DNA of 64,000 nucleotides from Siphonodentalium dalli (Eukaryota > Mollusca > Scaphopoda > Gadilida > Siphonodentaliidae). Shown here piece by piece: positions 1-64,000 of the stretch. Positions within the stretch are counted from its first letter, which is position 1. Every line of letters starts with the position of its first letter. Below the pieces are notes generated by a model. The model was not told the origin of the DNA. It did no database searches and saw only the letters and a list, made by a program, of their open reading frames with translations. Made by a program: the position numbers and the translations under genes. The stretch lies in the NCBI GenBank assembly GCA_032622095.1, contig CP136065.1, forward strand, positions 26,793,141-26,857,140, written 5' to 3'.

Positions 1-185
1 ACATTATTAGTCATTCATTTTTACATACATTATTAGTCATACATTATTACATACATTCAGTATTAGTCATACATATTACATATAGTATTAGTCATACGTT
101 ATTATACATTATTATAGTCATTCGTTATTACATACATACATTATTACAGTCATACATTATTACATACATACATTATTACACTCCA
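1..185. repeat. AT-rich minisatellite
   Basis: Degenerate tandem copies of a unit built from 'acattattacatac' and 'attattagtcat' run from the window edge to about 185. It has no coding potential and probably continues to the left of the window. Confidence 0.85.
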
Positions 186-847
186 TATATGAGTCTTTAA
201 AGAGAGAGTGTTTCTTCCTATCAAGTTTTATATAGTTTCCGCGGTATAAAATAATAAATGTGAATCGAGGACACCTGTCCGGATTCGCCTCTTAACAATT
301 AATACTGATTTTATTTAGTTTTTGTTTTCTGGTATGATACATATAACCTTCCGGGACAGTTATACTGGCTATTTTTTAAAACCGGAAATTCGGGCGATCT
401 TGTGGAAACGTTCGGATCGTAGTAAGGGATAGAACTCTATATATGTTTAACACCCTCAATCGAAGAGACTTCGCCGCCAACGTTTGTCTCCATTCAGAAA
501 TAAACGAATTTAGTTTGCCTCTATAGACAAATGATTTAATTAATCTTCAGTTTTGTCTCTGTTTTATTCACACACAACAAATATTTGCAGTCTTCAAATC
601 GGGTTTTATAAAAATGATGTTGTTGAACATTGCTGTTGTAATTGTGGCCCGGGAGATATGAACTATTTTAACCAATTTCTCGGCCTATTTTATTCCATCA
701 GGGAGTAACCGAAGTATACAGAGGTCTTCATATAATTTAGAGTTTTGAAACGCCAGGGGGGGTTAAACTATTCAAGCATCGTGTCGGCCCAAATCTCTGG
801 TTTGTTATTGGAATTAGTTAAGTAACCAGAGGACTTTATACTTTCAG
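186..847. other. Unannotated AT-rich DNA, probable intron end
   Basis: I see no recognisable gene or repeat here. If the exon starting at 848 is real, the right part is the 3' end of its upstream intron. The last bases, 'ttatactttcag', form a short pyrimidine-rich splice acceptor. Confidence 0.4.
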
Positions 848-1124
848 CATAAATTCCCTCGACCAGGAGTTCTTTGAAAAGAAAAATGGTGTACCTCAGT
901 TTATCGAGGAAGAAATGGCGATAGATTTTAAAGATGATACAGCATATGCGAATCTAAAGAATAGAGACTATTTGGAAGAAGCACTCGATCAGCACGAAGT
1001 CCTAAACAAAAATTTCAAGAACAGCATTCAAAACGGACACGTCGGTCCCGCTATGGGAGATGGGCAGACCCACCATATGTGGAACACGGCAGACTCCGAG
1101 TACATGGAAACCAGTGACATATGA
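848..1124 (+). CDS. Probable terminal coding exon of an unidentified gene
   Basis: An open frame follows the acceptor-like 'ctttcag' at 841-847 and closes with TGA at 1122-1124. It would enter with one base of a split codon and encode about 91 residues, beginning INSLDQEFFEKKNGVPQF. The peptide is hydrophilic and acid-rich, has a helix-like charged middle (FKDDTAYANLKNRDYLEEAL) and ends METSDI. The composition is protein-like, unlike the repeat-derived ORFs elsewhere in the window. No hydrophobic segment or catalytic motif is visible; it looks like a cytosolic tail or linker of a longer protein. The internal ATG at 915 is a less likely start, because the same frame is open upstream to 822 and reads well from the acceptor. 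Upstream exons would lie beyond the left edge. I do not recognise the family. It could also be a decayed exon. Confidence 0.5.
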
Positions 1125-2600
1125 TAGAACAGTTCATATATGTTTGACTATTCGTGGTACACGTTCTAGATACCAGCCATACCAGTCATACGTACATGTA
1201 TATGGTGGTATCTATAGGAAATTGTCTTCTTTCGCATGGCCGCTGACTTGAGTACCCAACAAGAGGTGGCAAAAATGACCCACCGAAAATACTGTTCGTC
1301 AATAGACAGAAATCTTGCTTCAGACCCAACGCTGTGTGCTCATTGTAGCTTTGTTGCGAATTGTGTACATATTACTGATTTATGTACAGAAACATAGACA
1401 ACCACTGGACAATAGACACGTTTCGCATAATGAACTACGACTTATAGTATTTACGAATAGCTATTTTCAATGGTAAATGTTTCGGACGGTCCAAAGCCCT
1501 TTTCGTAAACTTGACGACTATGAGTCCGTTTGTCAGAATTGTATGTCAGATTCAAACTTCGTACCGCTGACAGTCAGGTGCATGATATGGCTGTGTTTGT
1601 CTATATGTTTAATTTGTGTTTAGATTAATTTAAGACTGAGCTCACATCATGACATAACAGAGGCACACAGTCAGGCAATGTTATCATTTATGTCTCTGTT
1701 CCACTGTCAGATTATTTAGAGAGACTTTTACCTCAGACAGTGGTTTACTGTGGTTACCTAACATGTATCCAGGTTGGTATTATACTTTTAGCTGTTGGCT
1801 TCATTGCAGCTGGTGACATATCTCGTCTTGTACGGTCGTCCAGCTCAGCGCTTTGTGGTTTACAAAATTGTCGTGCTTCATGACGACGATTTGATTGCCA
1901 GTAATATATACAAATTATGGCCATGTGTACATGGCGATCACAATTTAATTACATAATCTCAGAGTCGTCTATCTATCTTCTACTGACACACCCCCATTTA
2001 TGGGGATTATGGCCAGTATCTATCTTCTACAATTAACGTTTCCCACATTGAGGAGTTGAGAAACGATCGCGCGAACTTATTACTATATATATATGATGTA
2101 TTTGTCAGTTTTGTTGAAATTCCCAATAGAGTAGGGAAAAACGACAACGAATAGATAGAACACAAATTCTGGTGACGTATTACCCTATTCGTAATTCTTA
2201 TCTGTCGCAGTTCATTCTGAAAAAGTTGTCTATTAACTATTGTGCTTTAATTCAGTGAAAACTATTCAGAATTGCATTTCCCCATTCTATAATATAATTT
2301 TCTCACAACCATCTTGTACAAATGTCGTGTTCCCTCTCTTCATTCTGACTTTCTCAAAACCACGTATTTATAGTTTATTTGGTCGTTTACGCTAAGTTTA
2401 TGGTAATGCATAGATATATGTGGCTATTGGTACAACATCAATAATAACTTCCATTAATACGAGAGATATATAGTAGGTGGTCGGCGAAGACGCAAATGAA
2501 TATGCGTGGTGTGTATAGTGAATTGCATAATGTGCTATGCATATTAAAGTGTGTAAAACATGGTAAAATGTTTAACAGCTGTCAAATATAATTTTAATTC
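1125..2600. other. Intergenic or 3'UTR-like DNA, nothing recognised
   Basis: I see no convincing ORF, RNA gene or repeat family. If the exon ending at 1124 is real, the first few hundred bases would be its 3' UTR. No well-placed AATAAA follows closely. Confidence 0.35.
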
Positions 2601-2625
2601 AAAGAAGTTGCTTCTCGTTACCTAG

Positions 2626-2820
2626 ATGGGTTGTATTCAATCAGTTAACAAAACTGCAATGTTTAGCGGGCAGCAAACAATAATATCACCTCCGACCCAC
2701 CTTTCAAAGAAACAAGTCAGTCATATCGAGCAGAAGACAGTTAAGGCACGCGCCAGCCACGTGTCGGAACGTTGGCAGTCATGCGCAGAGCAATTAAAAA
2801 CTTCAATCGGTCCCGAATAG
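2626..2820 (+). CDS. Short ORF with N-myristoylation-type start (speculative)
   Basis: A 64-residue ATG-initiated ORF begins MGCIQSVNK and ends with TAG at 2818-2820. The Gly2-Cys3 and Ser6 arrangement is the known dual N-myristoylation/palmitoylation signal, as in Src-family kinases with MGCIKS-type starts. The remainder is polar and basic (KKQVSHIEQKTVKARASH), with no domain I recognise. The segment has more CpG and is less AT-rich than its surroundings, which is mildly consistent with coding. It could be a complete small membrane-anchored protein, the first exon of a spliced gene, or chance. There is no neighbouring exon to support it. Confidence 0.25.
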   Translation: MGCIQSVNKTAMFSGQQTIISPPTHLSKKQVSHIEQKTVKARASHVSERWQSCAEQLKTSIGPE

Positions 2821-3690
2821 TGAATAGCATCTACATTACTTAATGTCGTATTTTTTATTTATTTATTACTCCTTTTTTGAGTGCATAGTATATTTCATCT
2901 CCTAATGAAGTTCAGCTATATAATCAATGTAATTTTTCTTGTGTGTGTGGCGTTAAGTTTAACTTTATAGTAAAGGTATTTACCGGGAGCATTGGCGTTA
3001 TGCCGTCAACGAGATAAACATCTCCTCAAGTTTAAAGGTGTGTTCAGGGTCCCAGACCTCCAGTTACAACAACAACGACAACATACAAGCACATTTTACT
3101 GAGTGTTGCTTTGTTCCCCTGAAACATGTTCAAAACCAAATGTAACATATAAATTGGACATATATACAAAAGAATGTCAGTTTGATACCGAAAAAATAAT
3201 AAAATAATTATAGTTTTCCCTCTGAAATATCGGAATTATATGAAAAACATGGATAGAAAATTCACTTTCAAACAAGGTAGCGTCTTTCAGGCGGCACTTC
3301 TCGTTCAAACCCTGTTATTTTATTTACACACTATAATCCCTCTATAAGTAACATATGTTTGATAAAGTTTGGCTTGGCTTGAACCCCTGAATACACCTTT
3401 AGTTTCACTAAACAAATATGCTGTTTGAAATATCAAGCACTATATATGTGACACAAACATCATAAATACACATGGTTTTTCCCCCGCCACATCCACATGT
3501 ACTATGCGCAAGGGACGTGGATTTTTTGGGTATCTCACGTGCACACTTAATTGTGGACTAAAATGTCTAATTTTATGAAAGAAATGACGACAAACTTTAG
3601 TTTAAAAATTGGATGCGAAGAACTCAAAGACATTCTCAACGATAAGTAACATATATTACGCTTCGTTAGAGGCGGAATTTTTTTTCTGAC
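2821..3690. other. Intergenic DNA, nothing recognised
   Basis: AT-rich sequence without a supported gene or a repeat matching others in this window. Confidence 0.4.
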
Positions 3691-3783
3691 TCTCTCACAA
3701 CAATGACGCCTCATAACGGTCAGGTACCTCTCGTATTAATTGAAAATATGATTCGTGAATCCGGAAGCGTTGTACCAAATTCG

Positions 3784-3966
3784 GAAAAAAATGCCCCCCC
3801 CCCCCCCCCCATCTAGTGGTCACCCAAAAGATCCATATGAAGTTTGGTGGTGATCGGATAATGGATGCGGCCTGTAGGGTGAACCAAAGAAAAATGTTAA
3901 CGGACGCACGGCGGACGCCAACCGATTGCAACAGCTCAAGCTTGAATTCGTCAAATTGAGCTAATA
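3784..3966. repeat. Dispersed mollusc-type repeat with C-tract
   Basis: A long C run (about 3784-3810) is followed by 'tggtcacccaaaagatccat', 'gaagtttggtggtgatcgg', 'taacggacgcacggcggacg' and 'cgattgcaacagctcaag'. From memory this string order is a common interspersed repeat of bivalve and gastropod genomes. It has no coding capacity; the 131-residue frame across it on the minus strand is a by-product. Confidence 0.5.
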
Positions 3967-4541
3967 AAAATGAATGAGCTAACCCAGTAGTCTGTGGATA
4001 TCCTTTACCGCATGATGGGCTATCGTCATACCAAAGCACAACCAACTTCCTATTTAGAAGCTGAAATATTCGTACGGACCCAAAATTCACAAATTTCCAG
4101 TTTTAAAGGTGGATTGTCTCTTTGTAAACATGTGTTATATAGTTACCGGGGTATAAAATATTAGATCTGAATCGAAGACTCCTGTCCGGAAACGCTTCTA
4201 CCGATTAACATTAATTTTATTTCGAATATTTTCTGATCTAAAAGGGTGTGGTTGTTTAGCTAACGAACAATAGTGGTTATAGTGTTAACAGAGACCAGAA
4301 CATTTATGGTGTAATTTTGTCACAAATAAACATTAATTATACTCATTATCGCTTATAACTATGGAATATAACAATACAACCAATCAATGTGGGACATTTG
4401 ACGTTCGGTACGTATAGCCATAGGAACAACCTAATGCTCTATATCGCTATATGGTATCACCCGAATGGTCTGTTCTAAAAATAGACAAATAAACGGTCCC
4501 AATAAATTATTCGAAATAAAATCAATATTAATTGATAGAAG

Positions 4542-4811
4542 CCCAGGGGGGGGGCGAATTTTTTTTACGAAACATGAGGTGGGGGGGGGGTGGGTGGGTA
4601 CCCGAGGCCGGAAACAGTTTTTGACCACCTTTTTTGCATTTTTTTTTTCATTGATATATTTTCAACTGTTTTAAACATATTTGTTTATATGTTGTGGCTT
4701 GTTGCAATATGAGAAGCACTAATACATTCAATATTGTTATAATTACCCCCATAAGTTGATATAAAATGGAAAAATAGTGAATATTGTGGGGGTGGGTCCC
4801 AAAATTTTCAT
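4542..4811. mobile_element. G-tract-ended MITE-like element (G2)
   Basis: It starts CCCAGGGGGGGGG, continues with an A/T homopolymer block, then G9 and 'tgggtgggtacccgaggccgg'. A second 'gtgggggtgggtcccaaaatttt' block closes it. The same order of G-run, A/T-run and GGGTGGG blocks recurs at about 6113, 14079, 15600 and 62287, so this is a dispersed family. Ends are approximate and no target duplication is clear. Confidence 0.5.
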
Positions 4812-4829
4812 TGATTTTTTTTGCGCGCA

Positions 4830-6090
4830 ATTTTTTTTTATTGTGTCTGTTTCAGCTTGCTTGGCAGTTTTTATATTGAAAATTGTCTAGTTCACTGTGT
4901 AGATCAATAAAAAAAATTCTTCAGATAGCTCTAGGGTAGGGTGAACTTAATGCAGTCTGACAATATCAGCTAACAACTCATGACAGAATATTACAATAAT
5001 TCTTATACTTCATGACAGTCTCTTTACTCATACAGTTAGTTGATGCATGGGTGTAATCTATGAACTAAATATTTGTATCAGTGTTTGTATACTAAATTGA
5101 TTTTTAAATATACTTTTGTCAATTAATTATTTGAATTGTCAAATTATTTGTTTCAGTGTTGTTGACAACCATCAATAAGTAAATAAGTAGACATGAAATA
5201 AAGTTATAATAACATTTATTGAAAGAAACAAAAATATAACCTTCCTTGGATAGTTTTCTAAAAAGTATAAAAATATTATTTAAATAGATGTGAAGAGGGG
5301 CCAGAACACATTACAGTTTTATTCACATTGTAATTATTATATCCCATAATTACCTGCATATACTAGTATGTAAATGACACTTAATGTCTAATTCAGGCTA
5401 ATTTGAAAATTATCAAAGAAGAAAATTAATTTACTTAATTAGTGTATATTTATAAGATGATGTGCATGCAAGGTGGTCTAGTTTGAAGGCACACATAAAG
5501 GTCATGTACAGAATGTGTGTGAATTTCTTATTGCACATGAACTCCATCCAGTACATGGCCGAAGTTCAGCTCTGATTATCCAAATGAATCTCAGTAATAT
5601 ACATCCGTGTATATGGATTTGGCACTAAATTGACCATCAACGTTCAAACTCAAAGGGTTAAGCATTATTTTAGGCCTAGTTCTAAGTTGTAATGCGAGGT
5701 CGGGTCGGTGGTCATGCAGGCATACATAAAAGTTACTTCGTACACTGCTTCATATGCACATTTTCCTTTTTGGTATTACTATAGGCTCTAGGCCTACTAG
5801 TTGATGCTGGTTGATGTCTGAAAAAAAAGATAAATTTAAGTTTGTGTAATGTTTTATTCAACTGTAGGCCCTAACACTGGCCCTAGTTATTTTTTGTTGT
5901 CATTCCAGGGGATTCAACATATTTTTCATCTACTTTCCAGCTGTACTCACACAGATGAATAGGATGGGTTATAAATTTACCAATATAATCACATAATATT
6001 CTACCTTTGTTGATTGCTTAGAGTTCAATTTTGCACATGTTTGTTAACAGGAAGTAACATTTAATTTGGTCTTTCAAAGAAGGGACCAAT
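4830..6090. other. AT-rich intergenic DNA, nothing recognised
   Basis: Long A and T runs; no supported gene or repeat family. Confidence 0.4.
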
Positions 6091-6112
6091 ATAGAGTGGT
6101 TGGTCGTTTTTA

Positions 6113-6265
6113 CAGAGGGGACCAACATAAAGCTTTGATGTTTTGGGGTGGGTGTCTAAAATTTTATGAAAAAAAAATGCAAGAAATGGTGGGTGGGTGT
6201 AAAAAAAATGGAAATGTAAAAAAAAGACCCCCACGTCTCGCAACTTTTTTACGCCCCCCCCCCAA
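6113..6265. mobile_element. G-tract-ended MITE-like element (G1)
   Basis: It has GGGGTGGGTG and GGTGGGTGGGTG blocks around poly-A runs and a closing C9 run at about 6255. The layout matches the copies at 4542, 14079, 15600 and 62287. Confidence 0.45.
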
Positions 6266-6321
6266 TGAGAAGCCTTTCCTTTTATTATTTAATACCCACG
6301 CAACTATTTCAAATTTGTTAT

Positions 6322-6505
6322 TTAAAGAGATAATCCATCTTTAAATTAATTATCATTATAATTACCATCGATCATATAGAGCACACGAGTGACGGTATTT
6401 TGCACTCATCCATGGTTCAAATTCATTCATTTGTTGCATATATTCTGTTGAGTATAAAGGACTGGTCACACACATGGCCAAATTTATTGCACAGTGCCCC
6501 TTTAA
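6322..6505. mobile_element. TTAA element, family S, short copy
   Basis: Bounded by TTAA at 6322-6325 and 6502-6505. The right end reads inward, on the minus strand, as TTAAAGGGGCACTGTG. The internal blocks 'catagagcacacgagtg', 'gcactcatccatggttc' and 'ttgttgcatatattctg' match the fuller copy at 31011-31327. Confidence 0.7.
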
Positions 6506-7115
6506 AACTCTAACACGATGGGGGAACAAAGAACTTCCTCATACTCAGAAGTGGACATTACATGTACGGTATGTATCAATGTGAGGGAAATTTTAATAGA
6601 AATTGACAAATGCACCCCTTCCCCAAACGAAGACCCTCTCGTGTCGTTCCTGAATTACATGTTGCATTCTTCAGTTGGAACTATTCGTGTCACTCGTGAT
6701 GACAGGCTCCACGATTGCTTGTGCTAAAACAGGAAACAGAATAATTCGACTAAGAAGTCGGTCCGATTGTTCAACTCAACAACAATACCGTAATTCCATC
6801 TCAATTTCTGCTCCGTATATTTAATTCTTTTGAGCTCAATGTTATCGCTCCTAAAAGTGACATTATCGCTTTTAAATATAAGGTTTGCCCAAAGCTGGCC
6901 TTGAAAATACAATGGACTTGTTGTGAAATATGCACCCTGCTAAAGTGACGTATAATTATAATGGGATCTCGTTTGAACTTGGGTGTTCGGGGTGAGATAT
7001 CATTAAGGGCAACGAGTGCATATAAAGTTGCTGCATTATATATAACCAAATGAATCGTTGACGAGTCGACTCGATTTTATTTTATTTTTAAAATACGATT
7101 ATTTTCAGATAAACT
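6506..7115. other. No supported gene
   Basis: A 69-residue ATG ORF (6518-6727) follows the S element. It has no recognisable domain and no splice or neighbour support. Nothing else is recognised. Confidence 0.3.
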
Positions 7116-7377
7116 TTAACCCTTTCGTGGTGGGAGCTGCGCTGGTGCAGCATTAAATGTCCTGTGCCAGTGATTCTCTTATATATTCAAGTCTCCCACA
7201 TGGAGCATAGCATACATACGATAATGCACTGGCTTACACGGTCAATGTAAATATTGTTAGGCCAATGAATTCTCTTATATATGCGAGGCTCCCTATGGGA
7301 GACTCCCATATATAAGAGAATGCATTGGCACAGGGTTTTTGCGAAATTTCAGGAAGCTCCAGTCATGGAAGGGTTAA
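7116..7377 (+). mobile_element. TTAA element, family M1, with twin hairpins
   Basis: TTAA at 7116-7119 and 7374-7377 brackets terminal repeats that start TTAACCCTTTCGTGG and, inward from the right, TTAACCCTTCCATGAC. Inside are a decayed hairpin (7167-7232) and an intact 67-base hairpin (7262-7328) with arms 'ccaatg...cttatatatg'. M2 at 30002-30226 is the same subtype in opposite orientation. The TTAA ends suggest piggyBac-like mobilisation; there is no coding content. Confidence 0.8.
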
Positions 7378-7631
7378 GGCGACTCATAATCATAATCTCC
7401 CATTTATTTCTTAACGTATACATTGGAATGTTGTATTAATTATTTGGAGGGGTGATCAGGAACTATAAGCAGACGACAGATCCGACAGCCGAACAGATAA
7501 CACAAGTGCATAAGGATCCATATATTCATTGGTGGCAAATATTCAGATAATAAGTTCAACAAACGGCATATTCTAGCTGGACATTCCTAAGATAACTCCT
7601 CGTCAAAGAGTATTTAGTAAAGAAGGGTTAA
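7374..7631 (-). mobile_element. TTAA element, family N (N4)
   Basis: It shares its left TTAA with M1 and its right TTAA with K1. The right part carries the family stem half 'cagataataagttcaaca', and inward from the right the end reads TTAACCCTTCTTTAC. The 'gcagacgacagatccgac' and 'ttcattggtgg' blocks match copies at 51.3, 52.1 and 53.2 kb. Confidence 0.65.
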
Positions 7632-8895
7632 AGATACGGGCGGCGTTGGCGGTGGGTATGCTGTTAAATTATTCAGCTCCGTCAAAAACCGCCATAAACA
7701 GAAATAATAGTAACATATAGACAGACCTTGTTCTTATACCAATCAGAAATATGGCATAAACAGTATGTTATTGTCAAATGTTTTTCCTTTGTTATGTAAA
7801 CAAAAGCAAAAAAACGTTGCAGAACCTGGCTTTTGTTTAGATCCGGATATGGTAAACATAAAGAGCGTTGTTTGTTACTGTTTTCCTGATATGGAAATAA
7901 TAAAGAGGTTTATATCATTTGTGTGTGATTAACCAATATAATTGCGCTGTGTTGTGTAAACAGAAGCAAAACTTCTGTAACACGAGTAGGCTCTTGTTTA
8001 CGTTGACGACAATATACTATTTACGCGCTGCTTATGTTTGGCATATGAACAAAACTAAATATATTTTAATACAAATCATAACGGGATCGTTATAACCTGT
8101 TCGACGTCCTGGCGTATGCACCCACACCACATAAGTGATCGCAAAAAGCATGCGAGAAACCCTTCTCTGATGATACACAAGCATTGTTTTAAAAAAAAAA
8201 TTGCCAACCGACGATGCGACGGAGCCAGTCCGCCTTTAAATGAATACGAACAGTATTTAATTGAATCAATTACATTTCTTTACTATTACTATATATAAAT
8301 TGTGCGGTCTTGGACTATACGAAAATCATTATGTGAATCAACGATCGACCCCTTACGGATTGCATATCGCACATGAACACTCTACACTAACCGATAAGTA
8401 TATACATATATAAAATTATATTTTTAGCCAGAGAGTTCTAATGGCATATCATTATAAGAAATATATATATTGCTCTCGATTCCAATAACTGGGACAGAAA
8501 TTCTACTATTTTTAGAGCACTACAAATACTGATTGAAGACAGATCTGTTAAACTATATATTTGTTCCACATGACTATATTTTATAGGGATTATCTATGTT
8601 AGCCATTTTCTAAGAATCCTATTAAACCGACTCCGTCGATCGCATCGTATAGGGCGAATACATGAAAATAAATTCCGATGTTAATGGCGAGAATTGGTTG
8701 TGTTTCTTGTATATGTAATTTGCTTGCTCACTTGTAAATATTAATTTCACATGTATGTTGTTTTGATATGTTATCTCAAATACTGTATAATATGTGCGGT
8801 TTTTATTGAGATTAAACAAATTTAATATTCCTTCTGTTGATGGCGATTTGAACAAATATGAATAGTTCTGCAACGAACGCCACCCGTGCCTTTAA
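7628..8895 (+). mobile_element. TTAA element, family K, longest copy (K1)
   Basis: The terminal inverted repeats begin TTAAAGATACGGGCGGCG (left) and TTAAAGGCACGGGTGGCG (right, read inward). At 1,268 bp this is the longest of four K copies; K2, K3 and K4 are about 480-585 bp and look internally deleted or derived. Repeated 'tatggtaaacataaagagcg' and 'gttatgtaaacaaaagc' blocks characterise the family. No transposase-like ORF is present. Confidence 0.75.
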
Positions 8896-9359
8896 ACACT
8901 GAAATTGCTCGCTTTTTCCAGTCACGTTCCGGGCACAAAATAGGCCATGAGAGAAAATTATCCATTTGTTCTTCTACGTCTGGTTGAGTGTATCCGACAT
9001 AATCGGCCAATCACGCGTCTCTAAAGAGTTTCAGATTACATTTCTGTTTTTATATTTGTCATGTATATATGTTGTCTCGCGTCTCTTTGAATTTCGTCTT
9101 CCCGATCGTTGAATGTTTGAATCTTGTATACTGTTCTCAAGCCTGTCTCATTGTGGGGAGGTATCGAGATGCTGCTAAATTCAGTGACTAAAGGGGTCAC
9201 TGCTTCAGCTGTGTACCAATCTTTGGACCGACCATAATTTGAAGTGTAGTCCGGGGCGCTCCTGCGATAGTTGTCGAATATTTACTTTTCATATGGCAAC
9301 TCAAACATAAAATGTCGCCGACCACGTGCCCCCCAAAAAGGTGGCTTTTTAGTAACGAG

Positions 9360-9885
9360 TTTTTTTTACTGTGTCAAAATTCATCTGAACGTGACCAAAT
9401 TCAAACTTGGCCTTTATCTTCTGACATTTGAACCACGTACAAATATCAAGATATTCATTTGATTTAAAAACAATCAGATAACTAAAAGTAAAGTTATCAT
9501 CCGGCAACGAAAATAATCTGCACATTTTAAGTCGACATGGACCATAACTCTGAGAACAATGGGCGGACCAAACACAAATTCGAACTTGACCTGTGCTTTG
9601 AGCTGATAAACTCACATACCAAATTTGGTTTAGATCCTATAGCCCAAAATAAAGTTCTCATCCGGAAACTTTCTGCACGGATGCACGGATGGACACATTC
9701 TAAGTCGAAAAGGCCCATAACTCCGGCAAAAATAGGCGGACCGAACCCATATTCGAACTTGACATGTGCTTTGAGCTGATAAACTCGCATACCAAATTTG
9801 GTTTAGATCCGAAAGCCCAAAATAAAGTTCTCATTCGGAAACTGTCTGCATGGACGCACTGACGGACGGACACCGGCTATTTTAG
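9360..9885 (+). repeat. ~173-bp tandem repeat, mollusc-type
   Basis: Two clear units start at about 9529 and 9702, with a decayed unit before them. Shared blocks are 'cataactcyg', 'ttcgaacttgac', 'gtgctttgagctgataaac', 'accaaatttggtttagatcc' and 'aaaataaagttctcat'. The array ends 'gacggacggacaccgg'. ORFs of 80-88 residues here on both strands are repeat shadows. Confidence 0.8.
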
Positions 9886-10695
9886 TAGTCCTCCAAAAAA
9901 ATTGGGGGGGACATAAACAACGTTTCGATCGTAAATTTTGCACCACGGGGAGTTACGATAACCGTAGATTTCCTAATACAGTTGATGGACAGAAAGTGCC
10001 TTTGCTCAGTTATCTTTTGACCTTAATCCCCCCGACAGTGAAAAAGTTGGGTTATGCAGATAGATTTATATACATGTATATATTCCGCATTTTTAAATGC
10101 CAGGGGTATGGCTATAGCCAGGGAAATTGTGAACGTAAAGACATCATGTGTGCATGATGCTCTAGCTGTGCTGGTCATGTCCATAAGTATTGTACGAAAC
10201 CAAAAATAGTTTAAAATGTCATGGTTCACATGCTACAATGGATTCAAGATTCAACTATGTAAGTTGGTGCTTGATCGTCCGTTCCGTATGTTGATACCAG
10301 CACCCAGACAAGTACTGTAAACATTCTTGCAGAACCTCATGTAATAGAAACAGATTTTGCAACAGCTACGTATACACAAACTAAGAAATCAGAAGATATC
10401 ATGCAAGATAGTCAATCACAGACAACAGCAATGTCAGAAACATCAGCTATATGTGACATGGAAGTATCAGAAAAAAAGCGAGGAAAAAATCCGAAACATA
10501 AAACAGAATAAGTTACGAGATTATGATTCTATGGAATCCCGGATCAAATGTGAGATGGATAGTATAATGTTCTCAAAGAGGAGTGAAGTAAACGAATAAA
10601 CACAGAGCTTTTTTGTTTCTCGAATCTTGCATGTGACTATGTTATTGTAGAATATAATCACCCTGACCAGTCTGAATTCTCTCAGGCAGATAAAC

Positions 10696-11205
10696 ACCCC
10701 TGGTCAAGTGGTCCTGCTAACGTGGTATGATGCTGGTGGGTCCTGCCGAATTGCTATGATGTTGTTAGTACTAAATGATGCGGTTGAAGAAAAGTACAGA
10801 TATTTTTTTTCCAAAGTTGTCAAATTCGCAGTGTTCGGATAATCAGAACATATCTAGGAAAAGTCAGTATGTTTATCAAACATTCAAAAACATATATATT
10901 GCGAAATATTGTATCACTGGTTGTACTATTTGTTGCAAATCTTCTATAATCAAAATATTGATTAATGTCCTTTTGCAAACACCAGTGCAGTCATTATTAC
11001 ATTGTTGCAAAATATAATATGTTCTTGAAAGTTTAATACAGACACTTGGATTAGCCAAACACCGCGAAAATGACAGCTTTAGAAAACATAACGTACGTTT
11101 TCATAACAGCATCTTTTTGTACTACAGCATCATAGCAATTCAGTATGACCCACCAACATCATAGCACATTAGCAGGATCACTTGACCAGGGTGATATAAT
11201 CAAGG
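10696..11205. mobile_element. 510-bp foldback element
   Basis: The left end 'cctggtcaagtggtcctgct' matches the reverse complement of the right end 'agcaggatcacttgaccagg'. Inverted similarity continues inward through 'aaacattcaaaaacatat' / 'aaactttcaagaacatat' to about the centre, so nearly the whole element can fold on itself. No second copy was found in the window. Confidence 0.7.
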
Positions 11206-11314
11206 CACTGCTCTATGCTGTGTAATGGGAATTGGATAAAAGCTGTTGAAAAAAAACTTCGGAAGGAGAACAAGTCCTTTTGACACTGATCACGATGGTC
11301 CAAGTTGGTGAATT

Positions 11315-11581
11315 TTAACAATATCTATACTAAAAACTCATTGACGAGTAGTTCTCTTAGGAAATGTTCGGATAATAGCATAGGTATCTTGCTGAAGTTA
11401 TTATCTGAACATTTCCCACCAATTAATATGAAACATTCTGTTCGTGCATGTGCTATCTGTTTTTCTGTCTGTTGTCTGATTGTATTACCTGAAAACCCCT
11501 CTAAATGAATAATAGACATTTACAATGTGCATTTATATAACTGCATGTATGGGAGAATCCAGTTAATAAAGAAAGTGTTAA
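11315..11581 (+). mobile_element. TTAA element, family N, complete copy (N2)
   Basis: Bounded by TTAA at 11315-11318 and 11578-11581. The left end resembles TTAACCCTTTATATACTAAA and is followed by 'cattgacgagtagttctc'. The central hairpin runs from 'ggaaatgttcggataat' to 'attatctgaacatttccc' (about 11360-11420). Inward from the right the end reads TTAACACTTTCTTTATT. Confidence 0.75.
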
Positions 11582-11740
11582 AAATTACTGCTTATATGTA
11601 ATTAAATGTTGGCATATTCTCGAGTAACTAATGTAGTCAATTTAATTCCAGTTCATTCGTGAGTTTTATAATTATGTGTGTGCACAATGGTCCGCTTCAT
11701 AAAGGTTCGGACCCCCAATTCGGGTTTCTGATTTGGGTGC

Positions 11741-11902
11741 TTTATATAAGGATTAACTGTCATGTGGACTGTTTTATGGAGATGTAACCGTGAGGTAAGT
11801 GGTCATAACTTGTGTAAAACCAGAAATACAAGTAATGACCACTTACCTCATGGTTACATCTCCATAAAAACAGTCCACATGACAGTTAATCCTTATATTT
11901 AT
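11741..11902. repeat. 162-bp long hairpin
   Basis: Arms of about 70 bp, starting 'tataaggattaactgtcatg' and ending with its complement 'catgacagttaatccttata', are nearly perfect and separated by about 20 bases. It forms a strong cruciform candidate. The stem sequence has no relative in the window. Confidence 0.85.
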
Positions 11903-12689
11903 ATACATTTAGCGAAAAAGCCACCGTTGTAAATGTATTTAAATCGAAAAGTGTATCGTGACAAAACCAGCCCAAAATATCCCATAGCACCCTTGGCAAA
12001 AGTTAACAGGAACAATTTCTCTTTATATTGAAACCCGATGATTTATTAAGTCAATCCTGCACGAGTCCAAATGCAACCAAAACATTACGCGTTCGTCTTT
12101 CCAAAACCAATGACGTATCAATGTAATTATGAGGCTGCAGTTATGAGCTGTTGCGCGTTCACCAAGAAATAATTGCAACTAGCCACGTGGGCGCCGACCA
12201 ATCGGAATGCTGGATTTAGTGATGATCACACTTAGTATGTAAATATATGTATATATTCCGTTCCGTTTTAGACCATTTCACTGTTATCCCTATACACAGT
12301 TAACGACGTTAAACACTAACTAAACACAAAATAAATCATAAGAATTCCTTGTCGAATATTGATTATTACTAGCGTTGATTTGTCGTAATCTGGCAGAAAT
12401 TATTCCGTTATGCAAGGTTGCTACTGGCATTTTGTGTTATAGATTGGCCGGTAAACTTACCACTGTGTGAACACGCACTTGGTTGTGGGTGCGCAAAGCG
12501 CATTGGGCCGTCATCATAGATGTGGCGACAACTTTGCTCAAAAATGTTACAACACTTGGAAATTCAGACCAAAAATATGTTGAAATTGTTGCAATAGTTT
12601 CATTTTCCAACCAGTATTTTGTGTGAAATGTGTTGTTTTTAGAACAAATGCCACATATTTGTTATTAGTTTCGGTCAAATATTTATCCA
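11903..12689. other. No supported gene
   Basis: AT-rich, with a small patch of CpG near 12180-12200 and 12420-12520. No gene or repeat family recognised. Confidence 0.35.
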
Positions 12690-12885
12690 TCAGATGGGAC
12701 ATTTCCAACCTCAGGGGGTATCATGTTGGAATTTTCTATTAGGTAAAACCATGAGGTACCAGTTTGAACATTTCAACCTAAGGGGGTATAAGTGAAATTT
12801 GGGTCTGTTGGTCTGGTTCACGTGGTGCAATTCTAAGTTGGGCAGCACCCACCGCCTAATGGGTATCGGTAGCCACGTCCCTGGT
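12690..12885. mobile_element. Decayed hAT-type element end
   Basis: 'atttccaacctcagggggta' and 'aacatttcaacctaaggggg' repeat the internal motif of the hAT element at 31769-32889, and 'tagccacgtccctgg' (about 12869) resembles its terminus 'tagccacatccctg'. No matching left terminus was found. Confidence 0.45.
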
Positions 12886-14078
12886 CGCCCAGCGATGGAA
12901 AAGTTGGTGTCTGCGCAAGTTTATTAGTTTCCGATTGCATGGGGTGCAATTTAAAAAGATAAGATGCGATTCACTGCATTGAACTTCGAAGGAATAGGCA
13001 AGCATGCAACACAGAATCTGGAGAGCATATGGGCCACTAAAAGTGGTGTATAAGGATTTCTTATACCCGCCGCCAGTAAAACTGCATGATAAACTAGTGA
13101 TATGTCCAAGCGTCGCGACTCAAATGACGATAAAACCCCAACCACCCTTAACTTTGTCGGCGAACAACGGTAAATTGCTTTCACAACCAGGTGTCATAAT
13201 TTCCGAATCTATTACCGAAATTGGGGTAATTTTCTCCACATGTTACATGTGTTATCTTGTTCGGTGAATCCTATTCAATTAAGATGATCTGACGCCTTCC
13301 TTTTTCCAAAGAAAATCAAAATGGCGTGCAATCGGCTCGTGCAATACAACAGAATAAGACGCCAGTGAGAAAACGATAACGGTGGTTTGATATTAATTCA
13401 AATGCAAAATTTGGCAGGTGACTGAGGCCATCCATGCTATTTCACAAGACTGCACAAAGAGTGAAGAGGTATCAGTCGCGAGTGACATGGTGTATGCTAG
13501 CGACGCTATTATCAACTTGAAATAATTGAAGATCTTCCATCCGATTTGACACTGGTTGTAATCAAAATTGCATTAGCAATTTTCAGGTAACTACGAAGGC
13601 CTGCTTAGAAACTGAAAATCGCCGCCAATCAATATCATTGATAGCACAGAAACGCTGCGAACATTTCCAAAAGTATAAAACAATTAGTATAATGCCAATA
13701 CGCATATATATATAGGTCTATAAATAAAACGTGTAGTGCGTATTCCTGTCGTAAACGGACAAACCCTATAAAATACAATTGGGGAGATCCAGCTAGAGGG
13801 AAATTCTGCGAATTACTGGTAATATATACAAGAAAACCAATGTCAGAAATGGTAATATATGTTTTTAAATGTGGACAAACCTCACATTCGAACATTTCGT
13901 TCTGATTAGTTAACTGTATTGCCTTCCTGAGCACAACAGTAACCAAAAATCGAATACAAGTGTTTCATTGTTTCTACCGCCATAACACAAATACTAACAA
14001 TAGCTAATTATATTAACACTCGCGCCAATCGTACCAAATACTTCAAATCGTCCTTAAACACAAATTTCCACGGCCAGT
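12886..14078. other. No supported gene
   Basis: ORFs of 77-103 residues occur on both strands but have no domain, splice or neighbour support. No repeat family recognised. Confidence 0.35.
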
Positions 14079-14200
14079 CAGGGGGGGGGGGGGTCTGCAA
14101 AAAAATTCCGTATATAGGGCCGGGGTGGGTGGGTGGTCCAGAGGCGGAAAAAATGGTGCTTGTAAATTTTTTCCAAAATGGGTTTTTTTCAAACAATTTC
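14079..14200. mobile_element. G-tract-ended MITE-like element (G3)
   Basis: Begins CAGGGGGGGGGGGGGTCTGC, then poly-A, 'ggggtgggtgggtggtcc' and further A/T runs. The CAGGG(G)nTCTG terminus is shared with 62287 and, reversed, with 15721-15745. Confidence 0.5.
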
Positions 14201-15599
14201 CAAGTACTGACCATGTAATGTTGTTTGTAAGCATTTTAGTACCATGCTTGTTGGTGTAGGGCTATATAGGCAGCTAAAGTGACTCTTTAGCCTCAGATTT
14301 AGCAACATTCTGGATTTCACAGTATCCCGGGACCACTTCACAGTGGACCACCGTATTAACGTTCAGGAAACTTATGATCAACGGAAGAAATATTTAGTAA
14401 CAAAATTAATATATTACCCAGTTGTATTATCTGAATAAAAGTAATAAAACAAAAAAACTCTATTACAAATTGGATACTACATGGTGAATACTCAATGATG
14501 ACTACTAGTAGATATCATTAACCTGATTGTTGCATAACATGAAATTGAAAAGGGTATCTCATAAATTTCTAATGTCTGAAATACTGTCTTGTTCTGGCAT
14601 GTAGTCAAATTCATTCCTTCTGGTTATTTCTCATCTTGAATGATTGCAAGTAATGTTAATTTGGAACAATTATCCAAATAAAACTGAATTGGTTATGATG
14701 AATGACATTACTGTTTACTGCTCAGACAATCCCAAATGAAGGTGACGCTATTCTCATTGAATTTCCGAACTTAATACATCTGGGAGCTTTACTGCTCAAC
14801 AAGACGAAACTAAAATACTAATTGTATACTGTTATCACTTACAAATAGATGAACTGAAATAATGTGATGCATTCAGATGCATTGAGAAATGACATTCAAT
14901 TCTTCATTCTGGTCTATCACCATACCAAACCACATCAAAATTTGACAACCGACACTTATATTGCAAAAACTTTGTATGGACTGAATTTCATAAAGTCAAA
15001 CAGGGCCCATAACTCTGATAGGCATTGGTGGTCACAACCCGCGATATTATGCATATTCGTCCCCCATTTCTGGTCCGTCACCATGCCATGGGGCATCAAA
15101 TATGACAACTGACTCTTGAGTTAAAATTCAAAATGTTTGTACGGACAGACGGCTCGAGACGTCAACTATATATCCGCCGACTAATATCGGGCAGTATAAT
15201 AACCATATATCTATGTGTATACATAACCAAAAAACAATTCCTCTCCCCACCCCATCCCGTTGGATAAGACTAAAGATTTCTTTGATCATGCACATATAAT
15301 GCACATATAATTGTGGAACCCCTGACCTGTTTACCACTATTTACACTGGCCAGTGTTCTCTGTCAGACACAACACACTCGATATATTAAGGCTATAATGG
15401 GGTCTAGGGCAATTTGTGACATATAGTGTACCTACACAATGCTTAATTAATATTCTTGTTAGATACTGAAAACACCAGGAAACACATGGAAATACAGTAT
15501 ATTTTTCGTTTTTCTGATCTGTGTTTACCAATTAGTAAGGCAGTTAACACAGTTATTGAAGAACGGCTAAAAAAAACCTCTGAAATTTTGATAAAAACA
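14201..15599. other. Intergenic DNA with one decayed repeat
   Basis: At about 14900-15150 the strings 'gggcccataactctgat' and 'gtacggacagacgg' resemble the mollusc-type repeat at 9360-9885. Otherwise no gene or repeat is supported. Confidence 0.35.
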
Positions 15600-15745
15600 T
15601 GAGAAACGGGGGGTGGGTCCCCAAAATTTTGGAGAAAAAAAATATTTTTTTTGCAAAAATGGGGTGGTGGGTCCCTCGAGGTCGGAAAAAACTTTTTGGG
15701 CCCTATATGTGCAATTTTTTTCCAGACCCCCCCCCCCCCTGGGCC
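15600..15745. mobile_element. G-tract-ended MITE-like element (G4)
   Basis: Opens with 'acggggggtgggtcccc' and closes with CCAGACCCCCCCCCCCCCTG. Between them are A/T runs and a second 'gtggtgggtccctcgagg'. The right end is the reverse of the CAGGG(G)nTCTG end of the other copies. Confidence 0.5.
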
Positions 15746-15884
15746 AGTAGCCAACCTAGATCTAGCCCGATAATCTCTGCATGGAAGGCAATACATATTA
15801 TACATATTACGTACATCAAAACTTATCACCATGTAAATACGTTTGTATCGTCATCTTGATTTCATGTGTGTTGCTATATTGTGT

Positions 15885-15973
15885 TGGGAGAGGGGCTTCA
15901 TAAGTTGTAAAAACTTGTGCCCCAATCCCTTTTGTATATTATGCAAATAAAATATGTTTCAAGTCAAGTCAAC
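15885..15973 (+). mobile_element. Probable LINE 3' end
   Basis: 'gggagaggggcttcataag', 'tgtgccccaatcccttttgt', an AATAAA at about 15945 and a terminal short repeat 'tcaagtcaagtcaa' look like the 3' UTR and tail of a CR1/L2-type retrotransposon as found in many marine invertebrates. No reverse transcriptase is attached. Confidence 0.45.
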
Positions 15974-16651
15974 GCGTAGAAAAGAAAATATATTGGTTTT
16001 GCGAATGACCAACTCAGAATTCCGTTAAAATAACAATAACAACCAGCACCAAATTAACGAACCGGCGGTCGACTCTGCCGTCTCCGACCACAACCCCCGT
16101 GGGCTGCAGAACGAAACATGACTATAAAAGTTGAAATATAAGACTTACAAATTATCTTTTTTCATTTCTTTTATTTGTAATTGGCATAGCTTATCAGAAA
16201 CCAAAAATCAACATTATTGACATAATGTTAACGACAATAAACTCCGGTCGCAGTTCAACTTTTAATCCTCCCAAAAATTCTCATTCTATAAATAAAACGC
16301 CCATGCGCCCAGGCGAAACAGGAATCTCTACACCAGTATATACACGAGGAGCGCGCGTATTAACGTGGTAATATACAGTGAAACGAGTTGCATTTTAACA
16401 TGGTCTATCTATCTCTTCCTGGTACCACATTCTACAACAACATTTCTCGGCTTGAAGGCGCCTCGGCAATTCTGTTCCTAAAACAAACAAGTAAGAAACA
16501 TCCGGATTTAAAAATATCGCATAAAAGTGTTTTAAATGATACATGTTCAATCAAAATGTAGTAATGTTCTAAACAATAATCACATAAACTACTTCATAGA
16601 AAATGTCATGTCCTGGTGACAGAGCTTCTGTTGTCTGGTTTCCCTGACTCA
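15974..16651. other. No supported gene
   Basis: Mixed-composition DNA without an ORF, RNA gene or repeat that I can support. Confidence 0.35.
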
Positions 16652-17210
16652 TCTCATATATATTTTGAATACCTCTGTCTGTCTGTTTGTATGTCTGTCT
16701 GTCTGTCTGTCTGTATGTCTGTCCTTAATACAAATCTACGATTCTCGACCGATCGGGACGAAACTTGGTACGTGTGTGTAGTTTGACCAGGCGGTGGTCG
16801 TTGTCGTATTGGCGCCCGTGCAGCGCATGCGCAGACGAGATCTCGGAAACGGGTGGAGCTATCGACTTGAAATTTGCTATGTGAATGTATCTTGCCCCGG
16901 ATACGAATTTTATCGGGTCGCCGAGCCCGTGCGACGCCAGCTTCGCGCATGCGCAGACCAGATCTCGGAAACGGGCGGAGCTATCGACTTGAAATTTGGT
17001 ATGTGAATGTATCTTGCCCCGGATACGAATTTTATCGGGTCGCCGAGCCCGTGCGACGCCAGCTTCGCGCATGCGCAGACCAGATCTCGAAAACGGGTGG
17101 AGCTATCGACTTGAAATTTGGTTTACAGATCAGATCTCGGAAACGGGTGGAGCTATCGACTTGAAATTTGGTTTTTGAATAGCCCGGACAACGTCGGGCT
17201 CATCGGCTAG
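16652..17210 (+). mobile_element. Helitron/pearl-like unit 1
   Basis: The unit starts TCTCATATATATTTTG, then (CTGT)n. A conserved block with 'cgattctcgaccgatcggga' follows. The core repeat of about 123 bp occurs from about 16838, 16961 and 17085, with a partial copy at 17132. It ends with a hairpin AGCCCGgacaaCGTCGGGCT (17181-17200), six bases and CTAG (17207-17210). A 5' TC, a 3' CTRR and a hairpin just upstream are Helitron hallmarks; a microsatellite plus tandem core repeats is the layout of bivalve pearl/Helentron-like elements. It is clearly more GC-rich than its flanks and encodes no Rep/helicase. Confidence 0.65.
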
Positions 17211-17595
17211 GCTCTTGTATATTTTGAAACAATCTGTCTGTCTGTTTGTCTGTATGTCTGTCTGTCCTTTATACAAATCTACGATTCTCGACCGATCGGG
17301 ACGAAACTTGGTACGTGTGTGTAGTTTGACCAGGCGGTGGTCATTGTCGTATTGGCGAGCCCGTGCGACGCCCGTGCAGCGCATGTGCAGACGAGATCTC
17401 GGAAACGGGTGGAGCTATCGACTTGAAATTTGCTATGTGAATGTATCTTGCGCCGGGTACACATTGTATCGGGTCGCCGAGCCCGTGCGACGCCAGCTTC
17501 GCGCATGCGCAGACCAGATCTCGGAAACGGGTGGATCTATCGACTTGAAATTTGGTTTTTTGAATAGCCCGGACAACGTCGGGCTCATCGGCTAG
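17211..17595 (+). mobile_element. Helitron/pearl-like unit 2
   Basis: Abuts unit 1 directly after its CTAG. Same order: 'tatattttga' start, (CTGT)n, 'cgattctcgaccgatcggga', core repeats (one full plus part), hairpin at 17566-17585 and CTAG at 17592-17595. It is shorter than unit 1 because it has fewer core repeats. Confidence 0.65.
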
Positions 17596-17617
17596 TCTAT
17601 TATATATTTTGATACAA

Positions 17618-17655
<38 letters not shown>

Positions 17656-18105
17656 CTTTATACAAATCTACGATTCTCCACCGATCGGGACGAAACTTGG
17701 TACGTGTGTGTAGTTTGACCAGGCGGTGGTCGTTGTCGTATTGGCGAGCCCGTGCGACGCCCGTGCAGCGAATGCGCAGACGAGATATCGGAAACGGGTG
17801 GAGCTATCGACTTGAAATTTGGTATGTGAATGTATCTTGCCCCGAATACGAATTTTATCGGGTCGCCGGGCCCGTGCGACGCCAGTTTCGCGCATGCGCA
17901 GACGAGATCTCGGAAACGGATAGAGCTATCGACTTGAAATTTGGTATGTGAATGTATCTTGCCCCGGATACGAATTTTATCGGGTCGCCGAGCCCGTGCG
18001 ATGCCAGCTTCGCGCATGCGCAGACCAGATCTCGGAAACGGGTGGAGCTATCGACTTGAAATTTGGTTTTTGAATAGCCCGGACAACGTCGGACTCATCG
18101 GCTAG
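17596..18105 (+). mobile_element. Helitron/pearl-like unit 3
   Basis: Starts TCTATTATATATTTTGATAC directly after the CTAG of unit 2, with (CTGT)n, the conserved block and more core repeats. The hairpin at 18076-18095 has one mismatch; it ends in CTAG at 18102-18105. The 60-119-residue ORFs on both strands here recur in each unit because the unit recurs, not because a protein is conserved. Confidence 0.65.
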
Positions 18106-18235
18106 TCTATTATATATTTTGGAACATCTGTATGTTATGGTATGTATGTATGTATGTATGTGTGTATGTATACATGCATGCTTGTGTGTATGTATGTTTG
18201 TATGTATGTATGTATGCATGTATGTATGTATGTGG
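18106..18235 (+). mobile_element. Truncated fourth unit with (GTAT)n
   Basis: The first bases TCTATTATATATTTTGGAAC repeat the start of unit 3. The microsatellite is then (TATG)n rather than (CTGT)n, and no core repeat or CTAG end follows. Confidence 0.6.
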
Positions 18236-18452
18236 CTCAAAACGGCATTATTATCATTAATAAATATATCACTCAAACAACATTAGCAAATAAAATGACT
18301 ATATTAATAATAATATTATTATATTAAATATCTGTTCTAAAAAATAAACTGTTGTTGATTCAGCGCATGGAATTATTAACTTTTGAAAAATTTGACCGAA
18401 GTTTGCGGTGAAATGCTCCTATTCTGTCATCTTATTCTGAGTTGCACTCTTG

Positions 18453-18853
18453 TTAACCCTTTACCCAACAGAACGGCCCTGTGCCAATGCATTCTCTTAT
18501 ATATGCGAGTCGACCATAGGTCGCCTCGCATATATAAGAGAATGCATTGGCTTAACACATTAAAAATTATAAAATTGTTAAAGAATGTAAGAAAAAATGG
18601 TAAAAAGTGTTAAAAAAAAGATTTTTGTTAGGCCAATGCATTCTCTTATATATGCGAGGCGACCTATGATCGACTCGCATGTATAAGAGAATGCATTGGC
18701 ACAGGGCATAACTGTAACTATCACAATGTGGTCAAGGAGCCGGTTCCAATGATATCCATATGTGTATGGTTCTATTGAGACAGACCGAAGATATTTTAGG
18801 CTGTTGAAGCTTTATTTGGCCGGTTTTGGCCGGTTTGTTGGGTAAATGGTTAA
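18453..18853 (+). mobile_element. TTAA element, family M, complete copy (M3)
   Basis: TTAA at 18453-18456 and 18850-18853 flanks terminal repeats TTAACCCTTTACCCAACA and, read inward, TTAACCATTTACCCAACA. It carries two 67-base hairpins, 18484-18550 and 18633-18699; the second is the reverse complement of the first. The arms include TATATAAGAG, a TATA-box-like string. The element is almost identical to M4 (54083-54483), implying recent copying. Confidence 0.85.
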
Positions 18854-19626
18854 CTTTCGAGTCGGTGCATGTGCGGCCAGATAAATGTATTTGTTTACAT
18901 TGCGAGCGTTACTGTTATTCCTCTCGAAAATCAAACTGGAAATGATGTTGGTAACAAAATTCACACCACAAAGAAGCATAATGAAATGAGGTGCTCAAGC
19001 GTTCAATAGATATATGAACGAGGACAATCACCGTGCAAGTTTATATCCTCGAAATCGCCACATACGAAACATTTAAGTGTGTCAATAACGCTCGTATATC
19101 GGCGATAAAGCATTTTGGGGAAATTAAACGATATAAAATTGTTCAGTCAATTGTACTGGTATTTATGTTGAAACTTTTGAATGAATTTAAATATAGATTT
19201 ATGTTTCCGCACTTTTCGAATAACCGTTTGAATTTAATATTATTCTCCTCATCCCCATGCACCTGTTTCGATGATCATTATCGGTCGCAAAGGGACGCTC
19301 TCTTCTGTTCCATGTCGTGCAAATGGCAGCTTTTTCTTTTGGACCCAAACATCGTGTTCAAAGTTGTATTTGTTACGAATTCAATGCGTCTTTCTGTGAG
19401 ATATATAATGCTCGTAGAAAGTATATATCGACCTATCTCGATACGGGGGGGGGGACACTAGTATGTGTATTTCGGAGCGCAAATTGCCATATAGCTTCAA
19501 ATATATGTATCTTTAATATTTTATGTTGGCGTCTGTTGAATCTCAGTCTACTTCCTGGAATTATCATAGGCCGAGGGGGACGTTCAATACTCGTATATGG
19601 ACTGAATGTACCATAAAGGGTCGTAT
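18854..19626. other. No supported gene
   Basis: The longest frame is 142 residues (19033-19461, +). It lacks an ATG-based start in good context and any domain. I treat it as chance. Confidence 0.3.
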
Positions 19627-20109
19627 TTAAAGGGCGCGTTGCAGAAATATTCATATTTGTTCAAATTGCCATCAACAGAAGGGGAATATTAAAATATATA
19701 TAGTTTTTGTTCACATGCCAAACATAATCAGCGCGTAATTAGTATATTGTCGTCAAGATGTACGATGGTGTACGTAAACAAGAACCTGCTCGTGTGACTG
19801 AAGTTTTGCTTCTGTTTACATAACACAGCGCAATTATATTGGTTAATCAAACACAAATGATATAAACAGTAACAAATAACGCTCCTTATGTTTACCATAT
19901 CAGGATCTAGCCAGGTTCTGTAACGTTTTTTTTTGTTTTGCCTTTGTTTACATAACAAAGTACAATAACATATTGTTTATGCCATATTTCTGATTGGTAT
20001 AAGAACAAAATTTGTCTATATTTTACTATTCTTTCTGTTTATGGCGGTTTTTGACGGAACTGAATAATTTAACAGCATACCCATGCGCCAACGCCGCCCG
20101 TATCTTTAA
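19627..20109 (-). mobile_element. TTAA element, family K (K2)
   Basis: TTAA at 19627-19630 and 20106-20109; 483 bp. It is the reverse orientation of K1, with matching blocks such as 'tatgtttaccatatcagg' and 'gtttatggcggtttttgacg', and lacks the central ~0.8 kb of K1. Confidence 0.75.
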
Positions 20110-20893
20110 GACGTGGAATCGTGAAAACTAAGGTCGAGACTTTTCTTCGGCGTGGGACAATAATGAGCGTTCTTGTTAGTATATAATATGATATGCTAAA
20201 CATAAAGAGCGTTTCTCAACTTCTGTGCGAAAAATTAAAAACAGCTTGGAAATTGTTATGACTGGAACATATTTTACTGTCTTTCTTAAGTCAGATGTTT
20301 TATTATCAGTGCATGTGTATTTTTGTTTTATTTTTTATTTTAAACGCCTTGGCAAAAGTGAAGGTTCAATAACGATTCCCTTATGTGTTGGTGATGTTCA
20401 TGGCGAGCAAAATAACAGTAATGAGTATGTTTTCGCATGATCGAGTGCACCCGTGTGAAAGCATAGTCAAATGCACTGCTGTGTCTAAGTCAAGATAACA
20501 AGATTTCAACAGTCAATAAATATATGGATATTTCTAAGAAAATAGGCCAATGTTTCCGCCAGCAAAAATGGATATATTCATGGTTCCAGAACTCCAGTTA
20601 CAACAACAACATACATAATCTAATTCCTTACCTTACGATACCTTATGCTGTTAGTGGACGCTGGCTTGTGTCACAATGTCCACGTCTTCTGTGTCTGGTT
20701 CCCCGAATTAACCAAATTCAGGCCCTATATGTTTGAGTCTAGTCAACGCCCGATTCGTCAGAGAACTTGTCATCCCTAGTTTAGCTTTGTAATCAAGTCT
20801 CGCCTTAAGTATGAATGCTTTATTTACTCAATCGTGAATTAACATGAAATTAGAGATGAATGTGAACATATATACACTATTTACAACATAGTC
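20110..20893. other. No supported gene
   Basis: Short low-quality ORFs only. Fragments like 'aaacataaagagcgtttctc' near 20200 recall family K. Confidence 0.3.
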
Positions 20894-21160
20894 ATGCAGT
20901 CATCATCATCGTCGCATCATCATCATCATCATCATTATCATCACCAATATCATGCAATCATCATAATCGTCAACTACTCGTCATTTCATCATCGTCATTC
21001 ATCACCATCGTCCTTATCCTCATCGTCACCATCATCATCGTCGTCATTATCAGCATCACCTTTGTTATCATCATCATCGTCATCATCAACCCCATCATCT
21101 TCGTCATCGTCATTATTATCGTAATCGTCCTCATAATCCTCAATATCATCACCGCGGTCG
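20894..21160. repeat. (ATC)n-type microsatellite
   Basis: Imperfect run of cat/atc/gtc triplets. The poly-Ser and poly-Met ORFs on the two strands are repeat artefacts. Confidence 0.9.
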
Positions 21161-21201
21161 TTATTTGTCGATCCTTTTCAGTCCTATTTTAATTAAAATA
21201 C

Positions 21202-21399
21202 CTAGACATTTCTGAAGTTCGGGGTTGCTGGTATAGCTAATAGTTTATAGAATTTCCATCTAGATGGTTCTTCACAATAATATCGTGGTAAATATTTCTG
21301 CCTCGCCCCATCCAATGATTTACAAATGGATACAAGGTGATATTCAACATTCGCATCGGCCTGTCTACATATAGTGCATTCATTTTCCTTTCTTTCCAA
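21202..21399 (-). pseudogene. LINE reverse-transcriptase C-terminal remnant
   Basis: The minus-strand frame contains NECTICRQADANVEYHLVS followed by CKSLDGARQKYLPRYY. The C-x2-C ... EYHL ... C spacing is the terminal zinc-knuckle-like signature of non-LTR retrotransposon polyproteins, followed by the usual R-K-Y-[IL]-P-x-Y-Y. Only this C-terminal tail remains; no RT core or endonuclease is visible upstream on this strand. It directly follows, in strand order, a tail of a different LINE clade (21402-21562), so two insertions abut. Confidence 0.65.
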
Positions 21400-21401
21400 T
21401 A

Positions 21402-21562
21402 TTAATCGAGTCGAGTTTTGAAGTGATTTAGTGTATCGGCGTTGACTACCTCTTCTGCTACTTGGTTCCAGGGCGCCACAACTCTCTGACTAAAAGTATG
21501 TTTCCTTGTAACTATGGTTGCCCCTTCTAGAAACAGTTGAAGTTGTGACCTCTGGTTTTGGA
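21402..21562 (-). pseudogene. CR1/Jockey-like LINE C-terminal remnant
   Basis: On the minus strand a frame reads RSQLQLFLEGATIVTRKHTF, then SQRVVAPWNQVAEEVVNADT and NHFKTRLD, ending in TAA at 21402-21404. This matches the well-known end of CR1/Jockey-group reverse transcriptases (R-x-FFS-x-RV-x2-WN-x-LP-x2-VV-x-A-x5-FK-x-RLD), with A replacing L-P in the usual WNxLP. Stops interrupt the frame just upstream, so this is a decayed fragment. Confidence 0.7.
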
Positions 21563-22815
21563 TTCAACGCCACTTCTAAAGCTTCGTTCTACTGAAAAAT
21601 TTGAGATATAGATAGATAGAACTACACAAGTGTGTGAACTTGTTAGGGGTCAGATCGCGTTGTACCAAAATGTCCTGGTATTTCAAAATGGATTTTCTCA
21701 AAATTTGTTTTGCAATATATGTCAAGATTTGTACAAGCGATTATCGCGGCACACTATATAAGAAACATCGAAATATAGATTTGTTTCAAAGTTCAGTTCA
21801 TATATCCATATCATATCTGAAGATCATGACAGGAGACTTAATTTTTCTTGAATTGTGAAATTGAATGATTATTTTCAATTAGAAAGGCAACTACCCATAA
21901 ATAATATTCTATATTTAAGAATGTTCATGTCATGCCTGGTGATCAATGGAAAATTGGGCTGATATGAGTTCTGGGTCATGGGTTTATGACCAAGTTAAAG
22001 CCGACCACCCAATGTCCTAACACTATGGCTTATTCCAGGTGATTGCCCCCTGCTTGAATGGACCACACTGCATCAACATTTATATTCATTGGGCTGGAAT
22101 ATTATATTACTTTATTCCTCCATGATGAAGAGCAGATATATTTACATAATATTAAATACAAGTATACGTTATGAGATATGATATATACACAAAGCAAAGA
22201 GCTGGGATTGTTCAGGAGAGTGAGAGTGATCCATTTTTGAAAAGGGAGCACACATTCAGCAGATAAATAGCAGTATCGATTATCAGGTAATGTACATTTC
22301 CATTATATACACAGCCGTGGTATATTGCGTTTGTGACACTTCCAAGAAAGAAAGACACAAGATCTTCAATCGGGAGATTATAAAGGAAGATGAATGTATT
22401 CACGCCATGGCGGTCGAATATCACATCCCAGAGGTGGTTACGCATGTTGGTCACAACCAAGGAAGAGCACTCGAAGAGCACACAGACTGTTGTTAGGGTA
22501 CGTAGTTTTGTTTGGTAGGCGGGCCATGTTTTTGAGCTCAACAGATCTATGACGATTAGCACCAAGCAGATACCAGACGTTCCAGCTTTCGAGTGGATCA
22601 GAGTGACATTTTGCGACGAAATGAAAGCACCAGTCTCTCCTATAAACGTCCCGAATTATATCGTTCACGATTCGTTTCCATTCGTTTTTTCCAGGGAATA
22701 TGCCAGTGTCCAAGAAGTTTGTTAGAAAGTGTAAGATCACATTCACAAATCCCGTAACTGCACGACCATAAAGTATATGTCGATATAATGTTCCCCCAAA
22801 ACACGCAGTGAAAAC
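21563..22815. other. No supported gene
   Basis: Minus-strand frames of 75-117 residues (22212-22867) overlap each other without domains or splice support. No repeat family recognised. Confidence 0.3.
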
Positions 22816-22915
22816 ACATTATAAAGAGCTTGAATCTGGTAATTCGTGTCGATGAAACTAGTCCCACATTATTAAGAGCGTGAATCTGGTAATTCGTGTC
22901 GGTGACAATAGTCCA
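22816..22915. repeat. 50-bp tandem duplication
   Basis: Two adjacent copies share 'gtgaatctggtaattcgtgt' (first copy with 'cttgaatc') and the flanking 'acattatwaagag' and 'gtcc'. A simple local duplication, about 88% identical. Confidence 0.85.
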
Positions 22916-23969
22916 ATATTGGACTGTTTTAAAAACCGCGTGTTATGTCCATATATGGAGCGTATATTGATCAGTCGCGAGCATCACCATTTCCGAGACC
23001 AAACAAACACATAAAAGGGAGTTTTTTTCTGTTTCGTATGCGCACAATACATGCTTATTTTATTTGTATTTTCAGCTCTTATTGTGCTTATTTTTTTATT
23101 TTACGCACAATGTGAACCTATTTAGATGACATAGCGATAACATAGCCAGCAATAATAAGCATGTATAGCGCTCAAATGATCCCGGACTAAGCACCTATAT
23201 GACCCACTTCCTTTCCCGATGTAGGCCTTCTATGAACCTATTTTAAGGAATACATGTTGTGTAATATATTGAGATTAAATAATGCCAATGTGAGCTTATT
23301 TCGCTCATTAAATAAGCCCGTTATGTGCTTATTTTACAGAACAGGCTGAACTGGAAATCTGGCACACTGAATCGACTTCAAATCTTTCTAGATAATATTT
23401 TTGGTGTGAATTCTTCCGAAAAGGTTTGACGATTGCATAATTTGTATTGCGAAGCACTGATGCGAACCGCCATCTACACTAAATCTGCGCACAAACAGAA
23501 GGGATTGAAATCAGTTCGCACCTATAGGGCGGGTGTTCGGCGCCTGTCTGACGTTCTCGTTGCCCATTAACAGCTTTGTCGACATACACTTTCTCTTTCA
23601 TTATTTCTTAATGAAATGTCCTCCTGTTCTTCCCTTTCAAGAAACATTACTACAATTAATTCTACACGCATATTGATGTACATGAATCTGATGCTATTTA
23701 GAGATAATCCGATAAAAATTACGCGCGCGTGGCGGCTTTACGTTTTCTAAACTGAAACACTCCGGGCGCCAATTAAAATTAGTTGTACCCCACAAAGGAA
23801 TCATAAACTGCAGATTCGTCTGTTATAGATAGTAAAATTACTCGTTATAGGTATTCGCTGCATTAATTGTCGATATATGTGTTCCGAGATTGATGGGACT
23901 AATTTATAAACAGGTGTTTGTGTCCATCGCACACACTTCGCGCGACATTTGTCGGGGGGAAACCAATAG
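22916..23969. other. No supported gene
   Basis: Around 23040-23340 'tgcttattttat'-like strings recur in both orientations ('aataagcatgtat' at 23156), suggesting an old foldback element. Nothing firmer can be said. Confidence 0.3.
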
Positions 23970-24043
23970 GTGTAAATCTCTCTTTTTCTTTATATTTTCC
24001 TCTATCGTTCTTTTTTTGCCATCTCTCTCTCTATCTTTCTCTA

Positions 24044-24082
<39 letters not shown>

Positions 24083-24112
24083 TTCTCTTACACACTCGAC
24101 CGCCTCCCTCTC

Positions 24113-24157
<45 letters not shown>

Positions 24158-24640
24158 CTCTCTCGTTTTCTCACACAATCGATAACCCCCTCTCTCTTCT
24201 CTCTCTCTCTGTATCTCTCTCACACACTCGATCACCTCTCTCTCTCTCTTTTTCTCTCTCTATCTCTCTCGCTTTCTGTCACACACTCGATCACATCTCT
24301 CCTCTCAGTGCACACTTCTCTCATTCTCTTTCAAACTCGATCTTTCTTGACCATGAGATATTCCAAGCAATGGCTACATATATATATAGAATCGGTACTA
24401 TCTCTCTTCTCTTTCTATATATCTGTCTTTCCCTCCCGTTTCCCCCTCTCTATCTTTCTCTCTCTAGCTCTCTCTCTCTCTCATCACTTTTTACCCCCCC
24501 CCCTCTCTCTCTCTCTCTCTCTCCCTCCCCTCGTTCTCTACCTCTCCCCCTCTCGTTACCATATAATATTTCTCTCCCAACCTTCTCTCTCTCTCTCTCT
24601 CTCCCTCTCGCTCTCCCTATCTCTCTTGCTCTCTAAAAAT
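23970..24640. repeat. Polypyrimidine (TC)n tract
   Basis: About 670 bases of CT-rich simple repeat with short interruptions, some of them 'cacacactcgat' spacers recurring about every 60-110 bases. Two overlapping Ser/Leu-rich frames of about 250 residues cross it and are artefacts. Confidence 0.95.
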
Positions 24641-24658
24641 TCAGCAAATCGCCTATCG

Positions 24659-25032
24659 TTAAAGTGATGTGAAACACTCCGGTAGGGTGGTCACATATAT
24701 ATGGAGGATAATCTTGCACAAAGTAGTTATTTTTACAAACATTATATCCAAATTGACAACACACACCATCATTCGTATATATTAATTAAATGCAGTGACT
24801 CTTGGTGGCGAAATTGTTTTCGTTAGTTTATCACCAATAGTTGCGTCCCGAATCGAGAAGTAAATATTTACAATTGAGCGTAGTTCGGACGATGTTTTCT
24901 ATGGAGTGGTACCGTCGATTTTCTTAAGATTTTCAGCAAGTTAGTTAGCTACATTCCTCCAGTTGGCATATAGCTCCTGAATACTAACTGATGAGTTTCA
25001 CGCACCCGAACAAGTACATAATATGTCTTTAA
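24659..25032 (+). mobile_element. TTAA element, family Q (Q1)
   Basis: TTAA at 24659-24662 and 25029-25032; 374 bp. Left end TTAAAGTGATGTGAAACACT; right end read inward TTAAAGACATATTATGTACT. Q3 (61587-61961) is an almost full-length reverse copy and Q2 (29841-30425) is interrupted by M2. Confidence 0.8.
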
Positions 25033-26329
25033 GAGAGTTACTTGTTCGACATAATTGTCATTCGATCGATGTCGATTGAACGTGATATTAAAATAAACAA
25101 GTCTCATTAAGGTGTATCTTTTTCATCCCCATATGTTTAATTTTTCTTGAGTTTATGCAGATTTTTTTCAAGAAATTCGCTAATATTGTATCCAGTTTTG
25201 TCCGACATTTTGCACCAAACAGGCATGAGATGCTGAAATTGTGTCCTTTTAGTGTGTAGCTTTCCTGGCAACAAATAAATCAATAAAGCGGTCCAATAAC
25301 ACCATATTATTAAATCTACTGTTTGTCCATGTCCTATACACTCAGACACTCGTGTCGAACCTATAAATATGTTGGCATTATTAACCTGACGTTTGCGAGG
25401 CAATTTTTTTTTTTTTTATTATTTTCCTCATATGGTAAAATGAAGATCGTTTATATCTCATATGTCCGGGAATATAAAAATAGAAGATAATTTCAAGTCC
25501 TTTTTTTATATACATGTATATGCATGTATACATATATGTGTGTGTTGTCCGCAATTACAGAAGTTAGAAATGACTATTGCATATTTGAAGCTTGGGTTGA
25601 AGCTTGAAATTATGCTCGCTTTTGGTATACACCGGGTCAGTTGCGAGGATCAAGATAGCTTGATACACATTCTAATGGTCTTATTCTTTCTTTGTATGCC
25701 ACCGCAAGAATAAGGCTTATTCCTGATATGGTAACAATACAGAGCATTTATCTCACTTCTGAACGAGACATTTAAAATAACTGGAAAATTACTACATGTA
25801 TGACTTCGGTAATTGTTTTTTCAAAGTATATAAAATTTATATGTGGGAATTTATCGTCTTATAGTACTCCTCATTCCAAATAGGATTAATTTGTAGGCTC
25901 AAATTTTGACAAATAATTTTTTTAGTTTATTGCTTTTCTATATATCTACCATATCAAAAAGAAGGGTTTTCGTGCAACTGATGCTCATTCATAACATTAT
26001 CACCCACCGCATCTGCGAATGAAGAGGTATACGTGTACTGCAGACACGCGGTTTGCTCTGTTTCGCATTCTATGCATATACTCGTGAATATTGCTTTGAA
26101 AACATATCCCATCTTTATCAATCTGTAAGAAATGTTGATAAGGGTAACTGTGAATCTTTTGAAATCAGCCGCCGAAAAGGTTTCTAGTATAGTGGTATTC
26201 CTATTGAAATTTGGAAACTACGCTCCAGCGAATAGGACAATAGAAGTTTCCTTTGTAATTCAGGTTTGATAATTATCTTTAATAAAGGCGACGAATACTA
26301 ATACTCCCTCCCGTGGAAACGATCAAAAA
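25033..26329. other. No supported gene; upstream of the bHLH gene
   Basis: Contains a short K-family scrap ('cctgatatggtaacaataca', about 25721) and a poly-T run near 25404. Repeat content falls away after about 25.8 kb, where the repeat-poor island around the bHLH gene begins. Confidence 0.4.
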
Positions 26330-26695
26330 TCATACGCGCCTCATCAATGAACGCTCCGCCTCCTCGCGTGCACTGCACGCGGTGAGCAACAATGCGCGTG
26401 CGTGGATTGACGCACCGAAGGCACGTGGGCGGTACTGAGGTTCTGTCGCCGTTGGGTGACAAGATATCTGTGTGGCAGCACGCGGCGTGTTTGATGCTGT
26501 TGATTGGTCCTTATTCCAACAAACAGCACGCGACATAACAATTAGAGGCGTCAAACTGCCGTATAATTACTGAAATGAATAAAGTATTTCATAGATACCT
26601 GTCGTTGTTGGATTTAAATTCGCATATTTGCTAACTGGTCTCCATATAGTCAGAACTCACCTGTCCTAGCAGTCACGCGTCTACGTCAGTAAAAC
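26330..26695 (+). promoter_or_regulatory. Candidate proximal promoter and 5' UTR of the bHLH gene
   Basis: This stretch is markedly richer in G+C and CpG than its flanks. It holds a palindromic E-box CACGTG (26422-26427), an inverted CCAAT box (ATTGG, 26503-26507) and a weak TATA-like 'gtataatt' (26561). Atonal-family genes are often auto-regulated through E-boxes, so the E-box is plausible as a control site, but the sequence alone cannot show use. The transcription start is unknown. Confidence 0.4.
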
Positions 26696-27235
26696 ATGAC
26701 AGATTCGTGTTACAGTTATCAATACGAGAACATACGAGTCATGTCATCCTACATGGATTCGGGCTTTTGCAGAACTTCAGAAAGCAGTGTTATGTCGCCA
26801 CCAGGTGCCGGCTTGTATATTGACACCAATCCTGAGAATGCCTACAAGAATTATTCTTATTCCGATGGCGAATACACTCCAACAACTCCATATAGCGGAA
26901 GTGACGTCGGTGGAGTGCATTTTACGTTCCCCGAGATTGCAAGTAGAACAGTTTCGGCGACAGGCAACTTCGATGATTCCAAACTTGACTACAAGAACGT
27001 GAAGAAAGTTAAGGGCTCGAAGCGGAATTCGGCAGTTACGGGGAGAGATGTCATGCGCAAACGACGCTTAGCTGCTAACGCTAGAGAGCGGCGGAGGATG
27101 GAGAGTTTAAACGTTGCGTTTGACGATCTTCGTGAAGTCGTTCCGTCAATTGGGGGTGACCAGAAACTTTCCAAATACGAAACTTTGCAGATGGCACAAA
27201 GCTATATCTCTGCTCTGCAGGATTTGCTGGATTGA
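26696..27235 (+). CDS. Atonal-family bHLH transcription factor
   Basis: A single-exon, 179-residue protein with ATG at 26696 and TGA at 27233-27235. Residues 1-110 are Tyr/Ser/Pro-rich and low in complexity, as in atonal-type activators. Residues 121-178 are a complete bHLH domain: basic region [15 protein letters not shown] (121-135, Glu131 being the E-box-contacting Glu), helix 1 [14 protein letters not shown], a short loop SIGGDQ and helix 2 [30 protein letters not shown] and [12 protein letters not shown] are diagnostic of the Atonal/ATOH1/ATOH7 group. As in fly atonal, the protein ends almost exactly at the end of helix 2. Lack of introns is also common for the group. Known relatives dimerise with E-proteins (Daughterless/TCF), bind CANNTG and commit cells to sensory neuron or photoreceptor fate. 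Whether this is the atonal, ATOH1 or ATOH7 orthologue needs a tree, so I give no symbol. Confidence 0.95.
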
Positions 27236-27267
27236 ACTGAAGCAAGTTTTCAACTGGGATCTGCTAC

Positions 27268-27273
27268 AATAAA
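27268..27273 (+). terminator. Candidate polyadenylation signal AATAAA
   Basis: A canonical hexamer 33 bases after the stop codon of the bHLH gene. This would give a very short 3' UTR; another AATAAA at 28377-28382 would give one of about 1.15 kb. Confidence 0.35.
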
Positions 27274-27279
27274 CACCAC

Positions 27280-29740
27280 TGCACGTTGTCATGTGATTAA
27301 AATGCAGAGTTCTGGATGCGGAGACAATCCTGTCGATGGTTTCTTGAACTGACTAAGATGGATATCACGATACGAACAATTCCCACCAAGGATCTGCAGA
27401 GAGGTATACGCGCCACACGCGCCTTTCATACCCGTTTGTGTTCGGTTTTAAAGGTAATGACGCGCTTGGCTTTATTTTATTGACACCATTATGATCCACT
27501 GTGCTACTCATTTTAAATTCTGTTTCGAAACTTTCAAAGATGTATGTTCAGGGCTCCAGTTATATGTTTATGAACACTATGTTATTTCATACTAAGATTC
27601 TAATATATAAAATACCACATTTGGAACAAGAATTGTCACACGAAAGACACTATCTTGTTTCAATTGATTGGTATCCCTTTATTCCACACGATATGGAAGT
27701 TTTATATGAGCAATTTTCATGTTGAATTTGGTTTTCAACATTTTTCAGTGAAAAAAAAGCGAAAAGTTGTGTTAAATTATATTTTGTATAATTGTTGTTG
27801 TAACTGGAACCCTGAATACATATTTAACACTTTAGCATATTTACATCTATAACTTAATGGCCTGTGTCATGTTATGTACGCGCAAGCGGGATGCTGATCC
27901 AAACGTAAATTAAATTTTCAGTTCTCAACATTCCAAACTGGCAACAGGTGTCAACTATATATTACTATTCGGTTACACCACGGAAAGCTTTTTGTGGTAA
28001 AATCTGTAAGCCTGTTTTGCATCTTCTTTCAGTCGATCTCGCGAAACTCATATGTTATACACTCGAAGAACAGTAGGTGGCAAATGGCGCTGTTTCAGTT
28101 CATAGAAGATTGGAGATTTGATAACAAATCAACTGGAGAAATCATCGTGTTTGTTTTGTTAACAATATTGTCGTTAGCTCCTGTTAAGTTTGACACCTTG
28201 TGTATTTGCATATTCTAAGAATAATTCGAGAAGATATCCCGTGGTTTAACCTCCCATTAACCGGTTCATTTAACAGGTTTTGGGTATCAAACAAGTAAAG
28301 AGCAGAAATGTGCATACTGCACAGCGACTGCAGCAGCAGACACTTGCGCATCCATTTATCGACACGCGCCGATCAAATAAAGTATTGTTAGTGAAAGTGT
28401 TTGTCGGGTATCTTCGGGGCAAGCTTTGGATGTTAATAACAGGTGTAACCACCTGTACAGTTAAAATAAGGCTGCGTTCACAATACCTGACAATTTGTTT
28501 TGCAATTCTTCATAGATGGCTAACTATTGAACAGTATATTGAGTGAACATTTTATGATTGCCGCGTAAGTGACTTAGTCTGTTTATCGGTTATTGGAGCT
28601 ATGCAATGTCATAAGTTGTTGCACGATTGACTCTTGCCAAACATTTGGAGACTATCTCGGTGAAATTTAATTCGAGGAATGACTTTATTAATGGCAGAGG
28701 CCTTACTGTTCATGTAGTAACATGTGTAGGCATATGTGTTATAGAAGTATTTAGCAATTCACCTCAATTGTATGTTTACACAGCCGGCTAACTTTCACGA
28801 AAATCGTCATAGCTGGCCATCTATTTCAAACTTTCGGTTGATACAGAGTATATGTATATTCGATTGTTTATTACTTATTTGGGTTGTTAATTGCCATGCG
28901 TTATTGCATGACTGATCCTGGTAATATATTTGAATGCTAATTTCGGGCAAATGTCAGTTGGATAATAACTCAAATGCCCACTTAATTTTCGAATCACCAG
29001 ATCACATTATATACAACATATTCCATATTGTATACCATTTGAAAGAGGAAGCTCCAAAACATTGTATTATCAGCTGATCCGGTCGAATAAACTGGGAAAA
29101 TGTTGTTTTTGTCGAGGTACGGATATGTGTTTTGTGCTTAATTTTGATCCGGATTGTATTGTAAAGTCTATTATTTTCAATGGAAGGGGAGTAACCCTAC
29201 CTCTTAGTTTGAATTATGATGCATTCTGGGCGTGGGACCGAATGCCGTCGCCTAATGGTGCTTTAACTTTTTTCAACATCTTCGTGAACACAGACTGTTT
29301 ATTCGATTTTTATAACAATTGTCATGCCTACCTCTAAAACACACGACTGCTGTCATTTGAAGAACCTCTGTGAGCTACCGTCAATTATTCATTATATCCG
29401 TGTGTTCACTGAACACTATCAGTTTTTCGATTCATTTCTGAAATGTACTCTCGGCACATTTCCCTCACAATATATGCAGCAAATGTTATATGACAACTTC
29501 CCACTTTTCCCTTAATCATAGATTCATAATGTATATGTTGATGTGTTTATCGAAAAATTGTTTTTTTAAGATTATCATATTTTGTTATATTAATGCCTAC
29601 ATCACAATCAGCTTCAATTACGCTGATGAATTGTTATTATATTGTAATATTTTAAGAGTTTATATGTACAGATGATATTTATTAAATATATATTTTATTT
29701 AATTGTCGCATGTTTTATTTGAGACCAATGTGGTAATGTA
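27280..29740. other. Repeat-poor flank of the bHLH gene
   Basis: No member of the repeat families found elsewhere in the window and no convincing ORF. The first kilobase could be 3' UTR. Freedom from transposons around a developmental regulator often reflects conserved cis-regulation, but I cannot test conservation here. Confidence 0.4.
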
Positions 29741-29741
29741 A

Positions 29742-29744
<3 letters not shown>

Positions 29745-29794
<50 letters not shown>
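29745..29794. repeat. (TA)n microsatellite
   Basis: About 25 perfect TA units followed by 'cataca'. Confidence 0.95.
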
Positions 29795-29798
<4 letters not shown>

Positions 29799-29840
29799 CA
29801 TACATGTGTGAATAACAAGTAGGGGTCGTAACGGATGCTG

Positions 29841-30425
29841 TTAAAGTGATATGAAACACTATGCTGGGATACTTGGATGAAAACCGAAAATAATCTTGCT
29901 CAAAGTAGTTATATTCACATAAATTATATATTCAAATTAGCAGCACACCATGTCGTTCTTTTATAAGGATTAGCGGAACCATTGGCGCTTACTGTCGGCG
30001 ATTAACCCTTCGATGACCGGAGCTTCCTGAAATTTTAGGAAAACCCTGTGCCTATGCCAATAAGGAGCCTCGAATATATAAGAGAGTACATTGGCCTAAC
30101 GATATTTACCAGTGCATTATCTTATATATGCGAGGCTGCACATGGGAGACTCGCATATATAAGATAATGCACTGGCACATGATTTGTAATGCTGCACCAG
30201 CGCAGCTCCCGTCATGAAAGGGTTAATTCGTCCCGAATTAGGGAGTAAATATTTACAAGTGTGCATACTTCATACGTTGTGTTTTCTAAAATGGTACGAT
30301 TATGGTGGTTTGGTATTTTCGGCAATATTGTAGTTGATTGCCAAATTATCCAACTGGCACAGTGCTTTGGTACTCCCTCGCCATGTCATCTCACTGACAT
30401 AAGCACGTGGTATGTCTGTAAACGG
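29841..30425 (+). mobile_element. TTAA element, family Q, split by M2 (Q2)
   Basis: Left TTAA at 29841-29844 with the family end 'aaagtgatatgaaacact'. The Q sequence runs to 30001, is interrupted by M2, and resumes at 30227 with 'attcgtcccgaatta', the counterpart of 'gcgtcccgaatcgagaag' in Q1. The right terminus has decayed ('ggtatgtctgtaaac'). Confidence 0.7.
30002..30226 (-). mobile_element. TTAA element, family M, nested in Q2 (M2)
   Basis: TTAA at 30002-30005 and 30223-30226. The left end TTAACCCTTCGATGACCGG and the right end, read inward, TTAACCCTTTCATGACGGG form the terminal repeat. It has an intact 67-base hairpin at 30109-30175 and a half-deleted one at about 30056-30095. Same subtype as M1, opposite orientation. 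Confidence 0.8.
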
Positions 30426-30429
30426 CCCC

Positions 30430-31010
30430 TACATCTTGAATAACAAACGCATCAAAATATTTAATTTTCCATAAAACGAGAATACCTGACGTGTTATGAT
30501 ATATCAAAATCTTAAAAATCAATTTGAAGAAAAGTTACTTATTCTCTTAATTATTTCTATTTTTATTTACGCACATTTCTGACAGTTCACAAACAAACAA
30601 CGACATCTTCGCATTATCTTTAAAATTGAAAGCACAATTCGCGACAACTGCAAGTTTTATACCATCACGTCAAAGGTCAAAGGTAGAATGGACGTGTACG
30701 ACGTTTGACGTTTTCTTGGGATGTCATAAAATCCCCACCCCACCCGTGTTCATGTCTTGTTCACAAATTAGTGGATACTTACTAAATGGGCAGTTACCGG
30801 ATTGATTTATGTTCATTCATGTTTATGGGTGTGCAGCTATATATATTTAATGACGCATGCCAAGGGTGTCTGTTGAATATATAAGCTGAATCCCTCTAAA
30901 ATGAATGAATAGGAATATAGTAACAGTCTATCGCTATCATCAAGATGAATTATACGATGCATGGCACCATGGGCGTTGGGACCGAGAAAAGCTCTCCTGT
31001 CCTGTTATGC
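30430..31010. other. No supported gene
   Basis: No gene, RNA gene or repeat recognised. Confidence 0.3.
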
Positions 31011-31327
31011 TTAAAGGGTATAATGTACACTAAATCCGGCCATTTATGGGACCATCTCCTTTTATACTCAACAGAATATATGCAACAAATGAATGAATTT
31101 GAGCCATGGATTAATGCAAAATAAACTCATGCGCACTATGAACGATGCAAACAACATGGTAATTATAATGAAAATGAATTTATGACGCCAGTCATTTATC
31201 CAATTTCATTATATTACCATATTGTTTTCATCATTCATAGAGCACATGGGTGTATTTTGCACCAATCAATGGCTCAAATTCATGGTCCCATAACTGTTCG
31301 GATTTATGATACAGTTCCCCCCTTTAA
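31011..31327 (+). mobile_element. TTAA element, family S, full copy (S1)
   Basis: TTAA at 31011-31014 and 31324-31327. Terminal inverted repeats run about 60 bp: left ...'aaatccggccatttatggga', right read inward ...'aaatccgaacagttatggga'. Internal 'gagccatggattaatgcaaa' and its inverted partner 'gcaccaatcaatggctc' extend the pairing. Confidence 0.75.
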
Positions 31328-31417
31328 TATTAATGCAAAACAATAGATTATATATATCGAAAAGGTATAAAAGAAGAATATTGTGATAAAGCTGCCCAGG
31401 TTCTTCCATATTGTTTA

Positions 31418-31680
31418 TTAACCCTTTCTATACTAAATGTATTCTCCCACCCAGTTACAAAGGTATATATTAGAATGGTCTATTATTCATTGGGGGGGGG
31501 GGGGGTGTTCTGTGTTCAGGTAATAAAATCAAACAGAAAAACATAGTACAAGAGAAGAATGATTCATAGTCATTAGTGGGGAAATGTTCAGATAATAAGT
31601 TCAAATTATATGGTCGTTTGTTGAACTTATTATCTGAACATTTCCTAAGGGAACTACCTATCAATTAGTATTCAGAATAG
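31418..31680 (+). mobile_element. TTAA element, family N (N1)
   Basis: Begins TTAACCCTTTCTATACTAAA, contains a G13 run, and has a central hairpin made by 'aaatgttcagataataag' and 'cttattatctgaacattt' (about 31581-31645). The right terminus has decayed after 'attagtattcagaatag'. Confidence 0.7.
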
Positions 31681-31768
31681 ACACGTTCGTTTAAATTGTC
31701 CCCAGTATTAGTATTTACAAATCCACGGTCAATGAGGGTGAACTCTTGGGAAAACTGGATAGTATACC

Positions 31769-32889
31769 CAGGGATGTGGCTAGAGGGGGTGTGGGGTGTC
31801 TCACCCCCCCCCCCCCCCAGCAGAGAGCTATATTTTCAATAGTTGGAAATTCCTAATTTCAGGTAAAAACAATTTATTGGGGGGGATTTATTGTTTTTCG
31901 ACCAATATTTGCATATGTTCCTATTTTTGGTCAATTTTTTTGACAGAAATGGTCATCAGTTGGAAATTTTCCAACCTTAAGGAGGTGACAGGTTGGAAAT
32001 TTCCAACACTTGGAAAGCTTGTGTCCTGGTCCCTCCCCCGTGGCCAGTCAAAAACTTCTAGTTAATTTAAGAAAACAATATTGTCATACAATTGGTCAAC
32101 ATTGTCATTGGAATTGTCATCAGTTGGAAATTTTCCAGCCTAAGTGGGTGTGTAGGGTTTGAAATTTCCAACAGTAGGAAGGCTTGAGGCTAGTCTAGAT
32201 GTTTTTTAATGGATTTTGCGATTTTCTTGTTCAGATTTCAAAATTTTCGCACACCGGGCCGAACCATGGTCGGCCCGGTGTGTCATTGCCCCATCCACAT
32301 GGCCAATACAAAACTGCTAATTAGTTTAGCAAAAAAATATATTTTACTACATTTGGTCAAACTTGTAGACATAAATGGTCATCAGTTGAAGAATTTTCCA
32401 ACCTGAGGGGGAGCATGAGGTTTGAAAAATTCCAACACTAGGAAAGCTTCAGTTGAGGCCAGTCTAGATGCTAGGATTTGCGATTTTCTTGTATAGTTTT
32501 CAAAATTTTCTCACACCGGGCCGAACAACCATGGTCGGCCCGGTGTTTCCTGGTCTGTTGTCGGTAGCTGTGTGCATTTGTCTGGAATTAGATCACTAGT
32601 TTTTTTTTGGGGGGGGGGGGCAATTTTCAGGTTAAAATATCTTAATGTTCTCATAATGGGAAAATAGAAGCATGGCTTATGAATATATAGGAAATTAGGC
32701 CTGAGCATGAGGTACACGGGGGTGCAAATGGAATTATGCAAAAGTTGTGTTGGTGTGATTCCGACTCAAGGGGGTGCAAATGGAATTATGCAAAAAGTTG
32801 TTTTGGTGTGGTTCCGACTCAAGGGGGGGGGGGTGGAAATTCCCAAGGTGGACACCCCCCACAGCGGAGCCCCTCTAGCCACATCCCTG
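31769..32889. mobile_element. hAT-type non-autonomous element with 8-bp TSD
   Basis: The 1,121-bp element starts CAGGGATGTGGCTAGAGGGG and ends CCCCTCTAGCCACATCCCTG. It is flanked by identical 8-bp AGTATACC at 31761-31768 and 32890-32897. CAGGG-type ends and 8-bp target duplications are hallmarks of hAT transposons. Inside are three degenerate repeats of a 'ggtcatcagttggaaatttt' module and two GC-rich hairpins 'caccgggccga...tcggcccggtg' at 32252-32282 and 32514-32552. No transposase ORF. Confidence 0.85.
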
Positions 32890-32953
32890 AGTATACCGTA
32901 GATGTCACCATGTCATTTCTGCAAAGGGGAAGGATATTGAATATGTGTAGATT

Positions 32954-33225
32954 CGTCACAATTTCACACAACATGGGTAAATGTATCACAATTACTCCCA
33001 ACCTGAGTAACTTTATCACAATCTCCCCCTACCTGGGTAACTTTATCACAATCTCCCCCAACCTGGGTAACTTTATCACAATCTCCCCCAAACTGGGTAA
33101 ATTTATCACAATCTCCCCCTACCTGGGTAACCTTATCACAATTTTACACAACACCTGGGTAACTTTATCACAATATCCCCCAAACTGGGTAAATTTAACA
33201 CAAGTTTTTGGAACGTGGGTAACTT
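32954..33225. repeat. 30-bp minisatellite
   Basis: About nine copies of a unit containing 'gggtaactttatcacaatct' and 'ccccyaacct' just outside the hAT element. Because the unit is a multiple of three it stays open in one frame and gives a spurious protein repeat NLGNFITISP. Confidence 0.9.
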
Positions 33226-34408
33226 TAATCAATAAACCTCTGCAAGAGCGACCAATTCAGCAATGTTGAGCCGTTAATATGCCTTTTCTTGTGTCATCTC
33301 TGCATGCAGCCTGTAGTGGTATATCTGACCAGATTGACATTGTTTGGTCTAGGGGAGGGGACATATCTCGATAAATGAGAGTAAGTATATAAACTGATAA
33401 ATCGCATTAGCTCCTAAAAAAAATTATAGAAGGACACTCAAGGTCGATAAATACATGAAACACCTCTACAGACTTTACATACTGTGAAAAAAAACTTACA
33501 TAACAATTATCCAACTGTTTTCTATGTTCGCTCGAGAGTGAGAAAATGCTCTTAGTTGACACAATATCGGGGTTAGAATAACAAGGAACAAGTGAGATAA
33601 ACGCTCTTTGTTCACATACCATAATACAGATGTGCTAACAATGAAACGGTCATTATTGTCACATGCTGAAGAAATTGTTGGGTTTTTTTTCGTGATTATA
33701 TGACCTTAATGGGTCTTTCTTGGTATATAAAGTTACAACCGTTTTAAAATGCATTTCACGCATTTATCGACATATTTTGATCGTCGGAACCTGACCGGGT
33801 TGGAATAAATGGGAAATCTTGACAAAGTCGTGGGTGTGAGACCACTTCGAAAGAATAGCGCTAGACACATGTCTCGCACACAACACTGAATTCCAAATGA
33901 AGCAAACTCGTCCGCAGCGTTTCAAATAATTGTGAAGTTTTTTCCAAACTTTGCTCGCTAGACAACATGTGCTATGCGTGAGTATTATAAGCGTCATTGT
34001 CAACGCTCACACAGGCAACATTTTAGTGGAATCATCTATAATTTAGCAGCTTGTGATACATCGAACTACTATACCTGTGACGAGCACCCATTATTCTGGG
34101 TCATGAACCGGTGAAAAATTCTATTCGTTTGAAGTTTTAAAGAGCATCATAGTATACCTGAAGGCAACACTCATAATTCGAAACTACGGAATGAATTCTC
34201 GAAGGCTGCCTGCCACGTGTCGGTTACTCAATAACCATATAATTTATTTATGATAGTTAACTCGATACGGTTCTGATAATTTTAAATCCTTCTCATTGGT
34301 CGCAACGGTTTGATGGCTGACCAAAACACACCGCGCGGACACGCGTCAGCACGTGGACGTCTTTCAAATATCGCATCTGATAAGTTCCCATCTTCCCATC
34401 CACGTGAT
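33226..34408. other. No supported gene
   Basis: No supported gene; a K-family scrap ('gataaacgctctttgttcac', about 33597) is the only repeat noted. Confidence 0.3.
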
Positions 34409-35388
34409 AAATGGTCTTAGAACAATAACAGTAGGGAAGCAGGAGGTCTCCATTTACATCGATCTATTGATGTGTGGGGGACTCTCTAACTTATAGTTTT
34501 CAAGTGCACCCCTCCCTAGTGTGTCAACTCCAAATCAATATTTTTGTAAACAAAACAAAACTGTTATACGGGTGTGGTGCGTGTGGAACAGACGACTATA
34601 TATGCACAATAATAATACAAAAATATTCACGAAATTCTTTAATTACATACACGTAGAAATATATACGTCATATAGAGATTCACTTACACATAATGTCATT
34701 AGGAGCCCAACAGTATACACATAATGGCATTATCTTATTTATATGGCATGCTCAACTCTCAGTGAAAGAACTTCATTTTGAAAATGTTCCCCGTAGCCGA
34801 GGTACACGTAGTTCAGATCATGTTATGATTTTTTTTTATTGATTGATTTATTGCATAAGTCACATAACAGTGAAACAAGCAAAACATATATACACTATGA
34901 GAACTATTCAACATGACGACACCCCGAACTAATAGCAAGAGGCCTTGAAACCACCGGGAAAAATTATATCAAGTGGGTGCAAACTCGAAGTCGACATTTC
35001 TTATGAAATATATGCATCAATGTACATGTATGAGACGTCTCATATTGCAGCTACTGAGCACTTTCGTTGTCACTGTGTGTGCGTCAGCACCTATAAAATG
35101 TCATATTTGGTGTATTAACACCCCTATATTTACCTCATCATGCCGTTGATCATCATCAACACTGTCACCATCATCATAATCACCACCACCATCACCACCG
35201 TCATCATTAGCATCACCACCACCATCATAATCATCTTCATCGTTGTCATTATCATCATCACCATCACCACCACCAACCCACCATCAAAATCTTCATAATT
35301 GTCACCAGCACAGTCATCATAATCGTTATTATGATCGTCATCATCATCTTCGACATTGACGCCATCAACATCACCATCATCACCATAA
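34409..35388 (+). repeat. Direct repeat A, left copy
   Basis: About 980 bp, from 'taaatggtcttagaac' to the ATC-repeat stretch ending at the left end of the 5.4-kb element. It is nearly identical to 40771-41739; by eye the differences are a handful of substitutions and small indels. At 34835-34870 'tttattgattgatttattgc' looks like the 3' tail of a LINE on the minus strand (AATAAATCAATCAATAAA). Confidence 0.9.
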
Positions 35389-36390
35389 TAGTCTGGTCGA
35401 TAAACTCAAATTTTAGGGTCAACCTAGACAAAATTTGGACTAAGTTGGTTTTTATATCATTTTGAAGAGGAAGCTCTCCTCTATAACATATCCAAAATCC
35501 GCTAAAATCCGCTTTGAGCAATTTTTGTAATTCAAGATGGCGTCCAAGATGGCTGCCATTTTCCTATAAGTCAGCTCGATGCAATTATAGTGAGAACATC
35601 TTGTCATATGTATACACTTGTATACATTTTTGTGAAGCTATGACATAACGCCATCTTTATGTGCCAAAATTGAAACTTCCCGTCTAAGATGGCCGCCAAA
35701 ATGGCGACCGGAAGTGGAATTCATACGTTTTTACTAATACTTTTAAGATAAGTTTCTGAGGTCTTGAACTGGTTGAGAATTGTGACTTTATTTTGTATAT
35801 AGCATGTTAACTGACCATTGGAACAATGAAATATGCTGTTCGTGGGGGTCCACACCCTTCCGATCACTCAAAAATTCGATTTTACAAAACGCGGTATAAC
35901 ATTTTACAAAAGATCCCCTTTGTGATTCTGGTCACATTTCACCAAGAAGTGGGAAGAACTGTGCAATGTAAGTGATCCATTCTATATCTTATTGATATTC
36001 GAACTCAATGGTACCAAAATTGTCACTTTGGCTCAAAATGGCTGTCAAAATGGCCGCCAAAATATGGAAAAATGTTAATTATTATCCCAACGTGCCATGC
36101 AACCGCTTACAAGTTATGGTGATGTACACAAATGACTATTCCGGATTATATACATTGAATACCAACATTTCTTATGCACCTTGATTAATTTTTACTATTT
36201 ACCATTCTGAAATCACCAGAATTATGGGATTTTTCTATCACAAACAGCACCAAACTCGGCAAAAAATCACTATCTTTAGTATCAAAGGTTCTTTTTATTT
36301 TGATGTGCCTTAAATATGACATAGTGTGGTGTTTTAGACAATATTACTCAAGATTACATGCAAAATGGCAACCAAATTTAGTAAAAAGTT
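35389..36390 (+). repeat. Left ~1-kb terminal inverted repeat
   Basis: Pairs with 39735-40770. It contains clustered AAGATGGC/AAAATGGC motifs at 35534-35562, 35685-35706 and 36035-36059, and an ETS-type ACCGGAAGTG at 35707-35716. All lie in the conserved parts of the arm. Confidence 0.8.
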
Positions 36391-36804
36391 TATATTCCGA
36401 ACATTATTCTCGGCTGTTCCGAAATGGTAGCAAATTGTGACTCACTTGGTTATTAAACATGCTACTTAATCAATGGACAACTTAATCTTATATTATGGTT
36501 GTCCCAAAACCTTATGGGGCACGACAAATTAATTTTACGGGATGCAGTATGAATTTTGCCGAACACCTCTTTTGGGATTATGTCCATGTTTTTTTACGGA
36601 AACGGACGGAACGTTGAACCTGAACTGACAGGTATCATATTATGTGGCTACTCTGGCCCATTAGCATCAAAATTGATTAACTTATAAACTATTGTCAGGA
36701 AACCCGTTTTCTTCACATTGCATATAACACGTAATTAATGTGGAGAACACTCTGATATTACCTCTATCGATTAACATATCCTTGAGTTATTGTGGAAAGT
36801 GATA

Positions 36805-38465
36805 GTCACACAAAGGTGCACCAGTACAAATCACACATGAGCATGCAGTCACTCCATATATACATACATAAATACCACGTAAATGGCCATGTGCCACTCG
36901 CTGTATAGACATACACCTCACCCATTACCATACAGCCACAATTGGGTTTACCCATACACCAACGCATGGTCATATAGCCGTGAATAACATTGCAGACACA
37001 CCAGGTATACTCCCACACATCACATGACCTGTATACATATTCACTACATACATGAACACACAGTAACCTCTTGTATACCTATTCGCCTAACCATAGGCCA
37101 TACAGTCACTCCATGTATATGTATTTGCCACATGCATAGCTATACAGCCACTAAATATATACACATACACCTCACCGATGACCATGCAGTCACTCCATAC
37201 ATGTTCGCTACATCCATTGTTATATATTACTTCTTGTATATCTATTTGCCTCACCAGTTGTCATACAGTCTCACTCCCTGTATATATACATATTTGCGAC
37301 ACCCATGGCCATATAGCCACTCAAGATATACATATACACCCAACCCAAAACCATAGAGTCACTCTAGGTATATACATATAACCTCACACAAGTGGCCTTA
37401 CAGCCCTTCTATATATATCAATGTCTCGTACCGCGCATATGGCCATTCATACACTCCAGACTTGCATATACACCTGACCCATGACATTTCAGCTTCTCGC
37501 TGTATACGCATAAACCACATTCGTGATCATAGTCACTCCTTGTATATCAATTCACCCCACCATTGTCATACTGTCAATCCCCATATACATATGTACATAT
37601 TGGCCGTGCCATGGCCATGTAGTCACTCATGCTATACATATACACCTCACCCATGACACAGCGTCACTCCAGGTGTGTATATATACCTCACCAATGGCCA
37701 TACAACCCTTCTAGATATACCAATACCCCGCACACACGGCCATTCGTACACTTCTGACTTGCATATACAGCTCAATCGTGACAATTCAGCCACTCGCTGT
37801 ATACATATGCACCCTCTTCACGAGCATTCAGCTAGTTACTGTATGCTTGTACACACCACCAAAGACAATACAATAGTACATATTAACATATACATCCCAT
37901 CCATCACCATGAGGTTGCTCTCTATATACACTAGCCGCCAATGGCTATCAAAGTGTACTCCAGGTATGCATATACACTTCAACAATGACCGTGCAGTCAT
38001 TCCATGTATACATATACACATTGCCCATAACCACACAACCACACCCTATTTATACATACACCCATCCATTACCATACATCCAACATGTGTATACATATAC
38101 ACCGCCCATGACAATACATCCACCCAATGTACATATGTACAGCCCACCACTGACCACACAATCACTCCATGTATACATACAGGACAGTGTAGCTGCTCTC
38201 GTTATGACCATACACCACTTCAATGACCAGACAGCCACTCACTGTAAACATGTTCACCTCACACATCAGCATACAGCTACTCCTTATATACATATGCATC
38301 TCACTATGGACATCCCATCCATGACCATATAGTCACACATTGTATAACTATTCACACCATTCATGAATACAATAGTTCCATGTATACCTACTCACATCGC
38401 CTATGACCAGACAATAGTTCCATGTATACCTACTCACATCGCCTATGACCAGACAATCAACAGAC
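36805..38465. repeat. ~42-bp minisatellite in the element core
   Basis: Roughly 38 imperfect copies built on 'catgaccatacagtcactcc' and 'atgtatacatatacacctca'. The many ORFs of 60-183 residues here, rich in His, Ile, Tyr and Thr, are unit shadows that differ by frame and strand. Confidence 0.9.
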
Positions 38466-38706
38466 ATACACACTGTATTAAGTTGATCAATGTTGATGCT
38501 AATGGACCAGAATAGCCACTTAATATGATCCATCTCAGTTCGGTTTCAACGTTCTGTCCATTTCCGTTCAAAAACAAGGAAGCTTTAGGCAAAATCCATA
38601 TTGCATTGATCAAAATGAATTTGTCATGACTCGTAGGGTACCGGGACAATCAGAATAGAACATTTAGTTGATTAAGTAGCACGTGAGTCACAATTGATTA
38701 TTTAAT

Positions 38707-38848
38707 AAATAAATACACGGTGTAGAGGTGTGTATGGTCAAGTTGTACCACAAAAAACTGATTGTAGGACTCCGCTACGCGTCGTCCTACAATCAGTTTT
38801 TTGTGGTACAACTTGACCATACACACCGATACACCGTGTATTTATTTC
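38707..38848. repeat. 142-bp long hairpin (apical-motif type)
   Basis: Arms of about 65 bp, e.g. 'tcaagttgtaccacaaaaaa', are nearly perfect. The apex on the minus strand is GACGACGCGTAGCGGAGTC, with a GC-GTA-GC turn (38774-38780). It lies in the core of the 5.4-kb element. Confidence 0.85.
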
Positions 38849-39734
38849 TTTTGTAATACGACTGAAAGTTTATGGTCACAATTCGACTGAATAGTCAACG
38901 AAATACTGCGCTTTTTCGGTCTCAGGTGAGAAAACATTTCGTGGTGTAATTCGTATTGGGCGTACTCGATTTCTTTGCATGGAGTACTCTCGTAATGTCT
39001 TGTCTTGTTATGAAATTCCCCCGTTGACTTTTCGAGGCACCTCTTCTAGAAATAATCGTTGTGATTGGCTAAAAAACGATGTGTTTTCAGCGGCGCCCGT
39101 GCGTTTCATTTAAATTGTACAGGAAATACGATGCGGTCATTTCTGTTGTGAACGTTGTTGGGACAACATGAATATGATCATCGACTATGGACCAATTTCC
39201 TTACACAAAGCGATCTAAATGATCTAGTTTACTAAACTAATCTTATTCCCCTTCTGTACTGGTGAACAAACGCTTTCATTTTCAACTTGATTCCGAAATA
39301 TCGAATATGATTTTGTCATTTAATATACTTATTAAGTAACTTTCTTTGGTCGTAACATATATCAATATACCATAACATCATTTGGACCATATTCATTGGC
39401 AACCAAACTGGTTTCAAGCGACAAATCGCTAGAAAATTCGCAAGATTGTCAAGATGTAGCAAAATTCAAAGGGGTGCGGGTGTACTCCGTTTGATGCCCC
39501 GTTTGCGCGGAGTTAGAAAAGACGGGAAAAGTCGCGTGCGGCGATCTGAATAAACCGATTGTTTTCGTGGTACAATTGGAAAAAGTAGAATTGTACCACA
39601 AAACTGGAACGAGATAGCCATGGTAACTCGAGCCACTGGCCAATCAGGACATGGCTTTTAAGCATAGTTAGGCAGGGTCGTATTACAAGTATACATATAC
39701 ACCACGTATATACACATATGTTTATGTATATAAT

Positions 39735-40770
39735 AATGTTTACCAAACTTGGTTGCCATTTTGGAAGTCATCTTGAGTAATTTTGTCTAAAACAACTCAG
39801 TGTGACACATGTAACACATATCAAAACAATAAACATCTTTGATACCAAACATAGTTCCATTTTACTTCCAAAATATGCCTCAAACCTGAACAGCGATTTT
39901 TTGCCGATTTTGATATCAGGATTGTGACAGAAAATTTCGAATAATTCTGGTAATTTCAGTGGTTAAAATAGTAACAAAATACCAAAGGTGCATCAGAAAT
40001 GTTAGTACTCAAGCTATATAAGACATACTAGTCAACTGTGTGCATCACCCTGGCTTGTAAGCGGTTGCGTGGCACGCTGGGATAATAATTACCATTTTCC
40101 ATATTTTGGTGGCCATATTGGCAGCCATTTTGAGCCAAAGTGACAATTTTGGTACCTTTGAATTCGAATATCAATAAGATATAGAATGGATCAGTTACAT
40201 TGCATTGCACAGTTCTTCCCACTTCTTGGTGAAATATGATTAGAATCTTGGGGATCTTTTGCGAAATGTTATACCGCGTTTTGTAAAATCGATTTTTTGA
40301 GTGATCAGAAGGGGTGTGGACCTCACGAACAGCATATTTCATTGCTCCAATTGTCAGTTAACATGCTATATATAAAATAAAGCCCAAATTCTCAACCAGT
40401 TCCAAACCACGGACACTTATCTTAAAGATATTGTTAAAAAAACGTAAAAAATCCACTTCCGGTCGCCATTTTAGCGGCCATCTTGGACGGGGAGTTCCAA
40501 TTGTGGCACATAAAGGTGGCGTTATGTCTTAGCTTCACAAAAATGTATACATGTGTATATATATGACAAGATGTTCTCACTATAATTGCATCAAGCTGAC
40601 TTATATGAAAATGGCAGCCATCTTGGACGCCATCTTGAATTACAAAAATTGCTCAAAGCGGATTTTAGCGGATTTTGGATATGTTATGGAGGATATATTC
40701 CTCTTCAAAATGATATACAAACCAACTTAGTCCAAATTTGTTCTAGGTCAAACCTTTTATCGACCAGACT
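39735..40770 (-). repeat. Right ~1-kb terminal inverted repeat
   Basis: Inverted partner of 35389-36390. It has the matching motif clusters at 40109-40135, 40452-40486 (including CACTTCCGGT, the reversed ETS site) and 40609-40639. Confidence 0.8.
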
Positions 40771-41739
40771 AAATGGTCTTAGAACAATAACAGTAGGGAA
40801 GCAGGAGGTCTCCATTTACATCGATCTATTGATGTGTGGGGGACTCTCTAACTTATAGTTTTCAAGTGCACCCCTCCCTATAGTGTGTCAACTCCAAATC
40901 AATATTTTTGTAAACAAAACAAAACTGTTATACGGGTGTGGTGCGTGTGGAACAGACGACTATATATGCACAATAATAATAAAAAAATATTCACGAAATT
41001 CTTTAATTACATACACGTAGAAATATATACGTCATATAGAGATTCACTTACACATAATGCCATTAGGAGCCCAACAGTATACACATAATGGCATTATCTT
41101 ATTTATATGGCATGCTCAACTCTCAGTGAAAGAACTTCATTTTGAAAATGTTCCCCGTAGCCGAGGTACACGTAGTTCAGATCATGTTATGATTTTTTTT
41201 TTATTGATTGATTTATTGCATAAGTCACATAACAGTGAAACAAGCAAAACATATATACACTATGAGAACTATTCAACATGACGACACCCCGAACTAATAG
41301 CAAGAGGCCTTGAAACCACCGGGAAAAATTATATCAAGTGGGTGCAAACTCGAAGTCGACATTTCTTATGAAATATATGCATCAATGTACATGTATGAGA
41401 CGTCTCATATTGCAGCTACTGAGCACTTTCGTTGTCACTGTGTGTGCGTCAGCACCTATAAAATGTCATATTTGGTGTATTAACACCCCTATATTTACCT
41501 CATCATGCCGTTGATCATCATCAACACTGTCACCATCAACATAATCACCACCACCATCACCACCGTCATCATTAGCATCACCACCACCATCATAATCATC
41601 TTCATCGTTGTCATTATCATCATCACCACCACCAACCCACCATCAAAATCTTCATAATTGTCACCAGCACAGTCATCATAATCGTTATCATGATCGTCAT
41701 CATCATCTTCGACATTGACGTCATCAACATCACCATAAT
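40771..41739 (+). repeat. Direct repeat A, right copy
   Basis: Starts immediately after the right end of the 5.4-kb element and matches 34409-35388 throughout. It stops inside the (ATC)n tract, which here continues to about 41950. Confidence 0.9.
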
Positions 41740-41950
41740 CATCATCGTCATCATCACCGAACCTCATGATCATCATCATTTTCAACATCATCGTCGTCGT
41801 CATCATCATCTTCTTCATTAACATCATCATTATCGTCATGATCTTCGTCATCAACATCATCAGCATCATCGTCATCGTAATCGTCATCAGCATCAACATC
41901 ATCATCTTCATCATCATCATCACCATCATCATAATCATTTCATCATCAGT
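41495..41950. repeat. (ATC)n-type microsatellite
   Basis: Imperfect atc/gtc triplet run. Its first 245 bases belong to direct repeat A. The Met/Asp-rich 155-residue ORF on the minus strand is an artefact. Confidence 0.9.
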
Positions 41951-42299
41951 GTATATCCACAATTGTACATAATTATAGTTACTTCTTTATTCGCATTGTG
42001 TTTTGTCAACTTGAGATAATATGTGTTATGTTATATTCTTTATAAAAATCTTCATCGTTTTGGAGGAAATAAAGATATAATAATATACACTATATACACA
42101 ACTTTGAATATCACATTAATCAATGTTCATTTCATATACACAGCAGTAATTAAATTAGATTACACAATAATAGGCGATAAACTTAACAAGTATGATAATT
42201 ACACGTGTTCACCCATAACAATAAATTATTTCGATTATATATTATAAGACACCCTCTTAAAGGCACACCTTAGGAATATGCATAGTCTTTTTATGAGGC

Positions 42300-42815
42300 T
42301 TATATTTTGAAGAGATAGGAGAATTTCTCTCTCGTATGGTTCTTCCAAAAGTACTCAGGGATATCTTGTTTTCTGATTTCATCCAAATGACTGCATATAA
42401 TAACTAAATGGTATTCGTCTCCTAAATATTTTCCACATATGGTGCATATCCTATTGTCATTATCATTCTGAGATTTCTTCCATCTTGCGCACTCTATAGG
42501 CAGTTTATGATTTGCAGTTCTGAGCTTCAAGAGGTATATCGATAGATTAGACGGCAGAATCTTCAAGTAATTTGGTTAACCGTAGTCAGTTTTAATAAAA
42601 CTATAAAATTGGGCCCTCGATGAAGCAGATGTGTTTATGTCAACGAGTAGTGCGTCCCAATGACGTTGTTTGAGAACAGTTTTTGCATTTCTCAGTTCAA
42701 TAGCGGTCAGGCCCGTCTGGGTGATCCACTTTGATTGCAATTTCAAATCATAAAGAGCATTTTTGACAAAAGATAACCATTTGGGGTTATTTTTGTCTGC
42801 TGTCTTTGAGTTCAT
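42300..42815 (-). pseudogene. LINE reverse-transcriptase C-terminal fragment
   Basis: One minus-strand frame runs from 42815 to 42300, broken by a single in-frame TAA at 42576-42578. Before the stop it reads WLSFVKNALYDLKLQSKW and ends SFIKTDYG; after it comes NLSIYLLKLRTANHKLPIE, then ICTICGKYLGDEYHLVIICS and RKQDIPEYFW. The K-LR-x2-NH-x-LP-x-E, C-x2-C, DEYHL and R-x2-IPEY-[FY] motifs match the C-terminal end of a non-LTR retrotransposon polyprotein. The RT palm is absent, so this is a 5'-truncated, once-interrupted copy. It belongs to the same broad group as 43888-44448 but is clearly diverged from it and opposite in orientation. Confidence 0.75.
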
Positions 42816-43191
42816 CTCATGAGTCTGATAAATTAAGGTATAAATATTCTTAGCTAGCTTAGAGCTATGAATATATACTATAGCGTACAGTCGTTAGTAA
42901 GAGCAGAGATTCATGGCATGATCTACACGTAGTTAGGACGTGAAAAAAGCATACAGCCTGAGCTAAAGGAATCAAGGAACTAAATGTGTTCCAGAGTCGG
43001 AATAGAGGTGAAGGTAAATGAAGAATGGCCTTCACCTGATACATGTGACACGTTATTAAAGGATGGAATCTTGTTTATTTGATTTGTACATCATATCTAA
43101 ATAATTTAAACTGGTGAATTAATGGGGGAATGGATATTTGTAAGTGGGAAATTTATTTAACTAGCTGCTGTAGTTCTGGGTTTTTCCAGGT

Positions 43192-43236
43192 AGATCAATA
43201 TTAGGCGAGGCCGTAGGTCGAGCCTAATATTGATCT
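43192..43236. repeat. 45-bp hairpin (apical-motif type)
   Basis: Two 21-bp arms, starting 'agatcaatattaggc', meet at a CC-GTA-GG turn (43211-43217). Near the tip both arms read CGAG on the same strand (CGAGGCCGTAGGTCGAG), so the mismatches there are shared with other hairpins of this type. Confidence 0.8.
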
Positions 43237-43887
43237 CGCTGAGCCTCACATGACACCATATCCGACCACTAAGCGTCCCATAGCGTATTTATTATGTCAG
43301 TTGACAAAATCCAGCATATCTCTTTAATTAATCGCTATAATTTATTGTAATTTGGTAAGTTAAATTAACTTATGTAACGCCCCAGTGACGCGCCATGTAA
43401 TGGGCGTTGAACGTCAACGCATTGAGTCAATGGCTAGTCACCAGTAGGACAACTTGTTGAGTTTGGTAGTTAATTTATGAGTCATTAGAATTCCTCAAAT
43501 ATATCGCATGCAGGTTTTGGTACATGGTACTATATGTCTTTAAATTCGCAGGAAAAAAATGATTTCCGACAGATATCCCCTTTCTTGGCGCCAAAATACA
43601 CCAACAATTTTCCCGAGGCGACAGAGTTTCTGAAAACAAGATGGTGGATAAGCACCTAATATTGATTTCATATGGGGTCACTGACCTAATATGGGTTCAT
43701 ATACAGTCACTATTTATCGACGCTGATTGGCTAATCGCAAAAGCTGACATATTAAAGGTTCATATACAGCGTAATTCAGATTCAAATAACGATATGGGCG
43801 TATTTGGGTTGTTGAAATACGTTCGATATGAGCGTATTTTCAGGAGACCATGCAGGCTGATTCGTCGTCAGAAAAATAATCTCTTAG

Positions 43888-44448
43888 GGTCAATTAAATG
43901 AAATTGTTCCCAATGCCTCAATTCACAAACAAATAAATGACATTAAAATCAAATTGAAAGAAAGCCACATAGAGAATTATAAAACTGATATTTTCAACGA
44001 TGACAAATGTTCGGGCGCGGATAAGTTAAGGACGTACCGTGTAGTCAAACAACATTATACACAAGAACCTTATCTTAATATTGTCCAGAATATCGACACA
44101 AAAATTATGTTTTGTAAACTAAGAATTAGTAATCATAACTTCGAAATTGAAAAGGGTCGCCATAAACAGCCAAAAGTGTCACTTGATGAAATAATTTGTA
44201 GGAAATGTAACATGGAGGTTGAGAATGAAGAACACTTCCTTATGCGCTGCAACACATATGATAAGATGCGTAAACACTTCTTTTGTGAGATAGGGATGAT
44301 GAGTGATAAATTTATTGGATTGAATGATGGCCAAAAATTCCAATATATAATGCAAAATAACGAGCCTCATACATGCAACATAATCTGCAACATGGTCCGG
44401 ACATTTTTCAAAGAAAGGTCAGATTCTGCTGATATAATAATGAAATAG
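43888..44448 (+). pseudogene. LINE reverse-transcriptase C-terminal fragment with 3' tail
   Basis: An open frame from 43888 (after TAG at 43885-43887) to TAG at 44446-44448. It contains KIMFCKLRISNHNFEIEKGR, ICRKCNMEVENEEHFLMRC and TYDKMRKHFF, the terminal LR-x-SNH and C-x2-C...EEHFLMRC motif of a non-LTR retrotransposon. The fragment is about 186 residues and intact, yet no RT core precedes it, so it is a 5'-truncated insertion. The sequence to about 44560 looks like its 3' UTR, ending 'attaaactatctatctact'. The lowest-numbered part has no ATG, which fits a truncated copy. Confidence 0.75.
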
Positions 44449-45111
44449 TTACTACAGTATATGTATTATGTTGAATCATTGTTGACATTGTTATATATAT
44501 TTTGTTATTTTGACATCGGTCTCGTGTGGACGTTTTATGTCATTAAACTATCTATCTACTGAATACGGCATAGTCCAAGTTTTCATCGACGCAATGCAGC
44601 TCGTAACATCGGTAGATACTACTTACTCATTTCTCGTTCTCTTTAAAACAACATATATGTAGTATAAAACGATGGAGTCGGAAAAATAAGTTATCTAAAG
44701 TTTTCACATTATACCAGAAATTGTTTTCATATTATGATTATACCAGCAAAATGTGTTGCCCATATCCAATAATAAAGTGGATCAATCTGGATCAATATGC
44801 TTTTTATTGAAAGTTATCAATAATAACTCTGTCGTGAGTGAATGAATATTGTTCTTCTATAAATTGTATTGTGAATTACTTGTAAGTCGAAGTTATATAC
44901 TAATACTTAAAAGGGAGAGAATCCACTTTGTTTGGTAACCTCGTAACAATTGTTACCCATATGAATATGTATATACACGTGAATATGTTGTATTATCTAT
45001 TTCCATGTATACCCCGACTGCTGTATTATGTATTATATCTCAAACACTGTTTTTACAGTTTAATGAGAAATAAACATATTGTATATTGTATTGTAGATAT
45101 GTAGAGGATAT

Positions 45112-45258
45112 CTAGTATTTTAGTGGGTACCAAACATTATCTCATGAGTGACCGAGACAAAATGTCTATTTTTCGCGAGTGTCTTGCCACGTGCGAAAAA
45201 TAAACATTTGTCGCGGTCACGAATGAGATAATTTTCGGTATCCACTCAAAAACACTAG
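45112..45258. repeat. 147-bp long hairpin
   Basis: Left arm from 'ctagtattttagtgggtacc', right arm ending 'actcaaaaacactag'. The stem includes 'catgagtgaccgagacaaaa' and its complement-like partner. A half-copy of the same stem lies at about 45690-45765 ('gtctcggtcactcatgagat'). Confidence 0.8.
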
Positions 45259-45769
45259 ATTTTCTTTTTATTTTACGCGTGCTGTGCATATATATACCCA
45301 TTATAACCTGGTCACATTCAAATTTAATACTTCATAATATAATTATACTAATGATACCATATATGGTTAACATTTTACAACTCGATGATAGTTATTCAAG
45401 AAATTCAGTTACGCCCGTAATGTCAAAGCTATACACGTACAACGAAAGTGTAATTTTCTATATTTTCACTGATATCGGTGGATAACGATTATTATCTGTT
45501 GGCGATTTCTTCTATAACTTATTGTTGAGCGTATAATAAAAACCGGTATCTATCCTACATGTATACCGATTTCACAAGCCTCGTCAAATGAAACTTGAAC
45601 TAAATATACGGCAGTGCATCGATAATATAGCACGCAGTGATATTTCCGCTTTGCACAATCTACCAGATTTTAAAATCCAACGAGTAGAAGCCACTCGCGA
45701 AAAATAGACACTTGTCTCGGTCACTCATGAGATAAGTTTCGATATCGGTATCCTCTATTTATTATATGC

Positions 45770-46370
45770 TTGCCTATAAAATAGCGGGGAAATACCGAAA
45801 TGAGAATCGTCGCATGTAACTCTTAGAAGTTACAGTGAAATACGACTTTGTTATTTCATTGTAGCTTTGTGTTGTTTCACTTAAGCTTTTCGAATGACGT
45901 CATCACTCTAAAGCGGTTTACTAGTTTGCAACCTGTCAGCTGATCGGTGTCAGACATTTGGGTCAACAACGCAGTTGCTTTCCGTGTATTGTTTAATTTG
46001 CTGTACTATTAAAAGTGAAAATGCTTTATATATTATTTTTTTTATATTTGTTTGAATACCTGTAACGTCTCATTCTTGTCTGGAAAGAAAATTAGACATT
46101 TCTTTCCAGACACTCATAAGATATATCGGCATTCAAGCAAAACCAATAGGTATACTCTTTCTATTCAATCTGTCAATTGAGGGTATAGTTGTCAGAGGTT
46201 TGATAACTGATGGTTTTTTCTCTTCCAAGGTGGTGTGGTTCAAATTGAATTTTGTAAAAACTGTGTGGTCTTGTTCAAGGGGTGCAGTAACACTGCAGTT
46301 GGGAAAATAAATGTGGACAGCCCATAGACACTCTCTAGTCACGTCCGTGTGTCCGAATATGTTGTTACTT
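45770..46370. other. No gene; decayed hAT-like scrap
   Basis: At about 46225-46345 'ttccaaggtggtgtggttca' and 'tagtcacgtccgtg' recall the hAT end at 12690-12885. Otherwise nothing. Confidence 0.3.
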
Positions 46371-46650
46371 TTCAGTTGAGGGGGGGGGGTGTGTTCACAT
46401 CCAAATTTCAAGTGACCACGATTTGATACGAGTGTTAGGTATATAGTTATGCCGTATAATGGGCGAGGGGTGAAACCCCCAAAACTTGCGGGGGGGGGGG
46501 GGGGATAACCGCCGAAGTTAAAATAACTAACACAATTAATATGGGTAGGTAACAATGCGTGCTATTTAGGAAATTTAGTTTGTAAACAAAAAAACACTTG
46601 TATCACCATGCTCAAGAAAACCATTTTTTAAAAGGTTTCGGGCGAGATAT

Positions 46651-47335
46651 TGGCTGCGGACACACGTACCACAGTAGTGATTGCATAGTAGGTGTGACAA
46701 TTTATTATGGTCGAGTTTGGTGACAATTTGTCCGTCATAATTATGTGCCATAGCTAGCCATGTCGCCCGCTGATTTTCCGCACAATGAGTAGACTGGACC
46801 AATTAACCCATCGCGTTTCACCAAGGTTGAGCTCTACTCATTACGTTTTGCTAAATTGTATTCGCTACGATATATATAATTGCACGATAGATCGAACAGA
46901 ATTGTGTTTGACCGTGGCCGCCATGGTTGCAATTCCTCATTGACTCACATATCATGCATGTGGTACGTTTTTTTTATATGATCTCAATGCATGCATGTTT
47001 ATCTACTTATATTAATTTCATTAGTCAGAACAATCATGGCTGTTGACAGAGATTGGTTATTCATTAAGTTATCAAGTGGACTTGTGTGTTAACATGCAAA
47101 ATATAACACTGCGTGTTGTGTAAAGATCAACAGCGACAAGACATTCAGGTTGACACATCCTTGAGAGATCGACCGTCGCTGGTAGAACTTTGTAGACTCA
47201 TTGTGCGAATTTGCAGAGAGTGACATGGTTTGCTATGACATATTAATTATGACGACCAATTGTCACCAAACTCCACCATAATTAATTGTCACACCTACTA
47301 CGCCATCGCTACTGTGGTACGTGTATCCGCAGCCA
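46651..47335 (+). mobile_element. 685-bp TIR element, family E (E1)
   Basis: Left end TGGCTGCGGACACACGTACC; right end GGTACGTGTATCCGCAGCCA. Inverted repeats of about 140 bp include 'tagtaggtgtgacaattt' and 'gagtttggtgacaatt'. The middle is unique, with no ORF of note. E2 (51388-52072) has the same length in opposite orientation. Confidence 0.85.
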
Positions 47336-47659
47336 TTTGCAAATCCAAATTGAAGAATGATGACAGATAACAGAAGCCAAAATGCGAGCAGACCTGAGCA
47401 GACTTAAATATTTTTTGTCAGTTTTGTTGCATTTCTATGCTCAATCTTCATCGAAAACAATATAATTTTTAAATGACGTGCACTGAAGAACTGCACTTCA
47501 AAACGTACTCTTCCAATTATATTGACCGGAAAGATCATTTATCTATTGGAGATGTCAGTGACAAAGACTGAGTTCTGTGAAATACTGGTTAACTTTCTAG
47601 TTTTAACAGATACCACAACATGGTAACGCTTCTAATAACAAGGAGCAATGTGCTCATAC

Positions 47660-47868
47660 AGTAATGCCCAAAGTAATTGACCACTTAACCACAGCAGAAT
47701 TATGGGTAATTTTTCAGGATTTAGTCGGAAATATGGCTTGTTGCCATTAATCGGAAAGCTCGGCGAGAGCTTTCCGATGAATGGCAACAAGCCATATTTC
47801 CGACTAAATCCTGAAAAATTACCCATAATTCTGCTGTGGTTAAGTGGTCAATTACTTGGGGCATTACT
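47660..47868. repeat. ~209-bp near-perfect palindrome
   Basis: Arms of about 102 bp (47660-47761 and 47767-47868) around a 5-base loop GGCGA. For example 'tagtcggaaatatggcttgt' pairs with 'acaagccatatttccgacta'. The arm-to-arm match is the best of any long hairpin here, so it is young or maintained. Confidence 0.9.
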
Positions 47869-47899
47869 TTATTTATTGCATCATAATTTTGTTTAGTCC

Positions 47900-49611
47900 G
47901 TTTGCAAAGTTAGCATATCGTTCAAGGGGTATGGTGGTTGAAGCCAAGCATTTCCATAATAACTTCATAAAAATGCCATGGAAATGCATCAAACTGTCTG
48001 TCAGGGATCCAACTTCAAGTTGATAGCGGGTTAATTAGCTCGCCAGCGCGTATACGTCAGATCAGGGGCTTCGCTAAGTCAAAAATGTCCAGAATTTGGA
48101 CGAACTGTTAAGTTTATCAAGCAAACACAAAGAGCAATGTTGGTTATTTGAAAAAAACAAGGCCGTCGAACGTATGCTAGATATATATTTACAATGATTG
48201 CATAGAGCATTAGATTGAAATGCAACGATACTGCCATACAATGGCAGTTTTCATACATATGTGCTAAATCTTGTCTATCACATGTCTGCTCAATTTTCTG
48301 GTAGCACCGTTTTCCCGAAGTGGAATATATATGGTGATATATATGATACAGGGTTGATAAATTTGAGGTCATTTGAATCTTGAAAATAGTGTGCGAAGGG
48401 TGAGTTTTATTTATGGGTATAGCAACGTTTACTCTGAAGTGGGACCTATAGAGTGGTACAGGTAAAAACAATACATTAGTGTTTTTTTGTAAATATAACC
48501 GGCAACCATGTATAAGAGAGACTCTTTATTGTACATGGGGTTCTGAAAGTCTTTATCTGACCAAACCGTAATGTTGAAGTATTTAATTGGCAATATTTGT
48601 GATGCAGGTGGTCCTAATCTATAATTTTCTAGTTCTAGAGTCGTGTGATTCATGCTGCGATAACATACAACGCAATTACAAAGTTATTCCGAGAGAGAAG
48701 ATAATCCCATTGTCAGTCAAGTGGAATCGTTGTTTAACGTTAATTTGATATATTCTCATCGCCGTTTGCATAAATCCTGGATGTGAAGAAAACAAATTAG
48801 CCAGGATAGAAGGATGACCATCGATGACGGGTGGGCTTGCCATGGACACGTGTCGCTTAATTGACTGGTGCTCCTAGCTACCCACCTTAATTACATTCCA
48901 CCTGAAATAAACACACTGATGCGATGATGACGCGTGTCGCGAATATTCATCGAGGAAATTGTCGCTGTAAGATATGTCATTTTAACGGGTAATATGCAAT
49001 TAAGCGGAACTCTGATCATCACAGGTGGACATCAAGAATCCAATGTCGTGCGCTTTATTACCTTTGTTAAAGGTACTCAATCCGATCAGACGGTCCCCAT
49101 ATCATCAAGATACAACAGGCACAGCATTACTTCAAAATACGCTTTAGTTATCAGAATCGATTTATTGCAACAAAATAATGCTAACCAATGTCAACTATGG
49201 TATCAAATTTCACAAACTTGTTATTTATCAACATTTTGTTCAACAAAATGTGGCCGTATTACCACCTGATTTTAGAGTTATCCATATTCATCCGCCATTC
49301 TTTCCGAGATCGTCCCTTTGACCACGTCTTTCTGTGCCACATATAATTGCACATCTCGAGAAATAACAAAACTTCAAAAATCGGTATCTGATAATTCTGA
49401 GCTTTGATGGGTGGGTTCCTCGAATTGAATCAAATATATTTTACCCCCGAAGCCAAAGAAATAGTCATTTGGGAGCGTTATTTCGGATTATGCATCTTTA
49501 AAGGGACTCAATGCCTCCGAAGTGGGTTCAAGCGAAAAAAAAAATATATGTAAAACAACTATCATCAAGAAGTACATGAAAAATACATTGACTTTGTTCT
49601 TATTTTCATTA
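47900..49611. other. No supported gene
   Basis: A 130-residue minus-strand frame (48079-48471) and a 111-residue plus frame starting with GTG (48934-49269) have no domain or splice support. No repeat recognised. Confidence 0.3.
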
Positions 49612-51286
49612 TTAACCCTTTCAGTGCCAAGTCAGATTTTTGTATCATCCCATATACCCTGTACCAATGCATTCTCTTATATATGCGAGTCGACCATAGG
49701 TCGCCTCGCATATATAAGAGAATGCATTGGCCTAACAATTTTTCATCATTTGTTATTATTTTTTACAATTTTAATAATTTTTTCTTATATTCTTTAACAG
49801 ACTTATTTTGTAGTTTTAGTGCCAGGGAATCTTACGTTTCTCATGGGCATCAAAATTATTACTATGAATACTTGGTGATAGTTTTGAGTTATAACATGCC
49901 CCTAAGGTTTTATCCAGTTTGTTTTTAAATTCACTATAGCATGCTTAAGCATACCCAAAACAAATTGAACCCAAGAACAGAATTAGTTCTTAGTTTCATT
50001 ATTAAAAACTCTCCAAAAATGAGTGTTCGCATGTTAAAACCATTGTTTTGTAAACATTGCTCTTATACGGAGCAATATAAGTCCCCAATTATTCCAATAA
50101 GATAGCAAAATTTAATCTAAACTTGATGGGTAAACATTAGGAAAAGGTGAAAGCATTGAATAATATTTTTCTCAAAATGATATTCAAACTAAAATATTTG
50201 AGCTTACTACAAAATTAGCGATGTTCGTTGAGAATTCACTGTTTTGTTTACATAATAATGGTTTCAACAGACGAAATTTAGTTATTATAGAGCTATCAAT
50301 AATACATATAAGAACAAAGTTTATATATGTCTCCATGTTCTTCTTAGTGGTGAAGTTTTACAGACTTTTATATTTTTTAAACATCTACCCACTCCGCGTG
50401 CCCTGGGGCCCTTTAAAAATGCTCTATCTCTTCCCGGAAACAAATCCAACAACAACGACAAAAATTTGATGAATCTCTTTTTGGTACCACGTTTGCATTA
50501 TTATTTTTAATTAATCCGGTCTTATACATATTTTAGTTGAAAGCGTTTTCAAAAATAGATCTTCAATCTAAAAAGACACAATATCACAACTAAGCCGCGT
50601 TAATGTGTGATGTTCTAGAAATAGCCACGTTTTCTGTCCCAGATCGTGAAAAATCCGGGATAACTATAATATAGATATAATTTTCTTATAGAGATAAAAG
50701 GTCTTGTTGGCTGGTCTCTCGGACTAAAATTACATTATTTTATACACCTGAACCCATACATACATTTAAGGGAAAAAATATACGTCTTCTTTAATCCTTT
50801 CTACACTAAATATAAAAATATATACATTGGAAGAATCTATTATTAACTTAGAGGGGCGTTGTTCATGTTATAAAAAGATGCTAAAGTGTTGCCGTTCGAG
50901 TAAAATCGGCCCTAAAAAAAAAAAAAACAATATTTTTTTTTTAGATTTTTTTGGGTTTAATTTTTTTTGGGTATGCTTAAGCATGCTATAGCGAATTTTA
51001 AAACAAACTGGATAAAACCTTAGGGGCATGTTATAACTCAAAACTATCACCAAGTATTCATAGTAATAATTTTGATGCCCATGAAAAACGTAAGATTCCC
51101 TGGCGCTAAACCTACAAAATAAGTCTGTTAAAGAATATAAGAACAAATTATTAAAATTGTAAAAAATTGTAAAAAAAATAATAACAAATGATGAAAAATT
51201 GTTAGGCCAATGCATTCTCTTATATATGCGAGGCGACCTATGGTCGACTCGCATATATAAGAGAATGCATTGGCACAGGGTATCAG
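49612..51286. mobile_element. Hairpin-capped 1.7-kb inverted repeat, family M
   Basis: The left end is TTAACCCTTTCAGTGCC. A 67-base M-type hairpin sits at each end (49664-49730 and 51207-51273), each followed inward by an arm of about 230 bp ('taacatgcccctaaggtttt' left, its complement right). The ~1-kb centre has no gene. A family-N scrap is at 50795-50870. The right terminus is cut just past 'cattggcacagggtatc'. Frames of 160-162 residues on the minus strand only read through the arm. Confidence 0.75.
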
Positions 51287-51289
51287 GGC

Positions 51290-52198
51290 AGGGAGAGGGG
51301 CATCGAAATCGATAAGAATAATTTTTGTCGCCGATTTCCAGACGACAGACATACAAAAATATAATATAATAGCAGAATTATTCATATTGGCTGCGGACAC
51401 ACGTACCACAGTAGCGATGGCATAGTAGGTGTGACAATTTATTATGGTGGAGTTTGGTGACAATTGGTTGTCATAATTAATATGCCATAGCAAGCCATGT
51501 CGCCCTCTGCAAGTTCGAACAATGAGTCTACCGAGCTCTACCAGCGACGGTCGATCTCTCAAGGATGTATTTACCTGAATGTCTTGTCGGTGTTGATCTT
51601 TACACAACACGCAGTGTTATATTTTGCATGCTAACACACAAGTCCACTTGATAACTTAATGAATAACCCATCTCTGTCAACAGCCATGCTTGTTCTTACT
51701 AATGAAATTATTATAAGTAGATACACATGCATGTATTGAGATCATATTAAAAAAAAGTACCACATGCATGATATATGAATCAATGAGGAATTGCCAACAG
51801 GCCACGGTCAAACACAATTCTGGACGATATATCGTGAAATTATATATAGCGAATACAATTTAGCAAAACGTAATGAGTAGAGATCAACCTTGGTAAAAAG
51901 CAATGGTTAATTGGTCCAGTCGACTCATTGTGCGGAAAATCAGCGGGCGGCATGGCTAGTCAAGGCACATAATTATGACGGACCAATTGTCACCAAACTC
52001 CACCATAATAAATTGTCACACCTACTATGTCCTACTATATCATCGCTACTGTGATACGTGTGTCCGCAGCCATTCATTGGTGGGAAATGTTTAGATATTA
52101 AGTTCAACAAACGACATGTGGTCGTTTGTTGAATTTATAATCTGAATATTTCCTAAGGGAACTACTCGTCAATGAGTATTTAGTATATAAAGGGTTAA
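51290..52198 (-). mobile_element. TTAA element, family N, split by E2 (N5)
   Basis: The left part ('cagacgacagacatac', 'agcagaattattcat', to 51387) and right part ('ttcattggtgggaaatg' to TTAA at 52195-52198) are contiguous in other N copies. Here E2 lies between them. The right part contains the N hairpin 'cgacatgtggtcgtttgttg'. Confidence 0.6.
51388..52072 (-). mobile_element. 685-bp TIR element, family E, nested in N5 (E2)
   Basis: Ends TGGCTGCGGACACACGTACC and TGATACGTGTGTCCGCAGCCA (last 20: GATACGTGTGTCCGCAGCCA). 'attcat' occurs just outside both ends and may be the target duplication. Internal sequence is the reverse complement of E1. Confidence 0.8.
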
Positions 52199-52779
52199 AT
52201 GCACGGGTGGTCTTCGCGGTGGGTATTGCTGTTAAAAATAGTCACATCCGTTAAACCAGCCATAAACAGAAACAATATTAAAATATAGACAGATTTTGTT
52301 CTTATTCCAATCATAAATATCGCGTAATGTTTTGTCAAGTTCGTACGATGTGTTATGTAAACAAAAGTCATAGTATGATACAGTGCAGTGCGTAAAGAGT
52401 GCGAGATAAGCAAAACACTTAACACCCAACCCAACTAAGTTAACTTTGGTTAAAACTGCCACCAGGTTATTTACAACATACCGGTATAGCGCTCGTTAAT
52501 CATCGCCACTCATGATTTCAATGTAAATTGTGTCACCATGAATCACTCTCCTAAAAAATATCGCCGCCACGGTGTGAGTGTTTTGCTAATCGCGCTTTCT
52601 TTACGTACTGCGTGTATATAAACAAAGCTCGGCTAACACAAAGTGTGTTTTGTGGATTATATGGCATTCATACTATCATTATACTATACTATTAGTATAT
52701 TCTTGAGGAAATTTCCATAAGTTTGTAACTGTAAATTATAAACTATAAACCTATAAACGAAGGCCATCCGTGCCTTTAA
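52195..52779 (+). mobile_element. TTAA element, family K (K4)
   Basis: It shares TTAA 52195-52198 with N5 and ends at TTAA 52776-52779. Left end TTAAATGCACGGGTGGTC, right end read inward TTAAAGGCACGGATGGCC. 585 bp with a partial K interior. Confidence 0.7.
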
Positions 52780-53102
52780 ACTTCGGACGTTGAATATAAT
52801 TTCTTCTCGTGCGCACACCACCGTCGCAGTCTGGGCTAAACGTGGAGTAGCCGTTATCGAGTTGTGTTTTAAATCCTCGTGGGGGGGAACAGTGTGTATC
52901 GTTTGACCTGGAAACATCTGATCGATCGGGTTTAGAATATGGTTTGATTACACAGTATTTTATTCCATATTCTGTTTTTTCGCCGAGTTTACTCAACCCT
53001 CGGTTCCTAGTCAGCTTTGCTAATTATCGGTCCTTCGTCCGCACGTGCATAAAACACACCGATTTATCATATATAATTTGCTGTTTGTACAGCAATGCTT
53101 CA

Positions 53103-53371
53103 TTAACCCCTTATTTGCTAAATACGCATTGGTGAGTAATGTCCCTTAGGAAATGTTCAGTTAATAAATAGGCCGTTTGTTGAACTTATTATCTGAACAA
53201 TTCCCACCAATGAAAATGAATCCTTCTGCAATTGTATTATCTTTTCGTCTGCGGATCTGTCGTCTCCTAACATTTCCTGAACATCTACCCAAATTAATAT
53301 AACAGACTATTCAATTAGATTTACTTTTTATCACATAATTGGCGTATCCATTCGGTAAAGAAAGGGTCTAT
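53103..53371 (+). mobile_element. TTAA element, family N (N3)
   Basis: Left TTAA at 53103-53106 followed by 'ccccttatttgctaaatac'; central hairpin 'ggaaatgttcagttaataaa' / 'ttattatctgaacaattcc'. The right end is 'gtaaagaaagggtctat', where the TTAA has mutated. Confidence 0.65.
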
Positions 53372-53964
53372 TCAACATTTAATTCCAGTAGATTATAATT
53401 CGTGAATTTTCAAAAAATCTCAATTTCAAACTATCAATTTTAAGGAAAAAAGCATATGCTATAGCAATATAACAATAACTCTGTACCCTAACAATATGAG
53501 AGATTTGTTCGAATTATGAACAAAAAGTCGGGGGGGGGGTAAATATAAAAAATCAACCATTTGTTCATGCAGGTCGATATATAGACAGTTTGACATGAAA
53601 TATTTCCAAAAAACACACTGCATTATTTAGACTATGCACCCAACCAGGGTATGCGCTCAGTTTACAATCTGAAATCATCACTGTCTGCGAGATAATAAAT
53701 AAAACATTTTTCATTGCATATTTTATTTATTTTTTATTATTTTATTTTTTTTGGCAGCCATTTGCAGAACTATTTTTTTTTTTAGGAAAAATTACCAAAA
53801 AACTACATAATGTCTAAAAGATGAATCAGATCAGTAATGAGTATTTATGTCTGCCAGATTATTGAAAACGTGGTTGGATAATATTTGTGTTGTTTTTATG
53901 TTGTTTTGGTCCTCTACTCTACCAAAACATACCATATATCTTACTGCGAATCTCTTTAGCTTTG

Positions 53965-54600
53965 ATGCAGATACATTTTATTTATGCATGTTCCCGTTCA
54001 TATTCAGGAACAATATAGTTTTCTACGACGAAATGCCTACAAAAACTTACTGTGCAAACTTGCGAGTTTATGAACGTTCCATTTAACCCTTTACCCAACA
54101 GAACGGCCCTGTGCCAATGCATTCTCTTATATATGCGAGTCGACCATAGGTCGCCTCGCATATATAAGAGAATGCATTGGCTTAACAAATTAAAAATTAT
54201 AAAATTGTTAAAGAATGTAAGAAAAAATGGTAAAAATTGTTAAAAAAAGATTTTTTTTTAGGCCAATGCATTCTCTTATATATGCGAGGCGACCTATGGT
54301 CGACTCGCATATATAAGAGAATACATTGGCACAGGGTATAACTGTAACTATCACAATGTGGTCAAGGAGCCGGTTCCAATGATATCCATATTTGTATGGT
54401 TCTATTGAGACAGACCGAAGATATTTTAGGCTGTTGAAGCTTTATTTGGCCGGTTTTGGCCGGTTTGTTGGGTAAAGGGTTAAAAGGGTACGTTCATACA
54501 CTGGCAAGTTTGCACGGTATGGTTTGCAGGCATTTCGTCGTAGAAAACGATATGGTGCCAGAATATGGACGGAAACAAGCATATAAAATGCATCTGTACC
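53965..54600. repeat. Imperfect palindrome hosting M4
   Basis: The left flank of M4 (about 53965-54080, with 'ttttctacgacgaaatgcct') is the inverted counterpart of the right flank (54485-54600, with 'aggcatttcgtcgtagaaaa'). M4 therefore occupies the loop or centre of an older foldback sequence. Confidence 0.75.
54083..54483 (+). mobile_element. TTAA element, family M, complete copy (M4)
   Basis: TTAA at 54083-54086 and 54480-54483; 401 bp, the same length as M3 and almost identical to it. Hairpins at 54114-54180 and 54263-54329. The right end read inward is TTAACCCTTTACCCAACA, matching the left end. Confidence 0.85.
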
Positions 54601-54984
54601 ACACCTAACTACATGCGAAGTAAAATCCCTGTAGTTCCACATACAGCGATGCTACCGGAATTTGACCGTAATTAGCATGCAATTATCTTTAAAAATTATT
54701 TATAAAATACGCATAATATCTCACGGTATACTACACACATTTCTTTTTAAATAGTTTTATTAAGAATAGAGAACAGAGAATAACACAGGAAGAAGAGACA
54801 AAATGCATGCACGCACTCATTCTCTCAATCCAGGGCATGGAAGAGCGTAACTCTTTCATGCCCTGGCCTACTTTCTTACTTGTGACATGAAATTATAAAA
54901 TAGTTAAAGGCACATTATGTGTTCAGAAATATTTTACAGACACCTTTCAACTTAAAAGCAAAATGAAGCAGTGATACTAGACAT

Positions 54985-55683
54985 TGGCTGCGGACACACG
55001 TACGACAGTAGCGATGGCATAGTAGGTGTGACAATTATATATGGTGGAGTTTGGTGACAATTAGTTGTCATAATTAATATGCCATAGCTAGCCATGTCGC
55101 CCGCTGCATATTCGCACAACGAGTCCTCCAAAGTTCGTTATAATCATCATTTTTCTTGTTTTTGGTCCTTGTATAGTTCGCTTTGTTTATTCCAGATACT
55201 TTCTCGCAGCTGCATTTCCTCCAACAGTCCCGACATATAGCTTCATTGGCCCGCATGATACTATTAGCAGAATTATGCGGAGAACTAAACGTCGCAAAAT
55301 AAAAACCGCAATTGGGGAGCTGTCTCAATACGCATGAAATTAATATAAGTGGATAAACATGAATTGAGATCATATCAACAAAACGTACTGCATGCATGAT
55401 ATGTGAGTGAATGAGGGATTGCCACGGTCAAACACAATTCTGGACGTTCGATGGTGCAATTATATATATCGTAGAGAATACAATGTAGCAAAACGTAATG
55501 AGTAGATATCAACCTTGCATGGTGAAACGCAATGGGTTAATTGGTCGAGTCGACTCATTGTGCGGAAACTCAGCGCGCAACATGGCAAGCTATGGCACAG
55601 AAATATGGCGACCAATTGTCACCAAACTGCACCATAATAAATTGTCACACCTACAATGCCATCACTACTGTGGTACGTGTGTT
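54985..55683 (-). mobile_element. TIR element, family E, internally altered (E3)
   Basis: The left end TGGCTGCGGACACACGTACG is intact. The right end stops at 'gtggtacgtgtg' and has lost the last bases. About 200 bp near 55130-55330 differ from E1 and E2, as if replaced or inserted. Confidence 0.7.
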
Positions 55684-55859
55684 ACCTTGACATATTATTG
55701 TCCGAATATGGGCTTTCCTTTGCAACAACAATGTTGATAAAGAATAATAAATTAATATTTTGTCATCAGAAGAACTTTAAATTTCGCTCGTTAGACAGCT
55801 AAAGTGGTCGATGGTGTGTAATATTTAAGGTTTGCGGAATCAGAGTTGCAAACACTAAA

Positions 55860-56342
55860 TTGCTAAATTGTATTCACGACGATATATATAATTGCACGAT
55901 AGATCGTCCAGAATTGTGTTTGACCGTGGCCTGGTGGCAGTTCCTCGTTGACTCACATATCATTATTGTTGTACGTTTTTGTATATGATCTCAAAGCATG
56001 CATGTTTATCTACTTATATTGATTTCATTAGTAAGAACAATCATGGCTGTTGAGATGGGTTATTCATTAAGTTATCAAGTGGACTTGTGTGTTAGCATGC
56101 AAAATATAACACTGCGTGTTTAGTAAATATCAACAGCGACAAGACATTCAGGTAGATACATCCTTGAGAGATCGACCGTCGCTGGTAGAGCTTGGTAGAC
56201 TCATTATGCGAATTTGCAGACGGCGACATGGCTTGCTATGACATATTAAATATGACAACCAATTGTCACCAAACTCCACCATAATAAATTTTCACACCTA
56301 CTATGCCATCGCTACTGCATGTGGTACGTGTGTCCGCAGCCA
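55860..56342 (+). mobile_element. TIR element, family E, right part only (E4)
   Basis: Matches E1 from 'ctaaattgtattc' to the right end GGTACGTGTGTCCGCAGCCA, without a left terminal repeat. It lies close to E3, so the two may be products of one rearranged pair. Confidence 0.7.
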
Positions 56343-58097
56343 ATGAAAGTCAGAAATCGTCGAAACAGGAGATAAAATTTAATTTCATGGGTCGGTCGTT
56401 GATCTAAGTCTAAATATCACACGTGTGTATATGGGGGTATATATATTGTGCGTGTTACGTCTTTAAACTGAAAACTATAATCATACATTTCATTTCAGTT
56501 TCATATTACCCAGTCTCCATTCTCCATATAACAGCAAGGGCGCGTACACCGTGAAGATCAAAATTGTTTAGAGATTTATGCGATAAAGGTAGCATATTTC
56601 ATTTGATATTCAGGAATTATACTTTAAAGAACAGATTGCGAACCAGGTTAAAATTAACAAGAACTTTTAAGATGTTTTATGGACTGACAAACATACGTAA
56701 GAATTTGGCTAAATATTTCTGCATTCTATATCAATAACAAAGATTGGCCCATATCCCTAACGGTGTTGTATCCCGACCCACCCCTGCTGACTGGGACGCC
56801 GTGACTTAGGAATATTAAAACTATACCATTATATTAATAAACATATTATTATGAGGATAACAACAGATAGGTTTGGTGAAGTCGGTACCACTTTTGGTAC
56901 ATCTATTTCCATTTCTAACTTGTAAAACACCATTTTTGGAACTTTAAACAACAATATTTGCTTCATTGTACAAGGGCGATGATTTTATAAAACCGTTTGG
57001 ATGGAATCCGCGACAAAAAATTCATCGAATTTGGTGCTCATTCTCCTTTTTAAAAGGATTGGGTTTTTTTTCAGCCCCATCCATAACGCCATCTAGATCA
57101 TATTATTAGGCATATATCAAATATATTGGAGCTTTAATTTAGTGATTGTGAAAAAATGTCTCTATAGGTAATGTCTCTGTGTATATAGTTGATTATATGT
57201 ATTTTTTTTGTATATGTGTATATTATGTGCTTGGTGAGAAAGCATATGAACACATTTTTAAAATCCGACAAGCCGAACTAAAGTTAAATTATAAAATATG
57301 TACGTGTATACATACGTCACGTCACACCACAAAGAGCGCATACGTTCCAATTGAGTGAAAGGTTCATCGCCAAATATGCAACGACCAATGCATTGATACA
57401 CCAATATATTAATTGTTATAATCAAACACCCATTGCCAACAAAATGACAAAGCGCCTTGACGATTGACATGTTATTATGTTGACGCGGCAAATACACTGA
57501 CTGTTGTTTTCTCGGTTCTCTTATACGACAATAGAATAGTTTTCGGCTGACATGTATCTTTTCTTTGTAATTTGTTCTAAGTTCTATCGAAATAGAGGTT
57601 TGCAATTCACTGACAGACGCCAATATACGGCGGTTGAACACTGAATGATTTACAAACAATTTCGAAAGTCATTCACCACCGATTATGGAGACTAATTAAT
57701 CATAATGCCTTCAAGGTTTCATGGAAGCACCACCTCGGGATTCCGTTAAAACAACTAATCCTTCAAATCATTACAACAACTGCGGCTAATCACTGAAAGT
57801 TTCTCATTCACCACACCAGAAACCCTCTAAATGTGGACCAAAAATCTACTAATCGGATAAAATACACTCCGGATACTTCACAATAAGACCTTTAGTCTAC
57901 ATTCCAATGTATATGGCAACAATGAGATATCCGTGAAGATACATCGGCGAATACATACATCCTGCAAAAGTCTAACCGGTACGGAAATTACCAGTACCTT
58001 TTTAATCACATTATTATAAATAGAACCTCCATGTCTCCACTGACATCCCCATAACACGATCACAGAAAACACCATATATGGCCTAATAAGTTTGGTA
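56343..58097. other. No supported gene
   Basis: A 133-residue minus-strand frame (57258-57659) lacks domains and splice support. No repeat family recognised. Confidence 0.3.
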
Positions 58098-58961
58098 GAA
58101 AGCTTTTCACTGCATGCTTGAGGCTTGATTCGACTGTGCCTGAAAGTAATGTTTCGCAATGTTTATACATTGCATGTATTGTGACTAGATGTATATTGAT
58201 ATGAAATACTAGATATGTTATGACACTGTCAAAGTACATATCTGGATGTGGTCATGCATGTGCCTGGGTGTTTACTATTGAAGCCATTTGCGATATTTAG
58301 ATTTTTCAAATCACCTGTCAGCTTTAAAATTAAAGAGTTGCTTATTTTTAGTTAGCTTTGTTTGTTTAGAATTCTTTGTTGATTTTGGAACGAGTCACAT
58401 TTGTTTGAACCTATTGTTCTATAGCCTCGAGTGATATATATATAAGCCCAGATTTGTGTCATAATTGTGAGCATTACACTGGTGTTCTATTATGAATTAA
58501 TGCATGTTCATTACGATATGAACAGTTCTATCTCTGGAGTTGCAGCACATTTCGGGCTGACATCATGTAATAGTTTTGGATGATAAAGTAGTTTCCGACA
58601 TTTTAAATTTTCTGTCGGCGTTACCATTTAGGAGATCGCACTGGCTTTTTTCGACTGGATTTTCGATAGAAGATTTGATGGTTTATTCCACACCCATTGA
58701 CGTGAGGTACATGTATTCAACGGAATCCCAGCCATTGAATACATAGTAGTGTATACCTCTAGTGGAATACAAGCCGGAACTATTCTTGTTGACGTTATCG
58801 CCAAGAAAGATGACGTACATTACGTCGATCATCCGCTTCCGGTGATCCCCCCATAATTACTGTCTATTTGTCAGACTTAAATCACAATAAAGGTGGCTAT
58901 AGTAACAATGGATATGACATTCATGGATTGAAATTATATGACTGAAAGGTGTAGAATAAAT

Positions 58962-59123
58962 ACAGAACACAACTTGCATCATAATCTCGAATCTTTTATC
59001 GAACTCGTTGCGGACTGCGCAAAGTTATATTTCGCTCGAGCTACGCTCTCGCGAAATATATCCTTGCGCCATCCGCACTTCATTCAATAAAAGATTCTCG
59101 ATTAAGATTCGCGTTGTGTTCTG
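58962..59123. repeat. 162-bp long hairpin (apical-motif type)
   Basis: Arms of about 73 bp from 'cagaacacaactt' to its partner 'gttgtgttctg'. The apex on the minus strand reads CGAGAGCGTAGCTCGAG, with a GC-GTA-GC turn. Confidence 0.85.
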
Positions 59124-59584
59124 TCTATGTCCTCATTCATTATTGCAGGCTACTTTGAAGCTTCAGCCTTAGCGTGCTATTTTGGTAAAATTTCCAAATA
59201 AACCTCCGAATTTTCCTGAGTATGCTCAAAGTGTAAATAATGCAGTAGCATTCTGTCTTTGTAGTATATTCAGTTATTGGTGAGGACTGTACATATGGCA
59301 TTTTAGATAGTATGTGCCTATCAGTTATCGGTATTATATGTCTTATTTTGTAACCATGTAGGTCAATTCGATAGTATACGCATGACATTCCTTGATGTGG
59401 CCATATGCATGGTTGACTGGCGTTCTATGGTTGAAGCCAGTAAAGTGATTGTGATTTTATACTCGATCCCTCAGTTTTCTTCAGGGGTTTTGTCGACGCA
59501 AGTGCAGTATGATTACACATCGCCTGGAGTATTATGCATATCAACTTGCTATTTGTCGGTTTTATAGCTACTTTGTGCTCTATT

Positions 59585-59995
59585 GTAACAAACCATGCCA
59601 ATGGATATATATTAATAGTCTATAAACATGACATATGTGTTGCACACAGGGGCCCACTGGTATCTATCACGAGTTTAATCCACACATTTTTGGGAAATTC
59701 CGATTGGTATCATGCTCTTGTGTAACAATCCATGCCAATGGCTATATATTACATGTTTCTAAACAAGACATGTATGTTAAACGCAGGGGCCTACTGATAT
59801 CAATCACCAGTTTAACCCATACATTGGGGAAATTCAGATTGGTACTATGCTCTTTTGTAACAATCCTTGCCAACGGATATTACATGTTTTAAAACAAGAA
59901 ATGTATGTAAACACGCAGGAGCCCACAGATATCCATCACGAGTTCAACCGATACAATTGGGAAATTCCGATGGGTACCGTGCTCTATCACGCTAA
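59585..59995 (+). repeat. ~136-bp tandem repeat, three units
   Basis: Units start at 59585, 59722 and 59857 with 'gtaacaatccatgccaatgg'-like openings, followed by 'caggggcccac' and 'ttgggaaattccgat'. Frames of 63-85 residues across it are shadows. Confidence 0.85.
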
Positions 59996-60291
59996 CATGG
60001 AATGACTAATTAACTTCAAAATCCAGACATGCATAATGACATTCTAAAATTAATGTCAAGCAAGGGTCTGAGCACTTTAATCCATGGTTCAATTTCAAAA
60101 GCTATAGGCTGAATCCTCAAAACCAGACACACGAATTAGCACACTATGATACTGGTTTCCAAATGTGGAAAATAAAACAAATAGACCAATCTAGCATACC
60201 AACTATCGAAAATCCAGTCGAAAAAAGCAAGTGCGATCTCCTAAATTGTAACGCCGAGAGAAATTTTAAAATGTCGGGAACCACTGTATCA

Positions 60292-60793
60292 TTAAAGGCA
60301 CGTGCGGCCTTAATTGTAGAAAATATTCATATTTGTTCCAAACACCGTAAACAGAAAAACAGTAACACGCATACAGTTCCGTTCATATATACCTTGACCA
60401 TCGCGTAAACAGCATGTTATCATAAAGACCTACTATATTTTACCTAAGCAATAGCCTGATTGTGTTACAGAAGACAGCACAATGCTACTGCCTAATCACA
60501 CACAAATGGCATAAACGCTCTTTATTAGTTCCATATCAGGTATTCACCAACAAAGAACGCTCTTTATGTTTACCATCATAATATAAACAAACACCAGAAA
60601 AGTAACTTTTTACGCTTTTGTTTACATAACAATGGTCAAACATATGACCATAACATACTGTTTATGCGATATTTCTTATTTGTATACGGACAAAGTCTAT
60701 CTACATTTTGATGTTCTTTCTGTTTGTGGCGGTTTTTGACGGGTGGAGATATTTTCACAGGATACCCACCGCCAAGGCCAACCGTGTCTTTAA
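60292..60793 (-). mobile_element. TTAA element, family K, in the right arm (K3)
   Basis: TTAA at 60292-60295 and 60790-60793; 502 bp. Left end TTAAAGGCACGTGCGGCC, right end read inward TTAAAGACACGGTTGGCC. The flanks 'ccactgtatca' and 'acatccaaactattacatg' are contiguous in the left arm near 58583. Confidence 0.75.
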
Positions 60794-61043
60794 ACATCCA
60801 AACTATTACATGATGTCAGCCCGAAATGTGCTGCGAACATTTCATGGAATACTAATAGTCCACATCCATGCATGGACATCACGCGTCTACATACATGATA
60901 TGTATTTGCCAAATGCACATAATATAATAGAATCAAGCATGAACTGAGCATACTCACAGATGGTTATTCTACGATAATAATTACATCGCACATAATCCAC
61001 AAAACTCGAGAGATAGAACTGTTCATATCGTAATGAACATTCT

Positions 61044-61430
61044 TTAACTCTTTACCCAACAGAAGGGCCCTGTGCCAATGCATTCTCTTATATATGCGAG
61101 TCGACCATAGGTCGCCTCGCATATATAAGAGAATGCATTGGCTTAACACATTAAAAATGATAAAATTGTTAAAGAATGTGAGAAAAAATGGTAAAAAAGT
61201 GTTAAAAATAGATTTTTTTAGGCCAATGCATTCTCTTATATATGCGAGGCGACCTATGGTCGACTCGCATATATAAGAGAATGCATTGGCACAGGGCATA
61301 ACTGTAACTATCACAATGTGGTCAAGGAGGCGGTTCCAATGATATCCATATTTGTATGGTTCTATTGAGACAGACCGAAGATATTTTAGGCTGTTGAAGC
61401 TTTATTTGGCCGGTTTTGGCCGGTTTGTTG
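61044..61430 (+). mobile_element. TTAA element, family M, 3'-clipped (M5)
   Basis: Left TTAA 61044-61047, hairpins at 61075-61141 and 61223-61289, very similar to M3 and M4. It stops at 'ggccggtttgttg', about 13 bases short of the expected right end. The matching empty site is TTAA at 58497-58500 in the left arm; the clip also removed 'ttcataata'-like flank. Confidence 0.8.
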
Positions 61431-61586
61431 AACACCAGTGTAATGCTCACAATTATGACACAAATCTGGGCTTATATATACACTATCACTCGAGGCTATA
61501 GAACACTAGGTTCAAACAAATGTGACTCGTTCCAAAATTAACAAAGAATTCTAAACAAACAAAGCTAACGAGAGATAAGCAACTCC

Positions 61587-61961
61587 TTAAAGACATATTA
61601 TGTACTCGTTCGGGTGCGTTAAACTGTTAAGATAGTATTCAGGCAGTATGCCAACTGGAGGAATGTACTATTCTACTACATCGCCGAAAATCTCAAGCAG
61701 ATCGACCGGACCACTCCGTAGAAAACATCATCTGAACTACGGTCAATTGTAAATATTTACTTCTCGATTCGGGACGCAACTGTCGTAGACAAACTAACGA
61801 AATTTGTTTCGCCATCGAGAGTCACTGAAATTAATGTATATATAAGAAAAACGGCGTGCGTTGTTAATTTTCAAATAATATATGTAAAAATAACTACTTT
61901 GAGCAAGATTATACTCCATTTCTATTTGATCACCCTACCGGAGTGTTTCACATCACTTTAA
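61587..61961 (-). mobile_element. TTAA element, family Q, in the right arm (Q3)
   Basis: TTAA at 61587-61590 and 61958-61961; 375 bp, a reverse copy of Q1. The empty site in the left arm is TTAA at 58330-58333 between 'cagctttaaaa' and 'agagttgctta', so a TTAA was duplicated on insertion. Confidence 0.85.
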
Positions 61962-62286
61962 TTTTAAAGCTGACAGATGATTTGAAAAATCGAAATATCG
62001 CAAATGGGTTCAATAGTAAACACAGAGGCACGTGCATAACTGCATCCCGATAAGTCCTTTGATAGTGTCATGGCATATCTAGTATTTCATATAAATATAC
62101 ATCTAGTGACTATACATGTAATGTATTAGCATTGCGAAACATTACTTTCAGGCACAGTCGAATCAAGGCCCAAGCATGCAGTGAGAAGCTATTGATGCAA
62201 ATAGATACAAATCGCCAGCTTCTATAAAGCGTACACACTGACGAGGGCTAATCAAGCAATTCCTAGTAAGGAAAAATCCTGGAAGT

Positions 62287-62430
62287 CCAGGGGGGGGGGT
62301 CTGAAAATTTTTCCAGACACGTATGCTACTTTTTTGCCGATGACCACTTTTTGGACCCACCCACCCCCGATCCCAAATTTGTTTCCATTTCATAGAGTTT
62401 TTTCCAGCCATGTTTTGACACCCACCCCCT
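62287..62430. mobile_element. G-tract-ended MITE-like element (G5)
   Basis: Begins CCAGGGGGGGGGGTCTGAAAA, shown here as CCAGG plus GGGGGGGGTCTGAAA, with 'ggacccacccacccccgatc' inside and a closing 'gacacccaccccct'. Same family as 14079 and 15600. Confidence 0.5.
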
Positions 62431-62756
62431 TGTGGAACGCAAAACACAAACATACAGAGAAAACCAGGACCAAACCTCCTACATTTAGATTCAGTGAATC
62501 TAGTAATGAACAGCAGGACTGGTCTCTAGCAGTATATTCTTGACTGCAGTGGATTTTGTCCCTAGAAACATGAGTCAAACACTTACAAATGTAAATGTTG
62601 CGGATAACATGGCAGTTCAGTCAGACAGACTCTGACCTAGTAGACCACACTGCAGTTTTGACGGCCTCCCAAGATATGGCATCATTAATCGTTTTTGTTA
62701 AATATCATATTTCCACAGCTCTGCAGTCAATTTATTCTAAAGATTAGTATATGCAC

Positions 62757-62888
62757 AGAGCATGGCTTGGAGTTGACTACGCGAATGTAGTGGCCAGTGG
62801 GAAGGGTGTATTTCATGAGCCGAAGGCGAGTGAACTACGCCATTCCCACTGGCCACTACATTCGCGTAGTTAACGACAAGATATGCTC
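62757..62888. repeat. 132-bp long hairpin (apical-motif type)
   Basis: Arms around 'ctacgcgaatgtagtggcca' and its complement; apex GAGCCGAAGGCGAG with a CC-GAA-GG turn (62820-62826). Mismatches cluster near the tip. Confidence 0.85.
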
Positions 62889-63177
62889 TAATCATTATAT
62901 TATATCAAACATTTATAGACAAACTGACGTTCTAATATTTATATACCATCGAACATTTTATTGCTAAACTGAAGTCATTGTATTGTGTCAAGATTGCATT
63001 CAATTTCCTTCTCGTCACAAAACCTATTATTATAAAGCAGCTTTAATGCTATTGTGACTATCAGCTAAGCATGAGTGGGTAACCAGTCACTGACACAGCG
63101 CGCACGGTTAATCATAATTAATAGTCACTGTTTTACTTTTTTATGGAAATTTCTAAAAAATATTATGTCTATACACC
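62889..63177. other. No gene or repeat recognised
   Basis: Short AT-rich spacer without features. Confidence 0.3.
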
Positions 63178-63285
63178 AGGTAGGCGATATTGCTCAACAG
63201 CAGCTAGGTGATTTTGTTTTACACCAGATAGGTGATATTGTTTTACACCAGATAGGTGATTGTATTATATCAGATAGGTTAAATT
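63178..63285. repeat. ~27-bp tandem repeat
   Basis: About four units of 'taggtgatattgttttacac' plus 'cagata'. The 80-residue frame across it contains a spurious HQIGDIVL repeat. Confidence 0.85.
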
Positions 63286-64000
63286 ATTATATGCTACGTG
63301 CCACCCAGAGTCATTAGACATTACTAAATTATGTTTATCACATACAAATATAGCAATACACTAGAGCACCCAGGAGCACCAATGGGAAATCAAAGAAAGT
63401 TAATGTTATGATTGATTCCAATTGATTCAGATTGGTCAGGATTGGTTAGGAATTTTATAACGTTCACAGTTTATCTTGTATGAATTCAGGAATCTTGTAT
63501 GAGTTCAGAAAAGGCATTATTTCTATTGGACTGCTCATGTGTAGCATGTGAGAGTAAAAGCATATAATAGTAGAAACCTGTATTAACTCATTCATGATAT
63601 TGTGAATTATTACTATTTTCTATCTCTTTTGTCACATATGAGATAATTGTGCTATCCACTCACAAGTCTAGGTATGTTACATGTTTTTTTCTTTATACAT
63701 CAATGTATACATCAGTGTTTAATGTCCATGTTTGACCATATTTGGCCTTAAATTTATTACTTTAAAGTTAACCTTATTTGATATTAATTACATAGAATAC
63801 TGCATGGGCGATTCAGCTGCATTAAGAATACTTTCCCTTTTCCTAATGAGGCACAAACCAACATCCAATGGCCCTAGTGTGTTTAGTGTTGCTGCTGTTC
63901 CTTGTTATTGATTTCTTAGTGTTACAAACTAGTAAAAATCCAATAAAAGGTGTGAAGGAAAACAAAATAATTTTGTCGCGGAAACAATTGCTTTGGGCTT
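63286..64000. other. No supported gene
   Basis: 'tcacatatgagataattgtg' and 'atccactcac' near 63632-63663 are a decayed relative of the hairpin at 45112-45258. Nothing else is recognised. Confidence 0.3.

Follow-up and report, generated by a model that had tools for sequence, protein, structure and literature searches.

Hybrid element insertion is said to have been described for P elements in 1996 studies by Gray and by Preston. Its direct duplications take in the flank that adjoins the element and have their limits at the element termini, as at the locus described here, where, in contrast to the P-element case, no transposase, donor allele or reciprocal deletion was seen. Hybrid element insertion with flanking rearrangements is also described in the cited passages of PMC3744419 and PMC2775673. 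In maize, Ac/Ds tandem duplications have their endpoints at Ac termini and contain a second element with unmatched flanks (PMC3744419), and alternative transposition involving reversed ends or sister chromatids (PMC3744419, PMC4270019) shares with our locus both the coincidence of duplication limits with transposon termini and the unmatched target flank. The natural dhAT repeats of the same species (1.26 kb, 96% identity; PMC3744419) are close in size to the segment duplicated here. However, the maize duplications open with a second element copy and their junctions bear 8-bp target site duplications (TSDs), whereas at our locus no element precedes the left copy and no exact 4-11 bp repeat was found. 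Sister-chromatid transposition in maize leads to flanking inverted duplications and deletions (PMC3744419).

The foldback elements FB, Galileo and Tetris, as portrayed in the relevant sections of PMC2775673, PMC7642927 and PMC4079207, resemble the element at our locus in being non-coding and in having long inverted arms, a modular middle with tandem repeats and a link to rearrangement. Their tandem repeats lie within the arms, whereas ours are central, between inner inverted repeats, and their TSDs of 7-10 bp have no visible counterpart here. The authors of PMC7642927 state, in the section cited, that they are aware of no inversion in the wild that arose by hybrid element insertion, although foldback elements might be expected to yield such inversions. 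Gap filling in animal Pack-TIRs (PMC8277862) resembles our locus in copying nearby host sequence beside a terminal inverted repeat (TIR) element; the Pack-TIR copy lies inside the element, whereas the copy here is external and abuts the terminus. In word searches limited to open-licence papers, no foldback element with kilobase direct repeats appeared among the results listed.

Structure of the locus

The locus lies in a 64-kb window (the whole stretch of DNA analysed) and has the order F1-A-E-A-F2, in which an element, E, is set flush between two direct copies of a host segment, A1 and A2, and these between host flanks F1 and F2. Features are on the plus strand unless stated; F1, E and its hairpin carry no strand assignment. 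E (35390..40770, 5.38 kb) is a foldback-type element, long inverted repeats making up a large share of it, and probably a non-autonomous DNA transposon. It begins with AGTCTGGTCGATAAA and ends with the exact reverse complement, TTTATCGACCAGACT, and its terminal inverted repeat arms (35390..36395, and 39728..40770 on the minus strand; ~1.0 kb each) pair with each other at 82.5% identity in BLAST. The terminal 15-mer has three matches in the window at up to three mismatches, two of them exact and at the ends of E, where ~1.9 are expected by chance, so what counts is its pairing with the 1-kb arms and not the 15-mer alone. Further in, a pair of inner inverted repeats (36457..36684, and 38479..38684 on the minus strand; 73% identity) flanks on both sides a degenerate 42-bp minisatellite at the centre of E (36809..38460; direct-repeat families D2, D3 and D8, and 42-bp TRF rows). 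E also holds a near-perfect hairpin (38697..38857) with 79-nt arms, 90% complementary and 3 nt apart, whose DNA fold reaches -73.9 kcal/mol (z -19.7); it is possibly a nested miniature element.

One copy of E was found in the window, among the matches listed. Its terminal 15-mer had no match in a literature search, and an exact 25-mer of its arms occurred in 0 stretches of viral and 0 of prokaryote contigs (records of the window's own genome being possibly excluded), as expected of animal sequence. Across all 29 of 29 reading frames of at least 60 aa in E, 0 Pfam families were detected at E<=0.01, the polymerase, integrase and capsid genes of a Polinton/Maverick included. We rejected that identity also on the termini: in vertebrates the end motif of these elements is given as (AGT)2...(ACT)2 or (AG)3...(CT)3 (cited part of PMC8097293), and E, with AGTCTG and CAGACT at its ends, shares just the first AGT/ACT with it. 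E may still be a gutted Polinton/Maverick derivative.

The left host flank, F1 (33409..34408), meets A1 with the last bases CACGTGAT, and its sole match elsewhere in the window, among those listed in the 64-kb self-comparison, is a weak 82-nt stretch. A1 (34409..35388) consists of ~740 bp of unique sequence followed by ~240 bp of an imperfect (ATC)n array, which the element truncates; A2 extends over 40771..41739 (to 41745 in BLAST). As the sequence-only reading had it, the copies are almost identical: BLAST of 34408-35386 against 40770-41745 gave 966 of 982 identical positions with 9 gap columns, and substitutions affect 2 of 740 unique sites and, within the (ATC)n array, 5 of 232. Chance does not explain a repeat of 980 bp at 98%, and A is the sole long near-identical host duplication among the matches listed in the self-comparison, where other close pairs resemble interspersed repeats.

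Both left junctions break before AAATGG (CACGTGAT|AAATGG at F1/A1, CCAGACT|AAATGG at E/A2), which places the starts of A1 and A2 at 34409 and 40771. The right edge of A is uncertain because it falls inside the trinucleotide array; it is blurred by ~6 nt, A2 ending near 41739 in a gapped reading or 41745 in BLAST. TRF rows cover the array over 41514-41948 on the A2 side versus 35149-35348 on the A1 side, and the stretch that continues past A2 as the start of F2 (41740..41948) has no counterpart after A1. Because the imperfect array runs on unbroken, A2 with its right flank looks, on sequence grounds, like the original host order. Between the end of A1 and the element lie 0-3 nt, and BLAST and the junction sequences bear out to a few bases the exact bracketing of E by a ~0.97-kb direct repeat; abutment without a gap, which had also been claimed, is good to ~3 nt and is not base-sharp at the right edge of A. 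We rejected the idea that the A copies are LTRs of one retroelement: the array passes from A2 into F2, where an LTR should have an edge; on their inner sides, where a PBS and a PPT would be expected, the copies adjoin inverted repeats, and no purine tract precedes A2 (by eye); and A-E-A is not enclosed, close to its edges, by any repeat of 5-11 bp.

The arms of E differ at 109 of 987 sites (outer block 24/318, middle 29/334, inner 56/319), so that an earlier estimate of 10-15% by eye was fair. Divergence in the unique part of A is far below that of the outer block of the arms (Fisher p ~3e-11), and the suggestion that the duplication is much younger than the arms holds numerically; it is no proof that A was duplicated long after E arrived, because foldback arms diverge from the time the palindrome forms, in earlier host sites, and arm divergence is therefore no insertion clock. 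For this reason, dating the duplication of A against the arms was set aside as invalid.

Target sequences at the ends of E

Transposases of TIR elements are known to duplicate ~2-11 bp of target, and we know of no TIR transposon with a TSD of 0.97 kb. At offsets 0-2 no exact direct repeat of 4-11 bp flanks E, where a 2-3 bp repeat can be made. A single T is shared at the A1/E junction, and the flush ends can also be read as TA-[GTCTGG...CCAGAC]-TA, that is TA/TA if E is GTCTGG...CCAGAC, which would suit a Tc1/mariner-like insertion if the family duplicates TA. No TSD was taken from the flanks of seven other repeat copies in the window, the ends of those copies being BLAST edges. As read, F1|A1 and A2|F2 show neither a doubled target nor a footprint. 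The duplication of A may mask a short TSD of E.

Explanations for the duplicated segment

Our leading explanation, which we hold tentatively, is that an irregular transposition (hybrid element insertion or sister-chromatid alternative transposition) attached the ends of E ~0.97 kb apart and so duplicated A. The left end would have been joined at one host position and the right end ~0.97 kb upstream, rather than at the two sides of one target. E would at first have occupied an edge of A, such as A|F2 within the (ATC)n array. Once this region had replicated, transposase would have brought together the right end of E from one chromatid and the left end from its sister, and inserted the pair at F1|A in a chromatid or homologue that lay close by and lacked E, giving F1-A-E-A-F2, present here, and a reciprocal F1-E-F2 with A deleted. 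In this model we infer that a transposase acted, which chromatids took part, in what order the steps occurred and that a reciprocal deletion arose. Both duplication edges coincide with TIR termini within ~3 nt, as expected of hybrid element insertion or alternative transposition, and this points to breaks set by the ends of E; replication slippage and ordinary unequal exchange would have no need to stop at TIR termini. A different target for each end should leave no 4-11 bp repeat common to both, as found, the clean outer junctions are as expected of an unoccupied recipient, and the slight difference between A1 and A2 fits copies derived from homologues or a recent event.

Several points weigh against joining at two sites. 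The missing TSD counts as an argument only in so far as the E family can be assumed to make TSDs of at least 4 bp; were the family to duplicate TA, the model would fail, because the flush TA/TA would then be an ordinary TSD and because A|F2 in A2 (CACCATAATCATC) has no TA where one is needed. No second E was present in the window among the matches listed, no transposase was detected by Pfam in the frames of E, and neither a reciprocal deletion nor an empty allele was seen. Given what the maize sister-chromatid route yields (PMC3744419, cited passages), a direct duplication leans on P-element-type geometry, or on reversed-ends transposition with loss of one copy, and since the authors of PMC7642927 know of no wild inversion from it, products of hybrid element insertion are perhaps rare in nature.

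Other routes lead to the same arrangement, the first four of those below being serious rivals. Two of these, unequal exchange and assembly error, had been listed by the sequence-only reading and are kept as candidates, each of them unlikely. Unequal crossover would start from two homologues, with E at A|F2 in the first and, by a local hop, at F1|A in the second; homologous exchange within E would then give F1-A-E-A-F2 with a chimeric E. It yields identical sequence and identical unmatched target flanks, and Galileo and FB are reported to rearrange chromosomes by ectopic recombination with exchange of TSDs; differences between the arms of one copy, such as those seen here, are taken as a sign of chimerism in Galileo (cited parts of PMC2775673 and PMC7642927). 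Yet arm divergence alone is no proof of a chimera, and E would have to have inserted twice independently, at points 1 kb apart in different homologues. Real insertions at both edges of A would also have to underlie a misassembly, in which two haplotypes with E at different edges were merged through the shared element and A was doubled; graph errors are precise at repeat boundaries and A1 and A2 are about as different as alleles would be, but the window contains no N and, among the matches listed, no other long near-identical host duplication. Improbable to a like degree is an aborted gap repair, in which E stood at F1|A and broke at its left end, the break was filled in from an empty homologue or sister, and the F1 end copied ~980 bp of A, halted in the (ATC)n array and joined the left end of E. 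The repetitive array in which A1 ends is a plausible halting point, and the junction offers the single T common to A1 and E, or TA on both sides if the family uses TA, although a lone T in common proves little. For single-copy animal Pack-TIRs, mostly <15 kb from their source, the preferred origin is gap filling with microhomology (PMC8277862), and aborted re-replication in maize is joined by NHEJ (PMC4270019); the Pack-TIR breakpoints in PMC8277862 are, however, skewed to the element interior, while E retains its terminal bases.

Quite improbable is an older A-A tandem duplication with E later inserted by chance at the junction and its TA target duplicated: the flush TA reading suits it, since the A-A junction would hold that TA, but the probability that a random insertion falls no more than 3 nt from the junction is 0.0036, or 1 in 160 if only TA sites are targets, unless the junction attracts insertion. 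The least supported reading, and a very improbable one, is a true ~970-bp TSD from one insertion, through far-apart nicks and fill-in. The TSD-like geometry noted earlier is indeed observed, exactly; it is shared with joining at two positions and with unequal crossover, both of which have precedents in print, whereas to our knowledge a TSD of this length in a TIR element has none. Unusually long TSDs are said, going by the title of a 2009 paper by Gladyshev and Arkhipova, to exist in some site-specific retroelements, but the structure of E is not that of a retroelement, and we know of no basis on which a foldback-type TIR element could melt or displace ~1 kb of target; there is also only this single instance. 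That the E family habitually joins its ends ~1 kb apart, each insertion bringing its own kilobase-scale direct duplication, we regard as highly improbable.

Wider significance and window context

If joining at two sites is correct, a foldback element would here have left, in an animal genome, a natural product of a reaction for which P-element experiments and the genetics of maize are the main sources, and a direct duplication edged at element ends would be a sister product to seek in assembled genomes beside hybrid element insertion inversions; the F1-A-E-A-F2 signature is searchable in bulk. If E did duplicate a kilobase at each insertion, this would be a new mode of transposition, which nothing here requires.

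A tRNA scan returned 0 genes and Rfam 0 matches, and a bHLH exon (Pfam PF00010) was recognised, for which the closest solved chain is NeuroD1.

Structure of the duplication and its junctions

Along the window the order is F1-A1-E-A2-F2, in which E is a foldback-type element, A1 (from 34409) and A2 (from 40771) are direct copies of a host segment A, and F1 and F2 are the host flanks. The two copies share 966/982 identities with 9 gap columns (BLAST). Within the unique stretch (740 sites) they differ by 2 substitutions, a divergence with a Poisson 95% range of about 0.03-1.0%, and by 2 gap events; within the trinucleotide stretch (232 sites) they differ by 5 substitutions and one 6-nt gap. The substitution rate is higher in the array than in the unique part (Fisher p 0.010), as expected for an unstable repeat. 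A 30-bp tandem unit, ACCTGGGTAACTTTATCACAATCTCCCCC, occupies 33001-33227, just left of F1.

The left end of E adjoins the right edge of A and its right end adjoins the left edge of A. At the left edge, F1/A1 reads CACGTGAT/AAATGG and E/A2 reads CCAGACT/AAATGG; at the right edge, A1/E reads CACCATAAT/AGTCTGG and A2/F2, in a gapped reading, CACCATAAT/CATCATCG. This right edge falls inside an (ATC)n array and is precise to ~6 nt only, since BLAST alternatively ends A2 at 41745, a reading that puts 3 bases (AAT) between A1 and E. By TRF, the array spans 41514-41948 on the right versus only 35149-35348 on the left; it is thus unbroken across A2/F2 and cut by E after A1, and we therefore take A2-F2 as the probable older arrangement.

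A search for perfect repeats next to E, 2-11 bp long and at offsets of 0-2 on either side, turned up 2-mers and 3-mers only (AA, TA, AAT, TAA) and none of 4-11 bp; the sole flush symmetric reading is TA/TA, with E as GTCTGG...CCAGAC. No 5-11 bp repeats bracketing the whole A-E-A block were found near its edges.

Composition and class of the element

E (35390-40770) begins and ends with 15 bases in exact inverted match, and its outer arms, ~1.0 kb long (35390-36395 and 39728-40770), differ at 109/987 sites, substitutions climbing inward from 24/318 in the outer block to 56/319 in the inner block. Further in, 36457-36684 pairs in inverted orientation with 38479-38684 (73%) around a degenerate 42-bp minisatellite, and this block (36457-38684) could represent an older, second element lying within E. 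Positions 38697-38857 form a near-perfect hairpin (79-nt arms, 3-nt loop; DNA fold -73.9 kcal/mol, z -19.7), which might be a miniature element nested there. Towards the right, where E is asymmetric, TTGTAATACGAC (38850-38861) and its inverse GTCGTATTACAAG (about 39674-39686) oppose each other by eye, possibly as the ends of another nested element.

Counting exact sites across the 64-kb window, E holds 7/7 of AAGATGGC and 9/11 of AAAATGGC (both on both strands; the arms are dense in them), and 2/2 of CCGGAAGT. These motifs resemble YY1 and ETS binding sites and are perhaps promoter-like signals in the arms.

A Pfam scan of all 29 stop-to-stop frames of at least 60 aa overlapping E gave 0 matches at E<=0.01; from this and the arm structure we class E as a non-autonomous foldback-type element. 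A Maverick identity is not supported: the AGT...ACT ends are similar, but the doubled or tripled end motifs described for vertebrate Mavericks (PMC8097293) are absent.

Origin and age of the arrangement

The feature is real; its components are ordinary and their combination uncommon. A single insertion with normal nicks cannot yield F1-A-E-A-F2. We tentatively favour a joining of the two ends of E to two host sites, in the manner of hybrid element insertion or of alternative transposition, which could explain the arrangement. The direct duplication would then arise via sister and homologous chromatids, steps that we derived ourselves by analogy with the published P-element scheme. Both edges of A fall within ~3 nt of the element's terminal bases, which supports two-place joining over a random duplication; the TA/TA reading counts against it if the family of E uses TA. 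The same match supports an exchange between two E insertions, one at each edge of A, and, at one end, the copying of A into a gap beside a cut end of E; we regard both as unlikely, and give an assembly error a similarly low weight. It also supports the 0.97-kb target site duplication whose geometry the sequence-only reading had recognized, although as the product of one insertion this is highly improbable; that the family of E duplicates flanking DNA at every insertion is likewise highly improbable. Insertion at the junction of a pre-existing A-A tandem is improbable too, the chance of hitting it being 0.0036, or 1 in 160 TA sites.

The duplication had also been held to be much younger than the arms. 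This holds only as a comparison of the A copies with the palindrome (2/740 vs 109/987), as arm divergence gives the age of the palindrome rather than of the insertion. The divergence of A either caps the age of the duplication or, if the copies derive from two homologues, is plain allelic difference.

The arrangement is most likely a flanking duplication made by a transposon, a type of rearrangement already known, in this case involving a foldback element. Nine maize tandem duplications are described with endpoints at Ac termini, alongside natural dhAT examples whose repeats measure 1262 and 1257 bp and are 96% identical, the second element's flank being unmatched (PMC3744419); aborted re-replication sealed by end joining is also reported (PMC4270019). 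Ectopic recombination is given as the origin of Galileo inversions, in a paper that also discusses hybrid element insertion (PMC2775673), and of an FB-mediated inversion whose authors write that they are aware of no wild inversion from hybrid element insertion (PMC7642927); the latter process has been employed for producing deletions (PMC3439972). Animal Pack-TIRs are ascribed mostly to gap filling, with breakpoints within elements (PMC8277862). Duplications and deletions of flanking regions accompany a fungal element (PMC10853768), and the foldback element Tetris is described as carrying tandem repeats and having target site duplications of 8-10 bp (PMC4079207).

Other features of the window

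An open frame at 26693-27235 contains a helix-loop-helix domain (PF00010, E 1.2e-20), has NeuroD1 as its closest solved chain and is identified as a proneural-type bHLH exon. Together with the repeat content, this exon (26693-27232) points to an animal source. Another, at 43888-44448, matched nothing in Pfam and ends in a CxxC...HxxxxC-like stretch, which we take to recall the C-terminus of LINE proteins. An interspersed repeat of about 400 bp, with internal inverted similarity, occurs at 18453-18853, 54070-54483 and 61033-61430, its copies being 96-97% identical.
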